A DNA stretch of 64,000 nucleotides from Lacinutrix sp. Bg11-31. GTDB lineage: Bacteria > Bacteroidota > Bacteroidia > Flavobacteriales > Flavobacteriaceae. A model generated the notes under the pieces. That model ran no database searches. It was not told the DNA's origin and saw only the letters and a list, made by a program, of their open reading frames with translations. The stretch lies in NCBI RefSeq assembly GCF_002831665.1, contig NZ_CP025118.1, positions 3,534,001 to 3,598,000 on the forward strand. The letters run 5' to 3'. The position numbers and the translations under genes are program-made. Positions within the stretch are counted from its first letter, which is position 1. Every line of letters starts with the position of its first letter. Below, one piece after another: positions 1-64,000 of the stretch.

Positions 1-241
1 CATGACAGAGCATAAGCCAGACGTTTGGTTTACTAATTTACGTAAAGGTCAGACAGCTTTTAGAGACAGTATAAGTATAGTGTCTCAAGGTAAAAATGGC
101 GTAATAAAAGTGAGTCCGTTTTATAATTGGACAGACGAAGAACTAGACGCTTTTTTAGTAGAAAACAACTTGCCTAATGAGCTTAAGTACTTCGATCCAA
201 CTAAACAATTAGAAAATAGAGAGTGTGGATTACATGCTTAA
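1..241 (+). CDS. cysH: PAPS/APS reductase, C-terminal part (cut by window edge)
   Basis: This is the 3' end of a phosphoadenylyl-/adenylyl-sulfate reductase gene, which reduces activated sulfate to sulfite. The ATG at 2 is internal; the real start lies left of the window. The visible 79 residues fit the family: a WFTNLRKGQT-like stretch, a KVSPFYNWTDEELDAFL segment, and the C-terminal ECGLHA motif with the catalytic cysteine. No second Cys pair, as found in iron-sulfur APS reductases, is visible here, but the upstream part needed to decide APS versus PAPS use is missing. It is the first visible gene of the cysteine operon; cysD starts inside its last codons. Confidence 0.9.
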   Translation, partial: MTEHKPDVWFTNLRKGQTAFRDSISIVSQGKNGVIKVSPFYNWTDEELDAFLVENNLPNELKYFDPTKQLENRECGLHA

Positions 242-1154
242 AAAGATAGAAATGAAAGATACATCAAACATAAATCCGTTAGAAAACGAAGCCATATATA
301 TAATGCGAGAAGTCGCTGCTCAATTCGAAAAGCCAGTGCTTTTGTTTTCGGGCGGAAAAGACTCCATTACTTTAGTGCGCTTGGCACAAAAAGCATTCTA
401 TCCTGCTAAGATTCCGTTTCCATTAATGCATATCGATACAGGTCATAATTTTCCTGAAACCATAGAATTTAGAGACCGTTTAGTAAAAGAGTTAGGTTTA
501 GAACTTATTGTTAGAAACGTTCAAGATTCTATAGACGATGGTAAGGTTAAAGAAGAATCTGGAAGATATGCGAGTAGAAATCAACTACAAACTACAACGC
601 TTTTAGATGCTATCGAGGAGTTTAAATTCGATGCATGTATTGGTGGCGCAAGACGTGACGAAGAAAAAGCAAGAGCTAAAGAACGTATCTTTTCTGTAAG
701 AGATGATTTCGGACAATGGGACGAAAGAAACCAACGACCAGAATTATTCGATATGTTAAATGGTAATATAGAATTAGGACAAAATGTACGTGTGTTTCCA
801 ATTTCTAACTGGACAGAATTAGACGTTTGGTCTTTTATTCAAAAAGAAGAAATAGAGATTCCATCTATTTATTTTGCACACACAAGAGCTACTTTTTTAA
901 GAGATGGTTTAATTTGGTCTGCAGACGATGCCGTTGTTTATAGAGATGAAGAGGAAGAAGTTGTAGAAAGAATTGTACGTTTTAGAACCGTTGGAGACAT
1001 GAGTTGTACAGCAGCAGTATTATCTGAAGCTTCAGATATTGTTAGTGTTGTTCAAGAAATTAGAGACTCTTCAATATCAGAAAGAGGCGCTAGAATTGAC
1101 GATAAACGCTCGGAAGCAGCAATGGAGAAACGTAAGCAGCAAGGATATTTTTAA
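234..1154 (+). CDS. cysD: Sulfate adenylyltransferase subunit 2
   Basis: This is the small, catalytic subunit of ATP sulfurylase, which makes adenylyl sulfate from ATP and sulfate together with CysN. From the ATG at 234 the protein has 306 residues. An SGGKDS PP-loop motif lies at about residues 39-44, and the family stretches QKAFYP and HIDTGHNFPET follow. An in-frame GTG at 225 and an ATG at 252 are alternative starts; 234 was chosen because it is an ATG that overlaps the end of cysH (stop at 239-241), as expected for translational coupling. The C-terminal basic tail is typical. No CysC (APS kinase) gene is visible in this operon. Confidence 0.95.
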   Translation: MLKKIEMKDTSNINPLENEAIYIMREVAAQFEKPVLLFSGGKDSITLVRLAQKAFYPAKIPFPLMHIDTGHNFPETIEFRDRLVKELGLELIVRNVQDSIDDGKVKEESGRYASRNQLQTTTLLDAIEEFKFDACIGGARRDEEKARAKERIFSVRDDFGQWDERNQRPELFDMLNGNIELGQNVRVFPISNWTELDVWSFIQKEEIEIPSIYFAHTRATFLRDGLIWSADDAVVYRDEEEEVVERIVRFRTVGDMSCTAAVLSEASDIVSVVQEIRDSSISERGARIDDKRSEAAMEKRKQQGYF

Positions 1155-1164
1155 TCCGTTTTTT

Positions 1165-1184
1165 ATTTCCGCGTAGACGGAAAT
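1165..1184. repeat. Small dispersed hairpin between cysD and cysN
   Basis: An inverted repeat ATTTCCG-cgtaga-CGGAAAT with a 7 bp stem. Nearly the same sequence occurs at 31106-31125 before aroA. It may be a mobile hairpin or shape the mRNA between two operon genes. No run of T follows it, so it is not a typical terminator. Confidence 0.6.
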
Positions 1185-1252
1185 GTAATGAAGCAATTTT
1201 AAATTAAGAATTAAAAAAGGAACTCCTTTCTTTTAGGAAGGTTAAGATAAAA

Positions 1253-2500
1253 ATGGAAGTTTTAAAAATAGCAACAGCAGGAAGTGTAGATGACGGAAAG
1301 AGTACTTTAATTGGAAGATTACTTTACGATACAAAGTCATTAACATCAGATAAATTAGAAGCCATAGAAAACAAGAGTAAGCAATTAGGTTACGATTATC
1401 TTGATTTTTCTTTAGCAACAGATGGCTTAGTTGCAGAACGTGAGCAAGGAATTACAATAGATGTAGCACATATTTACTTTTCTACAGCAAATAAAAGTTA
1501 CATTATTGCAGATACTCCTGGGCATGTAGAATATACTCGAAACATGGTTACTGGAGCATCAACATCTCAAGTAGCAATTGTATTAATCGATGCGAGAAAA
1601 GGTGTGATAGAGCAAACTAATCGTCACTTTTTTATCAATAATTTACTGCGTATTAAAACAGTAATTGTTGCAATTAATAAGATGGATTTGGTTGATTTTT
1701 CTGAAGAAAGATATAACGAAATTAAAGCCGATTTTGAAGCTTTAATGAGTAAGCGAGATTACCAAGATCAGAAAATAACATTTATCCCAGTAAGTGCTTT
1801 AAAAGGAGATAATGTTGTTAATAAATCTGAAAAAACACCATGGTATAATGGTGAAACATTATTAGAAAATTTAGAAGGTCTCGATAACCAAGATATCTTT
1901 AATGCAGGAACACCAAGGTTTCCAGTGCAATATGTTATTCGTCCAAAAACAGACGAGTTTCACGATTTTAGAGGTTACGCAGGTAAAGTTTATGGCGGTG
2001 AATTAAGTGTTGGAGACGATGTTGTAATTTTGCCTTCGCAAACAAAGTCTAAAATAAAAGAGATTCATTTTTATGATAAAAAAGTACAAACAGCTTCTCG
2101 TCGTTCGTCAGTATTAATCACTTTAGAAGATGATGTAAACATAAGCCGTGGAGACATGATTGTTAGAGCAAACGATTTGCCAACAATGGACAAGCAGTTT
2201 ACAGCTACAATTTCTTGGATGGATTCTCAAAACCTAAAAGCAGGTAATAAATATGTTGTACAACATGGCGTTAATAAAGTTATGGCTAAAGTAGAGCGTA
2301 TTCACCATAAAATTAATCCTGATTATTCAGGTGTGGACGATACTGTAGAAACTTTAGCAATAAACGATATTGCAACAGTCTCTTTTAAATTAAACAAGCC
2401 TATTTTTTACGATGCTTTTAAAGCACATAGAACTAATGGATCGTTTATAATAATAGATTCAAAATCTAATAATACAGTAGGCGCAGGCTTTATCCAGTAA
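1253..2500 (+). CDS. cysN: Sulfate adenylyltransferase subunit 1 (GTPase)
   Basis: This is the GTPase subunit of ATP sulfurylase; GTP hydrolysis drives adenylyl sulfate formation by CysD. It belongs to the EF-Tu family of translational GTPases. The G1 loop GSVDDGKS lies at residues 10-17, EREQGITIDVAH at about 62-73, DTPG at 87-90 and NKMD at 142-145, followed by beta-barrel domains. At 415 residues it is shorter than the roughly 475-residue enterobacterial protein and carries no fused APS kinase. It lies 98 bp after cysD, and that gap holds the hairpin at 1165-1184. Confidence 0.95.
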   Translation: MEVLKIATAGSVDDGKSTLIGRLLYDTKSLTSDKLEAIENKSKQLGYDYLDFSLATDGLVAEREQGITIDVAHIYFSTANKSYIIADTPGHVEYTRNMVTGASTSQVAIVLIDARKGVIEQTNRHFFINNLLRIKTVIVAINKMDLVDFSEERYNEIKADFEALMSKRDYQDQKITFIPVSALKGDNVVNKSEKTPWYNGETLLENLEGLDNQDIFNAGTPRFPVQYVIRPKTDEFHDFRGYAGKVYGGELSVGDDVVILPSQTKSKIKEIHFYDKKVQTASRRSSVLITLEDDVNISRGDMIVRANDLPTMDKQFTATISWMDSQNLKAGNKYVVQHGVNKVMAKVERIHHKINPDYSGVDDTVETLAINDIATVSFKLNKPIFYDAFKAHRTNGSFIIIDSKSNNTVGAGFIQ

Positions 2501-2583
2501 GTATTAGCAAACCAATCATTTATCAATTTGAGAAAAGTATTTTAATTTATCCTATTAAATCTATAGGAATTATATAATAAGTA

Positions 2584-4674
2584 ATGCAGAGCTTTAGAAC
2601 AGAAATAGAAAACCCTATAGTAGAAAAGGATATTGTAGAATTAGCAAATAAGATTGCGCTTTTTAACAACGGAAAAATAGACGAAGAAAAGTTTAGAAGC
2701 TTACGTTTAGCACGAGGTGTTTACGGTCAGCGTCAAGAAGGCGTACAAATGATTCGTATAAAATTACCTTATGGTAAAGTATTGGGTAATCAACTGCGTC
2801 GTATTGCTGAGGTTTCAGACGAATACTCAAGAAGCAGATTACACATTACTACACGTCAAGATATTCAAATTCATTATGTCGATTTAAACCGCACACCAGA
2901 ATTATGGGCAGAGTTAGAGCGCGATGATGTTACTATTAGAGAAGCCTGTGGAAATGCAGTAAGAAACGTAACAGCAAGTGAAACGGCAGGAATAGATGTT
3001 AACGAACCTTTTGATGTCTCTCCATACGCAGATGCTGTTTTTAAATTCTTTTTACGTAACCCAATTTGTCAAGAAATGGGTAGAAAGTTTAAAGTGTCTT
3101 TTTCTGGAACAGATGAAGATACAGGTTTATCATACATGCACGATTTAGGTTTTATAGCTAAAATTGAAAATGGTGTAAAAGGTTTTAAAATTATGCTTGG
3201 AGGTGGATTAGGTTCGCAACCAAGGCATGCAGATGAATTTTATTCGTTTTTAGCTTCAGATAAAATTATTCCTTTAATGGAAGGTGTTTTAAGAGTTTTC
3301 GATCGTTATGGCGAACGTAAAAGTCGTGCTAAAGCGAGATTAAAATTTTTATTAAAAGATATTGGTTTAGAAGCTTTTAAGGCATTAGTTGAAGAAGAGC
3401 AAAACGCAATCGAATTTAAAACAGTTACTATAGATGAAGAAAATTATACGGCTTCAACACCAGTTTCTACAGAATCTCCAAAGGTTGAAATAAAAGACGA
3501 AGTTGCTTTTAATTTATGGAAAACAACTAATGTTATTCCACAAAAACAAGACGGTTATTTCGCTATTGGAATAAAAGTATTGCTTGGAGATTTCTATACG
3601 GATAAAGCACGTTTGTTAGCAGATTTGGTAGAGAAATATGCAGCAGGAGAAATCCGTTTGTCTCTAAGACAAAACATTTTAATACCATTTGTAAAAGAAG
3701 ATTTGTTAGCTTTTTTCTATACAGAATTAGAAAAATTAGGCTTTGCAGAAGCAGGTTATAATAAAGCAGTAGATATTACAGCATGTCCAGGAACAGATAC
3801 TTGTAATTTAGGTATTGCAAGTAGTACAGGAATTGCCGAAGAATTGGAACGTGTTATAAAAGCAGAATACCCACAGTATTTATCTAACGAAGATTTAGTA
3901 ATTAAAATTAGTGGTTGTATGAATGCTTGCGGGCAACACAATATGGCAAATATTGGTTTTCAAGGTATGTCTATTCGTACAAAAGATAAATTGGTTGCAC
4001 CTGCGTTACAAGTACTCTTAGGAGGTGGTAATTTAGGAAACGGTAAAGCTTATTTTGCAGATAAAGTTGTAAAAGTACCAAGTAGAAGAGGCCCAGAAGC
4101 ATTACGTCGTATTCTTAATGACTACGAGGCAAATGGAGGTGATTTAGTGTTTTCAGAATACTATAAAGAAAAAGGTGAGAAATACTTTTACAGCCTACTA
4201 ACAGATTTATCTAATGTCGATAACCTAACGCAAGAAGATTTTATTGATTGGGGAACAGAAGAAGCCTATGTTAAAGCCATTGGTGTTGGAGAATGTGCAG
4301 GTGTTGTTATCGATTTAATTGCAACGCTTTTTCTTGAAAGTGATGAGAAAATTGAAGAAGCAAAAGAATCTTTTGGCAACAAAGTATATTCTGGTGCAAT
4401 CTACGAGGCGTATCGATCGATGGTTAATTCCGCGAAAGCGATATTAATTTCCGAAGACATAAAAGCAAACACACAAGCAGGTATTATTAGTCAATTTGAT
4501 GAGTTGTTTATCGACACTAAAAAAATAGACTTAGGCGTTTCGTTTTCAGACTTAGTGTACCAAATAAAAGTATTTCCTCCAACTGAAGAATTTGCATCTC
4601 GTTACATTGAAAATGCAGAACAGTTTCTAGAAAAAGTAAGAGGTTTTAGAGAAAAAGCAGTAGTTACCGATTAA
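2584..4674 (+). CDS. Ferredoxin-type nitrite/sulfite reductase with C-terminal HEPN-like domain
   Basis: This is a siroheme and [4Fe-4S] reductase, inferred from context to reduce sulfite to sulfide by six electrons. Four cluster/siroheme cysteines are visible at C401, C407, C445 and C449, in CPGTDTC and GCMNACG. The duplicated ferredoxin-like and siroheme half-domains fill about residues 1-560. The last 130 or so residues are an extra helical region that resembles HEPN domains, making the protein 696 residues long, against roughly 550-570 for plain hemoproteins. No flavoprotein subunit gene is present; the ferredoxin reductase and ferredoxin genes downstream (6066-7444) probably supply electrons. 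Nitrite reductase activity cannot be excluded from sequence. Confidence 0.88.
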   Translation: MQSFRTEIENPIVEKDIVELANKIALFNNGKIDEEKFRSLRLARGVYGQRQEGVQMIRIKLPYGKVLGNQLRRIAEVSDEYSRSRLHITTRQDIQIHYVDLNRTPELWAELERDDVTIREACGNAVRNVTASETAGIDVNEPFDVSPYADAVFKFFLRNPICQEMGRKFKVSFSGTDEDTGLSYMHDLGFIAKIENGVKGFKIMLGGGLGSQPRHADEFYSFLASDKIIPLMEGVLRVFDRYGERKSRAKARLKFLLKDIGLEAFKALVEEEQNAIEFKTVTIDEENYTASTPVSTESPKVEIKDEVAFNLWKTTNVIPQKQDGYFAIGIKVLLGDFYTDKARLLADLVEKYAAGEIRLSLRQNILIPFVKEDLLAFFYTELEKLGFAEAGYNKAVDITACPGTDTCNLGIASSTGIAEELERVIKAEYPQYLSNEDLVIKISGCMNACGQHNMANIGFQGMSIRTKDKLVAPALQVLLGGGNLGNGKAYFADKVVKVPSRRGPEALRRILNDYEANGGDLVFSEYYKEKGEKYFYSLLTDLSNVDNLTQEDFIDWGTEEAYVKAIGVGECAGVVIDLIATLFLESDEKIEEAKESFGNKVYSGAIYEAYRSMVNSAKAILISEDIKANTQAGIISQFDELFIDTKKIDLGVSFSDLVYQIKVFPPTEEFASRYIENAEQFLEKVRGFREKAVVTD

Positions 4675-4694
4675 TAATATTAAATAATGCACGT

Positions 4695-5477
4695 ATGATA
4701 AATCCAAAATTAACAGTAGTTGGCGCAGGACCAGGAGATCCAGATTTAATTACATTAAAGGCTATAAAAGCAATACAATCTGCCGATGTTATTTTGTATG
4801 ATGCGTTAGTAAACGACGCTTTACTAAGCTACGCTTCTAAAACAGCAGAGCTTATTTTTGTTGGTAAACGTAAAGGTTGTTATGCTTATCAGCAAAGTCA
4901 AATAAACCAGTTAATTATTGAGCGTGCTTTACGATGTGGTCATGTTGTTAGATTAAAAGGTGGAGATCCATTTATTTTTGGTCGTGGCGCAGAAGAGTTG
5001 GAGTATGCTAAGGAATATGCTATCGAAGTTGCGGTAGTTCCAGGTATTTCATCGTCTGCAGCAGTGCCAGCTTATCAAGGTATTCCTTTAACAAAGCGTA
5101 ATGCAGCCGAAAGTTTTTGGGTAATAACAGGCGCAACGAAATCGCATGAAATTTCTAGTGATATTGCATTAGCAGCAAAATCTACAGCTACGGTTGTTGT
5201 TTTAATGGGCATGGGAAAACTGGAAGAAATTGTAAAGATTTTTTCTTCGGAAGGAAAACAAAATACAGCAGTTGCAGTAATTCAAAATGGTACACGAGAA
5301 AACGAGAAATTTGGTATTGGTACTATTAGTTCTATTGAAGCTATTGTAGAAGAAAAACAATTATCTACTCCAGCAATTATCATTATTGGAGAAGTAGTCA
5401 ATCAGCGTGTAGATTTAACGTCAATGTACGAGAAATCTAATTTAGCGCCTCAATTTTCGCAACCAGTTTCAGCTTAA
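4695..5477 (+). CDS. cobA: Uroporphyrinogen-III C-methyltransferase
   Basis: This SAM-dependent enzyme methylates uroporphyrinogen III twice to give precorrin-2, the first dedicated step to siroheme. The 260-residue size is normal for the single-domain form. The SAM-binding VGAGPGDPDLITLKA motif is near the N terminus, and VRLKGGDPFIFGRG and VVPGISS follow. It lies directly after the sulfite reductase that needs siroheme and just before the gene completing siroheme synthesis, so the product is probably siroheme rather than cobalamin. Confidence 0.95.
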   Translation: MINPKLTVVGAGPGDPDLITLKAIKAIQSADVILYDALVNDALLSYASKTAELIFVGKRKGCYAYQQSQINQLIIERALRCGHVVRLKGGDPFIFGRGAEELEYAKEYAIEVAVVPGISSSAAVPAYQGIPLTKRNAAESFWVITGATKSHEISSDIALAAKSTATVVVLMGMGKLEEIVKIFSSEGKQNTAVAVIQNGTRENEKFGIGTISSIEAIVEEKQLSTPAIIIIGEVVNQRVDLTSMYEKSNLAPQFSQPVSA

Positions 5478-5482
5478 AACTT

Positions 5483-6064
5483 ATGGAAAGGAATAATTTA
5501 TATCCCATTTTTTTAAAGATGAAAAACCTGCAAGTACTTATTGTAGGTGGAGGTAATGTAGCCGAAGAAAAACTAACATTTTTATTAAAATCGAGTCCTG
5601 ATGCACATGTAACCATGGTTTCTCCAATGTTTAGAGAGGCAACTATTGCTATGGCAAATACAGGATGCGTAACAAGAATTAAGGATACTTATAAGGACAG
5701 TTATCTTGAAGGAAAACATATGGTTGTTGCAACCACAGATATTCCAGAAGTAAATGTGCAAGTTTATAACGATTGTAGAGCACAAAGCAAATTGGTAAAT
5801 GTTGCCGATAATCCACCATATTGCGATTTTTATATGGGAGGTATTGTAACTAAAGGCAATGTAAAGGTAGCTATTTCTACAAATGGAAAATCACCAACTA
5901 CAGCAAAACGTTTACGTCAGTTTTTTGAAGACGTAATACCAGAAAATATAGACGATTTGGTAAAGAATCTTAATGTTTATAGAAAAACTATAAAAGGAGA
6001 TTTTGAACAAAAAGTTGAAACATTAAATGAATTTACTAAAGGCTTAGTAGAAAAAATAAAATAG
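5483..6064 (+). CDS. Precorrin-2 dehydrogenase / sirohydrochlorin ferrochelatase
   Basis: The protein matches the N-terminal half of CysG (like yeast Met8): it should oxidise precorrin-2 with NAD and insert iron to give siroheme. An NAD-binding loop VLIVGGGNVAEEK is near the N terminus, and ISTNGKSPTTAKRLR in the middle domain is typical. At 193 residues it lacks the methyltransferase half, which is supplied by the gene 5 bp upstream. It is followed by the ferredoxin reductase gene only 1 bp later, so the genes are surely co-transcribed. Confidence 0.93.
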   Translation: MERNNLYPIFLKMKNLQVLIVGGGNVAEEKLTFLLKSSPDAHVTMVSPMFREATIAMANTGCVTRIKDTYKDSYLEGKHMVVATTDIPEVNVQVYNDCRAQSKLVNVADNPPYCDFYMGGIVTKGNVKVAISTNGKSPTTAKRLRQFFEDVIPENIDDLVKNLNVYRKTIKGDFEQKVETLNEFTKGLVEKIK

Positions 6065-6065
6065 T

Positions 6066-7115
6066 ATGATTAAAACAGATATATTAATAATAGGAGCAGG
6101 ACCAACAGGTTTATTTACTGTGTTTGAAGCAGGATTGCTAAAATTAAAGTGCCATTTAATTGATGCATTACCACAACCTGGTGGTCAATGTTCTGAGTTA
6201 TATCCAAAAAAGCCTATTTACGATATTCCTGGATTTCCTGAAATATTAGCTGGAGATTTAACTGGTAACCTATTAGAGCAAGGTAAGCAGTTTCAGCCAG
6301 GATTTACATTAGGAGAACGTGCCGAAACTATAGAAAAACAAGACGATAGTAGTTTTATTGTAACCACTAATAAAGGTACAAAACACCATGCTCCAATTGT
6401 TGCAATTGCTGGAGGTTTAGGTAGTTTTGAACCTAGAAAACCTAAGTTAGAAGATATTGAAAAGTACGAAGATATAGGTGTTAATTACTTTATTAAAGAT
6501 CCAGAAGTTTATAGAGATAAAAAAGTAGTGATTGCTGGAGGTGGAGATTCTGCTTTAGACTGGTCTATATTTCTTGCAGATGTCGCTTCAGAAGTTACTT
6601 TAGTACATCGAAGAAATGAATTTAGAGGCGCTTTAGATTCCGTAGAGAAAGTACAAGAATTAAAGCTTTTAAATAAAATAAACTTAATTACACCTGCAGA
6701 GGTAATAGGTTTAAAAGGCGGAAACCATATCGAAGGTGTTACATTATCTAAAGGAGATGAAGTAATACAATTAGAAGCAGATTATTTTATTCCATTATTT
6801 GGATTATCGCCAAAACTAGGTCCAATAGGAGATTGGGGATTAGAGATCGAAAAAAATGCAATAAAAGTGAATACCGTAGATTACCAAACTAATATAGATG
6901 GTATCTTTGCTATTGGTGATGTTAATACATATGAAGGGAAACTAAAATTAATTCTTTGTGGATTTCATGAAGCAACATTAATGTGTCAATCTGCATATAA
7001 AATATTAAATCCAGGCAAGAAATTTGTTTTAAAATACACAACAGTAAGTGGTATAGATGGGTTTGATGGTACAAGAAAAGAGTCACCAAAAGCAGTTGTA
7101 AAGGCTATAGTATAA
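6066..7115 (+). CDS. Ferredoxin-NADP reductase, thioredoxin-reductase-like type
   Basis: This FAD flavoprotein is expected to pass electrons from NADPH to the ferredoxin encoded next to it. The FAD-binding IIGAGPTGLF motif is at the N terminus, the PQPGGQC stretch follows, and a second nucleotide-binding motif VVIAGGGDSALDW lies mid-protein. It lacks the CxxC redox pair of true thioredoxin reductases, which fits the type 2 ferredoxin-NADP reductase family. Its stop codon overlaps the start of the ferredoxin gene (TAATG at 7113-7117). The location inside the cysteine operon suggests that it serves sulfite reduction. Confidence 0.9.
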   Translation: MIKTDILIIGAGPTGLFTVFEAGLLKLKCHLIDALPQPGGQCSELYPKKPIYDIPGFPEILAGDLTGNLLEQGKQFQPGFTLGERAETIEKQDDSSFIVTTNKGTKHHAPIVAIAGGLGSFEPRKPKLEDIEKYEDIGVNYFIKDPEVYRDKKVVIAGGGDSALDWSIFLADVASEVTLVHRRNEFRGALDSVEKVQELKLLNKINLITPAEVIGLKGGNHIEGVTLSKGDEVIQLEADYFIPLFGLSPKLGPIGDWGLEIEKNAIKVNTVDYQTNIDGIFAIGDVNTYEGKLKLILCGFHEATLMCQSAYKILNPGKKFVLKYTTVSGIDGFDGTRKESPKAVVKAIV

Positions 7116-7444
7116 TGGAAGATGTTACTTTACACATTATAGATTGCGAAGGTATAAAACATAGTGTTTTAGCACCTACAGATATGGCAATGAATGTTAT
7201 GGAAGTTATTCGTTCTTACGAGTTAACTCCAGAAGGGACCATTGGTATTTGTGGCGGTATGGCAATGTGTGCTTCGTGCCAATGTTATGTTAATTCGGAT
7301 AACGAAATTAATGCAATGGAAGATGAAGAAGATGCTATGTTATCTGAAGCTTTTAATGTGAAAGATAACAGCAGATTAAGCTGTCAAATTCCTATTACAG
7401 ATGCTTTACATAATTTAGAAATAAAATTAGCTCCAGAAGTTTAA
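7115..7444 (+). CDS. [2Fe-2S] ferredoxin, adrenodoxin type
   Basis: A small electron carrier of 109 residues. Cluster cysteines are seen in CGGMAMCASC (C-x5-C-x2-C) with a fourth in RLSCQI, the order typical of adrenodoxin-like ferredoxins. The start overlaps the stop of the reductase gene, so the two should be made in fixed proportion. The pair most likely feeds the sulfite reductase of this operon, but use by other enzymes cannot be ruled out. Confidence 0.92.
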   Translation: MEDVTLHIIDCEGIKHSVLAPTDMAMNVMEVIRSYELTPEGTIGICGGMAMCASCQCYVNSDNEINAMEDEEDAMLSEAFNVKDNSRLSCQIPITDALHNLEIKLAPEV

Positions 7445-7455
7445 ATAATTATAAG

Positions 7456-8193
7456 ATGCAAGAGACATTGCAAATACCATTTAGGTTTAAAGAAAAAGTT
7501 GAAGAACTCGCAAAAGAATTATTCTATTGCGCATTAGAATCTTCAGAGAAACAAGAAGTGCTCCTTAAAAATATTAAGGAGTCCTTTTTTTATGTATCTA
7601 AAGCTTTAGATTGTGGTATTTGTAATACAAAATGGGAACAATTTGTTGTCGGAATTAAAGCATTAAAACCAAAGTTACAATTAGATGCGGAAGCAGCATA
7701 TAATAACGATCCAGCTGCTAAAAGTGTTAGAGAAGTGTATTTAGCATATCCTGGTTTTTATGCTATTGCTATGTATCGCATAAGTCATATTTTATGGCAA
7801 CTAGATATTCCTGTTTTACCTAGAATGATTTCAGAATATGCACATGGAGTAACAGGTACAGATATTCATCCTGGAGCAACCATTGGACATTCTTTTTTTA
7901 TAGATCATGCCACAGGAGTTGTTATTGGAGAAACCGCTGTAATACATAATCATGTTGTTATTTATCAAGGCGTAACTTTAGGAGGTATTACAGTAGAAAA
8001 AGCATTAGCAAATACAAAAAGACATCCTACAATTAAAGATCATGTAACCATTTATGCGAATGCTACTGTTTTAGGAGGAACTGTAGAAATTGGCGAAAAT
8101 AGTATTATTGGCGCAAACGTTTGGATTACAAAATCCATTCCCGAAAACTCAATTGTAACTTACAAGTCTGATATAAAAATAACAAATAGATAA
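7456..8193 (+). CDS. cysE: Serine O-acetyltransferase
   Basis: The enzyme makes O-acetylserine from serine and acetyl-CoA, the carbon acceptor for sulfide. The 245-residue protein has an N-terminal helical domain and a left-handed beta-helix made of hexapeptide repeats. The AHGVTGTDIHPGATIG and FIDHATGVVIGETA stretches carry the conserved catalytic His residues. The C-terminal tail is short and ends in DIKITNR, without the Ile-terminated extension that binds cysteine synthase in enterobacteria. It lies 11 bp after the ferredoxin gene and 3 bp before cysM. Confidence 0.95.
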   Translation: MQETLQIPFRFKEKVEELAKELFYCALESSEKQEVLLKNIKESFFYVSKALDCGICNTKWEQFVVGIKALKPKLQLDAEAAYNNDPAAKSVREVYLAYPGFYAIAMYRISHILWQLDIPVLPRMISEYAHGVTGTDIHPGATIGHSFFIDHATGVVIGETAVIHNHVVIYQGVTLGGITVEKALANTKRHPTIKDHVTIYANATVLGGTVEIGENSIIGANVWITKSIPENSIVTYKSDIKITNR

Positions 8194-8196
8194 AGT

Positions 8197-9075
8197 ATGA
8201 GTATTTTAAAGCAAATAGGAAATACGCCTTTAGTAGAAGCTTCAAATTTAGTTTCAAAACCAAACGTAAAACTTTATCTAAAATTAGAAGGCAATAACCC
8301 TGGTGGAAGTGTAAAAGATAGACCAGCTTATAATATGATTGCCGAAGCTGTAAAACGAGGTGACATAGAAAAAGGAGGTCACTTAGTTGAAGCCACAAGT
8401 GGTAATACAGGAATTGCTTTAGCTTACGTCGCAAGTTTATTTGGTATAAACATCTCTCTAGTTATGCCAGAAAATTCTACAGTAGAACGCGTAAAAACAA
8501 TGCGTGCTTACGGAGCAGAAGTAATATTAACAAGTGCAGAAAGAGGTATTGAAGGTTCCAGAGATATCGCTTTTAAAATGAGAGACGAAAAAGGATACCT
8601 TTTATTAAATCAGTTTGAGAACGACGATAACTGGAGAGCACATTATAAAACTACAGGTCCAGAAATTTGGAGAGATACAAATGGTGAAGTCACTCATTTT
8701 GTTTCAGCAATGGGCACAACAGGAACCATAATGGGAACGGCTACTTTTTTAAAAGAACAAAATAAAAACATTCAAATTATTGGTGCACAACCAATGGATG
8801 GATCAAGAATTCCTGGTATTAGAAAATGGTCGCCGGACTATGTGCCAAGTATTTTTAATCCTTCAAAAGTAGATCAAGTAATAGAAGTAAGCCAAGAACA
8901 GGCAACAGCTATGACTAAACGTTTGGCTAGAGAAGAAGGTGTTTTTGCAGGCATGAGTAGTGGAGGCTCTGTAGCTACTGCCTTAAAATTAATAGAGACT
9001 ATAGACGCAGGTGTTGTGGTTGCTATTATCTGCGATAGAGGAGATCGTTACTTATCTTCTGCCTTATTTGACTAA
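8197..9075 (+). CDS. cysM: Cysteine synthase, CysM-like
   Basis: This PLP enzyme joins O-acetylserine and sulfide (or thiosulfate) to make cysteine. The PLP lysine is in NPGGSVKDRPA, and the substrate loop EATSGNTGIAL follows. The 292-residue length and the ISLVMPENSTVERVKTM stretch fit CysM better than CysK. It is the last gene of the operon; the next gene has its own -7 box. Confidence 0.93.
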   Translation: MSILKQIGNTPLVEASNLVSKPNVKLYLKLEGNNPGGSVKDRPAYNMIAEAVKRGDIEKGGHLVEATSGNTGIALAYVASLFGINISLVMPENSTVERVKTMRAYGAEVILTSAERGIEGSRDIAFKMRDEKGYLLLNQFENDDNWRAHYKTTGPEIWRDTNGEVTHFVSAMGTTGTIMGTATFLKEQNKNIQIIGAQPMDGSRIPGIRKWSPDYVPSIFNPSKVDQVIEVSQEQATAMTKRLAREEGVFAGMSSGGSVATALKLIETIDAGVVVAIICDRGDRYLSSALFD

Positions 9076-9112
9076 GCAATTATAAATTACACTCAATAAA
9101 TAATATTTAGTT

Positions 9113-9120
9113 TACTTTTG
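9113..9120 (+). promoter_or_regulatory. Bacteroidota -7 box before the PagL-like gene
   Basis: TACTTTTG matches the TAnnTTTG consensus of the Bacteroidota housekeeping sigma factor and lies 17 bp before the start at 9138. No clear TTG was seen at the right distance upstream, so this is a half-supported promoter. Confidence 0.5.
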
Positions 9121-9137
9121 CCATCTAACAAATTTAC

Positions 9138-10235
9138 TTGATGAGGTATATATTATACGCTTATATATTATTTTTTTCTATTAGTATTTCTGCTCAAGCA
9201 GACAAAAATTCATTTACAATAGATGCTAATTATTTCTATGGGAATATTACTGAACATAATACTGATATCTCACATTTAATTACTGGACATCCATCTGGAG
9301 TTATATTAAGTTATAACCAAAAAACGTTTGGAAAAAAAGCTTGGGAAAGCAGATTTAACTATCCAGATTATGGAGCATCTTTTGTATATCAAAAATTTAA
9401 TAATCAGTATTTAAGCGAAAACTATGGAGTCTTTGCACATTATAATTTCTACTTCTTTAAGAGAAATGTAATGTTTCGTATTGGGCAAGGTCTAGCGTAT
9501 AACACAACACCTTATGATAAAGTTAAAAACTTTAGAAACAATGCTTTTGGATCACATTTATTAAGTTCAACTTACTTAATGCTAAACTATAAAAAAGAAA
9601 ACATTTTCAAGAATTTTGGCTTACAAACAGGATTAACACTAATTCATTATTCTAACGGAAATGTAAAAGCACCAAACAGTTCTATTAACAGTATTGTTTT
9701 TAATATTGGAGCCAATTATATTTTTGATAACGAAAAATCAACAGAGTACATTCCATCTACAGAAGAGAAATATTTTAAAGAAAAAATAAAATATAATTTT
9801 GCTTTTAGAACAGGAGTAAACGAAAGCGATGTTATTAATACAGGACAATACGCTTTTTATGTGGTGTCTGCTTTTGCCGATAAACGCTTAAACCGAAAAA
9901 GTGCAATACAAGTAGGAACAGATGTATTTTTTTCTAACTTTTTAAAGAAACACATTCAATACAAAGCAGTAGCTTTCCCAGAAGATAATGTAAGTGGAGA
10001 CGAAGATTATAAACGTGTTGGAGTCTTTGTTGGTCACGAACTTTTTATTAATAAAACCTCATTTATAACGCAATTGGGTTACTATGTTTATTATCCTTTT
10101 GATTTCGAAGGTCGCGTGTATAATAGAATAGGTTTAAAACGCTATTTTGGAGAAAAAATCTATGGCGCATTAACCTTAAAGTCTCATGGAGCAAAAGCCG
10201 AAGCTGTAGAAATAGGAATTGGAATAAGATTATAA
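9138..10235 (+). CDS. Acyloxyacyl hydrolase, PagL-like lipid A deacylase
   Basis: A predicted outer-membrane beta-barrel enzyme of 365 residues with an N-terminal signal peptide ending near SISAQ. The stretch LIHYSNGNVKAPNSSIN matches the PagL His-Ser catalytic motif (HYSN), and alternating aromatic/hydrophobic strands fill the rest. PagL enzymes remove the 3-O-linked acyl chain from lipid A; the protein is longer than classic PagL (about 150-185 residues), as is usual for Bacteroidota versions. It is followed 1 bp later by a lipoprotein gene, so the two probably form a transcription unit. Confidence 0.8.
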   Translation: MMRYILYAYILFFSISISAQADKNSFTIDANYFYGNITEHNTDISHLITGHPSGVILSYNQKTFGKKAWESRFNYPDYGASFVYQKFNNQYLSENYGVFAHYNFYFFKRNVMFRIGQGLAYNTTPYDKVKNFRNNAFGSHLLSSTYLMLNYKKENIFKNFGLQTGLTLIHYSNGNVKAPNSSINSIVFNIGANYIFDNEKSTEYIPSTEEKYFKEKIKYNFAFRTGVNESDVINTGQYAFYVVSAFADKRLNRKSAIQVGTDVFFSNFLKKHIQYKAVAFPEDNVSGDEDYKRVGVFVGHELFINKTSFITQLGYYVYYPFDFEGRVYNRIGLKRYFGEKIYGALTLKSHGAKAEAVEIGIGIRL

Positions 10236-10236
10236 A

Positions 10237-10980
10237 ATGAAAAAAATAGCATACATATTTATAGTATTACTTTTTGCAAGTTGCGATAGTAAAAATGCAC
10301 CAGACTGTTTTAAAAATGCAGGAGATAGCATTGAAAAAGCATTTACAGTAGCACCATTTACCAAAATCACAGTCTTTAAAAATATAGAATTAATTGTTAC
10401 AGATGCACCAAGTCAAAGCGTAAAAGTCGAAACAGGAGAAAACCTAATGGATAAAATTTCGGTTATAGTAGAAAGTGGTAGATTGCTTATAAACGACAAT
10501 AATGGTTGCAATCTTACGCGAGATTACGGTTTAACCAAAGTATATATAAGTGCTCCAAATCTAACAGAAATTAGAAACAGTAGCCAATTTACAGTACGTA
10601 GTAATGGTACTTTAAATTATCCAAATTTAGATTTGTTAAGCGAAGACGATTCTGGCGATTTTTATAACAACGGTATTTTTAATCTAGAAGTAAATGCTAG
10701 TAATCTTTTTGTAGTAATTAATAATACAACTACAACTTATGTTTCTGGAACTACTACTAACTTACGCGTTAATCATGCTTCTGGAGATGGACGTTTTGAA
10801 GGCAGAAACCTTATTGCCGATAACGTAAATGTTTACCATCGTGGCACAAATAATATTATTGTTAACCCTCAACTTAAACTTACTGCTAATCTATTAAGTA
10901 CAGGAGATGTTATCTCTGTAACAACACCACCAGTTTTAGATGTTCAAGAACAGTTTGATGGTCGCGTAATTTTCGAGTAA
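10237..10980 (+). CDS. GIN-domain (DUF2807) lipoprotein
   Basis: A 247-residue lipoprotein with a lipobox at LLFASC near residue 15. The body has the right-handed repeat pattern of head GIN/DUF2807 proteins, with FKNIELIVTDAP and SGRLLINDNNG at the start of the domain. The function of the family is unknown; a surface adhesin-like or structural role has been guessed. It starts 1 bp after the PagL-like gene. Confidence 0.8.
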   Translation: MKKIAYIFIVLLFASCDSKNAPDCFKNAGDSIEKAFTVAPFTKITVFKNIELIVTDAPSQSVKVETGENLMDKISVIVESGRLLINDNNGCNLTRDYGLTKVYISAPNLTEIRNSSQFTVRSNGTLNYPNLDLLSEDDSGDFYNNGIFNLEVNASNLFVVINNTTTTYVSGTTTNLRVNHASGDGRFEGRNLIADNVNVYHRGTNNIIVNPQLKLTANLLSTGDVISVTTPPVLDVQEQFDGRVIFE

Positions 10981-11017
10981 CAAATCCCTTTTACGTGTTC
11001 AGTATTTAGTTTAATAT

Positions 11018-11120
11018 GGCGTTCCCTTTTTAAGCTAAAAAAGCTTAAAAACGTCAGGCTGTCCATTATATCTTTTTTTAAGAAAAATAAAAAAAGGATG
11101 CCATTTCCATCCTTAACGCG
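11018..11120. repeat. Intergenic palindromic repeat at the edge of the accessory island
   Basis: A compound inverted repeat: the outer arms GCGTT and AACGC (11020 and 11115) enclose a hairpin TTTTTAAGCT/AGCTTAAAAA and a second hairpin AAGGATG/CATCCTT. The layout resembles REP-like intergenic elements of flavobacteria, from memory. It marks the junction between the core gene at 10980 and the island. Confidence 0.5.
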
Positions 11121-11196
11121 CTTACTCGACTGTCTTACTCAAAATCTAAATTCTAGAAGAGCATTTTGTTTATTTTTACTGGTTATATGCTCATGT

Positions 11197-11438
11197 TAGG
11201 CAACGAAGTAAGATGGGAAACAAAAGGTCACGTAAAGTATTATTTATGTGTAGTTTTTTTAGCAAGTAAACATAATAAAGCTTGTCGCGAATTATATAAT
11301 AGAATAGTTGCAAAAGGAAAGCGTAAAAAATTAGCATTAATTGCAATCTGTAATAAGCTATTAAAACAAGTTTTTGCTATTGCTAAATCAGGATTAATAT
11401 ATGATGAAAGCTATAGAAGTGTTTTGGTGAAAAATTAA
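11197..11438 (+). pseudogene. IS110-family transposase remnant, C-terminal part
   Basis: About 80 residues match the C-terminal Tnp domain of IS110-type DEDD recombinases, for example RELYNRIVAKGKRKKLALIA. The catalytic N-terminal domain is missing, so it cannot work. The same C-terminal end, in diverged form, occurs on the minus strand at 36196-36333 and shares the downstream non-coding end with its AGTAC box. It differs from the intact IS110 gene at 13197. The upstream limit is uncertain. Its right end abuts an attC-like core at 11472. Confidence 0.8.
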
Positions 11439-11471
11439 TGGGATTTCACTTGTTTTTAGCCACAGTACTTT

Positions 11472-11481
11472 GTTGTAGCAC
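11472..11481. repeat. attC-like core site, remnant next to IS110 debris
   Basis: GTTGTAGCAC followed by GTTTTTATTTAT. The same 23-base string recurs at 11766-11788. It lies 12 bp downstream of the stop codon of the minus-strand gene at 11494. The rest of this attC-like site has been lost where the IS110 remnant begins. Confidence 0.55.
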
Positions 11482-11493
11482 GTTTTTATTTAT

Positions 11494-11739
11494 TCAAGCG
11501 TTTTTTGTTCTTTCTCTGATTAGCAGAAAACTCATAATTATACTTATTCCGATTACTAATAATCCGTATTTGAATAACCCTGTTAGAAAAAATGTCGGGA
11601 ATCCACCATAACGACCTTTTTCTGATATTTGAACGAGTTCAGATATGATTTTAGAATTCTCTAATATGAAATAAAAGACAATGCAGAATAAGCTAATTAT
11701 GTAAAGTTTTATGATTTTTAAATTTCTTTTATTCATCAC
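11494..11739 (-). CDS. Small membrane protein of a cassette
   Basis: An 81-residue protein of unknown function. Two hydrophobic segments (about residues 10-26 and 55-72) suggest two membrane helices with a charged loop between them. It lies between two attC-like core sites and starts 12 bp inside the upstream one. The family was not recognised. Confidence 0.55.
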   Translation of the reverse strand: MMNKRNLKIIKLYIISLFCIVFYFILENSKIISELVQISEKGRYGGFPTFFLTGLFKYGLLVIGISIIMSFLLIRERTKNA

Positions 11740-11750
11740 TTATTTCTCAA

Positions 11751-11775
11751 TATGCGACAAACATTGTTGTAGCAC
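11751..11775. repeat. Collapsed attC-like site
   Basis: TATGCGACAAAC-att-GTTGTAGCAC is a short palindrome made of two core ends without the usual hairpin-forming middle. GTTGTAGCAC (11766-11775) is the exact reverse complement of GTGCTACAAC at 12477-12486, at the other end of the next cassette. It may be a deletion product of a full site. Confidence 0.55.
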
Positions 11776-11783
11776 GTTTTTAT

Positions 11784-12071
11784 TTATGCTACACTCAAAA
11801 TATTTATCAATCCTCCAATGATTATTAAAATTACCATTGTCAAATAACTTCGTTTGTTAGATATTTTTCCGGTCATTAATTTTACTCCAAAGTATAAGTT
11901 TATAATACTTAATAAAATATTTAAAAACAGAACCCAATTAGGATACATAAAAGCAAAAAGAATATCTGTATAATGATATTTGTAATAAAGAGATATCATT
12001 TCATATATCCAATATACAGACAATACCATTTGAATTAAGCCTAAAACGATGTTAGTATTTTTCTTCAACAC
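11784..12071 (-). CDS. Small membrane protein, unknown function
   Basis: A 95-residue protein with three hydrophobic stretches (about residues 8-27, 38-62 and 75-92). It is the second gene of a cassette bounded by matching cores at 11766-11775 and 12477-12486, 6 bp downstream of the 128-residue gene. No family was recognised. Confidence 0.55.
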   Translation of the reverse strand: MLKKNTNIVLGLIQMVLSVYWIYEMISLYYKYHYTDILFAFMYPNWVLFLNILLSIINLYFGVKLMTGKISNKRSYLTMVILIIIGGLINILSVA

Positions 12072-12077
12072 AATGTT

Positions 12078-12464
12078 TTAATTTAATTTCTGATTTTCTA
12101 ATTCCGCAAACTTTTGTTTCTCAGTTGGCAAAATGTCCACTAAATCAAATCGGTTTTTATCCAACATATTGAAGTCAACCAGACTTAAATAAAGGTCAAC
12201 AACATTTCGATCAATCATTACTTTTCCGCCTCCAGCCCAATGTCGGTCAGTTCCGTTTTTCTTTATTCCAGAAACCCAATATTCGTCTCCACTTTCTATG
12301 TCGTAGTAATTTCCTGCGATTCCTTGTGCATTTGAGTTTTTAAGAGCCTTTCCATTAAAATAAACAGTTCTGCCAGATTTTGAAAATTCCGCCATTCCAA
12401 TCCACGCTGGTCCAGTATCACCAAATCCGCTTTTCAATTCTATATATTTTAATTCAGGTTTCAT
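12078..12464 (-). CDS. Conserved hypothetical protein (WIGMAEFSKSGRTVYFNG type)
   Basis: A soluble 128-residue protein. The stretches GPAWIGMAEFSKSGRTVYF, GNYYDIESGDEYWVSG and RHWAGGGKVMID are familiar from small bacterial hypothetical proteins, some of which I recall carrying the misleading name 1-deoxy-D-xylulose-5-phosphate synthase; nothing here resembles that much larger enzyme. Its start codon is about 20 bp downstream of the cassette core GTTGTAGCAC (read on the minus strand), which is a very short 5' leader, as in integron cassettes. Function unknown. Confidence 0.7.
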   Translation of the reverse strand: MKPELKYIELKSGFGDTGPAWIGMAEFSKSGRTVYFNGKALKNSNAQGIAGNYYDIESGDEYWVSGIKKNGTDRHWAGGGKVMIDRNVVDLYLSLVDFNMLDKNRFDLVDILPTEKQKFAELENQKLN

Positions 12465-12476
12465 TGTTTCTCAAAT

Positions 12477-12615
12477 GTGCTACAACGGTTTTGTATATGG
12501 AAAGTTGCGTGTTTGCATGCGAGGATTTTCCGAAGGAAAATCAGATGTAGCAAACGTGCAACGACCTTTTGATTTAGCTAAATATAGCAATTTTTTATAT
12601 ACGTTGTTGGCAGTA
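12477..12615 (-). repeat. attC-like site A (complete)
   Basis: A 139 bp imperfect palindrome. The ends are GTGCTACAAC (12477-12486) and GTTGGCAGTA (12606-12615). Inner arms GTTGCGTGTTTGC (12504-12516) and GCAAACGTGCAAC (12550-12562) pair except for two positions, and the tip is the perfect hairpin GATTTTCC-gaa-GGAAAATC (12524-12542). The arm ATAGCAAT..TTATATACG (12584-12603) is shared with sites B and C. The strand given is that of the cassette genes. Confidence 0.75.
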
Positions 12616-12630
12616 GGCTTAAACGCTAAA

Positions 12631-12969
12631 TTATGCAGTTCCGACGTAATCTCTATTCCAATGTAAAAACTTGTTATAGATTAAAATTCTTAAGTTTTCC
12701 AATTCAGAGTGTTCTATAACTAATTCTCCAACTGATTCCTTCATTTTTTTTAGTTGGGAATCCGTCAAATTTTCGTTCCATATAAGTTCGGTTCCGTATT
12801 TTATAATTCCGTTAATGTGTTTTTGAGATATTGCTTTTTCAAATTTAACCCAATCAGACTTTAATGATTCCGCGTGTCTTTTTTTTCGTTTTGATAACCA
12901 GAAATAGTACACTATCAGAAGTAATAATGGGAAAGAAAATGCAATAATGAGTATTATTCCGTTATTCAT
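12631..12969 (-). CDS. Single-helix membrane protein of a cassette
   Basis: A 112-residue protein starting MNNGIILIIAF, with one N-terminal membrane helix (about residues 4-22), a basic KRKKRH stretch and a soluble tail. The reading frame stays open upstream to 13137, but that part lies in the IS110 element, so the ATG at 12969 is the likely start; it is 25 bp inside the cassette core GTTGGCAGTA (12996-12987). The cassette is closed by the same core in reverse complement at 12606-12615. Function unknown. Confidence 0.6.
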   Translation of the reverse strand: MNNGIILIIAFSFPLLLLIVYYFWLSKRKKRHAESLKSDWVKFEKAISQKHINGIIKYGTELIWNENLTDSQLKKMKESVGELVIEHSELENLRILIYNKFLHWNRDYVGTA

Positions 12970-12986
12970 GTCGTTTTTTGAAAGCT

Positions 12987-13000
12987 TACTGCCAACGTGT
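12987..13000 (-). repeat. attC-like site B, left end (split by IS110)
   Basis: TACTGCCAACGTGT is the outer end of an attC-like site. Its first ten bases are the exact reverse complement of GTTGGCAGTA at 12606-12615. The remainder of the site resumes at 14228, after the IS110 element; both breakpoints carry ACGTGT. Confidence 0.7.
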
Positions 13001-13030
13001 TTCTTTAGTTTGTAATAAATATCTTTAGAT

Positions 13031-13160
13031 AGAAAAAGAGGAGAACTATAACGTGTTTTAGAATAACGTTCCCTTACACGTACGAGTCCTCTCTTTCTAT
13101 ACAGTTGCCAAGAACCATTTGGAATACCAGGAGTCAAAATCTCCCGATAAAGGAAGTAGT
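13031..13160 (+). ncRNA. Candidate IS110 bridge RNA
   Basis: It lies in the non-coding 5' end of the element, where IS110-group bridge RNAs are found. A stem TAGAAAAAGAGGA (13030-13042) with TCCTCTCTTTCTA (13087-13099) has one mismatch and encloses a loop containing AACGTGT (13050-13056) and TACACGT (13075-13081), matching the top strand and the reverse complement of the target. Next comes TTGGAATAC (13119-13127), identical to the element's right end (14221-14229), then a GGAG/CTCC hairpin and TAAAGGAA, near the reverse complement of the left end. This matches the two-loop target/donor guide design. Ends are approximate. Confidence 0.55.
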
Positions 13161-13196
13161 TAACGCAACATATTTATTCACTCTAATTGTAAAAAT

Positions 13197-14189
13197 ATGA
13201 AAAATTACAAAGAAGTCGTTGGAATCGATGTTTCAAAAAAAACAATAGATGCCTTTTGTTATCAAGCAGAAGTACATAAGGAGTTTATTAACGATGTAGT
13301 AGGTTATAAAAGTCTTTTAAAATGGGTTTCAAAGTATACCAATGAAATTGACGTTTTTTATTGTTTTGAGAATACAGGATATTACTCATTAAAATTAGCG
13401 CTTTATTTCGCTAGTCAATCTATAGTTTATGTAGAAGAAAGTCCTTTAAAAATAAAACGTTCATCGGGAATTGTAAAAGAAAAGACAGACAAGCTTGATG
13501 CGGCTTTAATAGCACGTTATGCTTGGCTTTATAGAGAAGAGTTGGAACCAAGTACAGTAAAAAGTATGTCTCATTTAGAGCTTGGAAGACTGTTAGCTTT
13601 ACGGGATCAATTAGTTAGAAATAATGCAGGTCTTAAAGGTACTTTAAAAGAAATGAAAATACTTTTATCTAGTCCAACCACAGATTCTGGTTGCATAAGC
13701 TTAAAACGCAGTATAGACTATTTATCTAAGCAAGTAAAATCAGTAGAGGATAGGATAAAAGAGATTATTTCTCAAGATGAATCGATGCAAAAAAATTATG
13801 AATTATTATCGAGTTTAAAAGGAGTAGGTTTAGTAGTTGCTAGTCAATTAATTTACCATACAGGAAACTTTACACGCTTTGCAAGTTGGCGTGCTTTTTC
13901 TAGTTATTGTGGAACAGCGCCATTCGAGCATCGTTCTGGAACCAGTATCTATAAGCGAAAACAATGTCATTATTTAGGAGACAGAAAAATGAAAAGCTTA
14001 TTAAGTATGGCAAGCGTTTCTGCAATACAACATGATAGTGAATTAAGACAATATTATAAGCGAAAAGTAGCAGAAGGAAAAGATAAAATGTTAGCCATAA
14101 ATAATGTTAGAAACAAACTAATTGCAAGAGCTTTTGCTGTTGTGAAAAGAGGAACACCTTATGTTGTTTTACAACAGCATGCAGCTTAA
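13197..14189 (+). CDS. IS110-family transposase (DEDD recombinase)
   Basis: Full-length 330-residue RNA-guided-type recombinase. The RuvC-like N-terminal domain carries the candidate DEDD residues D11 (VVGIDVS), E58 (FENTGYYS), D98 and D101 (KTDKLDA). A central helical linker follows, then the C-terminal Tnp domain with SSLKGVGLVVASQL and HRSGTSIYKRKQ, which should hold the catalytic serine. No frameshift is seen, so the gene could be active. It catalyses excision to a circle and insertion at a site set by the element's bridge RNA. Confidence 0.92.
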   Translation: MKNYKEVVGIDVSKKTIDAFCYQAEVHKEFINDVVGYKSLLKWVSKYTNEIDVFYCFENTGYYSLKLALYFASQSIVYVEESPLKIKRSSGIVKEKTDKLDAALIARYAWLYREELEPSTVKSMSHLELGRLLALRDQLVRNNAGLKGTLKEMKILLSSPTTDSGCISLKRSIDYLSKQVKSVEDRIKEIISQDESMQKNYELLSSLKGVGLVVASQLIYHTGNFTRFASWRAFSSYCGTAPFEHRSGTSIYKRKQCHYLGDRKMKSLLSMASVSAIQHDSELRQYYKRKVAEGKDKMLAINNVRNKLIARAFAVVKRGTPYVVLQQHAA

Positions 14190-14227
14190 AAAAAAATAGA
14201 ATATTTATTAGGAATTGATCTTGGAAT

Positions 14228-14348
14228 ACGTGTATGATTAGTTGCGTTGGCTAGATCTAAATTAGTAAAAGAAAACGAACCAGAGGAAATTCCAAAGGAA
14301 TTTCCAAGTAATCATTGCACTAGCAATGAATTATACACGTTGTTGTGC
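14228..14348 (-). repeat. attC-like site B, right part (split by IS110)
   Basis: This holds the remaining arm and tip of site B: ACGTGTATGATTAGTTGCGT, the hairpin GGAAATTCC-aaa-GGAATTTCC (14285-14305), and the arm TAGCAATGAATTATACACG (14321-14339) ending in core GTTGTGC (14342-14348). The decarboxylase-like gene stops 5 bp beyond the core. Confidence 0.7.
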
Positions 14349-14353
14349 TTTCG

Positions 14354-15628
14354 TTATTTGTTGTTATTGCCTAAAGAACCTAATCGTTCTCCGGTTAACT
14401 GATGTTTATAACCGTCATTTTTTTCTTTCTTTGGTGCATCCAAAATAAATTGTGCTTTCTCTTGGAATATCATAATAAAATCAGAACCTCCAAATAGAAA
14501 GTAACCTAACATATCCCCTTTAGAGACTGTACTTCCTACGTGTAAATTATCTTCGAAATTAACGGAAGATACTGGCCACATTCCTATTGGTAGAAGTGCA
14601 ACTAAACCAAATTCTTCAGTATCTAAAATCACACATCCGCGTGTCTCAATTGCTTGCCAAGCAACTGATGATGCATCAAATTTGTATCTTTTATTCTCAG
14701 GGTCCCACGTGGTATAACCACCTGAAACACTTTCGCCAGGAATAATTCGTATTTCTTTCACAATTCCACTCAGCGGAAAATGATATCGATGATAATCACC
14801 TACATCTAAAAATGAATGCGTAAATGTTCCGCTAGTAAATGAATTTGCATATTCACTTTCCTTTCCGATTAGGTTTTTCACATCGTATAAAGTCCCAGAT
14901 TTAACAACAACTCCTTCTTTTTCAACAATCATTGAATTGTCATCAATAGCCCAAATTCCTTGAGGTTGAGCATCTGCTGCTGATACTACTATCTTATTGT
15001 TATCTGGTTCAACTATAGGTCTTTGCTTAGGGGTTTTAAGGTTTCTTGCAAAGAATTGATTAAAAGTTTTCCAATTGGAAGGATCTTCATACCAATCATT
15101 TTGAAGACCAAAAATTCCATCTGCAAGAGCAATTTGGTAATAGTCGGCATTCCAAGAAGACTCCGAATCCATAAACTCGCCATATGTTTTATTGAAACTT
15201 GTTAACCATGACTTGTATGGTTCATGATACTGAAGTGAGTTATTGAAATAATCTTTTTCTTCAAGTGCTTCAAGAGGTTGATCATTTATAAAGAAAAAGT
15301 AGCACAAACTTTGATCGATTCTATCATAAAGTGAATTTGCATAATCAACTTCCAAGAATTGCCAAGGCATAACATTTTCTGTCCATGAGACAAATTGATA
15401 GTACTCTTCTAATGTTTGAGCAGGATTAGTTTGTTTATCTGGATTGATTTTTTTTGCCTGTTCTATTGAGGCTAAAAGCAACGATTTAATTTCAGGGTTT
15501 GAGTTTACAATGCTAATTAATTCTATAGTCTTAGAACTGTACTTTGAATAATTATGTTTGTTATTTTGTTTGCATGAGCAAAGTGTAATGAATAAAAGTG
15601 ATAATATTAATGAATAATACTTTTTCAT
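14354..15628 (-). CDS. Phosphatidylserine decarboxylase-like lipoprotein
   Basis: A 424-residue protein with a signal peptide and lipobox (ITLCSC, Cys18), so it should sit on a membrane outside the cytoplasm. The C-terminal half is PSD-like: FNQFFARNLK near 189-198, SAADAQPQG with candidate D219, DYHRYH at 278-283 and GGS at 380-382 in place of the LGST autocleavage motif, giving a possible D219-H283-S382 triad for pyruvoyl formation. An N-terminal domain of about 150 residues precedes it, as in the PSDC-containing family that includes amino-acid decarboxylases such as fungal PsiD. Substrate unknown: lipid or free amino acid. It forms a pair with the DUF6090 gene inside the cassette island. 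Confidence 0.75.
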   Translation of the reverse strand: MKKYYSLILSLLFITLCSCKQNNKHNYSKYSSKTIELISIVNSNPEIKSLLLASIEQAKKINPDKQTNPAQTLEEYYQFVSWTENVMPWQFLEVDYANSLYDRIDQSLCYFFFINDQPLEALEEKDYFNNSLQYHEPYKSWLTSFNKTYGEFMDSESSWNADYYQIALADGIFGLQNDWYEDPSNWKTFNQFFARNLKTPKQRPIVEPDNNKIVVSAADAQPQGIWAIDDNSMIVEKEGVVVKSGTLYDVKNLIGKESEYANSFTSGTFTHSFLDVGDYHRYHFPLSGIVKEIRIIPGESVSGGYTTWDPENKRYKFDASSVAWQAIETRGCVILDTEEFGLVALLPIGMWPVSSVNFEDNLHVGSTVSKGDMLGYFLFGGSDFIMIFQEKAQFILDAPKKEKNDGYKHQLTGERLGSLGNNNK

Positions 15629-15633
15629 AGGTT

Positions 15634-16377
15634 CTATTTTTCTAATTGTATAATAATTTCTTCAATTGCAATCGAGAGACTTGGATATAAACTTGCAACA
15701 TTTTCCAATTCCCACACATGATCAAAAAATACGTTTTCAGCCTCTAGATTAGACAGTATAACTCTATTGTCAGTCATTATTTTAGAGCCTCCTTCAACAC
15801 CTTTAACAATGCCAAAATTATCAGAATTACGAAGAGAAATTAATTTTTCCATTTTCGGCAATACGTTGCGATTTAGATTAATCGACATGTTTTTCTGGGT
15901 ATGTTCAAAATGTTCTAGTTGGCTTCCCCAAGCAAGTAGCATTTTTCTTAGTTCGGGATTGCTTACCAAATCCATTTTTCCATTATCATATATACTATTG
16001 AAGATATCTTGATTAGATTTCAACATAGGTCCCCAAAGGCCATCATTTATCAGTTTATTTAAGTAATCAATACCTAATGTATCAGTCTTTGTGCCAAATA
16101 GATTAATTAGTTTCACCAATTGACCCGTTGAATTATCTATTTGATTTTTGGTTTGTTTTAATTGAATTAGATTAAAATTAAATTCTTCTTTTAAACTAGT
16201 TAAGAGTAGTTTTTCGCTATCTCTACTTTTTTCTTTTTCATTCCAATTATTTATTGATAAAGCAATCAGAATTCCAATTACGACAAGTATAATTTCTCCT
16301 ATTGCATACTTAAAGTATTTCCCAGTTTTATTTTTTCCCATAAGGTCGTAGCGAATTTTCCGAAAGAATTTTATCAT
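15634..16377 (-). CDS. DUF6090 family membrane protein
   Basis: A 247-residue protein with the typical start MIKFFRKIRYDLMGKNKTG and one membrane helix (about residues 27-43, IILVVIGILIALSINNW), followed by a soluble helical domain. The family is common and often multi-copy in flavobacteria; its function is unknown. It is 5 bp upstream of the decarboxylase-like lipoprotein gene, so the two are probably co-transcribed. The IS3 element ends about 20 bp upstream and may have cut off or supplied the promoter. Confidence 0.85.
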   Translation of the reverse strand: MIKFFRKIRYDLMGKNKTGKYFKYAIGEIILVVIGILIALSINNWNEKEKSRDSEKLLLTSLKEEFNFNLIQLKQTKNQIDNSTGQLVKLINLFGTKTDTLGIDYLNKLINDGLWGPMLKSNQDIFNSIYDNGKMDLVSNPELRKMLLAWGSQLEHFEHTQKNMSINLNRNVLPKMEKLISLRNSDNFGIVKGVEGGSKIMTDNRVILSNLEAENVFFDHVWELENVASLYPSLSIAIEEIIIQLEK

Positions 16378-16435
16378 TGATTAGTGGTTTGTCATAATGT
16401 CTTGTCCTGAAATATGGCTACAGGTTAAAATTGAA

Positions 16436-17314
16436 TTAAGCTGATAATTTATATACCATATTAGGTGTTTTATAATCTAAAGATAAGTGTAATCTTATTT
16501 CGTTGTATAAATTAATTGCATTTTTTGCAGCACGTTTTGCGTGATCTACGCTATCAAAGGTTTGGTCTAGATAAAATTCATCTTTTAAAATACCATTTAC
16601 ACGTTCTGCCATTGCATTTTCGTAACAATGATTTTCTTCAGTCATACTAATATCTATTTTTTTTCTTCTAAGTATTTGTGTGTATACATTGCTACAGTAC
16701 TGTATTCCTCTATCTGAATGATGAATAAGTTGTTTAATGTCTTTAGCTTGATAGATTGCCTTATTAAGCGCTCTTACACAACCTTTTAGTTCTAGGCTGT
16801 CACTAAGATCATATCCAACTATTTTCCTGGAATGCATATCAGTTATTAACGCCAAGTAACAAAAGCCTTTTACGGTTCTAATGTAAGTTATATCACTCAC
16901 CCAAACTTGGTTGGACCTTGTAACTTCTAGGTCTTTTATAATGTTCTTATATTTATAAAAACGATGATAAGAGTTAGTGGTTATAGCACTGGTTTTCCTT
17001 CTAAGTGTTAGCATTTGGTGTCTTCTGAGAATATTAAATAGTGTGTCTCTACCAACTTTAATATTGGCTTTATTAAAATCTACATTTAATGATTTTACAA
17101 GTTTTCTTACGCCTTCTCTAGGAAGAGATTTGCGTCTTTTTCTGACTATATTAATAATCTGTTGTTCTAGTTTTAAACGCTTATCAGCTCTATTTTTATG
17201 CTTATAATAAGCATCACGTTTAAGCCCAAAACAATGGGTTATAGTCGTTAAAGAAGCAAATCCCTTAGACTTCTCTTTAGCTTTGATTAAGGCTTTATAC
17301 TTAGCTTTTTTTTT
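16436..17314 (-). CDS. IS3-family transposase OrfB (DDE catalytic part)
   Basis: It is made as the -1 frameshift extension of OrfA. From the slippage site the frame codes about 292 residues: an HTH_21-like region with KRRKSLPREGVRKLVKSL, then the rve integrase core with the DDE residues in VWVSDITYI, LIHHSDRGIQY and ENAMAERVNGILKDE. The internal ATG at 17014 is unlikely to be the true start because it would drop the N-terminal third. No stops interrupt the frame. Confidence 0.88.
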   Translation of the reverse strand, partial: KKKAKYKALIKAKEKSKGFASLTTITHCFGLKRDAYYKHKNRADKRLKLEQQIINIVRKRRKSLPREGVRKLVKSLNVDFNKANIKVGRDTLFNILRRHQMLTLRRKTSAITTNSYHRFYKYKNIIKDLEVTRSNQVWVSDITYIRTVKGFCYLALITDMHSRKIVGYDLSDSLELKGCVRALNKAIYQAKDIKQLIHHSDRGIQYCSNVYTQILRRKKIDISMTEENHCYENAMAERVNGILKDEFYLDQTFDSVDHAKRAAKNAINLYNEIRLHLSLDYKTPNMVYKLSA

Positions 17315-17658
17315 AGTTCAGCAATAGATTTATAACCAAGATCTTCAGCAGCTACTTCTAGATAAGATTCTTCTACCATAGCATCAAGGTCCTTTTTTAG
17401 TATTAGTTTCTTGAGCTGTTCAATTTCTTTTTGAAGTGCTTTAATTCTTGATATTTCGTCTTTAGTTTCCACTTTTACTCTGGTGTTCATTAAGTCTTTA
17501 CGATTGTATTTTTTGATCCACACATTTACTGTTGTAGGTGCAATAGAGTAGAGTTTACAAAGCTCGCTCTTTGTGTGTTTTCCGATAGTAAGCTCGGCTA
17601 AAATTTTTAATTTAAAAGGTTCGCTGTAACATCTAATTACTTTGTCATTTCTATACAT
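17287..17658 (-). CDS. IS3-family OrfA (DNA-binding helix-turn-helix)
   Basis: A 123-residue protein with an HTH domain (SEPFKLKILAELTIGKHTKS through TTVNVWIKKY) and a C-terminal leucine-zipper-like coiled coil (IKALQKEIEQLKKLILKKDLD). A run of nine A on the minus strand followed by GC (17314-17304) is a slippery site for -1 frameshifting, which would fuse OrfA to OrfB, as in other IS3 elements. Confidence 0.88.
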   Translation of the reverse strand: MYRNDKVIRCYSEPFKLKILAELTIGKHTKSELCKLYSIAPTTVNVWIKKYNRKDLMNTRVKVETKDEISRIKALQKEIEQLKKLILKKDLDAMVEESYLEVAAEDLGYKSIAELKKKLSIKP

Positions 17659-17703
17659 AATGTTTAAAATTATGTAGCCTTATTTCAGGACGGGTCAAAA
17701 TTG

Positions 17704-17840
17704 GTGCTAACGTTGTTGTATATGGTTTGTTGCGTGTTTCAAGCACCTAATTTAGTAAATATTTACCGACCAAGAAAGTCCGCGAGGACTTTCGTAAGTA
17801 GGCTAGAACTAGCAATAAATTATATACGGTGTTACCCAAC
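17704..17840 (-). repeat. attC-like site C (complete)
   Basis: A 137 bp imperfect palindrome. The left arm GTGCTAACGTTGTTGTATAT is followed by GGTTTGTTGCGTG, the tip is the perfect hairpin GAAAGTCC-gcga-GGACTTTC (17774-17793), and the right arm TAGCAATAAATTATATACG (17810-17828) runs into core GTTACCCAAC (17831-17840). The core contains the stop codon of the minus-strand gene at 17832 and is the exact reverse complement of GTTGGGTAAC at 18590-18599. Confidence 0.75.
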
Positions 17841-18362
17841 GTTTTTTATTCGGTTTCTATATTTCCATTTGAATTTCAATCGACTCCAAAATAAATTCCA
17901 TTCGTATATAATTCCACCCAATTCCCAATTCACGTCATATTTTTCGGTTTTATTATTCACGTAAGGTGGAATTCCGATTTTCATATGCAACATTGGGTCA
18001 TTGTCTTTTACGGTTTCATAAAATTCCGATTCGAGTGATGATTTTGGATAGTATTGAATTTCAATTATTGAGCTTTCCTTTTCGCTTTTATATATGTACA
18101 AGTTTATATCGTACAGATTTTCATAAATGTCTTTTAATTCCGCTGTTATTTGCTCAAGCGATTTGGATTTTTTCTTTTCGTTTGCTTTTTTACGTTCAAT
18201 TCGTTTGTCAAAAAAATTCCGCTCGTCATTTATTATTTCCGAAATTATGTAACTCGTATTGCCCGAAATTTTATTCCAACAGGAATTTCTCGCCATTTCT
18301 AATAGAGTAGAAGTAGCTTCTTTCAAATTCTGTTCGAGATTATTTTTTGTGATTTTTTTCAA
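17832..18362 (-). CDS. Hypothetical protein of a cassette
   Basis: A soluble, charged protein of 176 residues of no recognised family. It is rich in Lys and Glu, with a helical middle (FFDKRIERKKANEKKKSKSL) and a C-terminal part rich in aromatic residues (WELGGIIYEWNLFW). Its stop codon lies within the attC-like core of site C. It follows the 78-residue gene by 4 bp and was probably captured with it as one cassette. Confidence 0.6.
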   Translation of the reverse strand: MKKITKNNLEQNLKEATSTLLEMARNSCWNKISGNTSYIISEIINDERNFFDKRIERKKANEKKKSKSLEQITAELKDIYENLYDINLYIYKSEKESSIIEIQYYPKSSLESEFYETVKDNDPMLHMKIGIPPYVNNKTEKYDVNWELGGIIYEWNLFWSRLKFKWKYRNRIKNVG

Positions 18363-18366
18363 GAGT

Positions 18367-18603
18367 TTAATTACTACGTTTTATAAAAATCAGACACGAA
18401 ACAATTGTCAAAATTAGAATTCCGATTGTTCCATAAATTATTAAATTCAGCCACATTCCAACATTATGTATTCCCGAAGCAAATCTATTCAATAAAGGTT
18501 CAGATGAGAAAATCAGTATTGTTGTCAAAATGATAAATGACAATAGATGTATTCCTATAATTTTTCGTTTTCTCAATGTTTCTTCAAATGTTGGGTAACT
18601 CAT
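18367..18603 (-). CDS. Small membrane protein whose start codon overlaps a cassette core
   Basis: A 78-residue protein with two or three hydrophobic segments (about residues 16-32 and 45-72). It begins ATG AGT TAC CCA ACA; the core GTTACCCAAC (18599-18590) starts within the second codon, so the ATG itself lies just outside the inferred cassette. No other start codon is near. Function unknown. Confidence 0.55.
   Translation of the reverse strand: MSYPTFEETLRKRKIIGIHLLSFIILTTILIFSSEPLLNRFASGIHNVGMWLNLIIYGTIGILILTIVSCLIFIKRSN
18590..18599 (-). repeat. attC-like core at the head of the cassette array
   Basis: GTTGGGTAAC, the exact reverse complement of the core at 17831-17840. It is the outermost core seen on this side; no full attC-like palindrome was recognised between it and gldA, so this may be where the array begins. 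Confidence 0.55.
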
Positions 18604-18651
18604 TATATAATAACTTTTATTCCTGATATCCGGGAAATAAGTCGGGTTATG

Positions 18652-18667
18652 GTAACTTTATAGTTAC
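18652..18667. other. Palindrome between the cassette island and gldA
   Basis: GTAACTTTATAGTTAC is a hairpin with a 6 bp stem in the otherwise featureless AT-rich gap 18604-18750. Together with CATTATATAATAAC next to the core at 18590 it could be the worn remains of an attC- or attI-like site, but the match is weak. Confidence 0.3.
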
Positions 18668-18750
18668 TGTTATCTCGTAAAGATAATTTTTTTATTTCAG
18701 TATCTATAGTGTTACTTATTTGCTTTAGTTTAAAATGTAAACTTACTGTT

Positions 18751-19644
18751 TTAAGCCGTCAGTTCTCTAAACATGCTCTCTAAGCTCGCATTTTTTTGAT
18801 TTAGTTGAAGAATCTTCAACTCATTATCATGGGCAAAATCAAAAACATGAGAACGCATATCTTCTTTTGTAGAAAAGATAATTTCGTAAATAAAATCGTG
18901 TGTATTTTTAACGCTTTTTGCGTTAGGTAACTTTAATAAAAAAGCATCTTCAACTCTATAATCGAATTCAACAATAACGGTTTGCTCTTGTCCATCGCGA
19001 AGCTCGGTTAATTTTTTATTGGCAACAATTTCTCCTTTATTAATTATTATAACACGATCACACATGGCTTCCACTTCTTGCATAATGTGCGTAGATAGAA
19101 AAACAGTTTTCTCCTTACCAATAGATTTTATTAAATTCCTAATCTCTACTAATTGATTAGGATCTAAACCAGTAGTAGGTTCATCGAGTATTAAAACATC
19201 TGGATTATGTAATAAAGCATTTGCTAAACCAACACGTTGTCTATAACCTTTAGATAACTGGCTCATTTTTTTATGAGCCTCAGGAGCTAAACCTGTAAGT
19301 TCTATAACGTCTTCAATTCTAGATTTACTAACCTTATAAACATCTGCATTAAAGGCTAAGTATTCGCGAACGTATTGCTCTAAGTATAATGGATTGTGCT
19401 CTGGTAAGTAGCCAACACTTTGTTGCACTTGTTTAGCTTGAGATAAAATATCGTATCCATTTACAGCTGCTTCACCTTTGGTTGGGCTAATAAAAGTGGT
19501 TAATATTTTCATCATTGTAGACTTGCCTGCTCCATTTGGACCAAGAAACCCAACTATTTCTGGCTTTTTAATCTCAAAAGACACATTGTTAAGTGCTTTT
19601 TGCTCACCATAAACCTTCGTTATATTTTCAACCTTTATAGACAT
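18751..19644 (-). CDS. gldA: Gliding-motility ABC transporter ATP-binding protein GldA
   Basis: An ABC ATPase of about 297 residues. The Walker A GFLGPNGAGKST, signature LSKGYRQRVGLA, Walker B VLILDEPTTGLDPNQL and switch His in STHIMQEVEAM are all present. It closely fits GldA of Flavobacterium, which is needed for gliding together with GldF and GldG (not in this window). The frame is open to 19662, but the promoter elements at 19660-19688 cover that spot, so the start MSIKVEN at 19644 is preferred. It lies far from the gldKLMN cluster at 49093, as in other flavobacteria. Confidence 0.88.
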   Translation of the reverse strand: MSIKVENITKVYGEQKALNNVSFEIKKPEIVGFLGPNGAGKSTMMKILTTFISPTKGEAAVNGYDILSQAKQVQQSVGYLPEHNPLYLEQYVREYLAFNADVYKVSKSRIEDVIELTGLAPEAHKKMSQLSKGYRQRVGLANALLHNPDVLILDEPTTGLDPNQLVEIRNLIKSIGKEKTVFLSTHIMQEVEAMCDRVIIINKGEIVANKKLTELRDGQEQTVIVEFDYRVEDAFLLKLPNAKSVKNTHDFIYEIIFSTKEDMRSHVFDFAHDNELKILQLNQKNASLESMFRELTA

Positions 19645-19659
19645 CTTATATTCTTTCTT

Positions 19660-19688
19660 CAAAAATAAACATTCTGTAATTTAAACAA
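19660..19688 (-). promoter_or_regulatory. Promoter of gldA
   Basis: On the minus strand TTG (19688-19686), 18 bp, then TATTTTTG (19667-19660), a match to the TAnnTTTG box. Transcription would begin about 10 bp before the ATG at 19644, which argues against the longer frame start. Confidence 0.55.
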
Positions 19689-19747
19689 GACTTTGTTTAG
19701 AAATCTTTAAATCTTTAGCTAAAAGCTTAAAATACATGCTTTAGTAT

Positions 19748-19777
19748 TTTGATTTGTGAAATAATTATTTACTTTAG
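19748..19777 (+). promoter_or_regulatory. Promoter of the aromatic amino acid operon
   Basis: TTTG (19748-19751), 18 bp, TACTTTAG (19770-19777), one base from the TAnnTTTG consensus. It is placed about 35 bp before the leader peptide start at 19812. Confidence 0.5.
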
Positions 19778-19811
19778 CATTATAATTAATTTAGTGCTTT
19801 CGCAAATTATA

Positions 19812-19889
19812 ATGAAAACAATACAGAACACATATTTTAGCCGCTTCTATTTCTTTTTTAGCAAAAAGAACGAGACTGCGTATATGTAA
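19812..19889 (+). CDS. Phe/Tyr-rich leader peptide of the pheA operon
   Basis: A 25-codon frame, MKTIQNTYFSRFYFFFSKKN then ETAYM and a stop, holding five Phe and three Tyr, with eight aromatic residues in the last 18. It lies between a promoter-like sequence and a terminator-like hairpin, upstream of pheA. Stalling of the ribosome for lack of charged tRNA-Phe or tRNA-Tyr would change the fold downstream. It resembles leader peptides of amino-acid operons in design; I know of no described homologue. Confidence 0.75.
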   Translation: MKTIQNTYFSRFYFFFSKKNETAYM

Positions 19890-19946
19890 TTCTAACAAAC
19901 ATATATTTAAAACTAAGTCTCGATATAATTTATCGGGACTTTTTTT
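19872..19946 (+). promoter_or_regulatory. Transcription attenuator of the pheA operon
   Basis: The terminator is AGTCTCGATA (19916-19925), a 5-base loop, TATCGGGACT (19931-19940) and a run of seven T that includes the last stem base. The 5' half AGTCTC is also complementary to GAGACT at 19872-19877, inside the leader reading frame near its end. The two pairings exclude one another. A ribosome at the leader stop would cover GAGACT and leave the terminator free; a ribosome stalled earlier at the Phe/Tyr codons would allow GAGACT to block it. Confidence 0.75.
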
Positions 19947-19993
19947 ATATAATAATTTCAACTTAAGTTGGGATTTAAAAAAAGAAATAAAAT

Positions 19994-20821
19994 TTGATTA
20001 AAACAGTAGCTATACAAGGAATTAAAGGATCGTTTCACCACATCGTGTCTCAAGACTATTTTGGTGAACATACAGCTGTAAACGAGTGCTTGTCTTTCGA
20101 TGAAACTGTAGATGCCTTACTTTCTGGTAAAACCGAAGTAGCAATTATGGCTTTAGAGAACTCTATTGCTGGCTCAATTATACCAAATTATGCGTTGATA
20201 GATAATTATAATCTTCATATAGTTGGTGAGCATTATTTAGACATACAGCATAATTTAATGGCATTGCCAAACCAAAGTATCGAGGATATTAAAGAAGTGT
20301 ATTCGCACCCAATGGCATTATTGCAATGTAAAGCATTCTTTAAAAATTATCCACATATAAAGTTAGTAGAAGATAAAGATACTGCAGATGTTGCAAAACG
20401 AATTCAAGACAAAAAACTTAAAGGTGTTGCAGCAATAGCAAGTAGATTGGCTGCTTCAATATTCGAATTAGATATTTTAGCAGAAAGCATCCAAACCATT
20501 AAGCACAACGAAACACGTTTTGCAATTGTAAAGCAAAATAATTCTGAAATTAATAAAGCTGAAATTAATAAAGCGTCTATTAAATTCGAGCTCGATCACA
20601 AACGCGGAAGTTTAGCTGCAATTCTTAATGTTTTGAGTGACTGTAAACTAAACTTAACCAAAATACAATCCTTACCAAAAATTGAAACACCTTGGTTGTA
20701 TGCCTTTTTTGTAGATGTTACTTTCGATGATTATAAGGATTTTGATAAAGCTAAAGCAATACTAGAGATTATGGCAACACATTTAAAAGTGTTAGGCGAA
20801 TATAAAAACGCAAAAAAATAA
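19994..20821 (+). CDS. pheA: Prephenate dehydratase
   Basis: It makes phenylpyruvate from prephenate in phenylalanine synthesis. The 275-residue protein has the catalytic domain (GIKGSFHHIV, MALENSIAGSI and the ETRFAIV motif with catalytic Thr) and a C-terminal ACT domain (SIKFELDHKRGSLAAILNVL) for feedback by phenylalanine. There is no N-terminal chorismate mutase; that activity is fused to the DAHP synthase downstream. The start is a TTG at 19994; no ATG lies nearby in frame. It stops 1 base before the ATG of the aminotransferase gene. Confidence 0.93.
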   Translation: MIKTVAIQGIKGSFHHIVSQDYFGEHTAVNECLSFDETVDALLSGKTEVAIMALENSIAGSIIPNYALIDNYNLHIVGEHYLDIQHNLMALPNQSIEDIKEVYSHPMALLQCKAFFKNYPHIKLVEDKDTADVAKRIQDKKLKGVAAIASRLAASIFELDILAESIQTIKHNETRFAIVKQNNSEINKAEINKASIKFELDHKRGSLAAILNVLSDCKLNLTKIQSLPKIETPWLYAFFVDVTFDDYKDFDKAKAILEIMATHLKVLGEYKNAKK

Positions 20822-21960
20822 TGGAAGTTGCAAAAAGATTACATAGCGTTGAAGAGTACTACTTTTCTAAGAAATTAAAGGAAGTTAACTTTCTAATATC
20901 CCAAGGCAAGCCTATTATTAATTTAGGTATTGGAAGCCCAGATTTACAACCACCTGGAAAAGTAATTTCTGCAATTTCAGACAGTTTTAAAGACCCAAGA
21001 GCTCATAAATACCAAAGCTATCAAGGGTTGCCAGAGTTGCGCGAAGCAATTGCTGGTTTTTATAAAACGCATTTTCAAGTAAGTGTTAGTGCAGCAACAG
21101 AAGTGTTACCATTAATGGGAAGCAAGGAAGGTATTATGCATATCTCTATGGCTTTTTTAAACGAAGGCGATGCGGTTTTAATACCAAATCCAGGTTATCC
21201 AACATATACTTCGGTTACTAAACTATTACAAGCAGAGCCTATATTTTACAATTTAGACGAAGCCAATAACTGGTGTCCAAATATAGAAGAGCTTGAAAAG
21301 CAAGATTTAAGTAAAGTGAAGATTATGTGGTTAAATTATCCACATATGCCAACAGGAGCAAAAGCAACAAAAGAAATATTTAAAACCTTAATTGCATTTG
21401 CTAAAAAGCACGATATTTTATTGGTGAATGATAATCCATATAGTTTTATTTTAAATAAAGAACCTCTTAGTCTTTTAAGTATCGAAGGCTCAAAAGAAGT
21501 GTGTTTAGAATTAAACTCTTTAAGTAAAACATTTAACATGGCTGGCTGGAGAGTAGGGATGTTACTAGGTAATCACGAGTTGCTAAATGCAGTTTTAAAA
21601 GTAAAAAGCAACATGGATTCTGGTATGTTTTATGGTATACAAAAAGGAGCTGTAGAGGCTTTAAACTCATCAAAAATGTGGTTTGTAAGCTTAAACAGTA
21701 TCTACGAGAAACGTCGTAAACTCGTATGGGAATTAGCGACTAAACTAAATTGTTCTTTCGATGAGAATGCAACAGGATTATTTGTTTGGGCAAAATTGCC
21801 ACCATTTTTTAAATCAGAAGAATTTATAGACAAGCTATTAAAAGAACATAATATTTTTATAACACCAGGAACCATTTTTGGAAGTCAAGGTGAAGGTTAT
21901 GTGCGTTTTTCGTTATGCGCAACAATCGTAGAATTAGAAGAAGCAATTGCAAGAGTATGA
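20821..21960 (+). CDS. Class I PLP-dependent aminotransferase (aromatic operon)
   Basis: A 379-residue fold-type I aminotransferase. The PLP lysine is in LNSLSKTFNMAGWRVG, with NPGYPTY and NDNPY stretches typical of the aspartate aminotransferase family. Position between pheA and tyrA suggests it transaminates phenylpyruvate and hydroxyphenylpyruvate (or prephenate). The start shares one base with the pheA stop, and the end overlaps tyrA by ATGA. Confidence 0.9.
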   Translation: MEVAKRLHSVEEYYFSKKLKEVNFLISQGKPIINLGIGSPDLQPPGKVISAISDSFKDPRAHKYQSYQGLPELREAIAGFYKTHFQVSVSAATEVLPLMGSKEGIMHISMAFLNEGDAVLIPNPGYPTYTSVTKLLQAEPIFYNLDEANNWCPNIEELEKQDLSKVKIMWLNYPHMPTGAKATKEIFKTLIAFAKKHDILLVNDNPYSFILNKEPLSLLSIEGSKEVCLELNSLSKTFNMAGWRVGMLLGNHELLNAVLKVKSNMDSGMFYGIQKGAVEALNSSKMWFVSLNSIYEKRRKLVWELATKLNCSFDENATGLFVWAKLPPFFKSEEFIDKLLKEHNIFITPGTIFGSQGEGYVRFSLCATIVELEEAIARV

Positions 21961-22811
21961 TAAATAATATTTACATAATAGGAGTTGGTTTAATAGGCGG
22001 AAGTTTAGCTTTAGATATAAAGAAAAAACGACCAGGCGCAACTATTTATGGTATAGATAATAGCGTGCAGCATTTAAACGAAGCTATAGAGTTAAATGTT
22101 ATAGATGCGAAAGCAACTTTTGAAGATTTGGATAAAGCAGACTTAGTAATATTATCTATTCCAGTAGATTCTGCTGTAGCGTTATTGCCAAAAGTTTTAG
22201 ATAAAGTATCAGATTTTGGGTTAGTTGTAGATGTTGGTTCTACCAAATTAGACATTTGTAAAGTTGTAGAAAACCATCCAAAACGAAGAAATTTCTTAGC
22301 CATGCATCCTATAGCTGGAACAGAGTTTTCTGGACCAAAAGCAGCTATTTTAGATTTGTTTCAGCATAAAACAAATATTATTTGCGAAGTAGAAAAAACA
22401 GCTTTTAAGCTTCAAGAAAAAGCATTAGGTCTGTTTTCGGAAATAGGAATGAGAATGCGTTACATGAACCCAGAAGCACACGATAAACATATTGCATACA
22501 TGTCGCATTTATCGCACATTAGTGCATTTATGTTGGGTAAAACAGTAATAGAAAAAGAAAAGAACGAACGCGATATTTTCGATATGGCAGGTTCTGGTTT
22601 CGAAAGCACAGTAAGATTGGCAAAAAGTTCTCCAGCAATGTGGACGCCAATTTTTAAACAGAATAAAGCTAATGTTGTAGAGACTTTAGAAGATTACATC
22701 GCGAATTTAACGCAGTTTAAAAACATGATGGAAAACGATGATTTTGAAGGTGTTTTTAACGAAATGAAAGACACAAATTATATTAAACAAATATTAAACG
22801 GAATAAAATAA
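21957..22811 (+). CDS. tyrA: Prephenate dehydrogenase
   Basis: An NAD(P)-dependent enzyme that makes 4-hydroxyphenylpyruvate for tyrosine synthesis. The Rossmann motif IIGVGLIGGSLALDI is at the N terminus, with DVGSTK and MHPIAGTEFSG further on. The frame is open upstream to 21915, but the ATG at 21957 overlapping the previous stop (ATGA) places the Rossmann motif correctly and gives 284 residues. No ACT domain is present, so feedback may act through the leader attenuator and the other enzymes. Confidence 0.93.
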   Translation: MINNIYIIGVGLIGGSLALDIKKKRPGATIYGIDNSVQHLNEAIELNVIDAKATFEDLDKADLVILSIPVDSAVALLPKVLDKVSDFGLVVDVGSTKLDICKVVENHPKRRNFLAMHPIAGTEFSGPKAAILDLFQHKTNIICEVEKTAFKLQEKALGLFSEIGMRMRYMNPEAHDKHIAYMSHLSHISAFMLGKTVIEKEKNERDIFDMAGSGFESTVRLAKSSPAMWTPIFKQNKANVVETLEDYIANLTQFKNMMENDDFEGVFNEMKDTNYIKQILNGIK

Positions 22812-22887
22812 CATCAATTTCTTGTAAGGTTACTGTACTAAACTCGTTTTAGTAGTTAGCCTTATAAGTACAATAAAAAGTAGGATT

Positions 22888-23970
22888 ATGGAGAATAAAA
22901 AAGAAATGAGAAACTGGTTGACAGACATGGCGTTGGATCATCCATTAGTAATCGCTGGACCTTGTAGTGCAGAGACAGAAGAGCAAGTTTTAAAAATAGC
23001 TCACGAGCTTAAAAACACAGATGTTAGTTATTTTAGAGCAGGTATTTGGAAACCACGTACACGTCCAGGAATGTTTGAAGGTGTTGGTGCTTTAGGTTTA
23101 AATTGGCTTAAAAAAGTAAAAGAAGAAACAGGAATGAAAACCTGTACAGAAGTTGCAAATGCAGCACACGTAAAGTTAGCAATCGAGAATGATGTAGATT
23201 TACTTTGGATTGGTGCACGATCTACAGTAAGCCCATTTATCATGCAAGAATTAGCAGATGCTTTAGCAGGAACAGATAAGATTGTTTTAGTTAAAAATCC
23301 AGTAAATCCAGATTTAGCTTTATGGTTAGGTGGAATTGAAAGATTATATACTGCTGGTATTAAAAATTTAGGAGCAATACACAGAGGTTTTTCAACTTAC
23401 GAGAAAACTAAATATAGAAACATTCCAGAATGGCAAATAGCTATCGAGTTTCAAAACAGATTTCCAGATTTACCATTAATTAACGATCCATCGCATATTA
23501 CAGGAAAGCGCGATATGGTTTTCGATGTGTCTCAAACGGCTTTAGATCTTAATTTCGATGGATTAATGATAGAAACACATACAGATCCAGATAATGCTTG
23601 GAGTGATGCTGCACAGCAAGTAACACCTACTGTATTAGTGAAAATGATGGAGGATTTAAAAATTAGAAAAATTAGCGACCCAGAAGCAGAATACAATAAA
23701 GAACTTACTAATTTAAGAGCTCAAATCGATGTTGTCGATAATCAGCTAATAGATTTATTAGGTAAGCGTATGAATGTTGCAGATGGTATTGGTAAACTTA
23801 AAAAAGAAAAAAACGTTGCCGTTTTACAAAGCAAACGTTGGAACGAGATTTTAGGTAAAATGGTACTTCAAGGCGACGAAAAAGGATTGAGCGAAGAGTT
23901 TATTTTAAAATTATTTAAAGCAGTTCACCAAGAATCTATTAATCATCAAGAAAAGGTTTTAAAAGGATAG
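22888..23970 (+). CDS. Bifunctional DAHP synthase / chorismate mutase
   Basis: A 360-residue fusion. Residues 1 to about 265 form a type I-beta DAHP synthase (AGPCSAE, FRAGIWKPRTRPG, VLVKNPVNPDL, INDPSHITGKRD), the entry step of the shikimate pathway. Residues from about 275 on form an AroQ-type chorismate mutase (LRAQIDVVDNQLIDLLGKRM and IGKLKKEKN). This fusion is common in Bacteroidota and puts the first and branch-point steps on one chain. It is the last gene of the operon and is followed by a terminator at 24065. Confidence 0.93.
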   Translation: MENKKEMRNWLTDMALDHPLVIAGPCSAETEEQVLKIAHELKNTDVSYFRAGIWKPRTRPGMFEGVGALGLNWLKKVKEETGMKTCTEVANAAHVKLAIENDVDLLWIGARSTVSPFIMQELADALAGTDKIVLVKNPVNPDLALWLGGIERLYTAGIKNLGAIHRGFSTYEKTKYRNIPEWQIAIEFQNRFPDLPLINDPSHITGKRDMVFDVSQTALDLNFDGLMIETHTDPDNAWSDAAQQVTPTVLVKMMEDLKIRKISDPEAEYNKELTNLRAQIDVVDNQLIDLLGKRMNVADGIGKLKKEKNVAVLQSKRWNEILGKMVLQGDEKGLSEEFILKLFKAVHQESINHQEKVLKG

Positions 23971-24064
23971 AGCTTATTTTGAATAATATCTATTTGTTAT
24001 GTTTAGCGTGTCGAAATGCGATCTAACCATAGTAAAAAAATATTCTCGACGACATTTATACCAT

Positions 24065-24100
24065 AAAAAAGGGCTTCAAATTTTTGAAGCTCTTTTTTTT
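24065..24100 (+). terminator. Terminator after the aromatic amino acid operon
   Basis: A-run, GGGCTTCAAA, short loop, TTTGAAGCTC (one G-T pair) and a run of eight T. It is likely bidirectional in form, but the genes on both sides run to the right. Confidence 0.85.
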
Positions 24101-24163
24101 AATTTTCACTCACCCAAAAGCTGCGTTCACTCATTGTCGATTTTATAGAAGTTGAATTAAATA

Positions 24164-24171
24164 TAGATTTG
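24164..24171 (+). promoter_or_regulatory. -7 box before the T9SS-sorted protein gene
   Basis: TAGATTTG matches TAnnTTTG and lies 24 bp before the ATG at 24196. A TTTT at 24141 is at a fitting distance in place of TTTG. Confidence 0.45.
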
Positions 24172-24195
24172 ATTCAATTTTAAAAATCAAAACAC

Positions 24196-24681
24196 ATGAA
24201 ACGAATTTTACTATTATTTTTGGCATTAAGCTGTTCTGTTATTTCTTACAGCCAAACAGAAACTAATAAAGAGTCTGCAATTATTTATGTTTTAGAAGCA
24301 GTTGAGTTGATTGCATTAAAACAGAAGAAAACAATTTGTTATTCAAAATCTACTTGTTCTAGAACAATAATAGGATGCGGTTTTTTATGCAGAGCAAAAG
24401 GTATTCCAATAGAAAATGTTTCAGACCAAAAAGAAATTGACACAAAATTGTTCCCAAATCCTTCAGCTAATGGGATTTTTCAAATAAATTTTAAAGAAAA
24501 ATATAATAAAATTAAAGTAGTTGTTAATTCAATTTCGGGACAAGCAATTCAATCTAAAGTATTTCAGAATGTATTAAATAAAGTGACCATAGATTTGTCT
24601 CAATATCCTTCAGGAATTTTTTTAATAAACATAATTGCAGATGGAAAACAATTACCGACTAAAAAAGCAATAAGAGGTTAA
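24196..24681 (+). CDS. Secreted protein with type IX secretion sorting domain
   Basis: A 161-residue protein with a signal peptide (ending near SYSQ) and a C-terminal type A sorting domain of about 80 residues: KLFPNPSANGIFQINF, a VVNSISGQ turn, and DLSQYPSGIFLINI. Such domains direct export through the type IX system whose core genes gldKLMN are at 49093. The passenger is only about 60 residues and holds four Cys (ICYSKSTCS, CGFLC) that could form disulfides; its role is unknown. Confidence 0.82.
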   Translation: MKRILLLFLALSCSVISYSQTETNKESAIIYVLEAVELIALKQKKTICYSKSTCSRTIIGCGFLCRAKGIPIENVSDQKEIDTKLFPNPSANGIFQINFKEKYNKIKVVVNSISGQAIQSKVFQNVLNKVTIDLSQYPSGIFLINIIADGKQLPTKKAIRG

Positions 24682-24725
24682 GGTTTTAAATTTAAAATGC
24701 GTTATTTTGTACTTCAATTTAATGA

Positions 24726-25676
24726 ATGACAGGACTAGTATATAAATCTACAGGAAGTTGGTACACAGTTAAAAACGAACTTGGTACTACTTACGAGTGT
24801 AGAATAAAAGGTAAATTTCGTTTACAAGGCATAAAGAGTACCAACCCAATTGCGGTTGGTGACTATGTGGATTTTGAGCTAGATACCAAAAGTGATCAAG
24901 AAACAGGTGTAATTAACAAGATCCATGATCGCGAAAATTACGTTGTTAGAAAATCTGTAAACCTATCTAAGCAAACACATATTATTGCTTCAAATATAGA
25001 TCAGGTTTTTCTTTTAATAACTATAGACAATCCACCAACATTTACTAGTTTTATAGACCGTTTTTTAGTGACAGCAGAAGCTTATTCTATTAAAACAGTA
25101 TTGGTTTTTAATAAAATAGATACCTACACCGAAGACACTATTTTAGAGGTTAGTTACTTAGAACATATCTATGGAAATATAGGTTACGAAAGTGTTAGAG
25201 TTTCGGCTAAAACCGGAGAAAATATAGATAAAATTAAAGCGTTGATGGAAGGTAAAGTTAGTGTCTTTACTGGTCATTCGGGAGTTGGTAAATCTACTTT
25301 AGTAAATACTATTGAGCCAACTTTAGATTTAAAAACGAAGTCTATTTCTACACAGCATTCTCAAGGACAGCACACAACAACTTTTGCAGAGATGTTTGAT
25401 TTAAGTTTCGATGCGAAAATTATAGATACACCTGGAATTAAAGGTTTTGGAGTTGTAGATATGGAAAAGGAAGAAATAAGTGGTTATTTTCCTGAGTTTT
25501 TTAAGTTGAGTCAAGATTGTAAATTCAATAATTGTATGCATATAGAAGAACCTAAATGCGCAGTTAAAGAAGCTTTAGAAAGAGATGAAATTGCTGCTTC
25601 TCGTTACAGAAGTTATGTTCAAATAATTGAAGGAGACGATCAACATTACAGAACAGATATTTGGGATAAAGAGTAG
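24726..25676 (+). CDS. rsgA: Ribosome small-subunit-dependent GTPase A
   Basis: A circularly permuted GTPase that helps late 30S maturation. An OB-fold lies at the N terminus, then NKID (G4) before the P-loop TGHSGVGKST (G1) and DTPGIKGFG (G3), the permuted order of this family. A zinc knuckle CKFNNCMHIEEPKC lies near the C terminus. Length 316 is normal. It is followed 39 bp later by dtd. Confidence 0.95.
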   Translation: MTGLVYKSTGSWYTVKNELGTTYECRIKGKFRLQGIKSTNPIAVGDYVDFELDTKSDQETGVINKIHDRENYVVRKSVNLSKQTHIIASNIDQVFLLITIDNPPTFTSFIDRFLVTAEAYSIKTVLVFNKIDTYTEDTILEVSYLEHIYGNIGYESVRVSAKTGENIDKIKALMEGKVSVFTGHSGVGKSTLVNTIEPTLDLKTKSISTQHSQGQHTTTFAEMFDLSFDAKIIDTPGIKGFGVVDMEKEEISGYFPEFFKLSQDCKFNNCMHIEEPKCAVKEALERDEIAASRYRSYVQIIEGDDQHYRTDIWDKE

Positions 25677-25715
25677 TGAAAATGTAATAAACGTTTCGCT
25701 TTCGCGGAAAGGAGC

Positions 25716-26168
25716 ATGAAAATAGTAATTCAAAGAGTTAGTAAGGCAAGCGTAACTATAGAAAGCAAAAAAGTAGCTTCAATAAACCATGGGCTTTTAA
25801 TTTTACTAGGAATTGTTACTGAAGACACACAGGAAGACATTACATGGTTAACAAACAAGATTGCGAACCTTCGCATTTTTGAAGACGAACAAGGTGTAAT
25901 GAATAAATCTCTTATAGATACCAATGGAGAAGCCATTGTTGTTAGCCAGTTTACACTACAAGCAAGTACAAAAAAAGGAAACAGACCAAGTTATATAAAA
26001 GCAGCACGACCAGAAGTTGCTATTCCGTTATACGAAGCATTCAATGCGACATTAGAATCTGTGCTTAATAAACCAGTTCAAACAGGAGATTTTGGAGCAG
26101 ATATGCAAGTGGAGCTTTTAAACGATGGACCAGTAACAATTGTTATAGATTCTAAAAATAAAGTATAA
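25716..26168 (+). CDS. dtd: D-aminoacyl-tRNA deacylase
   Basis: It removes D-amino acids (and glycine) mischarged to tRNA. The 150-residue protein has the two active-site motifs SQFTL and NDGPVTI. A small imperfect hairpin (CGCTTTCGCG) lies before the start at about 25695-25707. It probably shares a transcript with rsgA. Confidence 0.95.
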
Positions 26169-26232
26169 AAAATTGAAAATATTTTCCTACATGATTTAAA
26201 AGTAATACATTGAAGCCTATTAATTAATTTAA

Positions 26233-28164
26233 ATGAATATTAAACCAAACCTACTTATTACTTGTTACTTATTTCTTTTTTCTGTTTTATCTCTAAATGC
26301 TCAAGATGAAAGCTTATTAAACTCTAATACAATTCCTATTTCATTAAAAACAAATGCAAATGCTATAGTGCGTTTAGATTATACGCAAATAGAAATAAGC
26401 TCTATTAAAAAATATAGGTATAGTAAAAAAAGAATTGTTACTATAATTAATGAAGAAGGAAACAAAAAAATAGATGCAAGTGTTGGTTATGATAGTGGTA
26501 TTTCTATCCATAAACTACAAGCAATTATTTATGATGCTTTTGGAAACCAGGTAAAGAAAATTCGTAAATCGGATTTTAAAGATGTTTCTGCAGTCAGTAA
26601 TTTTTCGTTGTATGAGGACAGTAGAGTTAAATACATGCAATATACTCCAACAAACTATCCTTATACAGTAGTTTTTGAATATGAGTTCTCTACAAATAAT
26701 ACAGCATATATTCCGTCTTGGAAACCTCTTGAAGGCTATTCTGTAAGTACAGAAAAGAATCAGTTTGATGTTATTTATGATGTGTCTGTAGGGATTAATA
26801 CACTAGAAAAAAACTTTGAAGGCTACACTATTGTAAATAAAAGCAAAGAAGGATTTGTAAGTTATACCGCAAGTAATTTGAGTGCTCTTAAATATGAAGC
26901 AATAAGTCCATTACTTAAAAACATAACACCGCAAGTGCTTATAACACCAGTTAATTTTCATTACGAAGGTTATACAGGGAAAACAGATGATTGGAAAAAT
27001 TTAGGAAAATGGATGCATGACGAAATGCTACAAAATAGAACAGAACTTCCTGTTAAAACTAAAGAAACAATAATAAAACTTGTAGAAGGAATAGAGGATC
27101 CTATTGAAAAAGCGAAACTAGTCTATAAATATGTACAAGACAATACAAGGTACATAAGTGTACAAGAAGGCATTGGTGGTATACAGCCAATAGCAGCAGC
27201 GCAAGTAGATGAGGTAAAATATGGAGACTGTAAAGGGTTAACAAATTACACTAAAGCTTTATTAGACGTGGTAGATGTAAAATCTAATTATACTAGAGTC
27301 TATGCATCATCAAAAAATCAAGTAGACATAAATAAAGATTTTGTTACTTTTTTAGGACAAACCAATCATGTTATTTTAAATATACCAACACCACAAGGAA
27401 ATGTTTGGTTAGAATGTACAAGTCAAACTTCACCATTTAATTATAATGGAGGTTTTACCGATGATAGAGATGTTTTTGTAATATCTCCAGAAGGAGGCGA
27501 AATTGTACACACTAAAATTTATACAGCTCAAGAAAATACTAAAGAAACAAAAGCAAAAGTACAATTAGAGGCAACAGGGAATATTAAAGCGCAAGTGGAA
27601 ATTATTTCACAAGGAGTGAGATATGATAACCATTATTATATTGAAAACGAATTAGAAAAAGATCAAAAATTATATTACAAAGAATATTTTAATACTATTA
27701 ATAACCTAGAAATTAATGCTATTAATTTTGATAACAATAAAGATGAAATAGTATTTACTGAAAAATTAGACGTTAAAATAACAAGATATGCCTCTAAAGC
27801 AGGAGAAAGAATATTGTTAAAACCAAATATTTTTAATGTAGAAGAATATGTTCCTCCACGTTATAAAAAAAGAAATTTACCTTTTCAAATTAATAGAGGT
27901 AAAGTAACTATAAATACGTTTGAGATAACAATTCCAGAAACCTTACAAGTAGAAGCGCTACAAGATGCTGTTACAATAACTAATAAGTTTGGTGAGTATC
28001 ATTTTTCAATCACGGAAAAAGATAAAAAGACGTTAGTGTTTCAAAGAAAACTAAAATTAAAAAAAGGACAGTATAACAAAGAAGATTATAAAGAGTTTAG
28101 GGATTTTTTATTGCAAATAGTTAAGCATGATAAATCTAAAATAGTATTAAAAAATAAAAAATGA
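26233..28164 (+). CDS. DUF3857 / transglutaminase-like exported protein
   Basis: A 643-residue protein with a signal peptide ending near LNAQ. The N-terminal third is a DUF3857 domain; a transglutaminase-like domain follows with candidate catalytic Cys333 in YGDCKG and His379 in TNHVILNI. A beta-rich C-terminal region completes it. Such pairs are frequent in Bacteroidota; the substrate is unknown. The stop overlaps the next start by 4 bases, and the partner lacks the catalytic residues, so the two may work as a complex. Confidence 0.82.
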   Translation: MNIKPNLLITCYLFLFSVLSLNAQDESLLNSNTIPISLKTNANAIVRLDYTQIEISSIKKYRYSKKRIVTIINEEGNKKIDASVGYDSGISIHKLQAIIYDAFGNQVKKIRKSDFKDVSAVSNFSLYEDSRVKYMQYTPTNYPYTVVFEYEFSTNNTAYIPSWKPLEGYSVSTEKNQFDVIYDVSVGINTLEKNFEGYTIVNKSKEGFVSYTASNLSALKYEAISPLLKNITPQVLITPVNFHYEGYTGKTDDWKNLGKWMHDEMLQNRTELPVKTKETIIKLVEGIEDPIEKAKLVYKYVQDNTRYISVQEGIGGIQPIAAAQVDEVKYGDCKGLTNYTKALLDVVDVKSNYTRVYASSKNQVDINKDFVTFLGQTNHVILNIPTPQGNVWLECTSQTSPFNYNGGFTDDRDVFVISPEGGEIVHTKIYTAQENTKETKAKVQLEATGNIKAQVEIISQGVRYDNHYYIENELEKDQKLYYKEYFNTINNLEINAINFDNNKDEIVFTEKLDVKITRYASKAGERILLKPNIFNVEEYVPPRYKKRNLPFQINRGKVTINTFEITIPETLQVEALQDAVTITNKFGEYHFSITEKDKKTLVFQRKLKLKKGQYNKEDYKEFRDFLLQIVKHDKSKIVLKNKK

Positions 28165-30188
28165 AGAAAACAGTATTAATTATTGCATTGTTATTAGCGC
28201 AGTTAGGATTTTCTCAAGATTTTAAATTTGGCAAAGTTAGTAAAGCGGAACTGGAAGAAACACAACATGCATTAGAGCCAGATGCAGATGCTGCAGTTTT
28301 ATATAGGAGCCAGAATATTTCTTTCGACTATGTACAAGAAAAAGGTTTTGTTCAAAAAAATGAAATTCAAGAACGCATCAAAATTTATAATAAAGATGGT
28401 TATGATTATGCAACAAAAACCATAAAGCTTTACGATGAAGGGAATGATACAAAAGATAAATTAATTAGTTTTAAAGCCTACACCTACAATTTAAATAATG
28501 GTAAGATTGTAGAATCTAAACTAAAAAAAGATGGAATTTTTGAAGAAAAAACAAATCGCTATTGGAAAAAAACAAAATTCACCATGCCTAATGTTGGAGA
28601 TGGCTGTATTATAGAGTATAGATACACAGTAGTATCGCAGCTATTAGGAATAGACGATATTGCTTTTCAAGAACTATTGCCTATTAATAAATTAGATTTT
28701 AAAGTATCAACACCAGAGTATTTTAAATATAAGGCTTTATTAAATCCAAAAGCGGCTTATCTCCCCAAATTAAATAAAACTGTTAGACAATCTAGTTTTT
28801 CTATTAATGAAACTAGTAGAACAAGTCCTGTGGGTATTAATCAAGGTAGTAATACTGAAACATCTTTTAACAAATCTAAGATTGATTACAAAAGTGACAT
28901 TATTAGTTCTAACCTAACTAATATTCCTGCCTTAAAAAATGAAGTTCTTGTAGATAATCTTTCTAACTATCAGGCAAAATTAGTAATGGAGTTGCATTCT
29001 ATAGAATATCCAAATCAGCCAACAAAAAGTTTTTCACGTACTTGGGAAGACGTAACAGAATCTATCTACAAGAATGAAGATTTTGGTAAGCAATTAAATA
29101 AGGATTATTACTTTCAAAAAGATGTAGACGCTATTCTTTCTGGATTAACAACTCCAGAAGAAAAAATAAGTGCAATCTATAACTATGTTAAATCTAAAGT
29201 AAAATCTAATGGATTAATTGGGTATTACTCAGATCTAGGTGTCTCAAAAGCATATAAAGAAGGTGTTGGAAATGTTGCAGATATTAATTTAATGCTTGTT
29301 GCAATGTTGAGATATAGTGGTCTTCAAGCAAATCCAGTACTAGTGAGTACTAGAAGTAATGGTGTGCCAATTACGGCAACCAAAACAGGTTTTAATTATG
29401 TAATTGCAGCTGTAGAATTAATGGATAAAGTTGTATTATTAGATGCTTCAAACAAATTTTCGACTGCAAATGTATTACCTAAAAACTTATTAAATTGGCA
29501 AGGACGATTAATAAGAGAAAATGATAGTTCTAAATGGATAAATCTTCAACCAAGCCAAGCCTCTAAACAAATAATTTTTTTAAATGCTACTATTAATGAA
29601 GATTTGTCAATAAATGGTAAAGCAAGAGAGCAGTTAACCAATCATTTAGCATTAGCACATAGAGAAGAGTTTAATGCTATAAATAACGAAGATCATATTT
29701 TATCTATAGAAGAAGGAAAAGGAGATATTAAAGTAAGTAATATAGATGTAAAGTCTAAAGACGAATTAAGTAAACCTATTTTAATTTCTTACGAGTACAG
29801 TTTGCAAAACGGAATAGAAGAAATAGCAGATAAATTATATTTTTCTTCTATGTTATTTTTTGCTCAAAAAGAAAACCCATTTAAACAAGAAACTAGAGAA
29901 TATCCTGTGGATTTTGCATATCCAATTTCAGAAAAACATGTTATTAATATTAAAATACCTCAAGGATATCAAGTGGAATCTATTCCTGAAAGTGCTAAAA
30001 TTCAATACAATTTAAAAGATGCTGAGTTTACATATGCAATTAGTCATAAAAATGATTTAATACAAATAATAACAAATCTAGATATTAATAAGTCAATTAT
30101 TTTACCAGTATATTATCAAGACTTTAAAAAGTTTTTCGATTTAGTAATTAAAAAGGAGACAGAACAAATAGTACTTAAAAAAATGTAA
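28161..30188 (+). CDS. DUF3857 / transglutaminase-fold protein, catalytic residues missing
   Basis: A 675-residue exported protein (signal peptide ending near LGFSQ) of the same build as its neighbour. At the place of the catalytic Cys it has GNVADINLML, and where the His should be it has FNYVIAAVE, so it is probably not an active cysteine enzyme. DUF3857 covers about residues 50-220. It overlaps the upstream gene by ATGA, which suggests coupled synthesis. Confidence 0.8.
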   Translation: MKKTVLIIALLLAQLGFSQDFKFGKVSKAELEETQHALEPDADAAVLYRSQNISFDYVQEKGFVQKNEIQERIKIYNKDGYDYATKTIKLYDEGNDTKDKLISFKAYTYNLNNGKIVESKLKKDGIFEEKTNRYWKKTKFTMPNVGDGCIIEYRYTVVSQLLGIDDIAFQELLPINKLDFKVSTPEYFKYKALLNPKAAYLPKLNKTVRQSSFSINETSRTSPVGINQGSNTETSFNKSKIDYKSDIISSNLTNIPALKNEVLVDNLSNYQAKLVMELHSIEYPNQPTKSFSRTWEDVTESIYKNEDFGKQLNKDYYFQKDVDAILSGLTTPEEKISAIYNYVKSKVKSNGLIGYYSDLGVSKAYKEGVGNVADINLMLVAMLRYSGLQANPVLVSTRSNGVPITATKTGFNYVIAAVELMDKVVLLDASNKFSTANVLPKNLLNWQGRLIRENDSSKWINLQPSQASKQIIFLNATINEDLSINGKAREQLTNHLALAHREEFNAINNEDHILSIEEGKGDIKVSNIDVKSKDELSKPILISYEYSLQNGIEEIADKLYFSSMLFFAQKENPFKQETREYPVDFAYPISEKHVINIKIPQGYQVESIPESAKIQYNLKDAEFTYAISHKNDLIQIITNLDINKSIILPVYYQDFKKFFDLVIKKETEQIVLKKM

Positions 30189-30707
30189 ATGGCATCATTA
30201 TTTGGGCATGGTTTAGTTGGTTTTACATTAACTAAAATTGCGAGTTCTAAAACGTGTAAATTACTACTGTTTTTGGCTATTGTCTCCGCAATACTTCCCG
30301 ATTTAGATGTTGTTACTTTTGGTAAAATACCGTACACGCATCCATTTGGGCATCGTGGATTTACGCATTCTATAGTTTTTGCTATTATTTGGGCAGCTAT
30401 CTTAGCTTTTATATTTACAAAAACAAAACGTAAATTATTTTTTGTAGTTCTTTTTCTATCAACATTATCACATGGTGTTTTAGATGCTTTAACAACAGGA
30501 GGAAAGGGAATCGGTTTTTTTATACCGTTTAATAATGAGCGCTTTTTCTTTCCTTGGCAAGTAATAAAAGTGTCACCAATAGGTATTAGTAAGTTCTTCT
30601 CAAGTTGGGGAGTGCAAGTGATTTTAAGCGAATTAAAGTATATAGGTATTCCATGCTTGATAGTTTTATTATTTTTACATTTTAAAAGAAAGACAACAAA
30701 AATTTAA
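30189..30707 (+). CDS. YdjM-like membrane-bound metal-dependent hydrolase
   Basis: A 172-residue integral membrane protein of the YdjM/DUF457 family. The conserved metal-site-like motifs LPDLDVV, HRGFTHS and LSHGVLDALT are spread over the membrane helices. The family name is by homology; no substrate is established. It starts right after the stop of the DUF3857 gene. Confidence 0.85.
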   Translation: MASLFGHGLVGFTLTKIASSKTCKLLLFLAIVSAILPDLDVVTFGKIPYTHPFGHRGFTHSIVFAIIWAAILAFIFTKTKRKLFFVVLFLSTLSHGVLDALTTGGKGIGFFIPFNNERFFFPWQVIKVSPIGISKFFSSWGVQVILSELKYIGIPCLIVLLFLHFKRKTTKI

Positions 30708-30764
30708 TTTAAAAGATTACCGCTGGAGTTTATCTTGAGCGTAGTCGAAAGACAGGAAAGTAAA

Positions 30765-31091
30765 ATGGACATTAAAAATGCACAACTAGAAGTAGATAAC
30801 TGGATAAAAAACCATGGCGTTCGTTATTTTAACGAGCTTACTAACATGGCACAACTTACAGAAGAAGTAGGAGAAGTAGCCAGAATTATTGCCAGACGCT
30901 ATGGAGAACAAAGCGAGAAAGAAAGTGATAAAAATAAAGATTTAGGCGAGGAACTAGCAGATGTTATGTTTGTAGTTTTGTGTTTAGCAAACCAAACAGG
31001 AATAGACCTGCAAGAGGCTTTCGATAAAAAATTAGATATTAAAACAAAACGCGACCACGATCGTCATCATAATAACGAAAAGCTTAAATAG
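30765..31091 (+). CDS. MazG-like nucleotide pyrophosphohydrolase
   Basis: A 108-residue all-helical protein from the ATG at 30765. The MazG/dUTPase-like metal motifs LTEEVGEVAR and LGEELADVMF (ExxE and ExxD) are present. It should hydrolyse non-standard or excess nucleoside triphosphates. The frame stays open to 30735, but that part overlaps a common intergenic repeat (ATCTTGAGCGTAGTCGAAAG) and is unlikely to be coding. Confidence 0.88.
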   Translation: MDIKNAQLEVDNWIKNHGVRYFNELTNMAQLTEEVGEVARIIARRYGEQSEKESDKNKDLGEELADVMFVVLCLANQTGIDLQEAFDKKLDIKTKRDHDRHHNNEKLK

Positions 31092-31105
31092 TTTTTCTTT
31101 TTTTC

Positions 31106-31125
31106 ATTTCCGCGAAGACGGAAAT
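31106..31125. repeat. Small dispersed hairpin before aroA
   Basis: ATTTCCG-cgaaga-CGGAAAT, nearly identical to the hairpin at 1165-1184. Between it and aroA are further fragments of the related family (TTATTCCTGCGAAATCG at 31142 and GCAGGAATCCACT at 31215). Confidence 0.6.
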
Positions 31126-31235
31126 TTTAAATAATTGTTTAATCCGTAATGTTATTCCTGCGAAATCGAAGATTCACGATTTCAATAAAAGAAAATAAGA
31201 ATTAATAAGTAATGCAGGAATCCACTCTTTTAAAT

Positions 31236-32468
31236 ATGAATATAATTTTACAAAAATCTTCAATTAAAAAGAAGTCAGCAATACAAATTACAGGTTCAAA
31301 AAGTGAGTCTAATAGATTGTTGTTATTACAAGCCTTATACCCAGAAATTAATATTGAGAATGTGTCTAACAGTGACGATTCGCAATTAATGACAAAGGCT
31401 TTAGCGTCTAAAGAACAAGTAATAGATATCCATCATGCTGGAACAGCAATGCGTTTTTTAACGGCTTATTTTGCGACTCAAAATAATAGAGAAACAATAG
31501 TTACTGGCTCTAAGCGTATGAAAGAGCGACCAATTAAAATATTGGTGGATGCTTTAAATCAATTAGGAGCAGATATTTTATATAAAGAAAACGAAGGTTA
31601 TCCGCCACTTTTAATAAAAGGAAAACAATTAACTAAAAGTAAAGTCTCGTTAGATGCTAATGTAAGTAGTCAATACATTTCGGCATTATTACTTATAGCT
31701 TCAAAATTAGAAAACGGATTAGAGTTAACCTTAAATGGGAAAATAACATCTGTGCCTTATATTAATATGACTTTAAGTTTGTTAAATGAGCTAAATATTG
31801 AATCCAAATTTGAGGGTAATGTAATTACTGTAAAACCATTACAAGAAAAGGTAGAGCCTAAAACATTAATTGTAGAGTCAGACTGGTCTTCGGCTTCTTA
31901 TTTTTATAGTATTGTTGCTTTAGCTGAAGTTGGAACTTTAATTGAAATTTCATCTTACAAAAAAGATAGCTTGCAAGGAGATTCAGCTTTGTCAGAAATT
32001 TATAAAAGCTTTGGTGTTACCACTATTTTTAAAGGAAATACGGTATTAATTGAAAAAACAACGAACGTAGATTTTAAAACTGCAATAGATTTTGACTTGG
32101 CAAATTCGCCAGATATTGCACAAACAATCTCTGTTACAGCATTTGCTTTAGGCTTAGAATCTAATTTAACAGGATTACACACGCTTAAAATTAAAGAAAC
32201 TGATAGATTGGAAGCTTTAAAAACTGAAATTGAAAAACTTGGTGGAGAAGTAGAGATTACTAACAAAAGTCTTCATCTTAAAAAATCTAGCAGAATTAAA
32301 GAAAATGTTGTTGTAGCGACATATAACGACCATAGAATGGCAATGGCTTTTGCGCCTTTGGCTTTAAAAACACCTCTTGAAATTGAAGATTATATGGTGG
32401 TTTCAAAATCGTATCCAACCTTTTGGGACGATTTAAAGCAACTCGGTTTTCAGTTTAATATAAAATAA
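31236..32468 (+). CDS. aroA: 3-phosphoshikimate 1-carboxyvinyltransferase (EPSP synthase)
   Basis: It joins phosphoenolpyruvate to shikimate-3-phosphate, the sixth step of the shikimate pathway. Motifs: ITGSKSESNRLL near the start, HAGTAMRFLTAYFA, KERPIKILVDAL and ETDRLEAL followed by YNDHRMAM. From the ATG at 31236 it has 410 residues. An upstream in-frame ATG at 31212 lies within a dispersed hairpin sequence (GCAGGAATCCACT) and is judged not to be the natural start. It is separate from the aromatic operon at 19994. Confidence 0.93.
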   Translation: MNIILQKSSIKKKSAIQITGSKSESNRLLLLQALYPEINIENVSNSDDSQLMTKALASKEQVIDIHHAGTAMRFLTAYFATQNNRETIVTGSKRMKERPIKILVDALNQLGADILYKENEGYPPLLIKGKQLTKSKVSLDANVSSQYISALLLIASKLENGLELTLNGKITSVPYINMTLSLLNELNIESKFEGNVITVKPLQEKVEPKTLIVESDWSSASYFYSIVALAEVGTLIEISSYKKDSLQGDSALSEIYKSFGVTTIFKGNTVLIEKTTNVDFKTAIDFDLANSPDIAQTISVTAFALGLESNLTGLHTLKIKETDRLEALKTEIEKLGGEVEITNKSLHLKKSSRIKENVVVATYNDHRMAMAFAPLALKTPLEIEDYMVVSKSYPTFWDDLKQLGFQFNIK

Positions 32469-32490
32469 ATAATAATAAACAGTCATTTAC

Positions 32491-32522
32491 TTGACAACGC
32501 CTATCTTGAGATTGTATCTTTG
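32491..32522 (+). promoter_or_regulatory. Promoter of queA
   Basis: TTG (32491-32493), 21 bp, TATCTTTG (32515-32522): a strong match to the Bacteroidota -33/-7 consensus, 32 bp before the start codon. Confidence 0.7.
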
Positions 32523-32554
32523 CAACTTTCTAATACTTAAAACATACGATAAGC

Positions 32555-33610
32555 ATGAAAATGAAATTATCACACTTTAACTTCGAATTACCTGAGGAGT
32601 TATTGGCAGAATATCCAGCAGAAAACAGAGACGAGTCTCGTTTAATGGTCTTAAATCGAAAAGAACAAACTATAGAGCACAAACAATTTAAAGATCTTAT
32701 TGATTATTTTGAAGAAGACGATGTCATGATTCTTAATAATACAAAGGTTTTTCCTGCACGTTTATTTGGAAACAAAGAAAAAACTGGTGCTAGAATTGAA
32801 GTGTTTTTATTACGTGAGTTAAACGAAGAACAACGCCTTTGGGATGTTTTAGTAGATCCAGCACGTAAAATTAGAATTGGAAATAAATTATACTTTGGTG
32901 ATGACGAAACACTTGTTGCTGAGGTAATAGATAATACAACATCTAGAGGTAGAACGTTACGTTTTCTTTACGATGGTTCTTACACAGAATTCCGTAAAAA
33001 ATTAACTGAATTAGGTGAAACACCATTACCTAAATATATTAAAAGAGATGTAGAACCTGAAGACGAAGAGCGTTACCAAACAATTTTCGCTAAAAAAGAA
33101 GGTGCTGTAGCAGCTCCAACAGCAGGAATGCATTTTTCTAAGCACTTATTAAAGCGTTTAGAAATTAAAGGTATCGATTTTGCTGAGGTAACTTTACATG
33201 TTGGTTTAGGTACTTTTAACTCTGTAGAGGTAGAAGATTTATCTAAGCATAAAATGGATAGTGAAGAAGTAACTATTGGGCCAGAAACAGTAGAGAAAAT
33301 TAATACTGCGCTTAAAAATAGAAGACGTATTTGTGCTGTAGGTACAACTGCAATGCGTGCTGTTGAGAGTGCTGTATCTTCAAACCATACTTTAAATGAG
33401 ATTGATGGTTGGACAAATAAATTTATTTTTCCTCCTTACGATTTTAGTATAGCCAATGCTATGATTACTAATTTTCATACACCAAAATCTACATTAATGA
33501 TGATGACTTCTGCTTTTGCAGGTCATGATTTTGTTAAGCGTGCTTACGATGAAGCTGTTAAAGAAAAGTATAAGTTCTATAGTTATGGAGATGCGATGTT
33601 AATTATCTAA
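32555..33610 (+). CDS. queA: tRNA preQ1(34) S-adenosylmethionine ribosyltransferase-isomerase
   Basis: It adds the cyclopentene ring precursor from SAM to preQ1 in tRNA, making epoxyqueuosine. The 351-residue protein carries the typical stretches [35 protein letters not shown] and [11 protein letters not shown]. It has its own promoter and terminator, so it is a single-gene unit. Confidence 0.95.
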
Positions 33611-33666
33611 TCCAGAACTTGTTTCGTGATCTCATGATATTATCAGGAGTTTCATAAAAAAAATAA

Positions 33667-33697
33667 AAGCCTTATCGAAATCGATAAGGCTTTTTTA
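33667..33697 (+). terminator. Terminator after queA
   Basis: AAGCCTTATCGA, loop aa, TCGATAAGGCTT and a T run: a 12 bp perfect stem. Confidence 0.9.
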
Positions 33698-33708
33698 TTG
33701 CCATTAAA

Positions 33709-34340
33709 GTCACGTCCTGAAATATGTATATACTAAACCACAAGTATATGTATAAAAATGACAGAGTAACTAGACGTTATAGCGAACCTTTCAAATTAAA
33801 AATTTTATCCGAACTTAGTTACTGGTAAATACACCAAGAGTCAATTAGGAAAATTCTATAGTATTGTGGAATGTCTAGTTTTGTTATTTCACTCTAATAA
33901 CTGATATGTATTCAAGATAAATTTTTGGATATGACCTTAAACAGTCTAGAACTCTAAGGGAGTGTAAGAGCTCTAAATAAAGCAGTATGTCAAGAAAAAA
34001 AATATTAAAGAACTTATTCGTCATTCGGACAGAGGGATACAATATTGTAGCAATGTATACACGCAAATACTAAAAAGAAAAAAGATAGGTATTAGTGTGA
34101 CAGAAGAAAATCATTGTTACGAAAACGCAATGGCAGAGCGTATAAACGGCATTTTAAAAGACGAATTTTATTTGGATCAAACCTTTATGAATGTAGCCCA
34201 CGTTAAAAGAGCAGCAAAAAATGCAATCAAAATGTATAATGAAATAAAATCACACCTATCTTTAGACTTTAAAACACCAAATATGGTATATCAATTATCA
34301 GCATAAAATTAAATCTGTAGCCGTATTTTAGGACTAGACA
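33709..34340 (+). mobile_element. Decayed, internally deleted IS3-family element
   Basis: About 630 bp of a relative of the IS3 at 16398-17697. The left end CACGTCCTGAAATATG and the right end TTTTAGGACTAGACA match its terminal repeats. An orfA start (ATG at 33748, RRYSEPFKLKIL) breaks at a stop after about 25 codons. Roughly 650 bp are missing. The last quarter of orfB is open from about 34019 to 34306 and keeps HSDRGIQYCSNV and the catalytic Glu region ENAMAERINGILKDE. It cannot make a working transposase. Confidence 0.85.
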
Positions 34341-34355
34341 TGCGAAAAAACAAAT

Positions 34356-34562
34356 ATGAATTGACAAACATTAATACTTCTAATTTTTGGTTTTACTCTA
34401 ATAATCTCTTGTAAGAAAAATGAAGAGCCTGAATTATCTGAGGTTGAAATCTGGAAACTAAGTTGGAGAATGATAGAAAATTTCTTTAAGAATAACAGGT
34501 ATAGATTATTGAACTATATCTGTTATTCTAAAAAAATTTCTCATAAGCTATACTTTTCATAA
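34356..34562 (+). pseudogene. Broken small lipoprotein gene
   Basis: A frame starting ATG AAT TGA: the third codon is a stop. After it the frame reads on as a clear lipoprotein signal (LILLIFGFTLIISC followed by KKNEEPE) and SEVEIWKLSWRMIENFF, a pattern I recall from small flavobacterial lipoproteins. It ends at 34562, well short of what such proteins usually have. It lies directly against the IS3 remnant, which may have removed the proper start. Confidence 0.55.
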
Positions 34563-34597
34563 CCAATATAGTATGATGGGTAGATAGTAACAATTAA

Positions 34598-35875
34598 TTA
34601 TTCAGAACGAATAAATAATAAGTCTCTATTGTCTAAGGTTGCTTGACCAGAACTAACTTTCCAACGTATTTCAATAACTTCCCCAGCGGTTAAAGCAGTA
34701 ACCTTTGCTTGGAGAGATACAACTGAGTTAAGTGATGTAATTTTTCTGCTAGAATTAACTAACTCAGTTCCATTTTGATAAATACTGTAAGTGGTAGTAG
34801 TTTCGGAGGTAGATGTTGTACCGGCAGGGTATAGTTCTCCATAATGTACACCTGCAATTGCTAGAGCTCCTATTCCAGTACCAATATCTCCAGATATCGT
34901 AGAACTTACATCAGATGATACCGCACCACTAGTAGTAAACATAACAAATGATGAAAGTCTCCTTAAATCAATAGGAGAAACACCCGATGGTTCTGTAAGA
35001 ATGCAACTCGCCCCTACACTTAATGCTCCTGACTTTGTAAACACCCTTCCTTCCATGCTCGTGCTAACTCCTAACGAAATCGCTCCAGCACGAGAAACCA
35101 AGGACCCCTTGAAAATTGAATTTGCACCTGTAGACATGGGAAGTTCAGACACCCAGAATACATTATTTGCGCTTGCTCCATTGGTCAAAATTACACTGGT
35201 GCCAACTCCCGTAGTTAATGGACCGGTACTCCTGATAATAAACACAGAATTTGGGTCTCCACCACCATTAAGAGTTAATGTTCCAGCAACTGATGTAGAT
35301 CCAACTATATCGTAGACACCTGGAGCCAAATGCTCTCCATTGCCAAAAACAAGAGAGTGTGATGTGTTAGTGGCAGTTAAAGTAATTAGGTCTTGGTATA
35401 TTAAGTCAATATCAATGATACCTTCGCTAGTATTAAATTCTTGATTGACTGCACTGGTTAAATGCTGACCATTGAATGAAACTGAATAAGTACCAATTTC
35501 AAGTGCCTTTGTCATGCCTGGCACCAACATAGCAGTAGTGGATGTGGTACTAATAATGTCACCAGAAATAGCAGAATCAATCATAGATCCTTCATATCTT
35601 TTGATACCTATCCAATTAGGCGAGGAAGGTGATCCAGTATTTAATTGACCGTCAACCAATGTCGTATTAAAAATAATTAATCCTGTCGCAGGGAGTGTGA
35701 TATTATCTCTTTCTGTTGTGGTTAATCGTGGCATTAAAAGCCCTTTACTGGAGGAAGAAACGTCTAGAATAGAAGAGGTATCAGGTGTGGTTGTTCCTAT
35801 ACCGACTTGAGCATAAATACTGCCTAAAGGCAATAAGAATAATTGTACAACAAAGCATTTTAAAATAAATTTCAT
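34598..35875 (-). CDS. Ice-binding-like (DUF3494) secreted protein
   Basis: A 425-residue exported protein with a signal peptide ending near IYAQ. Residues about 23-75 form the surface-protein motif VGIGTTTPDTSSILDVSSSS common in Bacteroidota. The middle (about 100-310) has the Ala/Ser/Thr/Gly-rich beta-helix pattern of DUF3494 ice-binding proteins, with FKGSLVSRAGAISLGVSTSM and GRVFTKSGALSVGA. A C-terminal domain of about 110 residues ends RDLLFIRSE. Ice binding is inferred from the fold only; an adhesin role is possible. A truncated sister copy of its 3' end lies at 35996. Confidence 0.75.
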   Translation of the reverse strand: MKFILKCFVVQLFLLPLGSIYAQVGIGTTTPDTSSILDVSSSSKGLLMPRLTTTERDNITLPATGLIIFNTTLVDGQLNTGSPSSPNWIGIKRYEGSMIDSAISGDIISTTSTTAMLVPGMTKALEIGTYSVSFNGQHLTSAVNQEFNTSEGIIDIDLIYQDLITLTATNTSHSLVFGNGEHLAPGVYDIVGSTSVAGTLTLNGGGDPNSVFIIRSTGPLTTGVGTSVILTNGASANNVFWVSELPMSTGANSIFKGSLVSRAGAISLGVSTSMEGRVFTKSGALSVGASCILTEPSGVSPIDLRRLSSFVMFTTSGAVSSDVSSTISGDIGTGIGALAIAGVHYGELYPAGTTSTSETTTTYSIYQNGTELVNSSRKITSLNSVVSLQAKVTALTAGEVIEIRWKVSSGQATLDNRDLLFIRSE

Positions 35876-35995
35876 AAGATAAGTTTTAAGTATTTGGGGT
35901 AAGCTATACTAAAAAACGGTGTTAATCCTGATTTTTATGCTTTTTATCGATAAAATATACGAATAATGTAAATTTAATGTAAATATAATCAATAG

Positions 35996-36189
35996 CTAAT
36001 ATTCAGAACGAACAAACAATAAGCCTCTATTGTCAAAGGTTGCTTCACCAGAATTAACTTTCCACCGTACTTCAATGGTTTCCCCGAAGGTTAATGTAGT
36101 AATCTTCGCTTGGAGAGATATAACTGAGTTCAGTGAAATAATATCTCTACTAGAATTAACTACCTCAGTCCCATTTTGATAAATACTGT
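35996..36189 (-). pseudogene. Truncated second copy of the ice-binding-like gene
   Basis: About 190 bp align with the last 64 codons of the gene at 34598 (for example the CCATTTTGATAAATACTGT string at both, and NRGLLFVRSE in place of NRDLLFIRSE), with scattered changes. The similarity stops at 36189, where IS110-derived sequence starts. It indicates an old tandem duplication cut by the insertion or a later deletion. Confidence 0.8.
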
Positions 36190-36195
36190 GGGAAA

Positions 36196-36333
36196 CAAAG
36201 TACTGTGCTGAAAAACAAGTAAAATTTCATTACTTTTTCACTAAAGTACCTCTATAGCTTTCATTGTATATTAATCCTAGTTTAGAAATAGCAAAAGTTT
36301 GTTTTAATAGCTTATTACAAATAGCAATTATTG
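36196..36333 (-). pseudogene. IS110-family transposase remnant, C-terminal tip
   Basis: About 34 codons (IAICNKLLKQTFAISKLGLI then YNESYRGTLVKK and a stop at 36230) plus about 30 bp of the non-coding end with AGTAC. It matches the remnant at 11197-11438 in the opposite orientation and with many changes. The left neighbour is the truncated ice-binding-like copy, the right neighbour an attC-like site cut inside its arm. Confidence 0.8.
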
Positions 36334-36455
36334 TATAATTAATTGCTATGGCAAGTGATTATTTTGAAAATTCCTTCGGAATTTTCTCTTGTTCGTATTT
36401 GTTTACTAAATCAGTTACTTAACCACGCAACTAACCATACACAAGACCGTTAGAG
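36332..36455 (+). repeat. attC-like site D (one end lost)
   Basis: The same build as sites A-C but in opposite orientation: arm TATAATTAATTGCTA (36334-36348), perfect hairpin GAAAATTCC-ttc-GGAATTTTC (36366-36386), arm CCACGCAACTAACCATACAC then AAGACC and core GTTAGAG (36449-36455). The outer core on the left is replaced by the IS110 remnant. The genes after it are on the plus strand, so the site has the same orientation to its genes as those in the first island. Confidence 0.7.
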
Positions 36456-36551
36456 TTTATATTTCGCTGCGCTACACATTAGCCACAATTAGAAAAAAAT
36501 GATACGATTAGAAATTTTCATACATATCTTATTAATATAGAAACAATAGAA

Positions 36552-37116
36552 ATGAGAATATTTGACAAACTATTTGGGAAAAAAGAAGCAATTCAGGATT
36601 CGGACAAACTAATGGACGAAAATATTTTTTTGGAGAATTATAAAAATATCTAAATCCAATAGTTCTGGTAATTATGAAAAGCAATAAACTGAATTAAATA
36701 AGGAACTTTCAAAACATTCTGCACTGGAGGTTCTTGAATTTGACAATAGATTTCGAACACTTCGAGGACAAGCATACACTTGGGATTTGTGGGCTGCTGC
36801 TTATATTATGGGAGGATGCTTTGATGACTGTTTTTCAGACTTTTGAGGTTGGCTAATTGATTAAGGAAAGGAAATATTTGAAAATGCGATGCAAAATATA
36901 GAGACTCTTGTTCAACTTGAACACGAATGGATAATGACGATTGGGAAAGATTGAGTTATGCACCAAGGGATGTTTATGAGAAAAAAACTGGTGGAGATGA
37001 AATGCCGAATGGAATAAAAGAAAATTTTTAAAATTATTGGAGCAGAATGGGAAGAAGAAGATGATGTGTTAAAAGCGAAATATGCAAAACTTCACGCAAA
37101 GTGGGAAATTGAATAA
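36552..37116 (+). pseudogene. Broken DUF4240-type gene
   Basis: It starts as MRIFDKLFGKKEAIQ but soon meets stops and frameshifts. Pieces in different frames match the DUF4240 pattern: LEFDNRFRTLRGQAYTWDLW, AAAYIMGGCFDDCFSDF, WLIDQGKEIFENAM after a changed codon, and a final GAEWEEEDDVLKAKY up to a stop at 37116. The family's function is unknown. It lies between two attC-like sites, as a cassette would. Confidence 0.7.
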
Positions 37117-37125
37117 ATAAAAACT

Positions 37126-37322
37126 GCGGCTAACAATGGCAATAATTAATACGGGTTTTGGAACTTAATCTTAAGTTTAGAACTTTTAACTAAGTCCGTC
37201 AAATCTTTTGATTTGGCTTTTAAAAAAGAAAAGATAAAACGAAATAAAAAGTTTTGGCTAAGTGCTTTATCGAAAGTTAACTGCTTTTAATTCCCGTACT
37301 AACCATAGCCGAGACGTTAGGC
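37126..37322 (+). repeat. attC-like site E (longer variant)
   Basis: It begins GCGGCTAAC (37126-37134) and ends GACGTTAGGC with core GTTAGGC (37316-37322), which fits the classical GTTRRRY rule. The arms TTAATACGGG (37146-37155) and CCCGTACTAA (37293-37302) pair except at one position. A TCAAATC/GATTTG hairpin lies inside. The arms differ from the TAGCAAT type of sites A-D. Confidence 0.6.
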
Positions 37323-37334
37323 AAAACCAAGAAA

Positions 37335-37364
37335 AAACGCTCTCAGATTTGATTCTGAGAGCGT
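37335..37364 (-). terminator. Terminator after groL
   Basis: AACGCTCTCAGA, loop, TCTGAGAGCGTT and T/A runs on both sides; a bidirectional-looking hairpin downstream of groL on the minus strand. Confidence 0.88.
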
Positions 37365-37436
37365 TTTTTAATTTATCTATCCACATATCAATTTTTTCTA
37401 AGTAAGAGTGGGTAAATTATCTATAGCGATTCGCTA

Positions 37437-39074
<1,638 letters not shown>

Positions 39075-39084
39075 CTATTTTGTC

Positions 39085-39157
39085 ATTCCTGCTAAAGCAG
39101 AAATCTATGTTAATTGAAATTATTTTTTGTTGAATGAATTCCTGTTTTAGCAGGAAT
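39085..39157. repeat. Pair of dispersed hairpins between groS and groL
   Basis: ATTCCTGC-taaa-GCAGAAAT at 39085-39104 and ATTCCTG-ttttag-CAGGAAT at 39138-39157. The same 20 bp unit occurs at 53821-53840. In the mRNA they could form hairpins just after groS, and might help set the groS/groL ratio. Confidence 0.6.
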
Positions 39158-39163
39158 AAAAGA

Positions 39164-39442
39164 TTAAATGATTGCCATTATATCTTCCTCACGCATCATT
39201 AAATAGTTTGTACCTTCTAACTTAATTTCAGAACCAGAATACTTTCCGTAAAGTACAGTATCTCCAACTTTAACAGTAAGTGGTTCGTCTTTTTTTCCGT
39301 TTCCAATAGCTACAACAGTACCTTTATGTTGTTTCTCTTGTGCGCTATCTGGAATATATAGTCCAGAAGCAGTTTGCGTTTCAGCAGGAAGTGCTTCAAC
39401 TAGTACACGATCTGCTAGTGGTTTAATGTTTATTTTGCTCAT
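39164..39442 (-). CDS. groS: Co-chaperonin GroES (10 kDa)
   Basis: The 92-residue lid of the GroEL cage. Typical stretches are IKPLADRVLVEA, the mobile loop QTASGLYIP, and VGDTVLYGKYSG. First gene of the groS-groL operon. No CIRCE-type repeat was seen upstream. Confidence 0.97.
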   Translation of the reverse strand: MSKINIKPLADRVLVEALPAETQTASGLYIPDSAQEKQHKGTVVAIGNGKKDEPLTVKVGDTVLYGKYSGSEIKLEGTNYLMMREEDIMAII

Positions 39443-39570
39443 GTTATTTTTATTTAGCCTGTTTAGAATACAGGCGGTTCGTTATTTTTATACTTTATAG
39501 ATAAGCTAAAAATGTGCCATTACAAAGTAACTGACAAACTTACAGATTATATGCTGTAGCTATTAGAAAC

Positions 39571-39603
39571 AAAAAATGCCAACTGTTAAGTTGGCATTTT
39601 TTT
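39571..39603 (-). terminator. Terminator after secG
   Basis: AAAAAATGCCAAC, loop, GTTGGCATTTTTTT. It closes the minus-strand miaB-to-secG gene group before groS. Confidence 0.88.
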
Positions 39604-39623
39604 ATAATATTATATTGGTGATA

Positions 39624-39974
39624 TTAGTTGTCATCTTCTGTTTCTTGAGTTGTATTGTCTACAGCTGGTGCAGGTGCAGGTGTTACAGGTACTGTTATAG
39701 CATTTTCATCTAAGGCCTTAGAATCTCCTGTTGCTCCAGCACGTGGAATAGATAAGCTAGACACTAAAATTAATGCCACTAAAATAGTAGCTAATGTCCA
39801 AGTACTTTTATCTAAAAAGTCTGTTGTTTTCTTCACTCCTCCTAATTGCTGTGTTCCACCTCCTCCAAAAGAAGAAGATAATCCTCCACCTTTAGGGTTT
39901 TGTACCATTATTACTACTATTAGTAAAAAGGCAACTATAACAATTAGTATTAAAAATATTGTAAACTGTCCCAT
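39624..39974 (-). CDS. secG: Protein translocase subunit SecG
   Basis: The 116-residue third subunit of the SecYEG channel. Two membrane helices (about residues 4-23 and 57-77) flank the typical loop MVQNPKGGGLSSSFGGGG. The acidic, Pro/Ala-rich C-terminal tail is longer than in E. coli. The stop of the TPR gene overlaps its start by one base. Confidence 0.92.
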   Translation of the reverse strand: MGQFTIFLILIVIVAFLLIVVIMVQNPKGGGLSSSFGGGGTQQLGGVKKTTDFLDKSTWTLATILVALILVSSLSIPRAGATGDSKALDENAITVPVTPAPAPAVDNTTQETEDDN

Positions 39975-40906
39975 TATTCCTTGTTATTTTGTTCTTGTAA
40001 TTCGTTTATTGCTTTAATTTGGTCTGCAAAGAAACCACTTTTTTCTGGATATTTCAAACTTAATATTTTATAAGATTGAATTGCTTTTTTATAGTTCTTT
40101 TGTTCAAGATAAATACGCGCTAAAGTCTCAGTCATTAAGGCTTCAGGCTGAATCATTTGCGCTTTAGCGATATTGTGATTTGATGTTGCAGTTTTTTTTG
40201 CGACTAACTTTGGGCTCTTTTCAATAAATTTTTCGATAAGATCAAACTTTTTAGCTTTAGCTAATGATCTAACAGATTTTTTAGATTTTTTTTCTTCGGA
40301 AGAACTCTTGCTAGATTTTACTTCACGATCAATAGGAGTAAAGCGGGTTAAAGTTAACCACTCGTTAAAAGAATGTGTCTCAACTTTTTCAAACTGAAGC
40401 GGTTTCCCAATGTTTAAGACGTCTTCTGCTTTTATTAGTTCGTCAGCTTTTTTGGTTTTAACTTCATTTTTAAAACTTGCAACTTGTTCTGTGTCTATTT
40501 TTGGCTGAAATAAATCAGGATCTAAAGTGTATTTAGTGTCTTCAATTTGCTGTTTTAAAATAGTGTCTATTTCTACACTTTTTTGAATTGAAATATTTTC
40601 TGCATGAACCTCTATATCTAGTAAATTAGCGGTGTTTTGTTTAATAAACTGTGATACTTCGTTTTGAGTAAATGTTTCAGAAGTAATAAAATCAAACAAA
40701 ATACTTCTATCTGTAGTATAAGCTGCAGTAGTTTTTAAAGCATTGTTGTATTTAAAACTATCAGCATTTTTTAAACCTTTAATATAGAGTGCTCTCGCAG
40801 ATTGAAAATAAGGAAAGGCTTCCACAATATTTTTTAAGTCATCGGTTTGAGACTTGTCAATGTGCTGTGGTGCTTTAAGAATATTTAAAAAATTGGTCTG
40901 ATTCAT
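39974..40906 (-). CDS. TPR-containing protein
   Basis: A 310-residue soluble protein. One tetratricopeptide-like repeat is clear near the C terminus (LARIYLEQKNYKKAIQSYKI); the middle is charged and low in complexity (KSSKSSSEEKKSKKS). No enzymatic motif. It lies between lptE and secG in an envelope-related gene group and may be an accessory factor; its function is unknown. Confidence 0.7.
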   Translation of the reverse strand: MNQTNFLNILKAPQHIDKSQTDDLKNIVEAFPYFQSARALYIKGLKNADSFKYNNALKTTAAYTTDRSILFDFITSETFTQNEVSQFIKQNTANLLDIEVHAENISIQKSVEIDTILKQQIEDTKYTLDPDLFQPKIDTEQVASFKNEVKTKKADELIKAEDVLNIGKPLQFEKVETHSFNEWLTLTRFTPIDREVKSSKSSSEEKKSKKSVRSLAKAKKFDLIEKFIEKSPKLVAKKTATSNHNIAKAQMIQPEALMTETLARIYLEQKNYKKAIQSYKILSLKYPEKSGFFADQIKAINELQEQNNKE

Positions 40907-40907
40907 T

Positions 40908-41414
40908 TTACCACTTAGCTAAAGATGCGTTAAAAATATCTTGAGTTATACGTTCGAAAATCTCTTCTAAAGCAGTATCTTTTACACTACCACTAAGTAA
41001 AGAACTTCCTGCATAATCGTAGAAAAATGAGAATGTTTTTTCGAAGTCGTCATCTTCCGCCTTTTTATTGTAAAAACGCACACGTACTCCTACTGTAAGT
41101 CTGTTTTGTGCAGCTGTATTGTCTGCTGTTGCTGTAGTTGGAGAAATACGATATTCTGTAATTTCACCTTCATAAACTAAATCTCCATTAGAGTTTACAA
41201 GTTCTAAATTAGTTTGGTTTACTATTAAGTCTTGCAACGCTATAGTAAAATCTCTATCTATTCCTGGCTCAACTTGTGCAGCTGTATTTTGGAAGTAGTT
41301 TACCTGAAAAGATTTTACATCAGCTTGAATATTTGTTCCAGATAAAGAATAAAAGCCACAGCTAAAAACTGAAACTGTTACTATTAGTATTAGAATGTGT
41401 TTTATGTATTTCAT
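40908..41414 (-). CDS. lptE: LPS-assembly lipoprotein LptE
   Basis: A 168-residue lipoprotein (lipobox VFSCG, Cys19) of the LptE family, the plug and partner of LptD in the outer membrane. The body shows the typical GTNIQADVKSFQVNYFQN start and a C-terminal helix LEEIFERITQDIFNASLAKW. It lies just downstream of the sigma-54 activator gene. Confidence 0.88.
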   Translation of the reverse strand: MKYIKHILILIVTVSVFSCGFYSLSGTNIQADVKSFQVNYFQNTAAQVEPGIDRDFTIALQDLIVNQTNLELVNSNGDLVYEGEITEYRISPTTATADNTAAQNRLTVGVRVRFYNKKAEDDDFEKTFSFFYDYAGSSLLSGSVKDTALEEIFERITQDIFNASLAKW

Positions 41415-41485
41415 CTTGTGCTCACGAAAGTGAGTATCTTTTATTTGTTGTTTTTAATGCTTTTAAGTTTGATAATAACGAGAAA

Positions 41486-42742
41486 CTATAAATCAAATTG
41501 TTTAATCTTTCGATAAAGTGTACGCTCGCTAATACCTAATTCTTCAGCGGCTAATTTACGTTTACCACTATGTCTCTCTAAAGATTTTTTTATTAATTCT
41601 AGTTCTTTATCGTGAAGAGATAACGTTTCTTCCTCCTCTATTTCTTCAGCAAAATGATATTTGTCGTTAGTTTCTGCTGTATAAGATTTAGTTGTTTCAG
41701 TTTTCTGCGGAATAGCCAATACTTGCAAGTCTTCTAGAGTTTCTTCGTCATCGTTATCACCATAGATTTTTTCAATTAAACCTTGATTATCTTCTTGAAC
41801 ATCTTTAGCATTTCCTTTTTTCATTAACTCCATTGTAAGCTTCTTTAAATCATTTAAATCTGCTTTCATATCAAACAATACTTTGTAGAGGATTTCGCGT
41901 TCGCTACTAAAATCGCTTTCAGATTTTGTGGTCTTAATTACAGCAGGTAAGTTACTTCCTGTTGGTAGATAACCTCTTAAAGTATCGGCAGAAATTGCTC
42001 TATTTTGTTCTAAAACTGAAACTTGTTCAGCCACATTTCGTAACTGTCTAATGTTTCCACTCCAACGGTATTTTATTAAATTAAGTATAGCATCATCCGA
42101 TAGCTTTATGGTTGGCATTTTATATTTCAATGCAAAATCACTAGCAAATTTTCTAAACAGTAAATGGATATCTTCTTGTCGCTCACGTAAAGGTGGAAGG
42201 TTGATTTCTACAGTACTTAATCTGTAGTATAAATCTTCACGAAATTTTTCTTTTTTAATGGCTTCAAACATGTTTACGTTTGTTGCTGCAACAATACGTA
42301 CATTGGTTTTTTGCACTTTACTAGAGCCAACTTTTATAAATTCACCATTTTCGAGAACACGTAATAAGCGTACTTGTGTGGTAAGTGGTAATTCTCCAAC
42401 TTCGTCTAAAAAAATAGTGCCACCATCTGCAACTTCAAAATAACCATTTCTGGCTGCAGTTGCACCTGTGAAAGCGCCTTTTTCGTGACCAAAAAGTTCA
42501 CTATCTATTGTGCCTTCTGGTATTGCGCCACAGTTTACTGCAATGTATTTGTTGTGTTTTCTGTGCGAAAGTTGGTGTATTATTTTTGGAATACTTTCTT
42601 TACCAACACCACTTTCTCCTGTTACCAAAACAGAAATATCTGTTGGAGATACTTGTATAGCTTTTTCTATAGCACGATTTAAAGTGGGACTATTTCCAAT
42701 AATTCCGAAACGTTGTTTTGTTGCTTGAATTGATGATTCCAT
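41486..42742 (-). CDS. Sigma-54 dependent transcriptional activator
   Basis: A 418-residue AAA+ enhancer-binding protein. Walker A GESGVGKES (42-50), the sigma-54 contact loop GAFTGA (89-94), Walker B GGTIFLDE (107-114) and the arginine-finger region FREDLYYRL are all present. A Fis-type helix-turn-helix is at the C terminus (LAAEELGISERTLYRKI). There is no N-terminal receiver, GAF or PAS domain, so control must come from elsewhere. An acidic linker rich in Glu lies at about 300-385. Placement between miaB and lptE is common in flavobacteria. Confidence 0.92.
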   Translation of the reverse strand: MESSIQATKQRFGIIGNSPTLNRAIEKAIQVSPTDISVLVTGESGVGKESIPKIIHQLSHRKHNKYIAVNCGAIPEGTIDSELFGHEKGAFTGATAARNGYFEVADGGTIFLDEVGELPLTTQVRLLRVLENGEFIKVGSSKVQKTNVRIVAATNVNMFEAIKKEKFREDLYYRLSTVEINLPPLRERQEDIHLLFRKFASDFALKYKMPTIKLSDDAILNLIKYRWSGNIRQLRNVAEQVSVLEQNRAISADTLRGYLPTGSNLPAVIKTTKSESDFSSEREILYKVLFDMKADLNDLKKLTMELMKKGNAKDVQEDNQGLIEKIYGDNDDEETLEDLQVLAIPQKTETTKSYTAETNDKYHFAEEIEEEETLSLHDKELELIKKSLERHSGKRKLAAEELGISERTLYRKIKQFDL

Positions 42743-42775
42743 ATGTTTTCCTGCGTATGTAAGAAAGTTTTTTTA

Positions 42776-44218
42776 TTATTTCATTGAGAGTCCAACAGCT
42801 TCACCTATTAGTGTTGCTTTTGTACAATCTGTTATTTTTACGTTTACTAAATCTCCAATGTTGTAATTTTCTTTTGGAAATACGGCAACAATACTATGTT
42901 GGCTTCTTCCAGACCATTGATCTTTAGCTTTTTTAGATTCTTTTTCTACTAATATTTCTATAGTTTGTCCTAAAAATTGTCGTGTTCTAAGCTCGCTATG
43001 TTTTAATTGAAGCGCAATAATCTCGCTTAATCGTCTGCTTTTTGTGGTTTCTGGAATATCATCTTCAAATTTGCGTTCTGCAAGCGTTCCAGGTCTTTCA
43101 GAATAGGTGTACATATAACCAAAGTTATATTTCACATATTCTAATAAGCTTAAAGTGTCTTGGTGATCTTCTTCTGTTTCTGTAGGGAAACCAGCAATAA
43201 GATCTTGACTAATTGCACAATTAGGAATAATTGAACGAATATTATCTATTAAAGTAAAGTACTCTTCGCGTGTATGCAAACGATTCATCTCCTTTAAAAT
43301 ACGGTTACTTCCGCTTTGTACTGGTAGATGAATGTGATTACAAATATTATCATATTTTGCCATCATTTTAATAACATCTAAACTCATGTCTTGAGGATTA
43401 GAGGTCGAAAAACGAATACGCATAGTTGGTTGTGCTTCTGCACATATTTGAAGTAGTTTAGAGAAATCTACAGCAGTTGCCTTTTGCATTTCCGTAGCTT
43501 TTACAAAATCTTTTTTCATACCACCTCCATACCAAAGGTAGCTGTCTACATTTTGGCCAAGCAAAGTAATTTCCTTGTAGCCTTTACTCCATAGATCGTT
43601 AACCTCTTCAATAATACTTTGTGGATCGCGACTACGTTCTCTGCCACGAGTAAATGGGACAACACAAAAGGTACACATATTATCGCAACCACGAGTAATA
43701 GAAACTAAAGCAGTAACACCATTACTGTTTAAACGTACAGGAGAAATGTCTCCATAAGTTTCGTCTTTAGACAAAAGAACGTTTATTGCATCGTGTCCAT
43801 CTTCAACTTCTGCTAAAAGATTAGGTAAATCTTTATAAGCATCTGGTCCAACAACAAGGTCAACAATTTTTTCTTCTTCTAAAAATTTAGTTTTTAAACG
43901 TTCTGCCATGCAACCTAAAACACCAACTTTCATTTTTGGGTTAATACGTTTTACAGCATTATATTTTTGTAAACGTTTTCTAACGGTTTGCTCTGCTTTA
44001 TCTCGAATAGAGCAAGTGTTTACCAGAACTAAATCTGCATCTTCTAGCGTATCTGTTGTGTTGTAACCTTGTTTGTCTAATATAGAAGCCACAATTTCGC
44101 TGTCACTAAAATTCATAGCACAACCGTAACTTTCAATAAAAAGTTTCTTAGAATTGTTCTCTTTTTGCTCTAAAATTAAAGCTTCTCCTTGTTTAGCTTC
44201 GTCTATAGTTTTCTCCAT
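42776..44218 (-). CDS. miaB: tRNA-2-methylthio-N6-isopentenyladenosine synthase MiaB
   Basis: A radical-SAM methylthiotransferase that adds the 2-methylthio group to i6A37 in tRNA. The N-terminal UPF0004 domain has cysteines in YGCAMN, NTCSIR and LGCMAE for one [4Fe-4S] cluster; the radical-SAM triplet is in CDNMCTFC; a TRAM domain ends the protein. The ATG at 44218 (MEKTIDEAKQ, 480 residues) is preferred over an upstream TTG at 44236, which would lie at the expected transcription start. Confidence 0.94.
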   Translation of the reverse strand: MEKTIDEAKQGEALILEQKENNSKKLFIESYGCAMNFSDSEIVASILDKQGYNTTDTLEDADLVLVNTCSIRDKAEQTVRKRLQKYNAVKRINPKMKVGVLGCMAERLKTKFLEEEKIVDLVVGPDAYKDLPNLLAEVEDGHDAINVLLSKDETYGDISPVRLNSNGVTALVSITRGCDNMCTFCVVPFTRGRERSRDPQSIIEEVNDLWSKGYKEITLLGQNVDSYLWYGGGMKKDFVKATEMQKATAVDFSKLLQICAEAQPTMRIRFSTSNPQDMSLDVIKMMAKYDNICNHIHLPVQSGSNRILKEMNRLHTREEYFTLIDNIRSIIPNCAISQDLIAGFPTETEEDHQDTLSLLEYVKYNFGYMYTYSERPGTLAERKFEDDIPETTKSRRLSEIIALQLKHSELRTRQFLGQTIEILVEKESKKAKDQWSGRSQHSIVAVFPKENYNIGDLVNVKITDCTKATLIGEAVGLSMK

Positions 44219-44249
44219 AAATATTGATAAAATCAAATCAATTAGTATG

Positions 44250-44282
44250 CAAAGATAAGATTATTTAAATAAAAGTGACAAA
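44250..44282 (-). promoter_or_regulatory. Promoter of miaB and following genes
   Basis: On the minus strand TTTG (44282-44279), 21 bp, TATCTTTG (44257-44250), a full consensus match about 32 bp before the start codon. It probably drives miaB, the activator, lptE, the TPR gene and secG. Confidence 0.7.
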
Positions 44283-44350
44283 GTGGCAGTTATAAATTAT
44301 AGTTAAAAAACTTACATTTGAAGCATTAATAATTAAATAAAATAAAGCAG

Positions 44351-45124
44351 ATGAATTTTTCTGAAATAGAAAAGAAAATAGAAGCAAATAAGGTTTTAGA
44401 TTTTGGAACAATTTTTAACAAGTCTATAGAGTTGTTTAAGAAAAGTTGGATGCATGGGTTGTCGTTACAACTGGTTGCATTTGTAATTATTATTCCTTTT
44501 ATATTAATTTTTTATATTCCATTTGTAATGGCTATAGTTGCAAACTCTGAAAATGGGCAAATGAATCCTGATGATATGTCTGTGCTTTTAGGAGGTTTTT
44601 CTATTTTATATATGGGAGTTTTTATTATAGGTATTTTGCTGCTTAGTGTAGTAACTGTCGCTATGCGTGCAGCCTTTTTTAAAGATTTAGCATCAATAGA
44701 TAGAGGAGAAACGGTAAGTTTTAAATCGTTATTTTACTTTTTTAAAACGCCTTATTTAACTAATATTTCTCTATTAATGTTAGCGAGTATGGCAATTTCA
44801 ATAGTAGCAATGCTATTATGTTATTTACCTTTGTTTTATGTTATGGTTCCAATGTCATTCTTTATTGTAATTTTTGCATTTAATCCGGAATTAACAGTTT
44901 CAGAAATTATTAAATTGAGCTTTAAATTAGGGCATAAAAAATGGCTAATTACTTTTGGGTTAGTTATGGTATCTTCATTGTTAGCTTCTATGGTAGGAAT
45001 GTTATTATGTGGAATAGGAATTATTGTTACAGCAGCTTTTGCAGATCATCCATTATACTTTATATATAAAGAAGTTATAGGGGAAGATACTGCTGATTCT
45101 GTCGAGAAAATAGGTATTGAATAA
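44351..45124 (+). CDS. Multi-spanning membrane protein, unknown function
   Basis: A 257-residue protein with about five or six hydrophobic helices. The N-terminal VLDFGTIFNKSIELFKKSW and the phrase SFKLGHKKWLITFGLVM recall a family of flavobacterial integral membrane proteins. No catalytic motif. It has its own -7 box (TACATTTG, 44313-44320) and its own terminator, so it is a single-gene unit. Confidence 0.7.
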   Translation: MNFSEIEKKIEANKVLDFGTIFNKSIELFKKSWMHGLSLQLVAFVIIIPFILIFYIPFVMAIVANSENGQMNPDDMSVLLGGFSILYMGVFIIGILLLSVVTVAMRAAFFKDLASIDRGETVSFKSLFYFFKTPYLTNISLLMLASMAISIVAMLLCYLPLFYVMVPMSFFIVIFAFNPELTVSEIIKLSFKLGHKKWLITFGLVMVSSLLASMVGMLLCGIGIIVTAAFADHPLYFIYKEVIGEDTADSVEKIGIE

Positions 45125-45129
45125 ATTGT

Positions 45130-45157
45130 AAAAAGCCTTGTTTTTCAAGGCTTTTTA
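45130..45157 (+). terminator. Terminator before topA
   Basis: AAAAAGCCTTG, loop tttt, CAAGGCTTTTT; a short perfect stem. Confidence 0.85.
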
Positions 45158-45214
45158 TTTGGTGTATATATAATGGTATAGTATTTTAATTAGGTTCATA
45201 TATTTTTTTTGCTA

Positions 45215-45222
45215 TACCTTTG
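45215..45222 (+). promoter_or_regulatory. -7 box of topA
   Basis: TACCTTTG matches TAnnTTTG exactly, 19 bp before the ATG at 45242. No clear -33 TTG. Confidence 0.55.
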
Positions 45223-45241
45223 CACTCATAAAAAATGAAAA

Positions 45242-47758
45242 ATGGCTAAGAATTTAGTAATAGTTGAGTCACCTGCGAAAGCAAAAACAATCGAAAAATT
45301 TCTTGGAAAAGATTTTAAAGTAGAATCGAGTTATGGGCACATTTCCGATTTGCCTTCTAAAGAATTGGGCGTTGATGTAGAAGGTGATTTTGATCCAAAA
45401 TACGAAGTATCCTCAGATAAAAAAGCAATTGTAAAAAAGCTTAAAGATTTAGCGAAAAAAGCAGAAATGGTTTGGTTGGCTAGTGATGAGGATCGAGAGG
45501 GTGAAGCTATTGCTTGGCACTTAGCTGAGTCTTTAGGTTTGGTTAAAGAGAAAACCAAACGTATTGTTTTTCATGAGATTACTAAGTCTGCAATACAAAA
45601 AGCAGTAGAAAACCCAAGACAGATAGATTACGATTTGGTAGATGCACAACAAGCACGTCGTGTATTAGATAGAATTGTAGGTTACGAGTTGTCTCCAGTG
45701 TTATGGAGAAAAGTAAAAGGAGGTTTATCTGCAGGACGAGTGCAATCGGTTTCAGTTAGATTGATTGTAGAGCGTGAAAAAGAAATTAATGAGTTTAAGG
45801 CTGAAGCATCTTATAGAATTGATGCTGAGTTTTCAAACGAAGAAGGACAATCGTTTAAAGCAAAATTGCCAAAATCGATTAAAACAAAAGCAGAAGCTTT
45901 AAAGTTTTTAGAGCAAAATGCAAATACTACGTTTAAGGTTTCAGACTTAGAGAAAAAACCAGCAAAGAAATCACCTTCTGCACCATTTACAACTTCAACA
46001 TTACAACAAGAAGCATCAAGGAAATTATATTTTTCAGTAAGTAAAACCATGACTATGGCACAACGTCTATACGAAGCCGGTTTAATTACTTATATGAGAA
46101 CAGATAGTGTAAATTTATCTAACGAAGCAAAGCAAGGCGCAGCAAAAGAAATTATTGATGCTTACGGAAAAGAATACGCAAAAGAACGTAATTATAAAGG
46201 AAAGTCTAAAGGAGCGCAAGAAGCTCACGAAGCCATTAGACCAACAAATTTTGCAGTACACACTGCAGGTTTAGATTACGACCAAACAAGATTATACGAG
46301 TTAATTTGGAAACGTGCTATTGCATCGCAAATGAGCGAAGCAAAACTAGAGCGTACCAATGTAAAAATAAATGCTGCAGCACATAAGCAAACCTTTACTG
46401 CTAATGGAGAGGTGATTACTTTCGATGGATTTTTAAAAGTCTATTTAGAAGGTACAGATGATGAGGATTTAGAGCAGCAAGAAGGGATGTTGCCAGCAAT
46501 GAAAATTGGTGAAACATTATTAAACAATAATATTACAGCTACCGAACGTTACACAAGAGCACCTTATAGATTTACAGAAGCATCACTTGTAAAGAAATTA
46601 GAAGAACTTGGTATTGGTAGACCCTCTACATATGCGCCAACAATTTCTACTATTCAAAATAGAAACTACGTAGAGAAAGGGACGATTGAAGGTGTCGAAC
46701 GTAATTACACACAATTGGTTCTTGAAAGCGGAAATGTAAAAGATAATTTACTTACAGAAAAAGTAGGTTCAGATAAAGGAAAATTAGTACCAACAGATAT
46801 TGGTATTATTGTAACCAACTTCTTGGTAAATCATTTTTCAAGTATTTTAGATTACAGTTTTACAGCTAATGTAGAAGATCAGTTTGATGATATTGCAGAT
46901 GGTAAAGCAGACTGGAAAGATGTAATGAAGGCTTTTTATAAAGACTTTCATCCAAGAGTTGTTGATGTACAGGAAAATGCAGAAAGAGAATCTGGAGAAC
47001 GTATTTTAGGAGAAGACCCTAAATCTGGAAAGCGCGTAAGTGTGCGTTTAGGTAAGTTTGGGCCAATGGTGCAAATGGGAATGTCGGACGACGAAGAAGG
47101 CCCAACTTATGCAAGTCTAAGTCCAGATCAACAATTAGGAAGTATCACTTTTGAAGAAGCTATGGATTTATTCCAGCTTCCTAAAAACTTAGGGACTTAC
47201 GAAGATTTAGAAGTTGCTGTTAATAATGGTCGTTTTGGACCTTATGTGAAATTTGGTGAAGCTTATGTTTCGTTACCAAAAGGTACAGATCCTTTAACAG
47301 TAGAGCTGAATGATGCTATTGTATTAATTAAAGAGAAGCAAGAAGCAGATGCTCCTATTTACATGTATAAGGATTTACCTGTGCAAAAAGGGAAAGGACG
47401 TTTTGGACCATTTATAAAATGGAATAACATGTTTATTAATGTAAACAAAAAGTATGATTGGGATAACTTATCTGATACTGATATTGTTGAGTTAATAGAA
47501 GTAAAGATTCAAAAAGAAATTGATAAGGTTATCCATAATTGGGAAGATGAAGGTATTCGTGTTGAAAAAGCACGCTGGGGAAGGTTCAATATTTTACAAG
47601 GTAAAGTGAAAATTGAATTACCTAAAACAACAGATGCCCCAGCTTTAACTTTAGAAGAAGTGAAAGCTATTCTTGAGAAAAACGCACCAAAGAAGAAGAA
47701 AAAAGCAGTCAAAAAGAAACCTGCGACTAAGAAGAAAACTACAGCAAAAAAGAAATAA
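45242..47758 (+). CDS. topA: DNA topoisomerase I
   Basis: The type IA enzyme that relaxes negative supercoils. TOPRIM motifs LVIVESPAKAKTIEKFLG and ASDEDREGEAIAWH are at the N terminus; the active-site Tyr is in AGLITYMRTDS. Instead of zinc ribbons, the C-terminal part holds several GKFGPM/GRFGPYVKFG repeats (about residues 600-720), and the tail is a Lys-rich run (about 25 basic residues). Length 838. Confidence 0.97.
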   Translation: MAKNLVIVESPAKAKTIEKFLGKDFKVESSYGHISDLPSKELGVDVEGDFDPKYEVSSDKKAIVKKLKDLAKKAEMVWLASDEDREGEAIAWHLAESLGLVKEKTKRIVFHEITKSAIQKAVENPRQIDYDLVDAQQARRVLDRIVGYELSPVLWRKVKGGLSAGRVQSVSVRLIVEREKEINEFKAEASYRIDAEFSNEEGQSFKAKLPKSIKTKAEALKFLEQNANTTFKVSDLEKKPAKKSPSAPFTTSTLQQEASRKLYFSVSKTMTMAQRLYEAGLITYMRTDSVNLSNEAKQGAAKEIIDAYGKEYAKERNYKGKSKGAQEAHEAIRPTNFAVHTAGLDYDQTRLYELIWKRAIASQMSEAKLERTNVKINAAAHKQTFTANGEVITFDGFLKVYLEGTDDEDLEQQEGMLPAMKIGETLLNNNITATERYTRAPYRFTEASLVKKLEELGIGRPSTYAPTISTIQNRNYVEKGTIEGVERNYTQLVLESGNVKDNLLTEKVGSDKGKLVPTDIGIIVTNFLVNHFSSILDYSFTANVEDQFDDIADGKADWKDVMKAFYKDFHPRVVDVQENAERESGERILGEDPKSGKRVSVRLGKFGPMVQMGMSDDEEGPTYASLSPDQQLGSITFEEAMDLFQLPKNLGTYEDLEVAVNNGRFGPYVKFGEAYVSLPKGTDPLTVELNDAIVLIKEKQEADAPIYMYKDLPVQKGKGRFGPFIKWNNMFINVNKKYDWDNLSDTDIVELIEVKIQKEIDKVIHNWEDEGIRVEKARWGRFNILQGKVKIELPKTTDAPALTLEEVKAILEKNAPKKKKKAVKKKPATKKKTTAKKK

Positions 47759-47761
47759 CAT

Positions 47762-48928
47762 ATGAACTTTAATTTCTTGTCTCCAGTATCAGATGCGGTT
47801 TTAGCTCATAACGAGTTATTAACAATGCAGGCTTTAGGGAGAAAATTAAGGATTCACTCAACACAACAAGGAATTCCTGATTTAGAAGGCGTTTCGGTTG
47901 CTATTATCGGTGTTTTAGAAAATAGAAACGATGTTAATTACATAGGTGAAGAATTTCAGCTTAATGAAGTTCGGAAATCTTTTTATGCATTATTTCCTGG
48001 GAGTTGGAACACAATTATTGCGGATTTAGGAGATATTAATAGAGGTGAGTCTGTGGAGGATACTTATTTTGCCCTAAAGACAACTGTTTCGATTCTAGTT
48101 CAGAAAAAAATTATTCCAGTTATTTTAGGTGGAAGCCAAGATTTAACCTATGCCATTTATCGTGCTTACGATAATTTAATGCCAATGGTTAATATTGTTA
48201 ATGTCGATTCGCGTTTCGACATAGGTGATTCGGCTAAGCCAATTAAAAATAATAGTTTTATAGGTAAAGTGATATTAGATGAGCCTTATAATTTATTTAA
48301 TTATGCAACCTTAGGTTATCAAACCTATTTTAATTCGCAAGAAGAAATAGATTTAATGGAGCGTTTATATTTTGAAGCGTATCGATTAGGTGAAATATCT
48401 AACGATATCACTATTGCAGAGCCAGTTATGCGAGATGCAAATGTGGTAAGTATAGATCTTGGCGTTGTAAAAGCTTCAGAAGTAAGTTTAAAACAAAGGC
48501 TTTCTCCAAATGGTTTAGATGGAAAAGAGATATGCGCTATGGCACGTTATGCAGGAATAAGTAATAAGGTTTCAACATTTGGTATATTCGAGTATAAACC
48601 GTCTTATGACGATGAAGTAACAGCAATGTTAATATCGCAAATGTTGTGGTATTTTATTGAAGGTGTAAACTGTAGGATAAAAGATGACGACTTTTTAGAT
48701 GATAATAATCATCAAAAATTCACTACTTTAGCGGACGCTGAAGAATTAGTATTCTATAAAAGCACTAAAACAGGAAGATGGTGGATAGAAATACCTTTTT
48801 TAGCAAATGTTAATAATAAATTAAAAAAGCATACGTTATTACCTTGCACGCACAAAGATTATTTAGAGGCATGTAATGGTAAAATACCAGATAGATGGTA
48901 TAAAGCGTATCAAAAGAATAGTGTATAA
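47762..48928 (+). CDS. Arginase-family protein, metal site degenerate
   Basis: A 388-residue protein with the ureohydrolase fold, usually named formimidoylglutamase. The metal-binding motifs are altered: GGSQD (123-127) replaces GGDHS, NVDSRFD (147-153) replaces DAHxD, and SIDLGVV (230-236) replaces SxDxDxxDP. Most Mn ligands are thus missing, and it is probably not an active hydrolase. It starts 3 bp after topA and precedes gldK, a gene order I recall from other flavobacteria. A non-catalytic role is possible. Confidence 0.8.
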   Translation: MNFNFLSPVSDAVLAHNELLTMQALGRKLRIHSTQQGIPDLEGVSVAIIGVLENRNDVNYIGEEFQLNEVRKSFYALFPGSWNTIIADLGDINRGESVEDTYFALKTTVSILVQKKIIPVILGGSQDLTYAIYRAYDNLMPMVNIVNVDSRFDIGDSAKPIKNNSFIGKVILDEPYNLFNYATLGYQTYFNSQEEIDLMERLYFEAYRLGEISNDITIAEPVMRDANVVSIDLGVVKASEVSLKQRLSPNGLDGKEICAMARYAGISNKVSTFGIFEYKPSYDDEVTAMLISQMLWYFIEGVNCRIKDDDFLDDNNHQKFTTLADAEELVFYKSTKTGRWWIEIPFLANVNNKLKKHTLLPCTHKDYLEACNGKIPDRWYKAYQKNSV

Positions 48929-49016
48929 TTATTGGAAATCGCTCAATTTTAACAGTTCGTTAATCGTTTAAAAGTAATTTTAACACGTTTAAATGTAATT
49001 ATTTTCCTTTAAAAAG

Positions 49017-49047
49017 TTGTTTTTTAAATAATATATAAATATGTTTA
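49017..49047 (+). promoter_or_regulatory. Possible promoter of the gldKLMN operon
   Basis: TTG (49017-49019), 20 bp, TATGTTTA (49040-49047), one base off the -7 consensus. It lies 45 bp before the gldK start. Confidence 0.45.
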
Positions 49048-49092
49048 CGCTCTTGAAAATTTAGGAGTATATAATTAACCTCGAGTTTTATA

Positions 49093-50466
49093 ATGAATAT
49101 GAAGAAGTTTGTATTATTAACAGTAGTTTTAACACTTTTAGCCGGTTGTGGTTCTAAAGACAAAGGTCAATTAGTTGGTGTTAAAGGAAAGAAATGGCAT
49201 CCAGAGAAGCCTTACGGTATGACTTTGGTACCTGGAGGAGCATTTATTATGGGTAAAGCTGATGATGATTTAGCTGGAATTCAAGATGCACCTGCAAAAA
49301 CCGTTACGGTAAGAGCTTTCTACATGGATGAAACAGAAATCACTAATAGTGAGTATCGCCAATTTGTAGAATGGGTTAGAGACTCTACAATTAGAACTAA
49401 ATTAGCGATTTTAGCTGATGAAGTTGGAGAAACTGGTGAGAGTGGAGAACCAGGTGTTGGTCAATTTGCATTTAAAGACGCAAATGAGGAGGAGATGACT
49501 CCTTACGAGAAATACATGTTAGACAACTATAGTGGTCTTGGTGAAACAGGTTACGAAGGAAGAAAATTAAATCATGATGTAGATTTGATTTTTGATACTG
49601 CAGAATATCCAGACGAATATTACGTAGAAGTAATGGATACTATGTATTTACCTATAGAAGAGTCTTACAACGGTCAGCGTACTTGGGATGTCACTAAATT
49701 TAAGTTCCAATATTCTTACATGGATATTGAAAAAGCAGCAAAAAACAAAAACTTACGTCGTAAAGATGTTATTATAAAAGAAGAAGTAGAAATCTATCCA
49801 GATACTACAGCTTGGATTAGAGATTTCGCTTATTCTTATAATGAGCCTATGCACAACGATTATTTCTGGCACGATGCTTATGGAGATTATCCTGTAGTTG
49901 GTGTGTCTTGGAAACAAGCAAAAGCTTTTTGTCAGTGGAGAACACTAGTTCACAACTCTTACAGAAAAGAAAAGAAAAGACATTACGTAAACTCTTATCG
50001 TTTACCTTCTGAAGCAGAATGGGAATACGCAGCTAGAGGAGGTTTGCAAGCAGCAACCTTTCCTTGGGGAGGACCATATGCTAAGAACGACAGAGGTTGT
50101 TTTATGGCAAACTTTAAACCATTACGTGGAGATTACGCAGCAGATCAAGCATTATATACGGTAGAAGCAGATGCTTTCGAGCCTAACGATTTTAACTTAT
50201 ATAATATGGCAGGAAATGTTTCTGAATGGGTAAATGCATCTTACGATCCAAGTTCTTATGAACACATGTCTACAATTAATCCAAGTGTAAACGAAGCTAG
50301 TAACCAACGTAAAGTAGTTAGAGGTGGTTCTTGGAAAGATGTTGCATACTTCTTACAAGTAAGTTCAAGAGATTACGAATATGCAGATTCTGCAAGAAGT
50401 TATATTGGCTTTAGAACAGTTCAAGATTATATGGGAACTGAAGTTACTGCTAACTCAAGACGTTAA
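49093..50466 (+). CDS. gldK: Gliding/T9SS lipoprotein GldK
   Basis: A 457-residue outer-membrane lipoprotein (lipobox LAGC, near residue 17). The body is a formylglycine-generating-enzyme/sulfatase-modifying fold (PGGAFIMGKADDD, YRLPSEAEWEYAARGG, NMAGNVSEWV, VVRGGSWKD). GldK and GldN form the periplasmic ring of the type IX secretion system. First gene of gldKLMN. The start may also be the ATG at 49099. Confidence 0.95.
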   Translation: MNMKKFVLLTVVLTLLAGCGSKDKGQLVGVKGKKWHPEKPYGMTLVPGGAFIMGKADDDLAGIQDAPAKTVTVRAFYMDETEITNSEYRQFVEWVRDSTIRTKLAILADEVGETGESGEPGVGQFAFKDANEEEMTPYEKYMLDNYSGLGETGYEGRKLNHDVDLIFDTAEYPDEYYVEVMDTMYLPIEESYNGQRTWDVTKFKFQYSYMDIEKAAKNKNLRRKDVIIKEEVEIYPDTTAWIRDFAYSYNEPMHNDYFWHDAYGDYPVVGVSWKQAKAFCQWRTLVHNSYRKEKKRHYVNSYRLPSEAEWEYAARGGLQAATFPWGGPYAKNDRGCFMANFKPLRGDYAADQALYTVEADAFEPNDFNLYNMAGNVSEWVNASYDPSSYEHMSTINPSVNEASNQRKVVRGGSWKDVAYFLQVSSRDYEYADSARSYIGFRTVQDYMGTEVTANSRR

Positions 50467-50519
50467 TAAATAAACCTTACTAAAATTAATAAAAAACTAA
50501 AAACTAAAACTTAGAAATT

Positions 50520-51155
50520 ATGGCACAAAAAGGTAAAATCACAGTAACTAATATGATTTATGGATTAGGAGCAGCAATTGTAATTGTTGGAGCCTTGTTT
50601 AAAATTCAACACTGGCCTTATGGTTCAGAAATATTAACGTTAGGAATGATTGTGGAAGCTTTAGTATTTACATATTCTGCATTCGAAAGACAAACAGCAG
50701 ATACAGACTGGTCTTTAGTTTATCCAGAATTAGCTGGAGGAATGACTACAACAAAAAAAGGAAAAATAGAAGAGCCTAAAGATGCTGAAGGTTTATTATC
50801 GAAAAAATTAGACAACTTATTAAAAGATGCTAAAATTGATGGTGAATTAATGGCTAGCTTAGGTAATAGTATTAAAAATTTCGAAGGTGCTGCTAAAGGT
50901 ATATCTCCAACAGTAGATGCAATGTCTGCAACAAAAAAATATGGAGAGGAAATGTCTCTTGCTGCTGCACAAATGGAATCTTTAAACAGTTTATATAAAG
51001 TACAAATGGAATCTGCTAGTCGTCAAGCGACTATTAACGAGGAGTCTGTAGAAAATGCAAACAAGCTTAAAGAACAAATGCAATCTTTAGCATCTAACTT
51101 ATCTTCTTTAAATGGAGTCTATGGTGGAATGTTAACTGCAATGAACAAAAACTAA
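50520..51155 (+). CDS. gldL: Gliding/T9SS motor protein GldL
   Basis: A 211-residue inner-membrane protein with two N-terminal membrane helices (about residues 10-26 and 36-52, MIYGLGAAIVIVGALFKIQH first) and a long helical cytoplasmic tail. GldL with GldM forms the proton-driven motor of the type IX system. A conserved Glu (GMIVEALV) lies in the second helix, as expected for a proton path. Confidence 0.95.
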   Translation: MAQKGKITVTNMIYGLGAAIVIVGALFKIQHWPYGSEILTLGMIVEALVFTYSAFERQTADTDWSLVYPELAGGMTTTKKGKIEEPKDAEGLLSKKLDNLLKDAKIDGELMASLGNSIKNFEGAAKGISPTVDAMSATKKYGEEMSLAAAQMESLNSLYKVQMESASRQATINEESVENANKLKEQMQSLASNLSSLNGVYGGMLTAMNKN

Positions 51156-51195
51156 TTAGTATAACTATATTAATAACTTAAAAAACTAATTAGAC

Positions 51196-52758
51196 ATGGC
51201 AGGAGGAAAAGCATCCGCAAGGCAGAAAATGATTAACTTGATGTATTTAGTATTCATCGCAATGATGGCTATGAATATGTCAAAGGAAGTGCTATCAGCA
51301 TTTGGGCTGATGGAGGCGAAGTTCGCTGATTCTAATGAAGCAACAATCGAAAGAAATGACAAATTGTTAGCTGAGCTAGAAGGGAAAGCTGATGAGAATC
51401 CAAAAGAATTTAAAGTACCTGCAGCGCGAGCTCAACAGGTTAAAATTATTTCAGATAAATTCTACAAATACATCGAAACTCTTAAAAGAGATTTAGTAAA
51501 AAAAGGCGAATATGTATTGGATGAGAAAGGTAAATTACCATTTGAAGCAATGGATAAAACAGATATTCTTGATGAACTATGGTTTACTGGAGATCGTTTA
51601 ACTAAGAAAGGTGATGAAGTTATGACTAACATTAACGCTTATAAAAAAGCAGTTAATGATATTCTTTCTACAGACGAAAGTTATAGAGGAAGAGCCCAAG
51701 CTTTTGAAAAAACATTTAGTACAGAAAAAGTTGAGAATAAAGATGGGAAAAAAATCGATTGGTTAGCGTATAACTATCAAGGTTTTCCAGCAATTGCTTC
51801 TTACACTAAATTAACAGCGATGCAGAATGATGTTAAAGTAACAGAGTCTGATATGTTTAGTTTATTCTTAGGAAACATTGTTTCAGAAGCAACAACTTTA
51901 AATAATTACAAAGCAATTGTATTGGCTGATAAATCTGCATTTTTTGCAGGTGAAAAATTTCAAGGTAGAGTTGTAATTGGTAAGTATGCCAATGTTGCAC
52001 CAACAAAATTAGTGGTTCAAGGTAAAGAAATTGACTTATCTAAATCTATTGATTCTACTGGAGCTGCTACATTAGATTTTAATGTAGGAAATGTTGGGGA
52101 ACATGATATTAAAGGTAAGTTTACTTTTATAGAAAATGGTCAGGAGTTAGAAATCCCTATCGTTAATGCTAACTACGTAGTAGTACCAAGACCAAATTCG
52201 GCAACCATATCAGCAGATAAAATGAATGTAGTGTATAGAGGTGTTAAAAACCCAATGACTATTTCTTTTGCTGGAGTTCCAGATAATAAAGTATCTGCTA
52301 GTGCTAGTGGTTTAACTAAAGCTGGTAAATCTGGTAAATATACAATGGTACCTACTTCAGGTAAAGAGGTTACTATCATTGTAAGTGCTACTTTAGACGA
52401 TGATTCTAGAGTTAGTGATAAAGCTACTTTTAGAATTAAAGATATTCCTAAGCCTACAGGTCAATTAGCAGGTATGTCTAACGGTAAATTACCAAGAGCT
52501 AATATTGCTGCTGGTACTGTTAAAGCAGAATTACTTGATTTTGATTTCGAATTACCATTATCTGTAACAGGCTTTAAAGTAAAAGTTCCTGGACAGCCTA
52601 GTATTACTGTAAGTGGTAGTAAAATGAGTGGTCAAGCTAGAGCAGCAATTAACAAAGCAAGAAGAGGTGACGATGTTACGATTTTCGATATTAAATCAAG
52701 ATCTAGTGGACCAGCAATTAAGCCTGCATCTCCAATAGTTATAGAGTTAGCTAACTAA
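51196..52758 (+). CDS. gldM: Gliding/T9SS motor protein GldM
   Basis: A 520-residue protein with a short cytoplasmic start (MAGGKASARQKMINLMYLVF), one membrane helix and a long periplasmic part of four domains that reaches GldKN. The Arg near the start of the helix (ARQKM) is a known conserved feature. Third gene of the operon, 40 bp after gldL. Confidence 0.95.
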   Translation: MAGGKASARQKMINLMYLVFIAMMAMNMSKEVLSAFGLMEAKFADSNEATIERNDKLLAELEGKADENPKEFKVPAARAQQVKIISDKFYKYIETLKRDLVKKGEYVLDEKGKLPFEAMDKTDILDELWFTGDRLTKKGDEVMTNINAYKKAVNDILSTDESYRGRAQAFEKTFSTEKVENKDGKKIDWLAYNYQGFPAIASYTKLTAMQNDVKVTESDMFSLFLGNIVSEATTLNNYKAIVLADKSAFFAGEKFQGRVVIGKYANVAPTKLVVQGKEIDLSKSIDSTGAATLDFNVGNVGEHDIKGKFTFIENGQELEIPIVNANYVVVPRPNSATISADKMNVVYRGVKNPMTISFAGVPDNKVSASASGLTKAGKSGKYTMVPTSGKEVTIIVSATLDDDSRVSDKATFRIKDIPKPTGQLAGMSNGKLPRANIAAGTVKAELLDFDFELPLSVTGFKVKVPGQPSITVSGSKMSGQARAAINKARRGDDVTIFDIKSRSSGPAIKPASPIVIELAN

Positions 52759-52799
52759 TTAACTTTGTAATTAAATTAATAAAAAAAAAGAAGAACCAA

Positions 52800-53699
52800 A
52801 TGAACTATAAATCTTTATTAGCAGTCGTATGTGGAGTACTTATCTCTTCTAGCGCATTTGCTCAAGCTAACATTCTAAATGCTAAATCTCCATCTGAGAT
52901 TGGTGTTAGAACTGAAGAACAAAAAGCTTTAGACAACGATAAACCATTAGAATATGGTTATGTTGATGATAGAGATATTATGTTCGCTAAAATGACTTGG
53001 GAAAAAGTAGTTTTAGATGAACGTGTTAATTTCCCATTATACTATCCTGTGGATACTAATAATATTGGAAGTAACAGACGTTCTCTTTACGATGTTTTAA
53101 CTAAGGCAATCGCTGATGGTAAAATTGAAAACGTTTATAACGATTCTTATTTTTCTGCAAAGCGTACGGCAAAAGAAATGAAAGACATAACAACTAAGAT
53201 AGATACTCTAGATTACGGTTATGATCAGTTTAATGCTGAAGGTCGTGTTGATCCTGAGTATATTACTAAAACTGAAATTTCTTCTTTTCACGTAAGTGCT
53301 TACCTTATAAAAGGACTTTGGTACTTCGATAAGCGTCAAGGTGAATTAAAATATCGTTTATTAGGAATTGCACCTGCAGCTCCAGATGTAAACTTTTTAG
53401 ATTCTGATGATGCAGCTAATAGCGAACCAAACCCATTATTTTGGGTGTTCTTTCCAGATGCTAGAGAAGTATTACATGAAGCAAAATCTTTCAATGCTAA
53501 AAACAGTGCTGTACCATTTTCTTTCGACCATATTTTAAACGCACGTCGTTTTAATTCGGTTATTACAAGAGAAGAAAATGTATTCGGAGACCGTAAAGTT
53601 GAAGACTATGTTGCTGAAAATGCATTAATGCAATTGTTAGAATCAGAAAGAATTAAAGAAAAAATTAGAAACTTCGAATTAGATATGTGGTCATACTAA
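52800..53699 (+). CDS. gldN: Gliding/T9SS ring protein GldN
   Basis: A 299-residue periplasmic protein with a signal peptide ending SAFAQ. It pairs with GldK in the outer-membrane-associated ring. The stretches DDRDIMFAKMTWEKVVLDER and NPLFWVFFPDAREVL are typical. Last gene of the operon, followed by a strong terminator. Confidence 0.95.
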   Translation: MNYKSLLAVVCGVLISSSAFAQANILNAKSPSEIGVRTEEQKALDNDKPLEYGYVDDRDIMFAKMTWEKVVLDERVNFPLYYPVDTNNIGSNRRSLYDVLTKAIADGKIENVYNDSYFSAKRTAKEMKDITTKIDTLDYGYDQFNAEGRVDPEYITKTEISSFHVSAYLIKGLWYFDKRQGELKYRLLGIAPAAPDVNFLDSDDAANSEPNPLFWVFFPDAREVLHEAKSFNAKNSAVPFSFDHILNARRFNSVITREENVFGDRKVEDYVAENALMQLLESERIKEKIRNFELDMWSY

Positions 53700-53722
53700 T
53701 AAGAATATCTTAATATATTTTA

Positions 53723-53754
53723 AAACGCTCACTTGCAAAAGTGAGCGTTTTTTT
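53723..53754 (+). terminator. Terminator of gldKLMN
   Basis: AAAACGCTCACTT, loop, AAGTGAGCG and a run of seven T. Confidence 0.92.
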
Positions 53755-53820
53755 ATTTGTCATTCAAAACAGAGCGAAGAATATTTAACAAGAAATTCTT
53801 TACTCTAATATTTCTTTGTC

Positions 53821-53840
53821 ATTCCTGCGAAGGCAGGAAT
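53821..53840. repeat. Dispersed hairpin, ATTCCTGC type
   Basis: ATTCCTGC-gaag-GCAGGAAT, a perfect 8 bp stem with a 4-base loop, followed by CCACTTT. It is related to the units at 39085-39157 and to the fragment at 31215-31227. It lies 25 bp before the FAD oxidoreductase gene. Confidence 0.65.
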
Positions 53841-53865
53841 CCACTTTAATTTTTATATTAGCTAT

Positions 53866-54912
53866 ATGAAAGTAGATTACATTATAGTAGGTTGCGGATT
53901 AGCAGGAATTGCCTTTTGTGAGCAATTGTTAGCAAACAACAAAACCTTTGTAGTATTCGATAATAACTCTCAGCAATCTTCAACAGTTGCAGGTGGATTA
54001 TATAATCCTGTTACTTTAAAACGATTTACTCCAGTATGGCATAGTCAAGAACAACTTGCTTTAGCGATACCAATGTATGCTAAAATTGAAAAAAGATTAA
54101 ATATAAAGTTAGACTATAAAATTCCAGTTAGAAAACGTTTCATGTCTTTAGAGGAACAAAACAATTGGTTTGCAAGGTCGGATCGCGAAGGACTTTCAGA
54201 TTATATGTCTTTAGATATTCATAAAAACTCTAATACATTTATAAATTCTGAGTTTGGATTTGGTGAAGTTTTAGAAACTGGAAGAATAGATACTAAATTG
54301 TTGATTTTAGAATATAAAAAAGACTTAAAAAAAAAGAATCTATTAATTGAAGAATCTATCGGTTATAGCCAAATTCAATTTCAAGATAATTTAATAGAAT
54401 ATAAAGATATTTCTGCAAACCAAATAGTTTTTGCCGAAGGTTATGGTGTTAAAGAGAATCCATTTTTCAATACTTTACCATTAGAAGGTAGTAAAGGAGA
54501 ATTAGTAAGTATTAAAGCGCCTCAATTGCAATTAGATTACGTTTTAAAGTCAAGCGTTTTTATTATTCCGTTAGGCAATGATATATACAGAATAGGCTCT
54601 ACTTACGAAAGAACAGACAAAACCAACAACATTACAGCTGAAGCAAAAGAAGCCCTTTTAAACAAGCTAAAAACGATAATAACATGTGATTTTGAGGTAG
54701 TAGATCAAGTAGCAGGAATAAGACCAACAGTCAAAGACAGAAGACCTTTAGTTGGTAGACATCCAAAGTATAATAATATATATGTGTTAAATGGTTTAGG
54801 TACCAGAGGTGTTATGATTGGGCCTTTTGTAGCAGAACAACTATATAATCACATAGAGAAAAAATCTCCTTTGAACGAAGATCTTGATATAGTTAGATTT
54901 GAGAATTGTTAG
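53866..54912 (+). CDS. FAD-dependent oxidoreductase (DadA/DAO-like)
   Basis: A 348-residue flavoprotein of the D-amino-acid oxidase family. The FAD motif YIIVGCGLAGIAFCEQLL is at the N terminus; the C-terminal GIRPTVKDRRPLVG and NGLGTRGVM are typical of this fold. Substrate not clear; the family includes D-amino-acid, glycine and sarcosine oxidases and MnmC-like domains. Its stop overlaps the stop of the convergent DUF983 gene by 4 bases. Confidence 0.85.
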   Translation: MKVDYIIVGCGLAGIAFCEQLLANNKTFVVFDNNSQQSSTVAGGLYNPVTLKRFTPVWHSQEQLALAIPMYAKIEKRLNIKLDYKIPVRKRFMSLEEQNNWFARSDREGLSDYMSLDIHKNSNTFINSEFGFGEVLETGRIDTKLLILEYKKDLKKKNLLIEESIGYSQIQFQDNLIEYKDISANQIVFAEGYGVKENPFFNTLPLEGSKGELVSIKAPQLQLDYVLKSSVFIIPLGNDIYRIGSTYERTDKTNNITAEAKEALLNKLKTIITCDFEVVDQVAGIRPTVKDRRPLVGRHPKYNNIYVLNGLGTRGVMIGPFVAEQLYNHIEKKSPLNEDLDIVRFENC

Positions 54913-55301
54913 TTCTTTAGTTTTTTTGCTAAAGATTTATCGTAATTCATAAATAAATTTATCCAGATGTTTCTAGACAACCTAACAATAATAGGATAGA
55001 ATACAACTTGTGATGCTACAATAGCAATAATAGCAACATTAAGCGAGCTTTTAAAAAACAAATAACTAATAACAAAAGCTGCAACTGCAAAAGCAATACC
55101 TACACCATAACTAACATACATAGATCCATAAAAGAAAGAAGGCTCCATTTTATATTTTGTATCACAATTACTACAGCGTTCATGCATACTAAAAAGCGAT
55201 GTTAAAGCATAAGGGTTTTTATTTGTGTACATAGATTCTTCATGGCATTTTGGGCAAACACCTTTAATTATTCCGTATACTTTAGATCCTTTATTAAACA
55301 T
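54909..55301 (-). CDS. DUF983 membrane protein
   Basis: A 130-residue protein with two CxxC zinc-ribbon-like pairs (CPKCHE and CSNCDTK) in the first 50 residues, then two membrane helices (about 57-77 and 85-104). The function of the family is unknown. Convergent with the upstream oxidoreductase gene, with overlapping stop codons. Confidence 0.85.
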   Translation of the reverse strand: MFNKGSKVYGIIKGVCPKCHEESMYTNKNPYALTSLFSMHERCSNCDTKYKMEPSFFYGSMYVSYGVGIAFAVAAFVISYLFFKSSLNVAIIAIVASQVVFYPIIVRLSRNIWINLFMNYDKSLAKKLKN

Positions 55302-55311
55302 ATAATTTATG

Positions 55312-55319
55312 TACTTTTG
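55312..55319 (+). promoter_or_regulatory. -7 box of the ABC-F gene
   Basis: TACTTTTG matches TAnnTTTG, about 70 bp before the start at 55388. No good -33 box was seen. Confidence 0.45.
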
Positions 55320-55387
55320 CAGTCGTTAAATAATAATACAAAGTTAAACTATACTGTTTAATTCTGTGTAACATAAGTCACAAATCA

Positions 55388-57295
55388 ATGCTAAATATTC
55401 ATAATCTATCTATTTCATTTCAAGGAGAATACCTTTTTGAAGACATCACTTTTAAATTAGGAAATGGAGACCGAGTTGGACTTATAGGGAAAAATGGAGC
55501 AGGAAAGTCAACCATGCTTAAAATCCTTTCTAAAGAGATGGAGCCAGATTCTGGTCAAATAGCAGGAGATAAAGAGCTGAAAATAGGGTTTTTAAAACAA
55601 GACATCGATTTTGTTTTAGGAAGAACAGTTTTAGAGGAATCTTACCAAGCGTTTGTAGAGATTAAAGCATTAGAATCTCAAATGGAGATTATAAACACGC
55701 AGCTTGCTGAAAGAACAGATTACGAAAGCGAAGGTTATAATCAAATAATGATTGATTTAAACGAAGCACAACACCAATACGAGATTCTTGGAGGTTACAA
55801 TTATCAAGGTGAAACCGAAAAAATTCTTCAAGGTTTAGGTTTTAAACGTGAAGATTTTGAAAAATTAACAGACACATTTTCTGGAGGTTGGAGAATGCGA
55901 ATTGAATTAGCTAAATTATTACTTCAAAATAACGATGTATTGTTACTCGATGAGCCAACAAACCACTTAGATATAGAATCTATTATTTGGTTAGAAGGCT
56001 TTTTAAGAAATTATGCAGGAGCAGTAGCAATTGTATCTCACGATAAAATGTTTTTAGATAATGTAACGAATAGAACTATAGAAATTTCTTTAGGACGTAT
56101 TTACGATTACCCAAAACCATACACTAAATATTTAGTTTTACGTGAAGAATTAAGAACACAACAATTAGCATCTCAAAAAAATCAACAGAAACAGATTGAG
56201 CAGACCGAAAAGCTTATAGAAAAGTTTAGAGCAAAAGCATCTAAAGCAACTATGGCGCAATCGCTTATTAAAAAGCTTGATAAAATAGATAGAATAGAGG
56301 TAGACGAAGATGATAATAGTGTCATGACTTTAAATTTTCCTGTTTCTATAGTGCCTGGTAAAATAGTAGTAGAAACTAATGCCATTTCTAAAAACTATGG
56401 AGAGAATCAAGTCTTATCTAATATCGATTTACTAATTGAGCGTAATGCAAAAACAGCTTTTGTTGGGCAAAACGGTCAAGGTAAATCTACTTTAGCTAAA
56501 ATTTTAGTTGGTGATATTCAACATGATGGATCTCTTAAATTGGGACATAATGTACAAATAGGATACTTTGCACAAAATCAAGCTGAATATTTAGATGGTA
56601 GCAAAACTGTTTTAGATACGATGATTGATGCTGCAAACGAAACCAATAGAAGTAAGGTTCGTGATATTTTAGGATCATTTTTATTCCGTGGATCGGAAGC
56701 AGAAAAGTATGTAAGAGTGCTTTCTGGTGGTGAGCGTAACCGTTTAGCTTTAGCTAAATTAATGTTGCAGCCATTTAACGTGCTTATAATGGATGAGCCT
56801 ACTAACCACTTAGATATAAAGTCTAAAAATGTTTTAAAAGAAGCGCTTCAACGTTTTGAAGGAACGCTAATTTTAGTCTCTCACGATAGAGATTTTCTTC
56901 AAGGTTTAACATCTACAGTTTACGAATTTAAAGATGAGAAACTAAAGAAGTATTTAGGAGACATAGATTATTACCTAGACAAACGTCAAGTAGATAACTT
57001 ACGTGAAGTAGAAAAGCGAACGGTTGTAAAAGAAATACCAAAAGAAAAGAATAAACAATCCTACGAAGACCAGAAGAAAGAAAAATCACTTAATAATAAG
57101 TTGAGTAATACTGAATCTAAAATAGGTCAACTAGAAAAAGAAATTAAAGAGATAGATTTAGAACTAGCGATTAACTACGATGAGACAGTTGCTAAGCCTA
57201 ATTTTTTCGAAAACTATCAAGCAAAAAAGGATCAGCTTGAAAAATTAATGGAGAATTGGGAGGATATTACCTTAAAACTTGAAAAATACAACTAA
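55388..57295 (+). CDS. ABC-F family ATPase
   Basis: A 635-residue protein with two ABC domains and no membrane part. First domain: Walker A GLIGKNGAGKST, signature FSGGW, Walker B LLLDEPTNHLD. Second: FVGQNGQGKST, LSGGERNRLALA, LIMDEPTNHLD. A charged linker joins them, and a coiled-coil C-terminal domain (NTESKIGQLEKEIKEIDLEL) ends it, as in Uup. ABC-F proteins act on ribosomes; which paralogue this is cannot be settled here, though Uup-like is likeliest. Confidence 0.9.
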   Translation: MLNIHNLSISFQGEYLFEDITFKLGNGDRVGLIGKNGAGKSTMLKILSKEMEPDSGQIAGDKELKIGFLKQDIDFVLGRTVLEESYQAFVEIKALESQMEIINTQLAERTDYESEGYNQIMIDLNEAQHQYEILGGYNYQGETEKILQGLGFKREDFEKLTDTFSGGWRMRIELAKLLLQNNDVLLLDEPTNHLDIESIIWLEGFLRNYAGAVAIVSHDKMFLDNVTNRTIEISLGRIYDYPKPYTKYLVLREELRTQQLASQKNQQKQIEQTEKLIEKFRAKASKATMAQSLIKKLDKIDRIEVDEDDNSVMTLNFPVSIVPGKIVVETNAISKNYGENQVLSNIDLLIERNAKTAFVGQNGQGKSTLAKILVGDIQHDGSLKLGHNVQIGYFAQNQAEYLDGSKTVLDTMIDAANETNRSKVRDILGSFLFRGSEAEKYVRVLSGGERNRLALAKLMLQPFNVLIMDEPTNHLDIKSKNVLKEALQRFEGTLILVSHDRDFLQGLTSTVYEFKDEKLKKYLGDIDYYLDKRQVDNLREVEKRTVVKEIPKEKNKQSYEDQKKEKSLNNKLSNTESKIGQLEKEIKEIDLELAINYDETVAKPNFFENYQAKKDQLEKLMENWEDITLKLEKYN

Positions 57296-57339
57296 AGCTT
57301 TTTAGGTTTTCTTTAACGTTTATAGATTAAACTATAGTC

Positions 57340-57347
57340 TAATTTTG
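57340..57347 (+). promoter_or_regulatory. -7 box of the RND efflux operon
   Basis: TAATTTTG matches TAnnTTTG, 26 bp before the start at 57374. Confidence 0.5.
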
Positions 57348-57373
57348 CGGTCTTACTATTTAAAACCAGACCA

Positions 57374-58507
57374 ATGCGTAAAATTATACTATCTATTGTT
57401 GGCATATTGCTAATAATAGGCTCTTTTCTATTTGCTAAAAAATTAATAGCAGATAAAAATAAACCAAAGCCAGTACAGGCAAAAGTTGTAAAAACAGTAT
57501 TTATAGATACTGTACAAAATAGTACAATTCCAATAGTAATAGCAGCAAATGGTAAGCTTGAAGCTAAGCGTCGAGTAGAGCTTTATGCAGAGGTTCAAGG
57601 CATTTTTAAAACTGGAAGTAAATTATTTAAACCTGGTCAAGAATATAGAGCAGGACAAACGTTAATTAAAATTGACGCAGCAGAATACTACGCAAGTGTA
57701 CAATCTTCAAAAAGTAACTTGTACAATTCCATAGCTGCAATTATGCCGGATTTACGTTTAGATTTTCCAGATATCTTTGATAAATGGCAAAACTATCTTA
57801 ATAGTTTCGATTTAAATAAAACAACACCAAAATTACCAGAAATGACTTCCGATAAGGAAAACTACTTCATTACTGGTAGAAGTATCGTGTCTAATTACTA
57901 CAATGTTAAAACTCAAGAACAACGTTTAGCTAAGTATTATATCTCAGCTCCTTTTTCTGGAATATTAACAGAAGCCTTGGTAACCGAAGGTACTTTAATT
58001 AGAAGTGGACAAAAACTTGGAGAGTATATAGATCCTTCAGTTTATGAAATGGAAGTTGCAATTAGTAAAACCTTTGCCAACCTACTTAAGGTAGGAGAAG
58101 AAGTTGCTTTAAATAATTTGGATAAAACCGAAAGCTATAAAGGAAAAGTATCTCGTATAAACGGAAGTATAGATCCTACTACACAAACAATTACCGCATA
58201 CATTGAAGTTAAAAACGCAAGCCTAAAAGAAGGTATGTATTTAGAAGCGAATTTAAATGCAAAAGAAGAAGTTGATGCTATAGAAATAGATAGAAATCTA
58301 TTACTAGAAAGCCAACAAGTATATGTGGTTAAAGATAGTTTGCTAGATGTAATAGATGTAAAACCTGTTTATTTTTCGGATACAAAAGTGGTTTTAAAAA
58401 ATGTGCCTAATGGAACCGTTATACTTAAAAAGCCAGTTCCTGGAGCTTATGCTGGAATGCTAGTTAAGCCTTTTGAAGACAAACCAGAAGCTAAAGACCA
58501 ACAGTAA
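57374..58507 (+). CDS. RND efflux periplasmic adaptor (membrane fusion protein)
   Basis: A 377-residue protein with an N-terminal membrane anchor (about residues 5-21), then the biotinyl-lipoyl-like and beta-barrel parts (GKLEAKRRVELYAEVQGIF and YISAPFSGILTEALVTEG). It should bridge the pump encoded next to it and the outer-membrane channel. The helical hairpin is interrupted by a Pro-rich region around residues 115-160. First gene of a three-gene efflux operon. Confidence 0.9.
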   Translation: MRKIILSIVGILLIIGSFLFAKKLIADKNKPKPVQAKVVKTVFIDTVQNSTIPIVIAANGKLEAKRRVELYAEVQGIFKTGSKLFKPGQEYRAGQTLIKIDAAEYYASVQSSKSNLYNSIAAIMPDLRLDFPDIFDKWQNYLNSFDLNKTTPKLPEMTSDKENYFITGRSIVSNYYNVKTQEQRLAKYYISAPFSGILTEALVTEGTLIRSGQKLGEYIDPSVYEMEVAISKTFANLLKVGEEVALNNLDKTESYKGKVSRINGSIDPTTQTITAYIEVKNASLKEGMYLEANLNAKEEVDAIEIDRNLLLESQQVYVVKDSLLDVIDVKPVYFSDTKVVLKNVPNGTVILKKPVPGAYAGMLVKPFEDKPEAKDQQ

Positions 58508-58509
58508 AC

Positions 58510-61500
58510 ATGAGAAAACTTATAGCTTATTTTATTAAGTACCATGTAGCAGTTAATATCTTTATTATTGCTTTCTGTATTTTTGGTTACCTTGGTGTAA
58601 CATCATTAAAATCATCATTTTTCCCTTTAGTAGATTCTAAAATAATTAACGTAAGCGTTACTTATCCTGGAGCATCACCTCAAGAAATAGAAGAAGGTAT
58701 TGTACTTCAAATAGAAGATAATTTAAAAGGGTTAAAAGGAATAGACCGTGTAACGTCTGTATCTAGAGAAAACAGTGGAACTATTACTGTAGAAATAGAA
58801 AAAGACGAGAATATTGACTTCATGTTACTTGAAGTTAAAAACGCTGTAGATCGTGTGCCTTCTTTTCCATCAGGAATGGAGCCTTTGGTAGTTGCAAAAC
58901 AAGAAGCGGTTAGAGAGACGATCTCATTTGCTTTAAGTGGAGAAAACATTCCACTTGCTACTTTAAAGCAAATTGGTAGAGATGTAGAAAACGATTTAAG
59001 AGCCATAGATGGTATTTCGCAAATAGCAATTTCTGGTTACCCAGCAGAAGAAATTGAAATTGCCGTAAACGAAACAAGTTTACTTGCTTTTAATCTTACA
59101 TTTAATGAGGTTTCTCAAGCAGTTAGTAGAACTAATATTTTAACAACTGGAGGAACTATAAAAACAGACGCTGAAGAGTATCTTATTAGAGCCAATAACC
59201 GTTCGTATTATGGAGATGAACTTTCTAATATAGTCGTTCGTGCTTCAGCCGATGGTAAAGTGATACGTTTAAAAGATGTTGCTATTATTCGTGATCGCTT
59301 TTCAGAAACACCAAATGCGACATACTTCAATCAAAAGTTATCAATAAACGTTTCTGTAACAAGTACTAATACCGAAGATTTAATTACTTCGGCAGATAAA
59401 GTAAAAGAGTATATAGAAGGTTATAACCAAAAGCATAATAATGTACAATTAGATGTGGTTCGTGATTTATCTAAAACACTAAACCAACGTACAGATCTTT
59501 TAACCGAGAATGCGATAGTAGGAATGTTATTGGTATTAATATTTTTATCCTTATTCTTAAATATGCGTTTAGCGTTTTGGGTGGCCTTTGGTTTACCTAT
59601 TTCGTTTTTAGGAATGTTTATTTTTGCAGGACAGTTTGATGTTACAATAAACGTTTTATCACTTTTCGGAATGATTATCGTTATCGGAATATTAGTAGAT
59701 GATGGTATTGTTATTGCCGAAAACATCTATCAGCATTACGAAAAAGGAAAATCTCCTGTAGATGCAGCGATTGATGGCACAATGGAAGTAATTCCTCCAG
59801 TAGTTTCTGCAATTATAACGACGCTTTTAGCATTTTCATTATTTCTGTTTTTAGATAGTAGAATTGGAGAGTTTTTTGGTGAAGTATCAGTAATTGTTAT
59901 ACTTACTTTAGTAGTTTCTTTAGTAGAAGCATTAATTATCCTTCCAGCGCATTTAGCACATTCTAAAGCTTTAAGAAAGCCTGTTGTAGAAGAGAATCCT
60001 TCAAAAATGAAGCAATTCTTTTCTAAAATGAGAGTCATTAATAAGGCTGGAGATAACTTCATGAACTTTTTACGAGATAAAATATATATACCTGCAATTA
60101 CCTTTGTTTTAAATTTTAAATTACTCTCTTTAGGTGTTTTTGTGGCTTTATTAATTTTAACTTTTGGAGCTATTGGAGGCGGTATTATAGGCGTTACAAT
60201 GTTTCCATCTGTAGCAAGTGATAGAGTTTCTATAGAGTTGGATATGCCTAATGGTACCAACGAGAAAATTACAGATTCTATTATTTCTATGATTGAAGAA
60301 AAATCATTTATAGTTAATAAAGAGTTTACAGAGAAATATTTAAAAGGAACAGATAAGCAATTATTCGAAAACACTATTTTAACAATAAATAGTAGTTCTA
60401 GTGCACGATTACAAATTAATATGTTACCTGGTGAAGAACGACCAGATGCTATTAAATCGTCATTAGTAACCAATAGATTAAGAGAATTAGTTGGACCAGT
60501 TGTTGGTACAGAGCGTTTAATTTATGGTTCTGGAGGAAACTTTGGTGGAAGCCCTGTTTCTGTATCACTTTTAGGTAATAATATAGAAGAATTAAAAGCA
60601 GCTAAAATAGCGCTAAAGCAAGTTTTAGAATCTAATGTTTTACTTAAAGATGTTGAGGATAATGATCCAGCAGGAATTAAAGAAATACGAATAGAACTTA
60701 AAGAAAGCGCTTATTTACTAGGCTTAAACTTGAGTACTGTAATGGCACAAGTACGTTCTGGTTTCTTTGGTACACAGGCACAACGTTTTCAAAGAGGACA
60801 AGATGAAATTAGAGTTTGGGTACGTTACGATAGAAGTAATAGAGGATCTATTAACGATTTAGACGAAATGCGAATAGTTACACCAACAGGAGAACGTGTT
60901 ACGCTAAAGGATATCGCTTTTTATACTATTGAAAGAGGAGATGTTGCTATAAATCACTTGGAAGGACAGCGTGAAATTAAAGTTTCGGCAGATTTAAAAG
61001 ATCCAAATACTAGTACAGCAGATATTTTAGACGATTTAAAAAATATAACAATGGTTGAGTTGAAATCTAAATACCCTACCATTTCTGCATCTTTTGAAGG
61101 TCAAAATAGAGAAAAAGATAAGTTAATGAGTTCTTTAGGTAAAGCTGGATGGCCTATTTTATTTCTTATTTATATTGTAATTGCCTTTACTTTTAGAAGT
61201 TACAGTCAACCAATTTTGTTAATTTTATTAGTGCCATTTAGTCTAACAGCAGTTGCTTGGGGACACTGGATGCTTGGTTTCTCAGTTAATATATTATCCC
61301 TTTTAGGAATCATTGCCTTAATTGGTATTATGGTTAACGATGGTTTGGTACTTATAGGTAAATTTAATTCTAATTTAAAAGAAGGTTTAAAGTTTGATGA
61401 AGCGCTTTTAAATGCAGGGAAATCTCGATTTAGAGCTATATTTTTAACTTCTTTAACAACAATAGCAGGTTTAGCACCTTTACTTTTAGAAAAAAGTAGA

Positions 61501-61707
61501 CAAGCACAATTTTTAAAACCAATGGCAATCTCTATTTCCTTTGGTATCGCTTATGCAACCATATTAACATTATTAGTTTTACCATTATTCTTGTCTTTTA
61601 GTAATAGTATTAAGCAAAAAGGGAAATGGTTGTATACAGGAAAAGAAGTTACAAAAGAAGAAGTAGAACGCGCTATTAAAGAACAAAATGAAGAGAATGA
61701 ACATTAA
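58510..61707 (+). CDS. RND efflux transporter permease
   Basis: A 1065-residue proton-driven inner-membrane pump with the duplicated build of six membrane helices and a large periplasmic loop in each half. Helix-4 acidic residues ILVDDGIVIAEN are present in the first half, with the matching GIMVNDGLVLIGKF in the second. AcrB/MdtB-like family; substrate unknown. It starts 2 bp after the adaptor gene and overlaps the TolC-type gene. Confidence 0.93.
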   Translation: MRKLIAYFIKYHVAVNIFIIAFCIFGYLGVTSLKSSFFPLVDSKIINVSVTYPGASPQEIEEGIVLQIEDNLKGLKGIDRVTSVSRENSGTITVEIEKDENIDFMLLEVKNAVDRVPSFPSGMEPLVVAKQEAVRETISFALSGENIPLATLKQIGRDVENDLRAIDGISQIAISGYPAEEIEIAVNETSLLAFNLTFNEVSQAVSRTNILTTGGTIKTDAEEYLIRANNRSYYGDELSNIVVRASADGKVIRLKDVAIIRDRFSETPNATYFNQKLSINVSVTSTNTEDLITSADKVKEYIEGYNQKHNNVQLDVVRDLSKTLNQRTDLLTENAIVGMLLVLIFLSLFLNMRLAFWVAFGLPISFLGMFIFAGQFDVTINVLSLFGMIIVIGILVDDGIVIAENIYQHYEKGKSPVDAAIDGTMEVIPPVVSAIITTLLAFSLFLFLDSRIGEFFGEVSVIVILTLVVSLVEALIILPAHLAHSKALRKPVVEENPSKMKQFFSKMRVINKAGDNFMNFLRDKIYIPAITFVLNFKLLSLGVFVALLILTFGAIGGGIIGVTMFPSVASDRVSIELDMPNGTNEKITDSIISMIEEKSFIVNKEFTEKYLKGTDKQLFENTILTINSSSSARLQINMLPGEERPDAIKSSLVTNRLRELVGPVVGTERLIYGSGGNFGGSPVSVSLLGNNIEELKAAKIALKQVLESNVLLKDVEDNDPAGIKEIRIELKESAYLLGLNLSTVMAQVRSGFFGTQAQRFQRGQDEIRVWVRYDRSNRGSINDLDEMRIVTPTGERVTLKDIAFYTIERGDVAINHLEGQREIKVSADLKDPNTSTADILDDLKNITMVELKSKYPTISASFEGQNREKDKLMSSLGKAGWPILFLIYIVIAFTFRSYSQPILLILLVPFSLTAVAWGHWMLGFSVNILSLLGIIALIGIMVNDGLVLIGKFNSNLKEGLKFDEALLNAGKSRFRAIFLTSLTTIAGLAPLLLEKSRQAQFLKPMAISISFGIAYATILTLLVLPLFLSFSNSIKQKGKWLYTGKEVTKEEVERAIKEQNEENEH

Positions 61708-63016
61708 ATACAGTTTAGTTTTAGTAATCTTATTTTTTACTTCTTTAGTAAAAGCACAAAGTGTACTTACTCAAGAAGAAGCTGTAAAGTTGGCTTTAGA
61801 GAACAACTACGATATTAAAATAGCAAATAATGCAGTTGAAGTAGCAGAGAATAATACTAGTATTCTAAACTCAGGCTATTTGCCAACGCTTACAGGTAGT
61901 GCTGGTGCAACATATAATTTAGATAATAACGAATCTGAGTTTTCAGATGGGAGACCAAATACTGTTTTAAACGGAGCCGAAAGCGATAGATATAATGCTT
62001 CACTAAGTTTAAATTACACCATTTTCGATGGTCTTGGTAGACAGTATAATTACAAAAGTCTAAAAGAGCAATATCAATTGTCAGAATTGCAAGCTCGCGA
62101 AACCATAGAGAATACGGTAATTCAATTATTTTCGGTATATTATAATGTTTCTCAATCATTAGAAAACGTTTCAGCTTTAGAAGAAACATTAAAGATTTCT
62201 AAGGATCGATTGGTGAGAGCCGAGTATCAGTTCGAATACGGGCAAAATACTAAGCTAGGTGTTTTAAATGCTGAAGTAGATATTGTAAACGATAGTATAA
62301 ATCTAATAAATTCGAAACAACAATTAAAGAATTCTAAACGCGATTTAAATGTTGTTCTAGGAGATGTTTTACAAGATGATTTTACTGTAGAAATAGAAGT
62401 TGATTTTACATTACAATTTAAAAAAGATAGTTTATTTGAAAAAGCTAAAACAAGAAATATAGCTTTATTACAAACCGAAAAAAACATAGCTATTAGCCAG
62501 TTGTCAATTAAATCTAATAGATCTGCTTATCTACCAACACTAGGTTTAGTTGGTACGTATGGTTGGAATAAAAACAATAATAATGCAGTAAGTTTTGTTG
62601 CAGTTTCTACAAATACAGGACTGTCTGCCGGTTTAAATTTATCTTGGAATATTTTTGATGGTGGTAGTACAATTACTCGAGTTAGAAATGCTAAAATTAA
62701 TTTAGAAACACAACAACTACAAAAGGATAATATTTTAATTAGTATTACACGAGAGTTTAATAATGTTTGGGACGATTTCACAAACAAATTAGAGATTTAT
62801 AACCTTCAAGAAAACAGCATTGTAACTGCTCAAAATAATTTTAATCGTACGCAAGAGAAATATAAAATAGGACAAGTTAATTCTATAGAGTTTAGACAGG
62901 CACAGCTTAATTTACTTAATGCTGAGTTGAGTAAAAATCAAGCTAAGTTTTCTGCAAAATTAGCCGAATTAAATTTGTTGCAGTTAAGTGGAGAGTTGCT
63001 TAATATTTCTTTTTAA
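61688..63016 (+). CDS. TolC-family outer-membrane channel
   Basis: A 442-residue protein with a signal peptide ending near VKAQ and two related long helical halves (VKLALENNYDIKIANNAVEV and LFEKAKTRNIALLQTEKNI). It supplies the outer-membrane tunnel for the RND pump. The start overlaps the end of the permease gene by 20 bp; an ATG at 61697 is an equal alternative. Confidence 0.92.
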   Translation: MKRMNIKYSLVLVILFFTSLVKAQSVLTQEEAVKLALENNYDIKIANNAVEVAENNTSILNSGYLPTLTGSAGATYNLDNNESEFSDGRPNTVLNGAESDRYNASLSLNYTIFDGLGRQYNYKSLKEQYQLSELQARETIENTVIQLFSVYYNVSQSLENVSALEETLKISKDRLVRAEYQFEYGQNTKLGVLNAEVDIVNDSINLINSKQQLKNSKRDLNVVLGDVLQDDFTVEIEVDFTLQFKKDSLFEKAKTRNIALLQTEKNIAISQLSIKSNRSAYLPTLGLVGTYGWNKNNNNAVSFVAVSTNTGLSAGLNLSWNIFDGGSTITRVRNAKINLETQQLQKDNILISITREFNNVWDDFTNKLEIYNLQENSIVTAQNNFNRTQEKYKIGQVNSIEFRQAQLNLLNAELSKNQAKFSAKLAELNLLQLSGELLNISF

Positions 63017-63109
63017 TTTACTGTGAGCATGTGTTTTAGTATTGTTTAGTTGTTTTTTAGCGATGTTTTTATATTTTCGATGAAATACATATACCGTTCA
63101 ACGAAAAAA

Positions 63110-63141
63110 TTTGTAATTAATGGTGTTTTAGTTTAGCTTTA
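63110..63141 (+). promoter_or_regulatory. Promoter of the leucine-rich-repeat protein gene
   Basis: TTTG (63110-63113), 20 bp, TAGCTTTA (63134-63141), one base off the consensus, 32 bp before the ATG. Confidence 0.5.
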
Positions 63142-63172
63142 CTTCATATTAGTCCCAATAAACTAAACCACA

Positions 63173-63991
63173 ATGAAAAATTTACAACTTACTATAGTTT
63201 TTCTTTTTATAACACTGTTAAGTTTTGCTGGAATTTCTAATACAGAAAAAGAAGCATTAGTTGCATTGCATACTTCCACAAATGGAGAGCAATGGACTAA
63301 AAAATGGGATTTGAGTGCAGATGTTACTACATGGTATGGTGTAACAATAGAAAATAGTAGAGTTGTTGAACTTAATCTACAATTCAATAACTTAAACGGA
63401 ACACTTCCTCAGCAAATAGGAAACTTAATAGCTTTAAGAAAAATTAATTTAGGTTTTAATAAACTATCTGGAAATCTACCATCTTCAATATCTAATTTAA
63501 AAGGACTAATATCTTTAGAATTGTTTTTAAATAAGTTTGAAGGTACTATTCCTTCGTTTTTAGGAGACCTAAAGAACTTAGAAGTTTTAGCATTATACAG
63601 TAATAGCTTTACAGGAACTATTCCAACAGAGCTTGCTACTTTAAATAACTTAAAAGAATTACAATTAGGAAGTAATTTTCTAACAGGTAATATACCAACA
63701 GAAATGGGTTTATTATCTAATCTTGAGAAATTAAGTTTAATAGATAACAAGTTAGAAGGGCATATACCTTTAGAGTTAACAGATTTAAAAAATTTAGAAG
63801 AACTAATACTTTCTGAAAATAAGTTAACAGGAAATTTACCATTACAATTTAGTCAATTAACCAAGTTAAGTACGTTAATGGTTAGTGATAATAATATGGA
63901 TATAGAGTATGCTACAGTAGTAGAAGATAGAGCAAGTGTAAAAAACGCTATCGTAACGTTTAATAATACTTATGTAGTAGAAAGAGACTAA
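63173..63991 (+). CDS. Secreted plant-type leucine-rich-repeat protein
   Basis: A 272-residue protein with a signal peptide (ending near LSFAG). A capping region (EKEALVALHTSTNGEQWTKK) resembles the N-terminal cap of plant-type LRR proteins. About seven repeats of the LxxLxLxxNxLxGxIPxxL type follow (residues 65-245), for example GTIPTELATLNNLKELQLGS. No C-terminal T9SS sorting domain is seen. Likely a surface or secreted binding protein; ligand unknown. The stop lies 9 bases before the window edge. Confidence 0.85.
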   Translation: MKNLQLTIVFLFITLLSFAGISNTEKEALVALHTSTNGEQWTKKWDLSADVTTWYGVTIENSRVVELNLQFNNLNGTLPQQIGNLIALRKINLGFNKLSGNLPSSISNLKGLISLELFLNKFEGTIPSFLGDLKNLEVLALYSNSFTGTIPTELATLNNLKELQLGSNFLTGNIPTEMGLLSNLEKLSLIDNKLEGHIPLELTDLKNLEELILSENKLTGNLPLQFSQLTKLSTLMVSDNNMDIEYATVVEDRASVKNAIVTFNNTYVVERD

Positions 63992-64000
63992 AATAGAATC

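Follow-up and report, generated by a model that had tools for sequence, protein, structure and literature searches.

An outlying cluster of integron-like cassettes and attC-like sites in a Flavobacteriaceae chromosome

In the window, the whole stretch of 64,000 nucleotides of Lacinutrix sp. Bg11-31 that was analysed, small minus-strand genes lie between long imperfect palindromes, which raises the question of whether they are integron cassettes and, if so, what kind of enzyme would move them. We are highly confident in the best explanation taken as a whole, in which they form a detached, outlying integron-like cassette cluster with attC-like sites on the minus strand, part of an integron system with fuller copies elsewhere on the same chromosome. 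The earlier note had read the palindromes as attC sites and the cores at the two ends of each cassette as an R'/R'' pair. All of the cores that it named were present and exactly reverse complementary: 11766-11775 (GTTGTAGCAC) with 12477-12486 (GTGCTACAAC), 12606-12615 (GTTGGCAGTA) with 12987-12996 (TACTGCCAAC), and 17831-17840 (GTTACCCAAC) with 18590-18599 (GTTGGGTAAC). The reading of the palindromes as attC-like sites proved right. The cassette polarity proposed there had to be reversed: since both genes and cassettes are on the minus strand, a cassette has its head at the high-coordinate core and its own attC at the low-coordinate one.

A left-arm pattern (up to 3 mismatches) matched three times in the window, compared with 0.13 expected, and 0/100 shuffles reached this number. 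One of the three matches is a fourth, solitary attC-like site near 36.4 kb, on the plus strand (36320..36458, G000:C1:3570320-3570458; 79.4 bits). The right arm gave three perfect matches in the window, and at up to 3 mismatches it was weakly above chance (10 matches vs 5.1 expected, reached by 2/100 shuffles). When both strands of the three clustered sites were folded, the six strands gave z scores of -2.3 to -4.9 relative to shuffles.

Read in the cassette direction, with every feature on the minus strand except where stated, the cluster begins with the R'-type head core of cassette W1 (18590..18599, minus-strand GTTACCCAAC), the exact reverse complement of 17831-17840. W1 (17832..18589) contains two small genes, frames of 78 and 176 aa without a Pfam match; the 78-aa frame is open from 18603, and its start probably lies inside the cassette. 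Attached to W1 is its own attC-like site 1 (17702..17840; 121.2 bits and a predicted fold), with R'' at 17840-17831 and the R' of the next unit at 17711-17702. That unit, W2, carries a DUF6090 gene (15634..16377, by domain match) and a phosphatidylserine-decarboxylase-like gene (14354..15628; PF02666, 131.8 bits). The stretch between sites 17702-17840 and 14228-14351 is composite, and its cores match over only 3 nt. Site 2 is split. Its larger part (14228..14351; 65.7 bits and a predicted fold) has R'' at 14351-14342, and its R' core, which is the head of W3 (GTTGGCAGTA, 12987..12996), is the exact reverse complement of 12606-12615; the two parts, which had been joined across 12987-13000 and 14228-14348, are indeed one site with an IS110-family element between them. 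W3 has one 112-aa gene (12631..12969) and its own attC-like site 3 (12477..12615; 131.9 bits and a predicted fold), with R'' at 12615-12606 and the R' of W4 at 12486-12477. W4 contains genes of 128 aa (12078..12464) and 95 aa (11784..12071); for these two and the W3 gene, which were called as reading frames, the Pfam search assigned no function. The R'' core of W4 (GTGCTACAAC on the minus strand, 11766..11775) is an exact match and lacks a site body, and an exact second copy, also without a site body, follows in the same direction at 11472..11481. Between these two copies lies an 81-aa gene (11494..11739), whose translation is by eye related to an 83-aa gene that occurs in two identical main-array cassettes (L033, 908-1159 and 6240-6491).

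The cluster was damaged by IS110 and IS3 elements. Two frames of IS3-like transposase genes lie inside the array (16436..17658), with an rve domain in frame 16436-17014, and the R-L spacer of site 2 holds the IS110-family element on the plus strand (12997..14227, ends approximate from aligned copies; PF01548/PF02371; transposase at 13197-14189, plus strand). In an alignment, seven near full-length IS110-family copies, the window copy included, all adjoined site sequence. The IS1111-attC group comprises insertion sequences of attC sites, and the element resembles it in belonging to the IS110 superfamily and in inserting at one set position within attC sites; it differs in host, site family and element sequence. 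The assignment is at superfamily level.

The absence of an integrase that had been proposed held for the window and failed for the genome. The genome gave seven tyrosine recombinase matches, all of them outside the window, and no attI-like dyad was noted at the cluster; elsewhere in the same genome, two tyrosine recombinases are associated with arrays. With three attC-like sites at 12-18 kb and no integrase near, the cluster resembles a CALIN in having attC-like sites and cassettes without an integrase beside them, and differs in that integrase-bearing arrays share its chromosome and that its sites deviate from the classical R-box RRRY rule. Its origin may be a rearrangement or an insertion at a place other than attI, and it would later have been damaged by the site-targeting IS110 element and by IS3.

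A profile model search found 78 sites in this genome at E<=0.01, and a pattern search gave 54+20 matches genome-wide vs 6+4 with a reversed control. Two arrays, of 28 and 5 sites, each begin beside a tyrosine recombinase. The sites lie in two arcs of opposite strand; neither of their borders coincides with dnaA (1.62 Mb), and the local GC skew in this genome was uninformative on the replication orientation of the arcs. Classical attC sites are about 57-142 nt long, with R and L boxes and an unpaired spacer, according to the accessible text of PMC2727003. The sites here share this layout: 52/54 are 137-141 nt long, the spacers are 6/3 nt, and the L-box pairs covary (0.227 vs 0.074 in shuffles, reached by 0/500), a count that leans towards itself since the structure was hand-drawn. 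RNAalifold alone on all 36 sites gave 3 pairs only, probably owing to mixed classes of site body, and the R1 model built from that result is in effect a sequence profile. No extrahelical bases were obvious in the L stem; its arms, 16/16 in length, instead have A.C (G.T on the bottom strand) at position 7 in 337 of 361 and at position 12 in 285 of 361. In computed folding stability the bottom strand was the more stable in 267/270 sites. The sites depart from the classical R' of GTTRRRY, with R at position 4 in 316/324 and at position 5 in 126/324.

Across seven genomes (401 sites), complementarity between the two cores of a cassette extended to at least 8 nt in 271/324 cassettes vs about 3% of random pairs, which upholds the R'/R'' relation; the count is restricted to gaps of 100-2500 bases and to sites with AAC and GTT. 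The core complementarity of array A was reached by 0/2001 permutations. We then compared 268 related cassette pairs (80% or more alike across no less than 80% of their length; families recur, so the pairs are not independent). Both neighbours differed in 236, and of these pairs the downstream site was more alike than the upstream one in 223 and the own head was the same in 219. Among the 114 pairs at least 95% alike, identity stood at 0.99-1.00 across the 12 bases lying inside the head GTT, and beyond the third base of the next head it was roughly at background. Some L-stem positions upstream of the head were above background (e.g., 0.71 vs 0.40 at -9), and a few positions at the far end fell below 0.9 (0.57 at -6, 0.74 at -23). 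In the printed pairs, the base that varies six positions before GTT came from one cassette family of a related genome (G004). Sharing also crossed species: cassettes 99.8% alike were shared between this genome (G000) and G005, and cassettes 97.3% alike between G004 and G005. Cassettes moved with borders at the GTT cores, the check that the earlier note had proposed, were thus seen in the arrays of this and related genomes, and the border was resolved to the CGTT common to the sites. At the level of sequence comparison, the cassette is shown to be a gene plus its downstream site that moves as a unit with its border in CGTT, suggesting that the system works like an integron.

The integrase neighbourhoods gave a fixed geometry. 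We counted 29 of 34, leaving out four partial matches (L171, L172, L174 and L175) and an Xer row (L176), none of which had sites. Sites occurred at 19/29 loci, and all of them (97/97) lay on one side of the integrase and pointed away from it, placing a tyrosine recombinase at the array head with fixed polarity. No site was found at the other ten loci, eight of which have <2.4 kb of contig on the presumed array side; L163, flanked by 9 kb on both sides, counts as a true miss, and L158 is possibly a second. The integrase runs in the cassette direction at 12/19 loci. A dyad followed by GTT was seen by eye in 10 of the 18 same-direction loci printed, 7 divergent loci being outside this count. The link between integrase and array is positional.

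By sequence, this integrase is not IntI. Residues R235, K260, H324, R327, H350 and Y359, which we take to be catalytic, were invariant in 24 aligned rows. The best fold match was IntI4 (2A3V, E 4.8e-18), and the IntI-specific insert of about 42 residues was absent: the distance from box I to HxxR was 93 (in the 3 new rows for which the motif search succeeded) vs 135 in IntI and 100 in Xer, and the insert region was a gap in all new rows printed from the alignment and also a model gap. Against TIGR02249 (cut-off 265), five integrases scored 182 to 211 bits, compared with 498 for a true IntI from the phylum, and NF040815 was their best family match, with 4/5 above its cut-off of 220. In the tree, the 29 new rows fell on one side of a branch (96/93), and 15 IntI rows grouped at 100/100, the long-branched Variovorax being left out; a quick tree with one more row gave 89 and 100. 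These data place the integrase in a clade of its own, outside IntI and without the IntI insert. Archaeal XerA resolves chromosome dimers. The integrases resemble XerA-like simple tyrosine recombinases (NF040815) in having a catalytic core without the insert, and differ in sitting at cassette arrays and, in the long type, in carrying an extra N-terminal domain. Many relatives bear the generic NCBI name "site-specific tyrosine recombinase/integron integrase" (NF040815). A 413-aa recombinase beside tmRNA was rejected as the integrase on account of its arm-binding domain, its different SAM-like domain and its position on the far side of integrase A.

One alternative, which we regard as unlikely, is that cassettes moved in the past and the system is now inactive in this genome, with spread by homologous recombination between site bodies. 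IS110 elements sit in several sites, the window units include composites, the site bodies are similar enough for such recombination, and integrase B may have decayed, given a stop at the upstream limit of its homology. Against this, integrase A has an uninterrupted 376-aa frame that keeps the invariant residues, identical cassettes occur at different places of one array of this genome, and homologous recombination would not set borders at CGTT.

Sites were found in 123/149 Flavobacteriaceae genomes, covering most sampled genera of the family, and several relatives have at least 82 sites each. The cassettes include some defence genes. Polaribacter phage P12002L has one profile-supported site (E 3e-7) and, beside a methyltransferase gene, two short look-alikes seen by eye, for which the profile match was weak or none. 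One attC of this phage was recombined by IntI1 in an assay, on the bottom strand only (accessible text of PMC9892861); from their place, the two short sites beside gp54 would be the attC assayed there, and the accessible part of that paper makes no tie to a flavobacterial integron or a non-IntI integrase. A distant blastn search with one site as query found no site in 72,556 plasmid records; a Persicobacter plasmid carries one weak site (E 4.8e-6) together with an integrase relative and what by eye is an attI-like junction.

The IntI1 activity on a phage carrying the same site type bears on a second alternative, a canonical integron in which an ordinary IntI, lost or located elsewhere, moves the cassettes, and the recombinases beside the arrays would be unrelated and Xer-like. 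IntI systems have the same R'/R'' rule, border at GTT and preference for the bottom strand. True IntI was found in 84/296 genomes of a phylum draw, one of which (G075, a member of a different family) combines a true IntI with a single weak site, the two being on different contigs. We give this explanation very little credence: within the same family the draw gave an IntI match in G126 only, below the cut-off, among at most 7 scored candidates per genome; no match passes the cut-off in this genome; and 19 loci have a non-IntI recombinase heading the array, in constant polarity. That the palindromes are MITE- or IS200/IS605-type mobile repeats, or terminators merely flanking small genes, would suit dispersed palindromes of about 140 bp between small genes and is most unlikely, since MITEs have constant ends and a target duplication, whereas each cassette here tends to have its own complementary core pair and gene and downstream site travel together with a border at CGTT, which contradicts this reading.

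Returning to an integron-like system with its own recombinase, a cassette would consist of a gene headed by GTT-N7 followed by its own attC-like site of about 139 nt, whose R'' (N7'-AAC) is complementary to that head. The recombinase would cut attC at its GTT triplet, acting on the folded bottom strand, excised cassettes would be circles, and insertion would take place at a double-stranded attI-like dyad adjoining the integrase gene. Like Vibrio-type sedentary chromosomal (super)integrons with IntI, the system has an array-head integrase, long one-direction arrays of genes with a 3' attC, AAC/GTT triplets, complementary R boxes of about 10 nt, a favoured bottom strand and cassette genes that are mostly unknown, some being for defence. 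It differs in its recombinase, in the lack of extrahelical bases in the L stem and in the frequent orientation of the integrase in the cassette direction. No report of such a system was found in open papers. Integron surveys recognise IntI by its insert (accessible text of PMC9668308), so a non-IntI system would escape them; in the accessible text of PMC9024848, IntegronFinder 2.0 names a single complete integron for Bacteroidetes proper, that of Salinibacter.

On balance we favour a Flavobacteriaceae-wide integron type whose tyrosine recombinase lineage never had, or lost, the IntI-specific domain, and in which strand choice would be made by fixed G.T wobble pairs and the asymmetric 6/3-nt spacer rather than by extrahelical bases. 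If this is true, integrons can do without the domain taken as the hallmark of their integrases, and they either arose twice or are older than that domain. The system makes testable the real need for the IntI insert and for extrahelical bases. Flavobacteriaceae are abundant in the sea, and if confirmed, the finding would give this family a large system for capturing genes, in which some cassettes are for defence and some of the family's phages carry sites.

The three long palindromes and all the paired cores that the earlier note described in the window were recovered where it had placed them. The left-arm pattern matched three times in the window, one match being a fourth site, against 0.13 expected, far over chance, and the right-arm pattern gave three perfect matches and was weakly over chance at ≤3 mismatches. 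Folding of the window sites, calculated for six strands, gave z values of -2.3 to -4.9. Since the genes of the cluster are encoded on the minus strand, each unit runs from higher to lower coordinates: head core (R', GTT type), gene or genes, R'' core (ending in AAC, of the cassette's own attC-like site), site body, then the head core of the next unit. An IS110-family element interrupts one site, and farther along the cluster lies an IS3-like element. IS110-family copies at window 12997-14227 and in three other fetched stretches (L032, L034 and L133) sit between the R box and the L stem of a site, and seven copies, the window's included, are near full length. A solitary attC-like site (36320-36458) lies on the strand opposite to the cluster, and its flank (36194-36333), when inverted, matches 11335-11474 at 85%. 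A Flavo-1 RNA (11048-11126, minus strand, 55.6 bits) lies close to the cluster. The claim that the array has no integrase stood for the cluster itself, which none adjoins, and all seven tyrosine recombinase matches in the genome fall outside the window; the claim failed for the genome, where tyrosine recombinases head other arrays.

The window spans positions 3534001-3598000 of the 3.665-Mb chromosome (G000:C1). Over that chromosome, the right-arm pattern at ≤3 mismatches matched 54 + 20 times versus 6 + 4 for the reversed control, and R1, a model built from 36 sites, found 78 sites at E ≤ 0.01. The scan placed 28 sites in a big array at 149-183 kb and five in a small array at 2.54 Mb, the remainder standing alone or few together. 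A 376-aa tyrosine recombinase (184.8-185.9 kb) heads the big array and a second one (2.539-2.540 Mb), with a stop interrupting the upstream homology, heads the small array; both run in the direction of the cassette genes. A 413-aa arm-binding-type integrase and a tmRNA also adjoin the head of the main array (12980-14221 and 14470-14864 of its fetched stretch, L033). With borders picked post hoc, the sites form two strand arcs, minus at ~2.9-0.71 Mb and plus at 0.9-2.62 Mb, with two exceptions among 78, as if replication direction set the strand, yet dnaA (1.62 Mb) is at neither border.

The sites were 137-141 nt long in 52 of 54 distinct cases. The R box consists of GTT and seven variable bases, followed by a fixed base (A at the head in 323/324 cassettes), and beyond it lie spacers of 6 and 3 nt and a 16-nt L stem. 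In the L stem, drawn by hand for this count, 93.4% of cells were paired and covariation was 0.227 versus 0.074 in shuffles (0/500); unsupervised RNAalifold gave only three pairs. On the gene strand, two L-stem positions show A.C, as usually does the base that follows the R box, which makes them G.T on the complementary (bottom) strand. The two positions were A.C in 36 and 35 of 36 aligned sites and in 337 and 285 of 361 sites, and the base after the R box was A.C in all 184 cassettes with a 10-nt core match. Correspondingly, of 270 sites modelled as circles, 267 folded more stably on the bottom strand (mean -25.4 vs -21.5 kcal/mol), as did 256 of 270 linear ones. Extrahelical bases direct strand choice in classical attC sites, according to PMC2727003; no single unpaired base of this type was seen in the L stem. 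In five sites (L031 ~14476, L035 ~3290, L036, L037 and L050), R'' is replaced by CTTAAGAC or CTTAAGCC, and three of these share a 150-nt upstream sequence that resembles the terminus of an inserted element.

We found that own core pairs in the big array had a mean complementary run of 8.1, versus 3.9 for other pairs (0/2001 permutations). Among 401 sites in arrays of seven genomes, AAC was at the expected place in 397 and GTT in 363. Restricting gaps to 100-2500 bases left 324 cassettes, with core complementarity of at least 8 nt in 271 and of 10 nt in 184. From 300 complete units, 268 related pairs (≥80% alike over ≥80% of length) were obtained, which are non-independent, as families recur; both neighbors differed in 236, and of these the downstream site was more alike than the upstream one in 223 and the own head was identical in 219. 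At the head end of the 114 pairs that were ≥95% alike, identity reached 0.99-1.00 across the 12 bases that follow GTT and lay close to background at -2 to -6, with some farther-out L-stem positions over background (0.71 vs 0.40 at -9). At the far end, identity was mostly ≥0.96 up to CGTT, with dips at -6 (0.57), -23 (0.74), -2 and -17 (both 0.89), and dropped to background at base four of the following head and beyond; the exchange border is resolved just to four bases because CGTT is common to the units compared. Cassettes shared between genomes were 99.8% alike (G000, the Lacinutrix genome, and G005) or 97.3% alike (G004 and G005). In the G004 arrays (L128-L131 and L144), one repeated cassette family differs among copies at the base six before GTT, the gene parts being identical. 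The earlier note had asked for cassette moves bordered at GTT cores, and arrays outside the window supplied a result of that kind. These comparisons indicate that the cassettes move the way integron cassettes do.

Relatives of the integrase adjoin arrays in other genomes. Of 34 integrase neighborhoods fetched, 29 were analyzed, five partial or Xer-type matches, none with sites, being omitted. Sites, 97 in total, occurred at 19 of the 29 loci, all on one side and pointing away, the integrase having the cassettes' direction in 12 and being divergent in seven. The other 10 loci had no site. In eight of them the side presumed to hold the array extends for <2.4 kb; L163 is a genuine miss by the site profile, and L158 may be one. 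Among 18 printed loci where integrase and cassettes share a direction, 10 clearly show, by eye, an inverted dyad that precedes GTT and the first cassette and is a candidate attI.

The integrase sequence has the residues expected for catalysis and lacks the insert specific to IntI: the distance from box I to HxxR is 93 residues (in the three new integrases where the motif search worked) versus 100 in Xer and 135 in IntI, and all new integrases in the printed alignment have a gap there. Five integrases scored 182-211 bits with TIGR02249, under its cut-off of 265. Four of the five passed NF040815, whose NCBI name, "site-specific tyrosine recombinase/integron integrase", is generic and borne by many database relatives. 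In a careful 52-row tree, the 29 new integrases (96/93), 15 IntI (100/100) and eight Xer (100/99) each fell on one side of a branch; depending on where this tree is rooted, the new lineage may have lost the insert or never had it. The AlphaFold model (pLDDT 85) was nearest to IntI4, then XerA. In an integron-like subgroup, the insert is not fully conserved, according to PMC8138268. The insert, score and clade place the integrase, judged by its sequence, outside the IntI-based family.

Sites were found in 123 of 149 Flavobacteriaceae genomes (122 of 148 genera) and, in a second draw, in 12/12 same-genus, 11/12 same-family and 2/15 same-order relatives; G008 held 121 in fetched stretches between 822 kb and 1.0 Mb. 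A class draw gave sites in 19 of 295 genomes, four of them Flavobacteriaceae including G000, and at least five Flavobacteriaceae genomes had none under its stricter filters. True IntI occurred in 84 of 296 genomes of a phylum draw, where the sole Flavobacteriaceae genome among the matches listed scored under the cut-off. G075, which belongs to another family, carries a true IntI on one contig and a single weak site on another. Outside the Flavobacteriaceae, a Persicobacter plasmid (L209) carries a 392-aa integrase relative together with a first GTT head, a dyad that looks attI-like by eye and a single weak site.

Six phage records, representing three phages of Winogradskyella, Polaribacter and Cellulophaga, matched one site. 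P12002L (L213), P12002S (L212) and Peternella_1 (L211) have such sites, or halves or short versions, between small phage genes. P12002L contains a profile-supported site (L213:9117-9252, E 3e-7) and two short sites flanking a methyltransferase gene. One short site resembles the present type by eye and is weak by profile (E 0.05, one half); the other was not found by profile. The first short site folds better on its minus strand (-6.9 vs -3.3), the second about equally on both. IntI1 recombined one attC of this Polaribacter phage via the bottom strand and none via the top, as reported in PMC9892861, and we infer that the short sites are those assayed there.

The longest frame was on the gene strand in 233 of 297 cassettes. 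The 207 cassette proteins reduced to 179 non-redundant ones, of which 123 were selected for Pfam searches; these matched 46 families, each in at most two members, including TIR, SEFIR, ParE and AAA. DRT reverse transcriptases and OLD/Gabija-like ATPases were among the PADLOC matches. The cargo of Vibrio superintegrons is similar. Searches of open papers turned up no account of a flavobacterial integron with a non-IntI integrase. Because its cores pair within cassettes, its cassettes move as units with a border at the core and integrases stand at the array heads, the cassette system, as read from these genomes, works like an integron.
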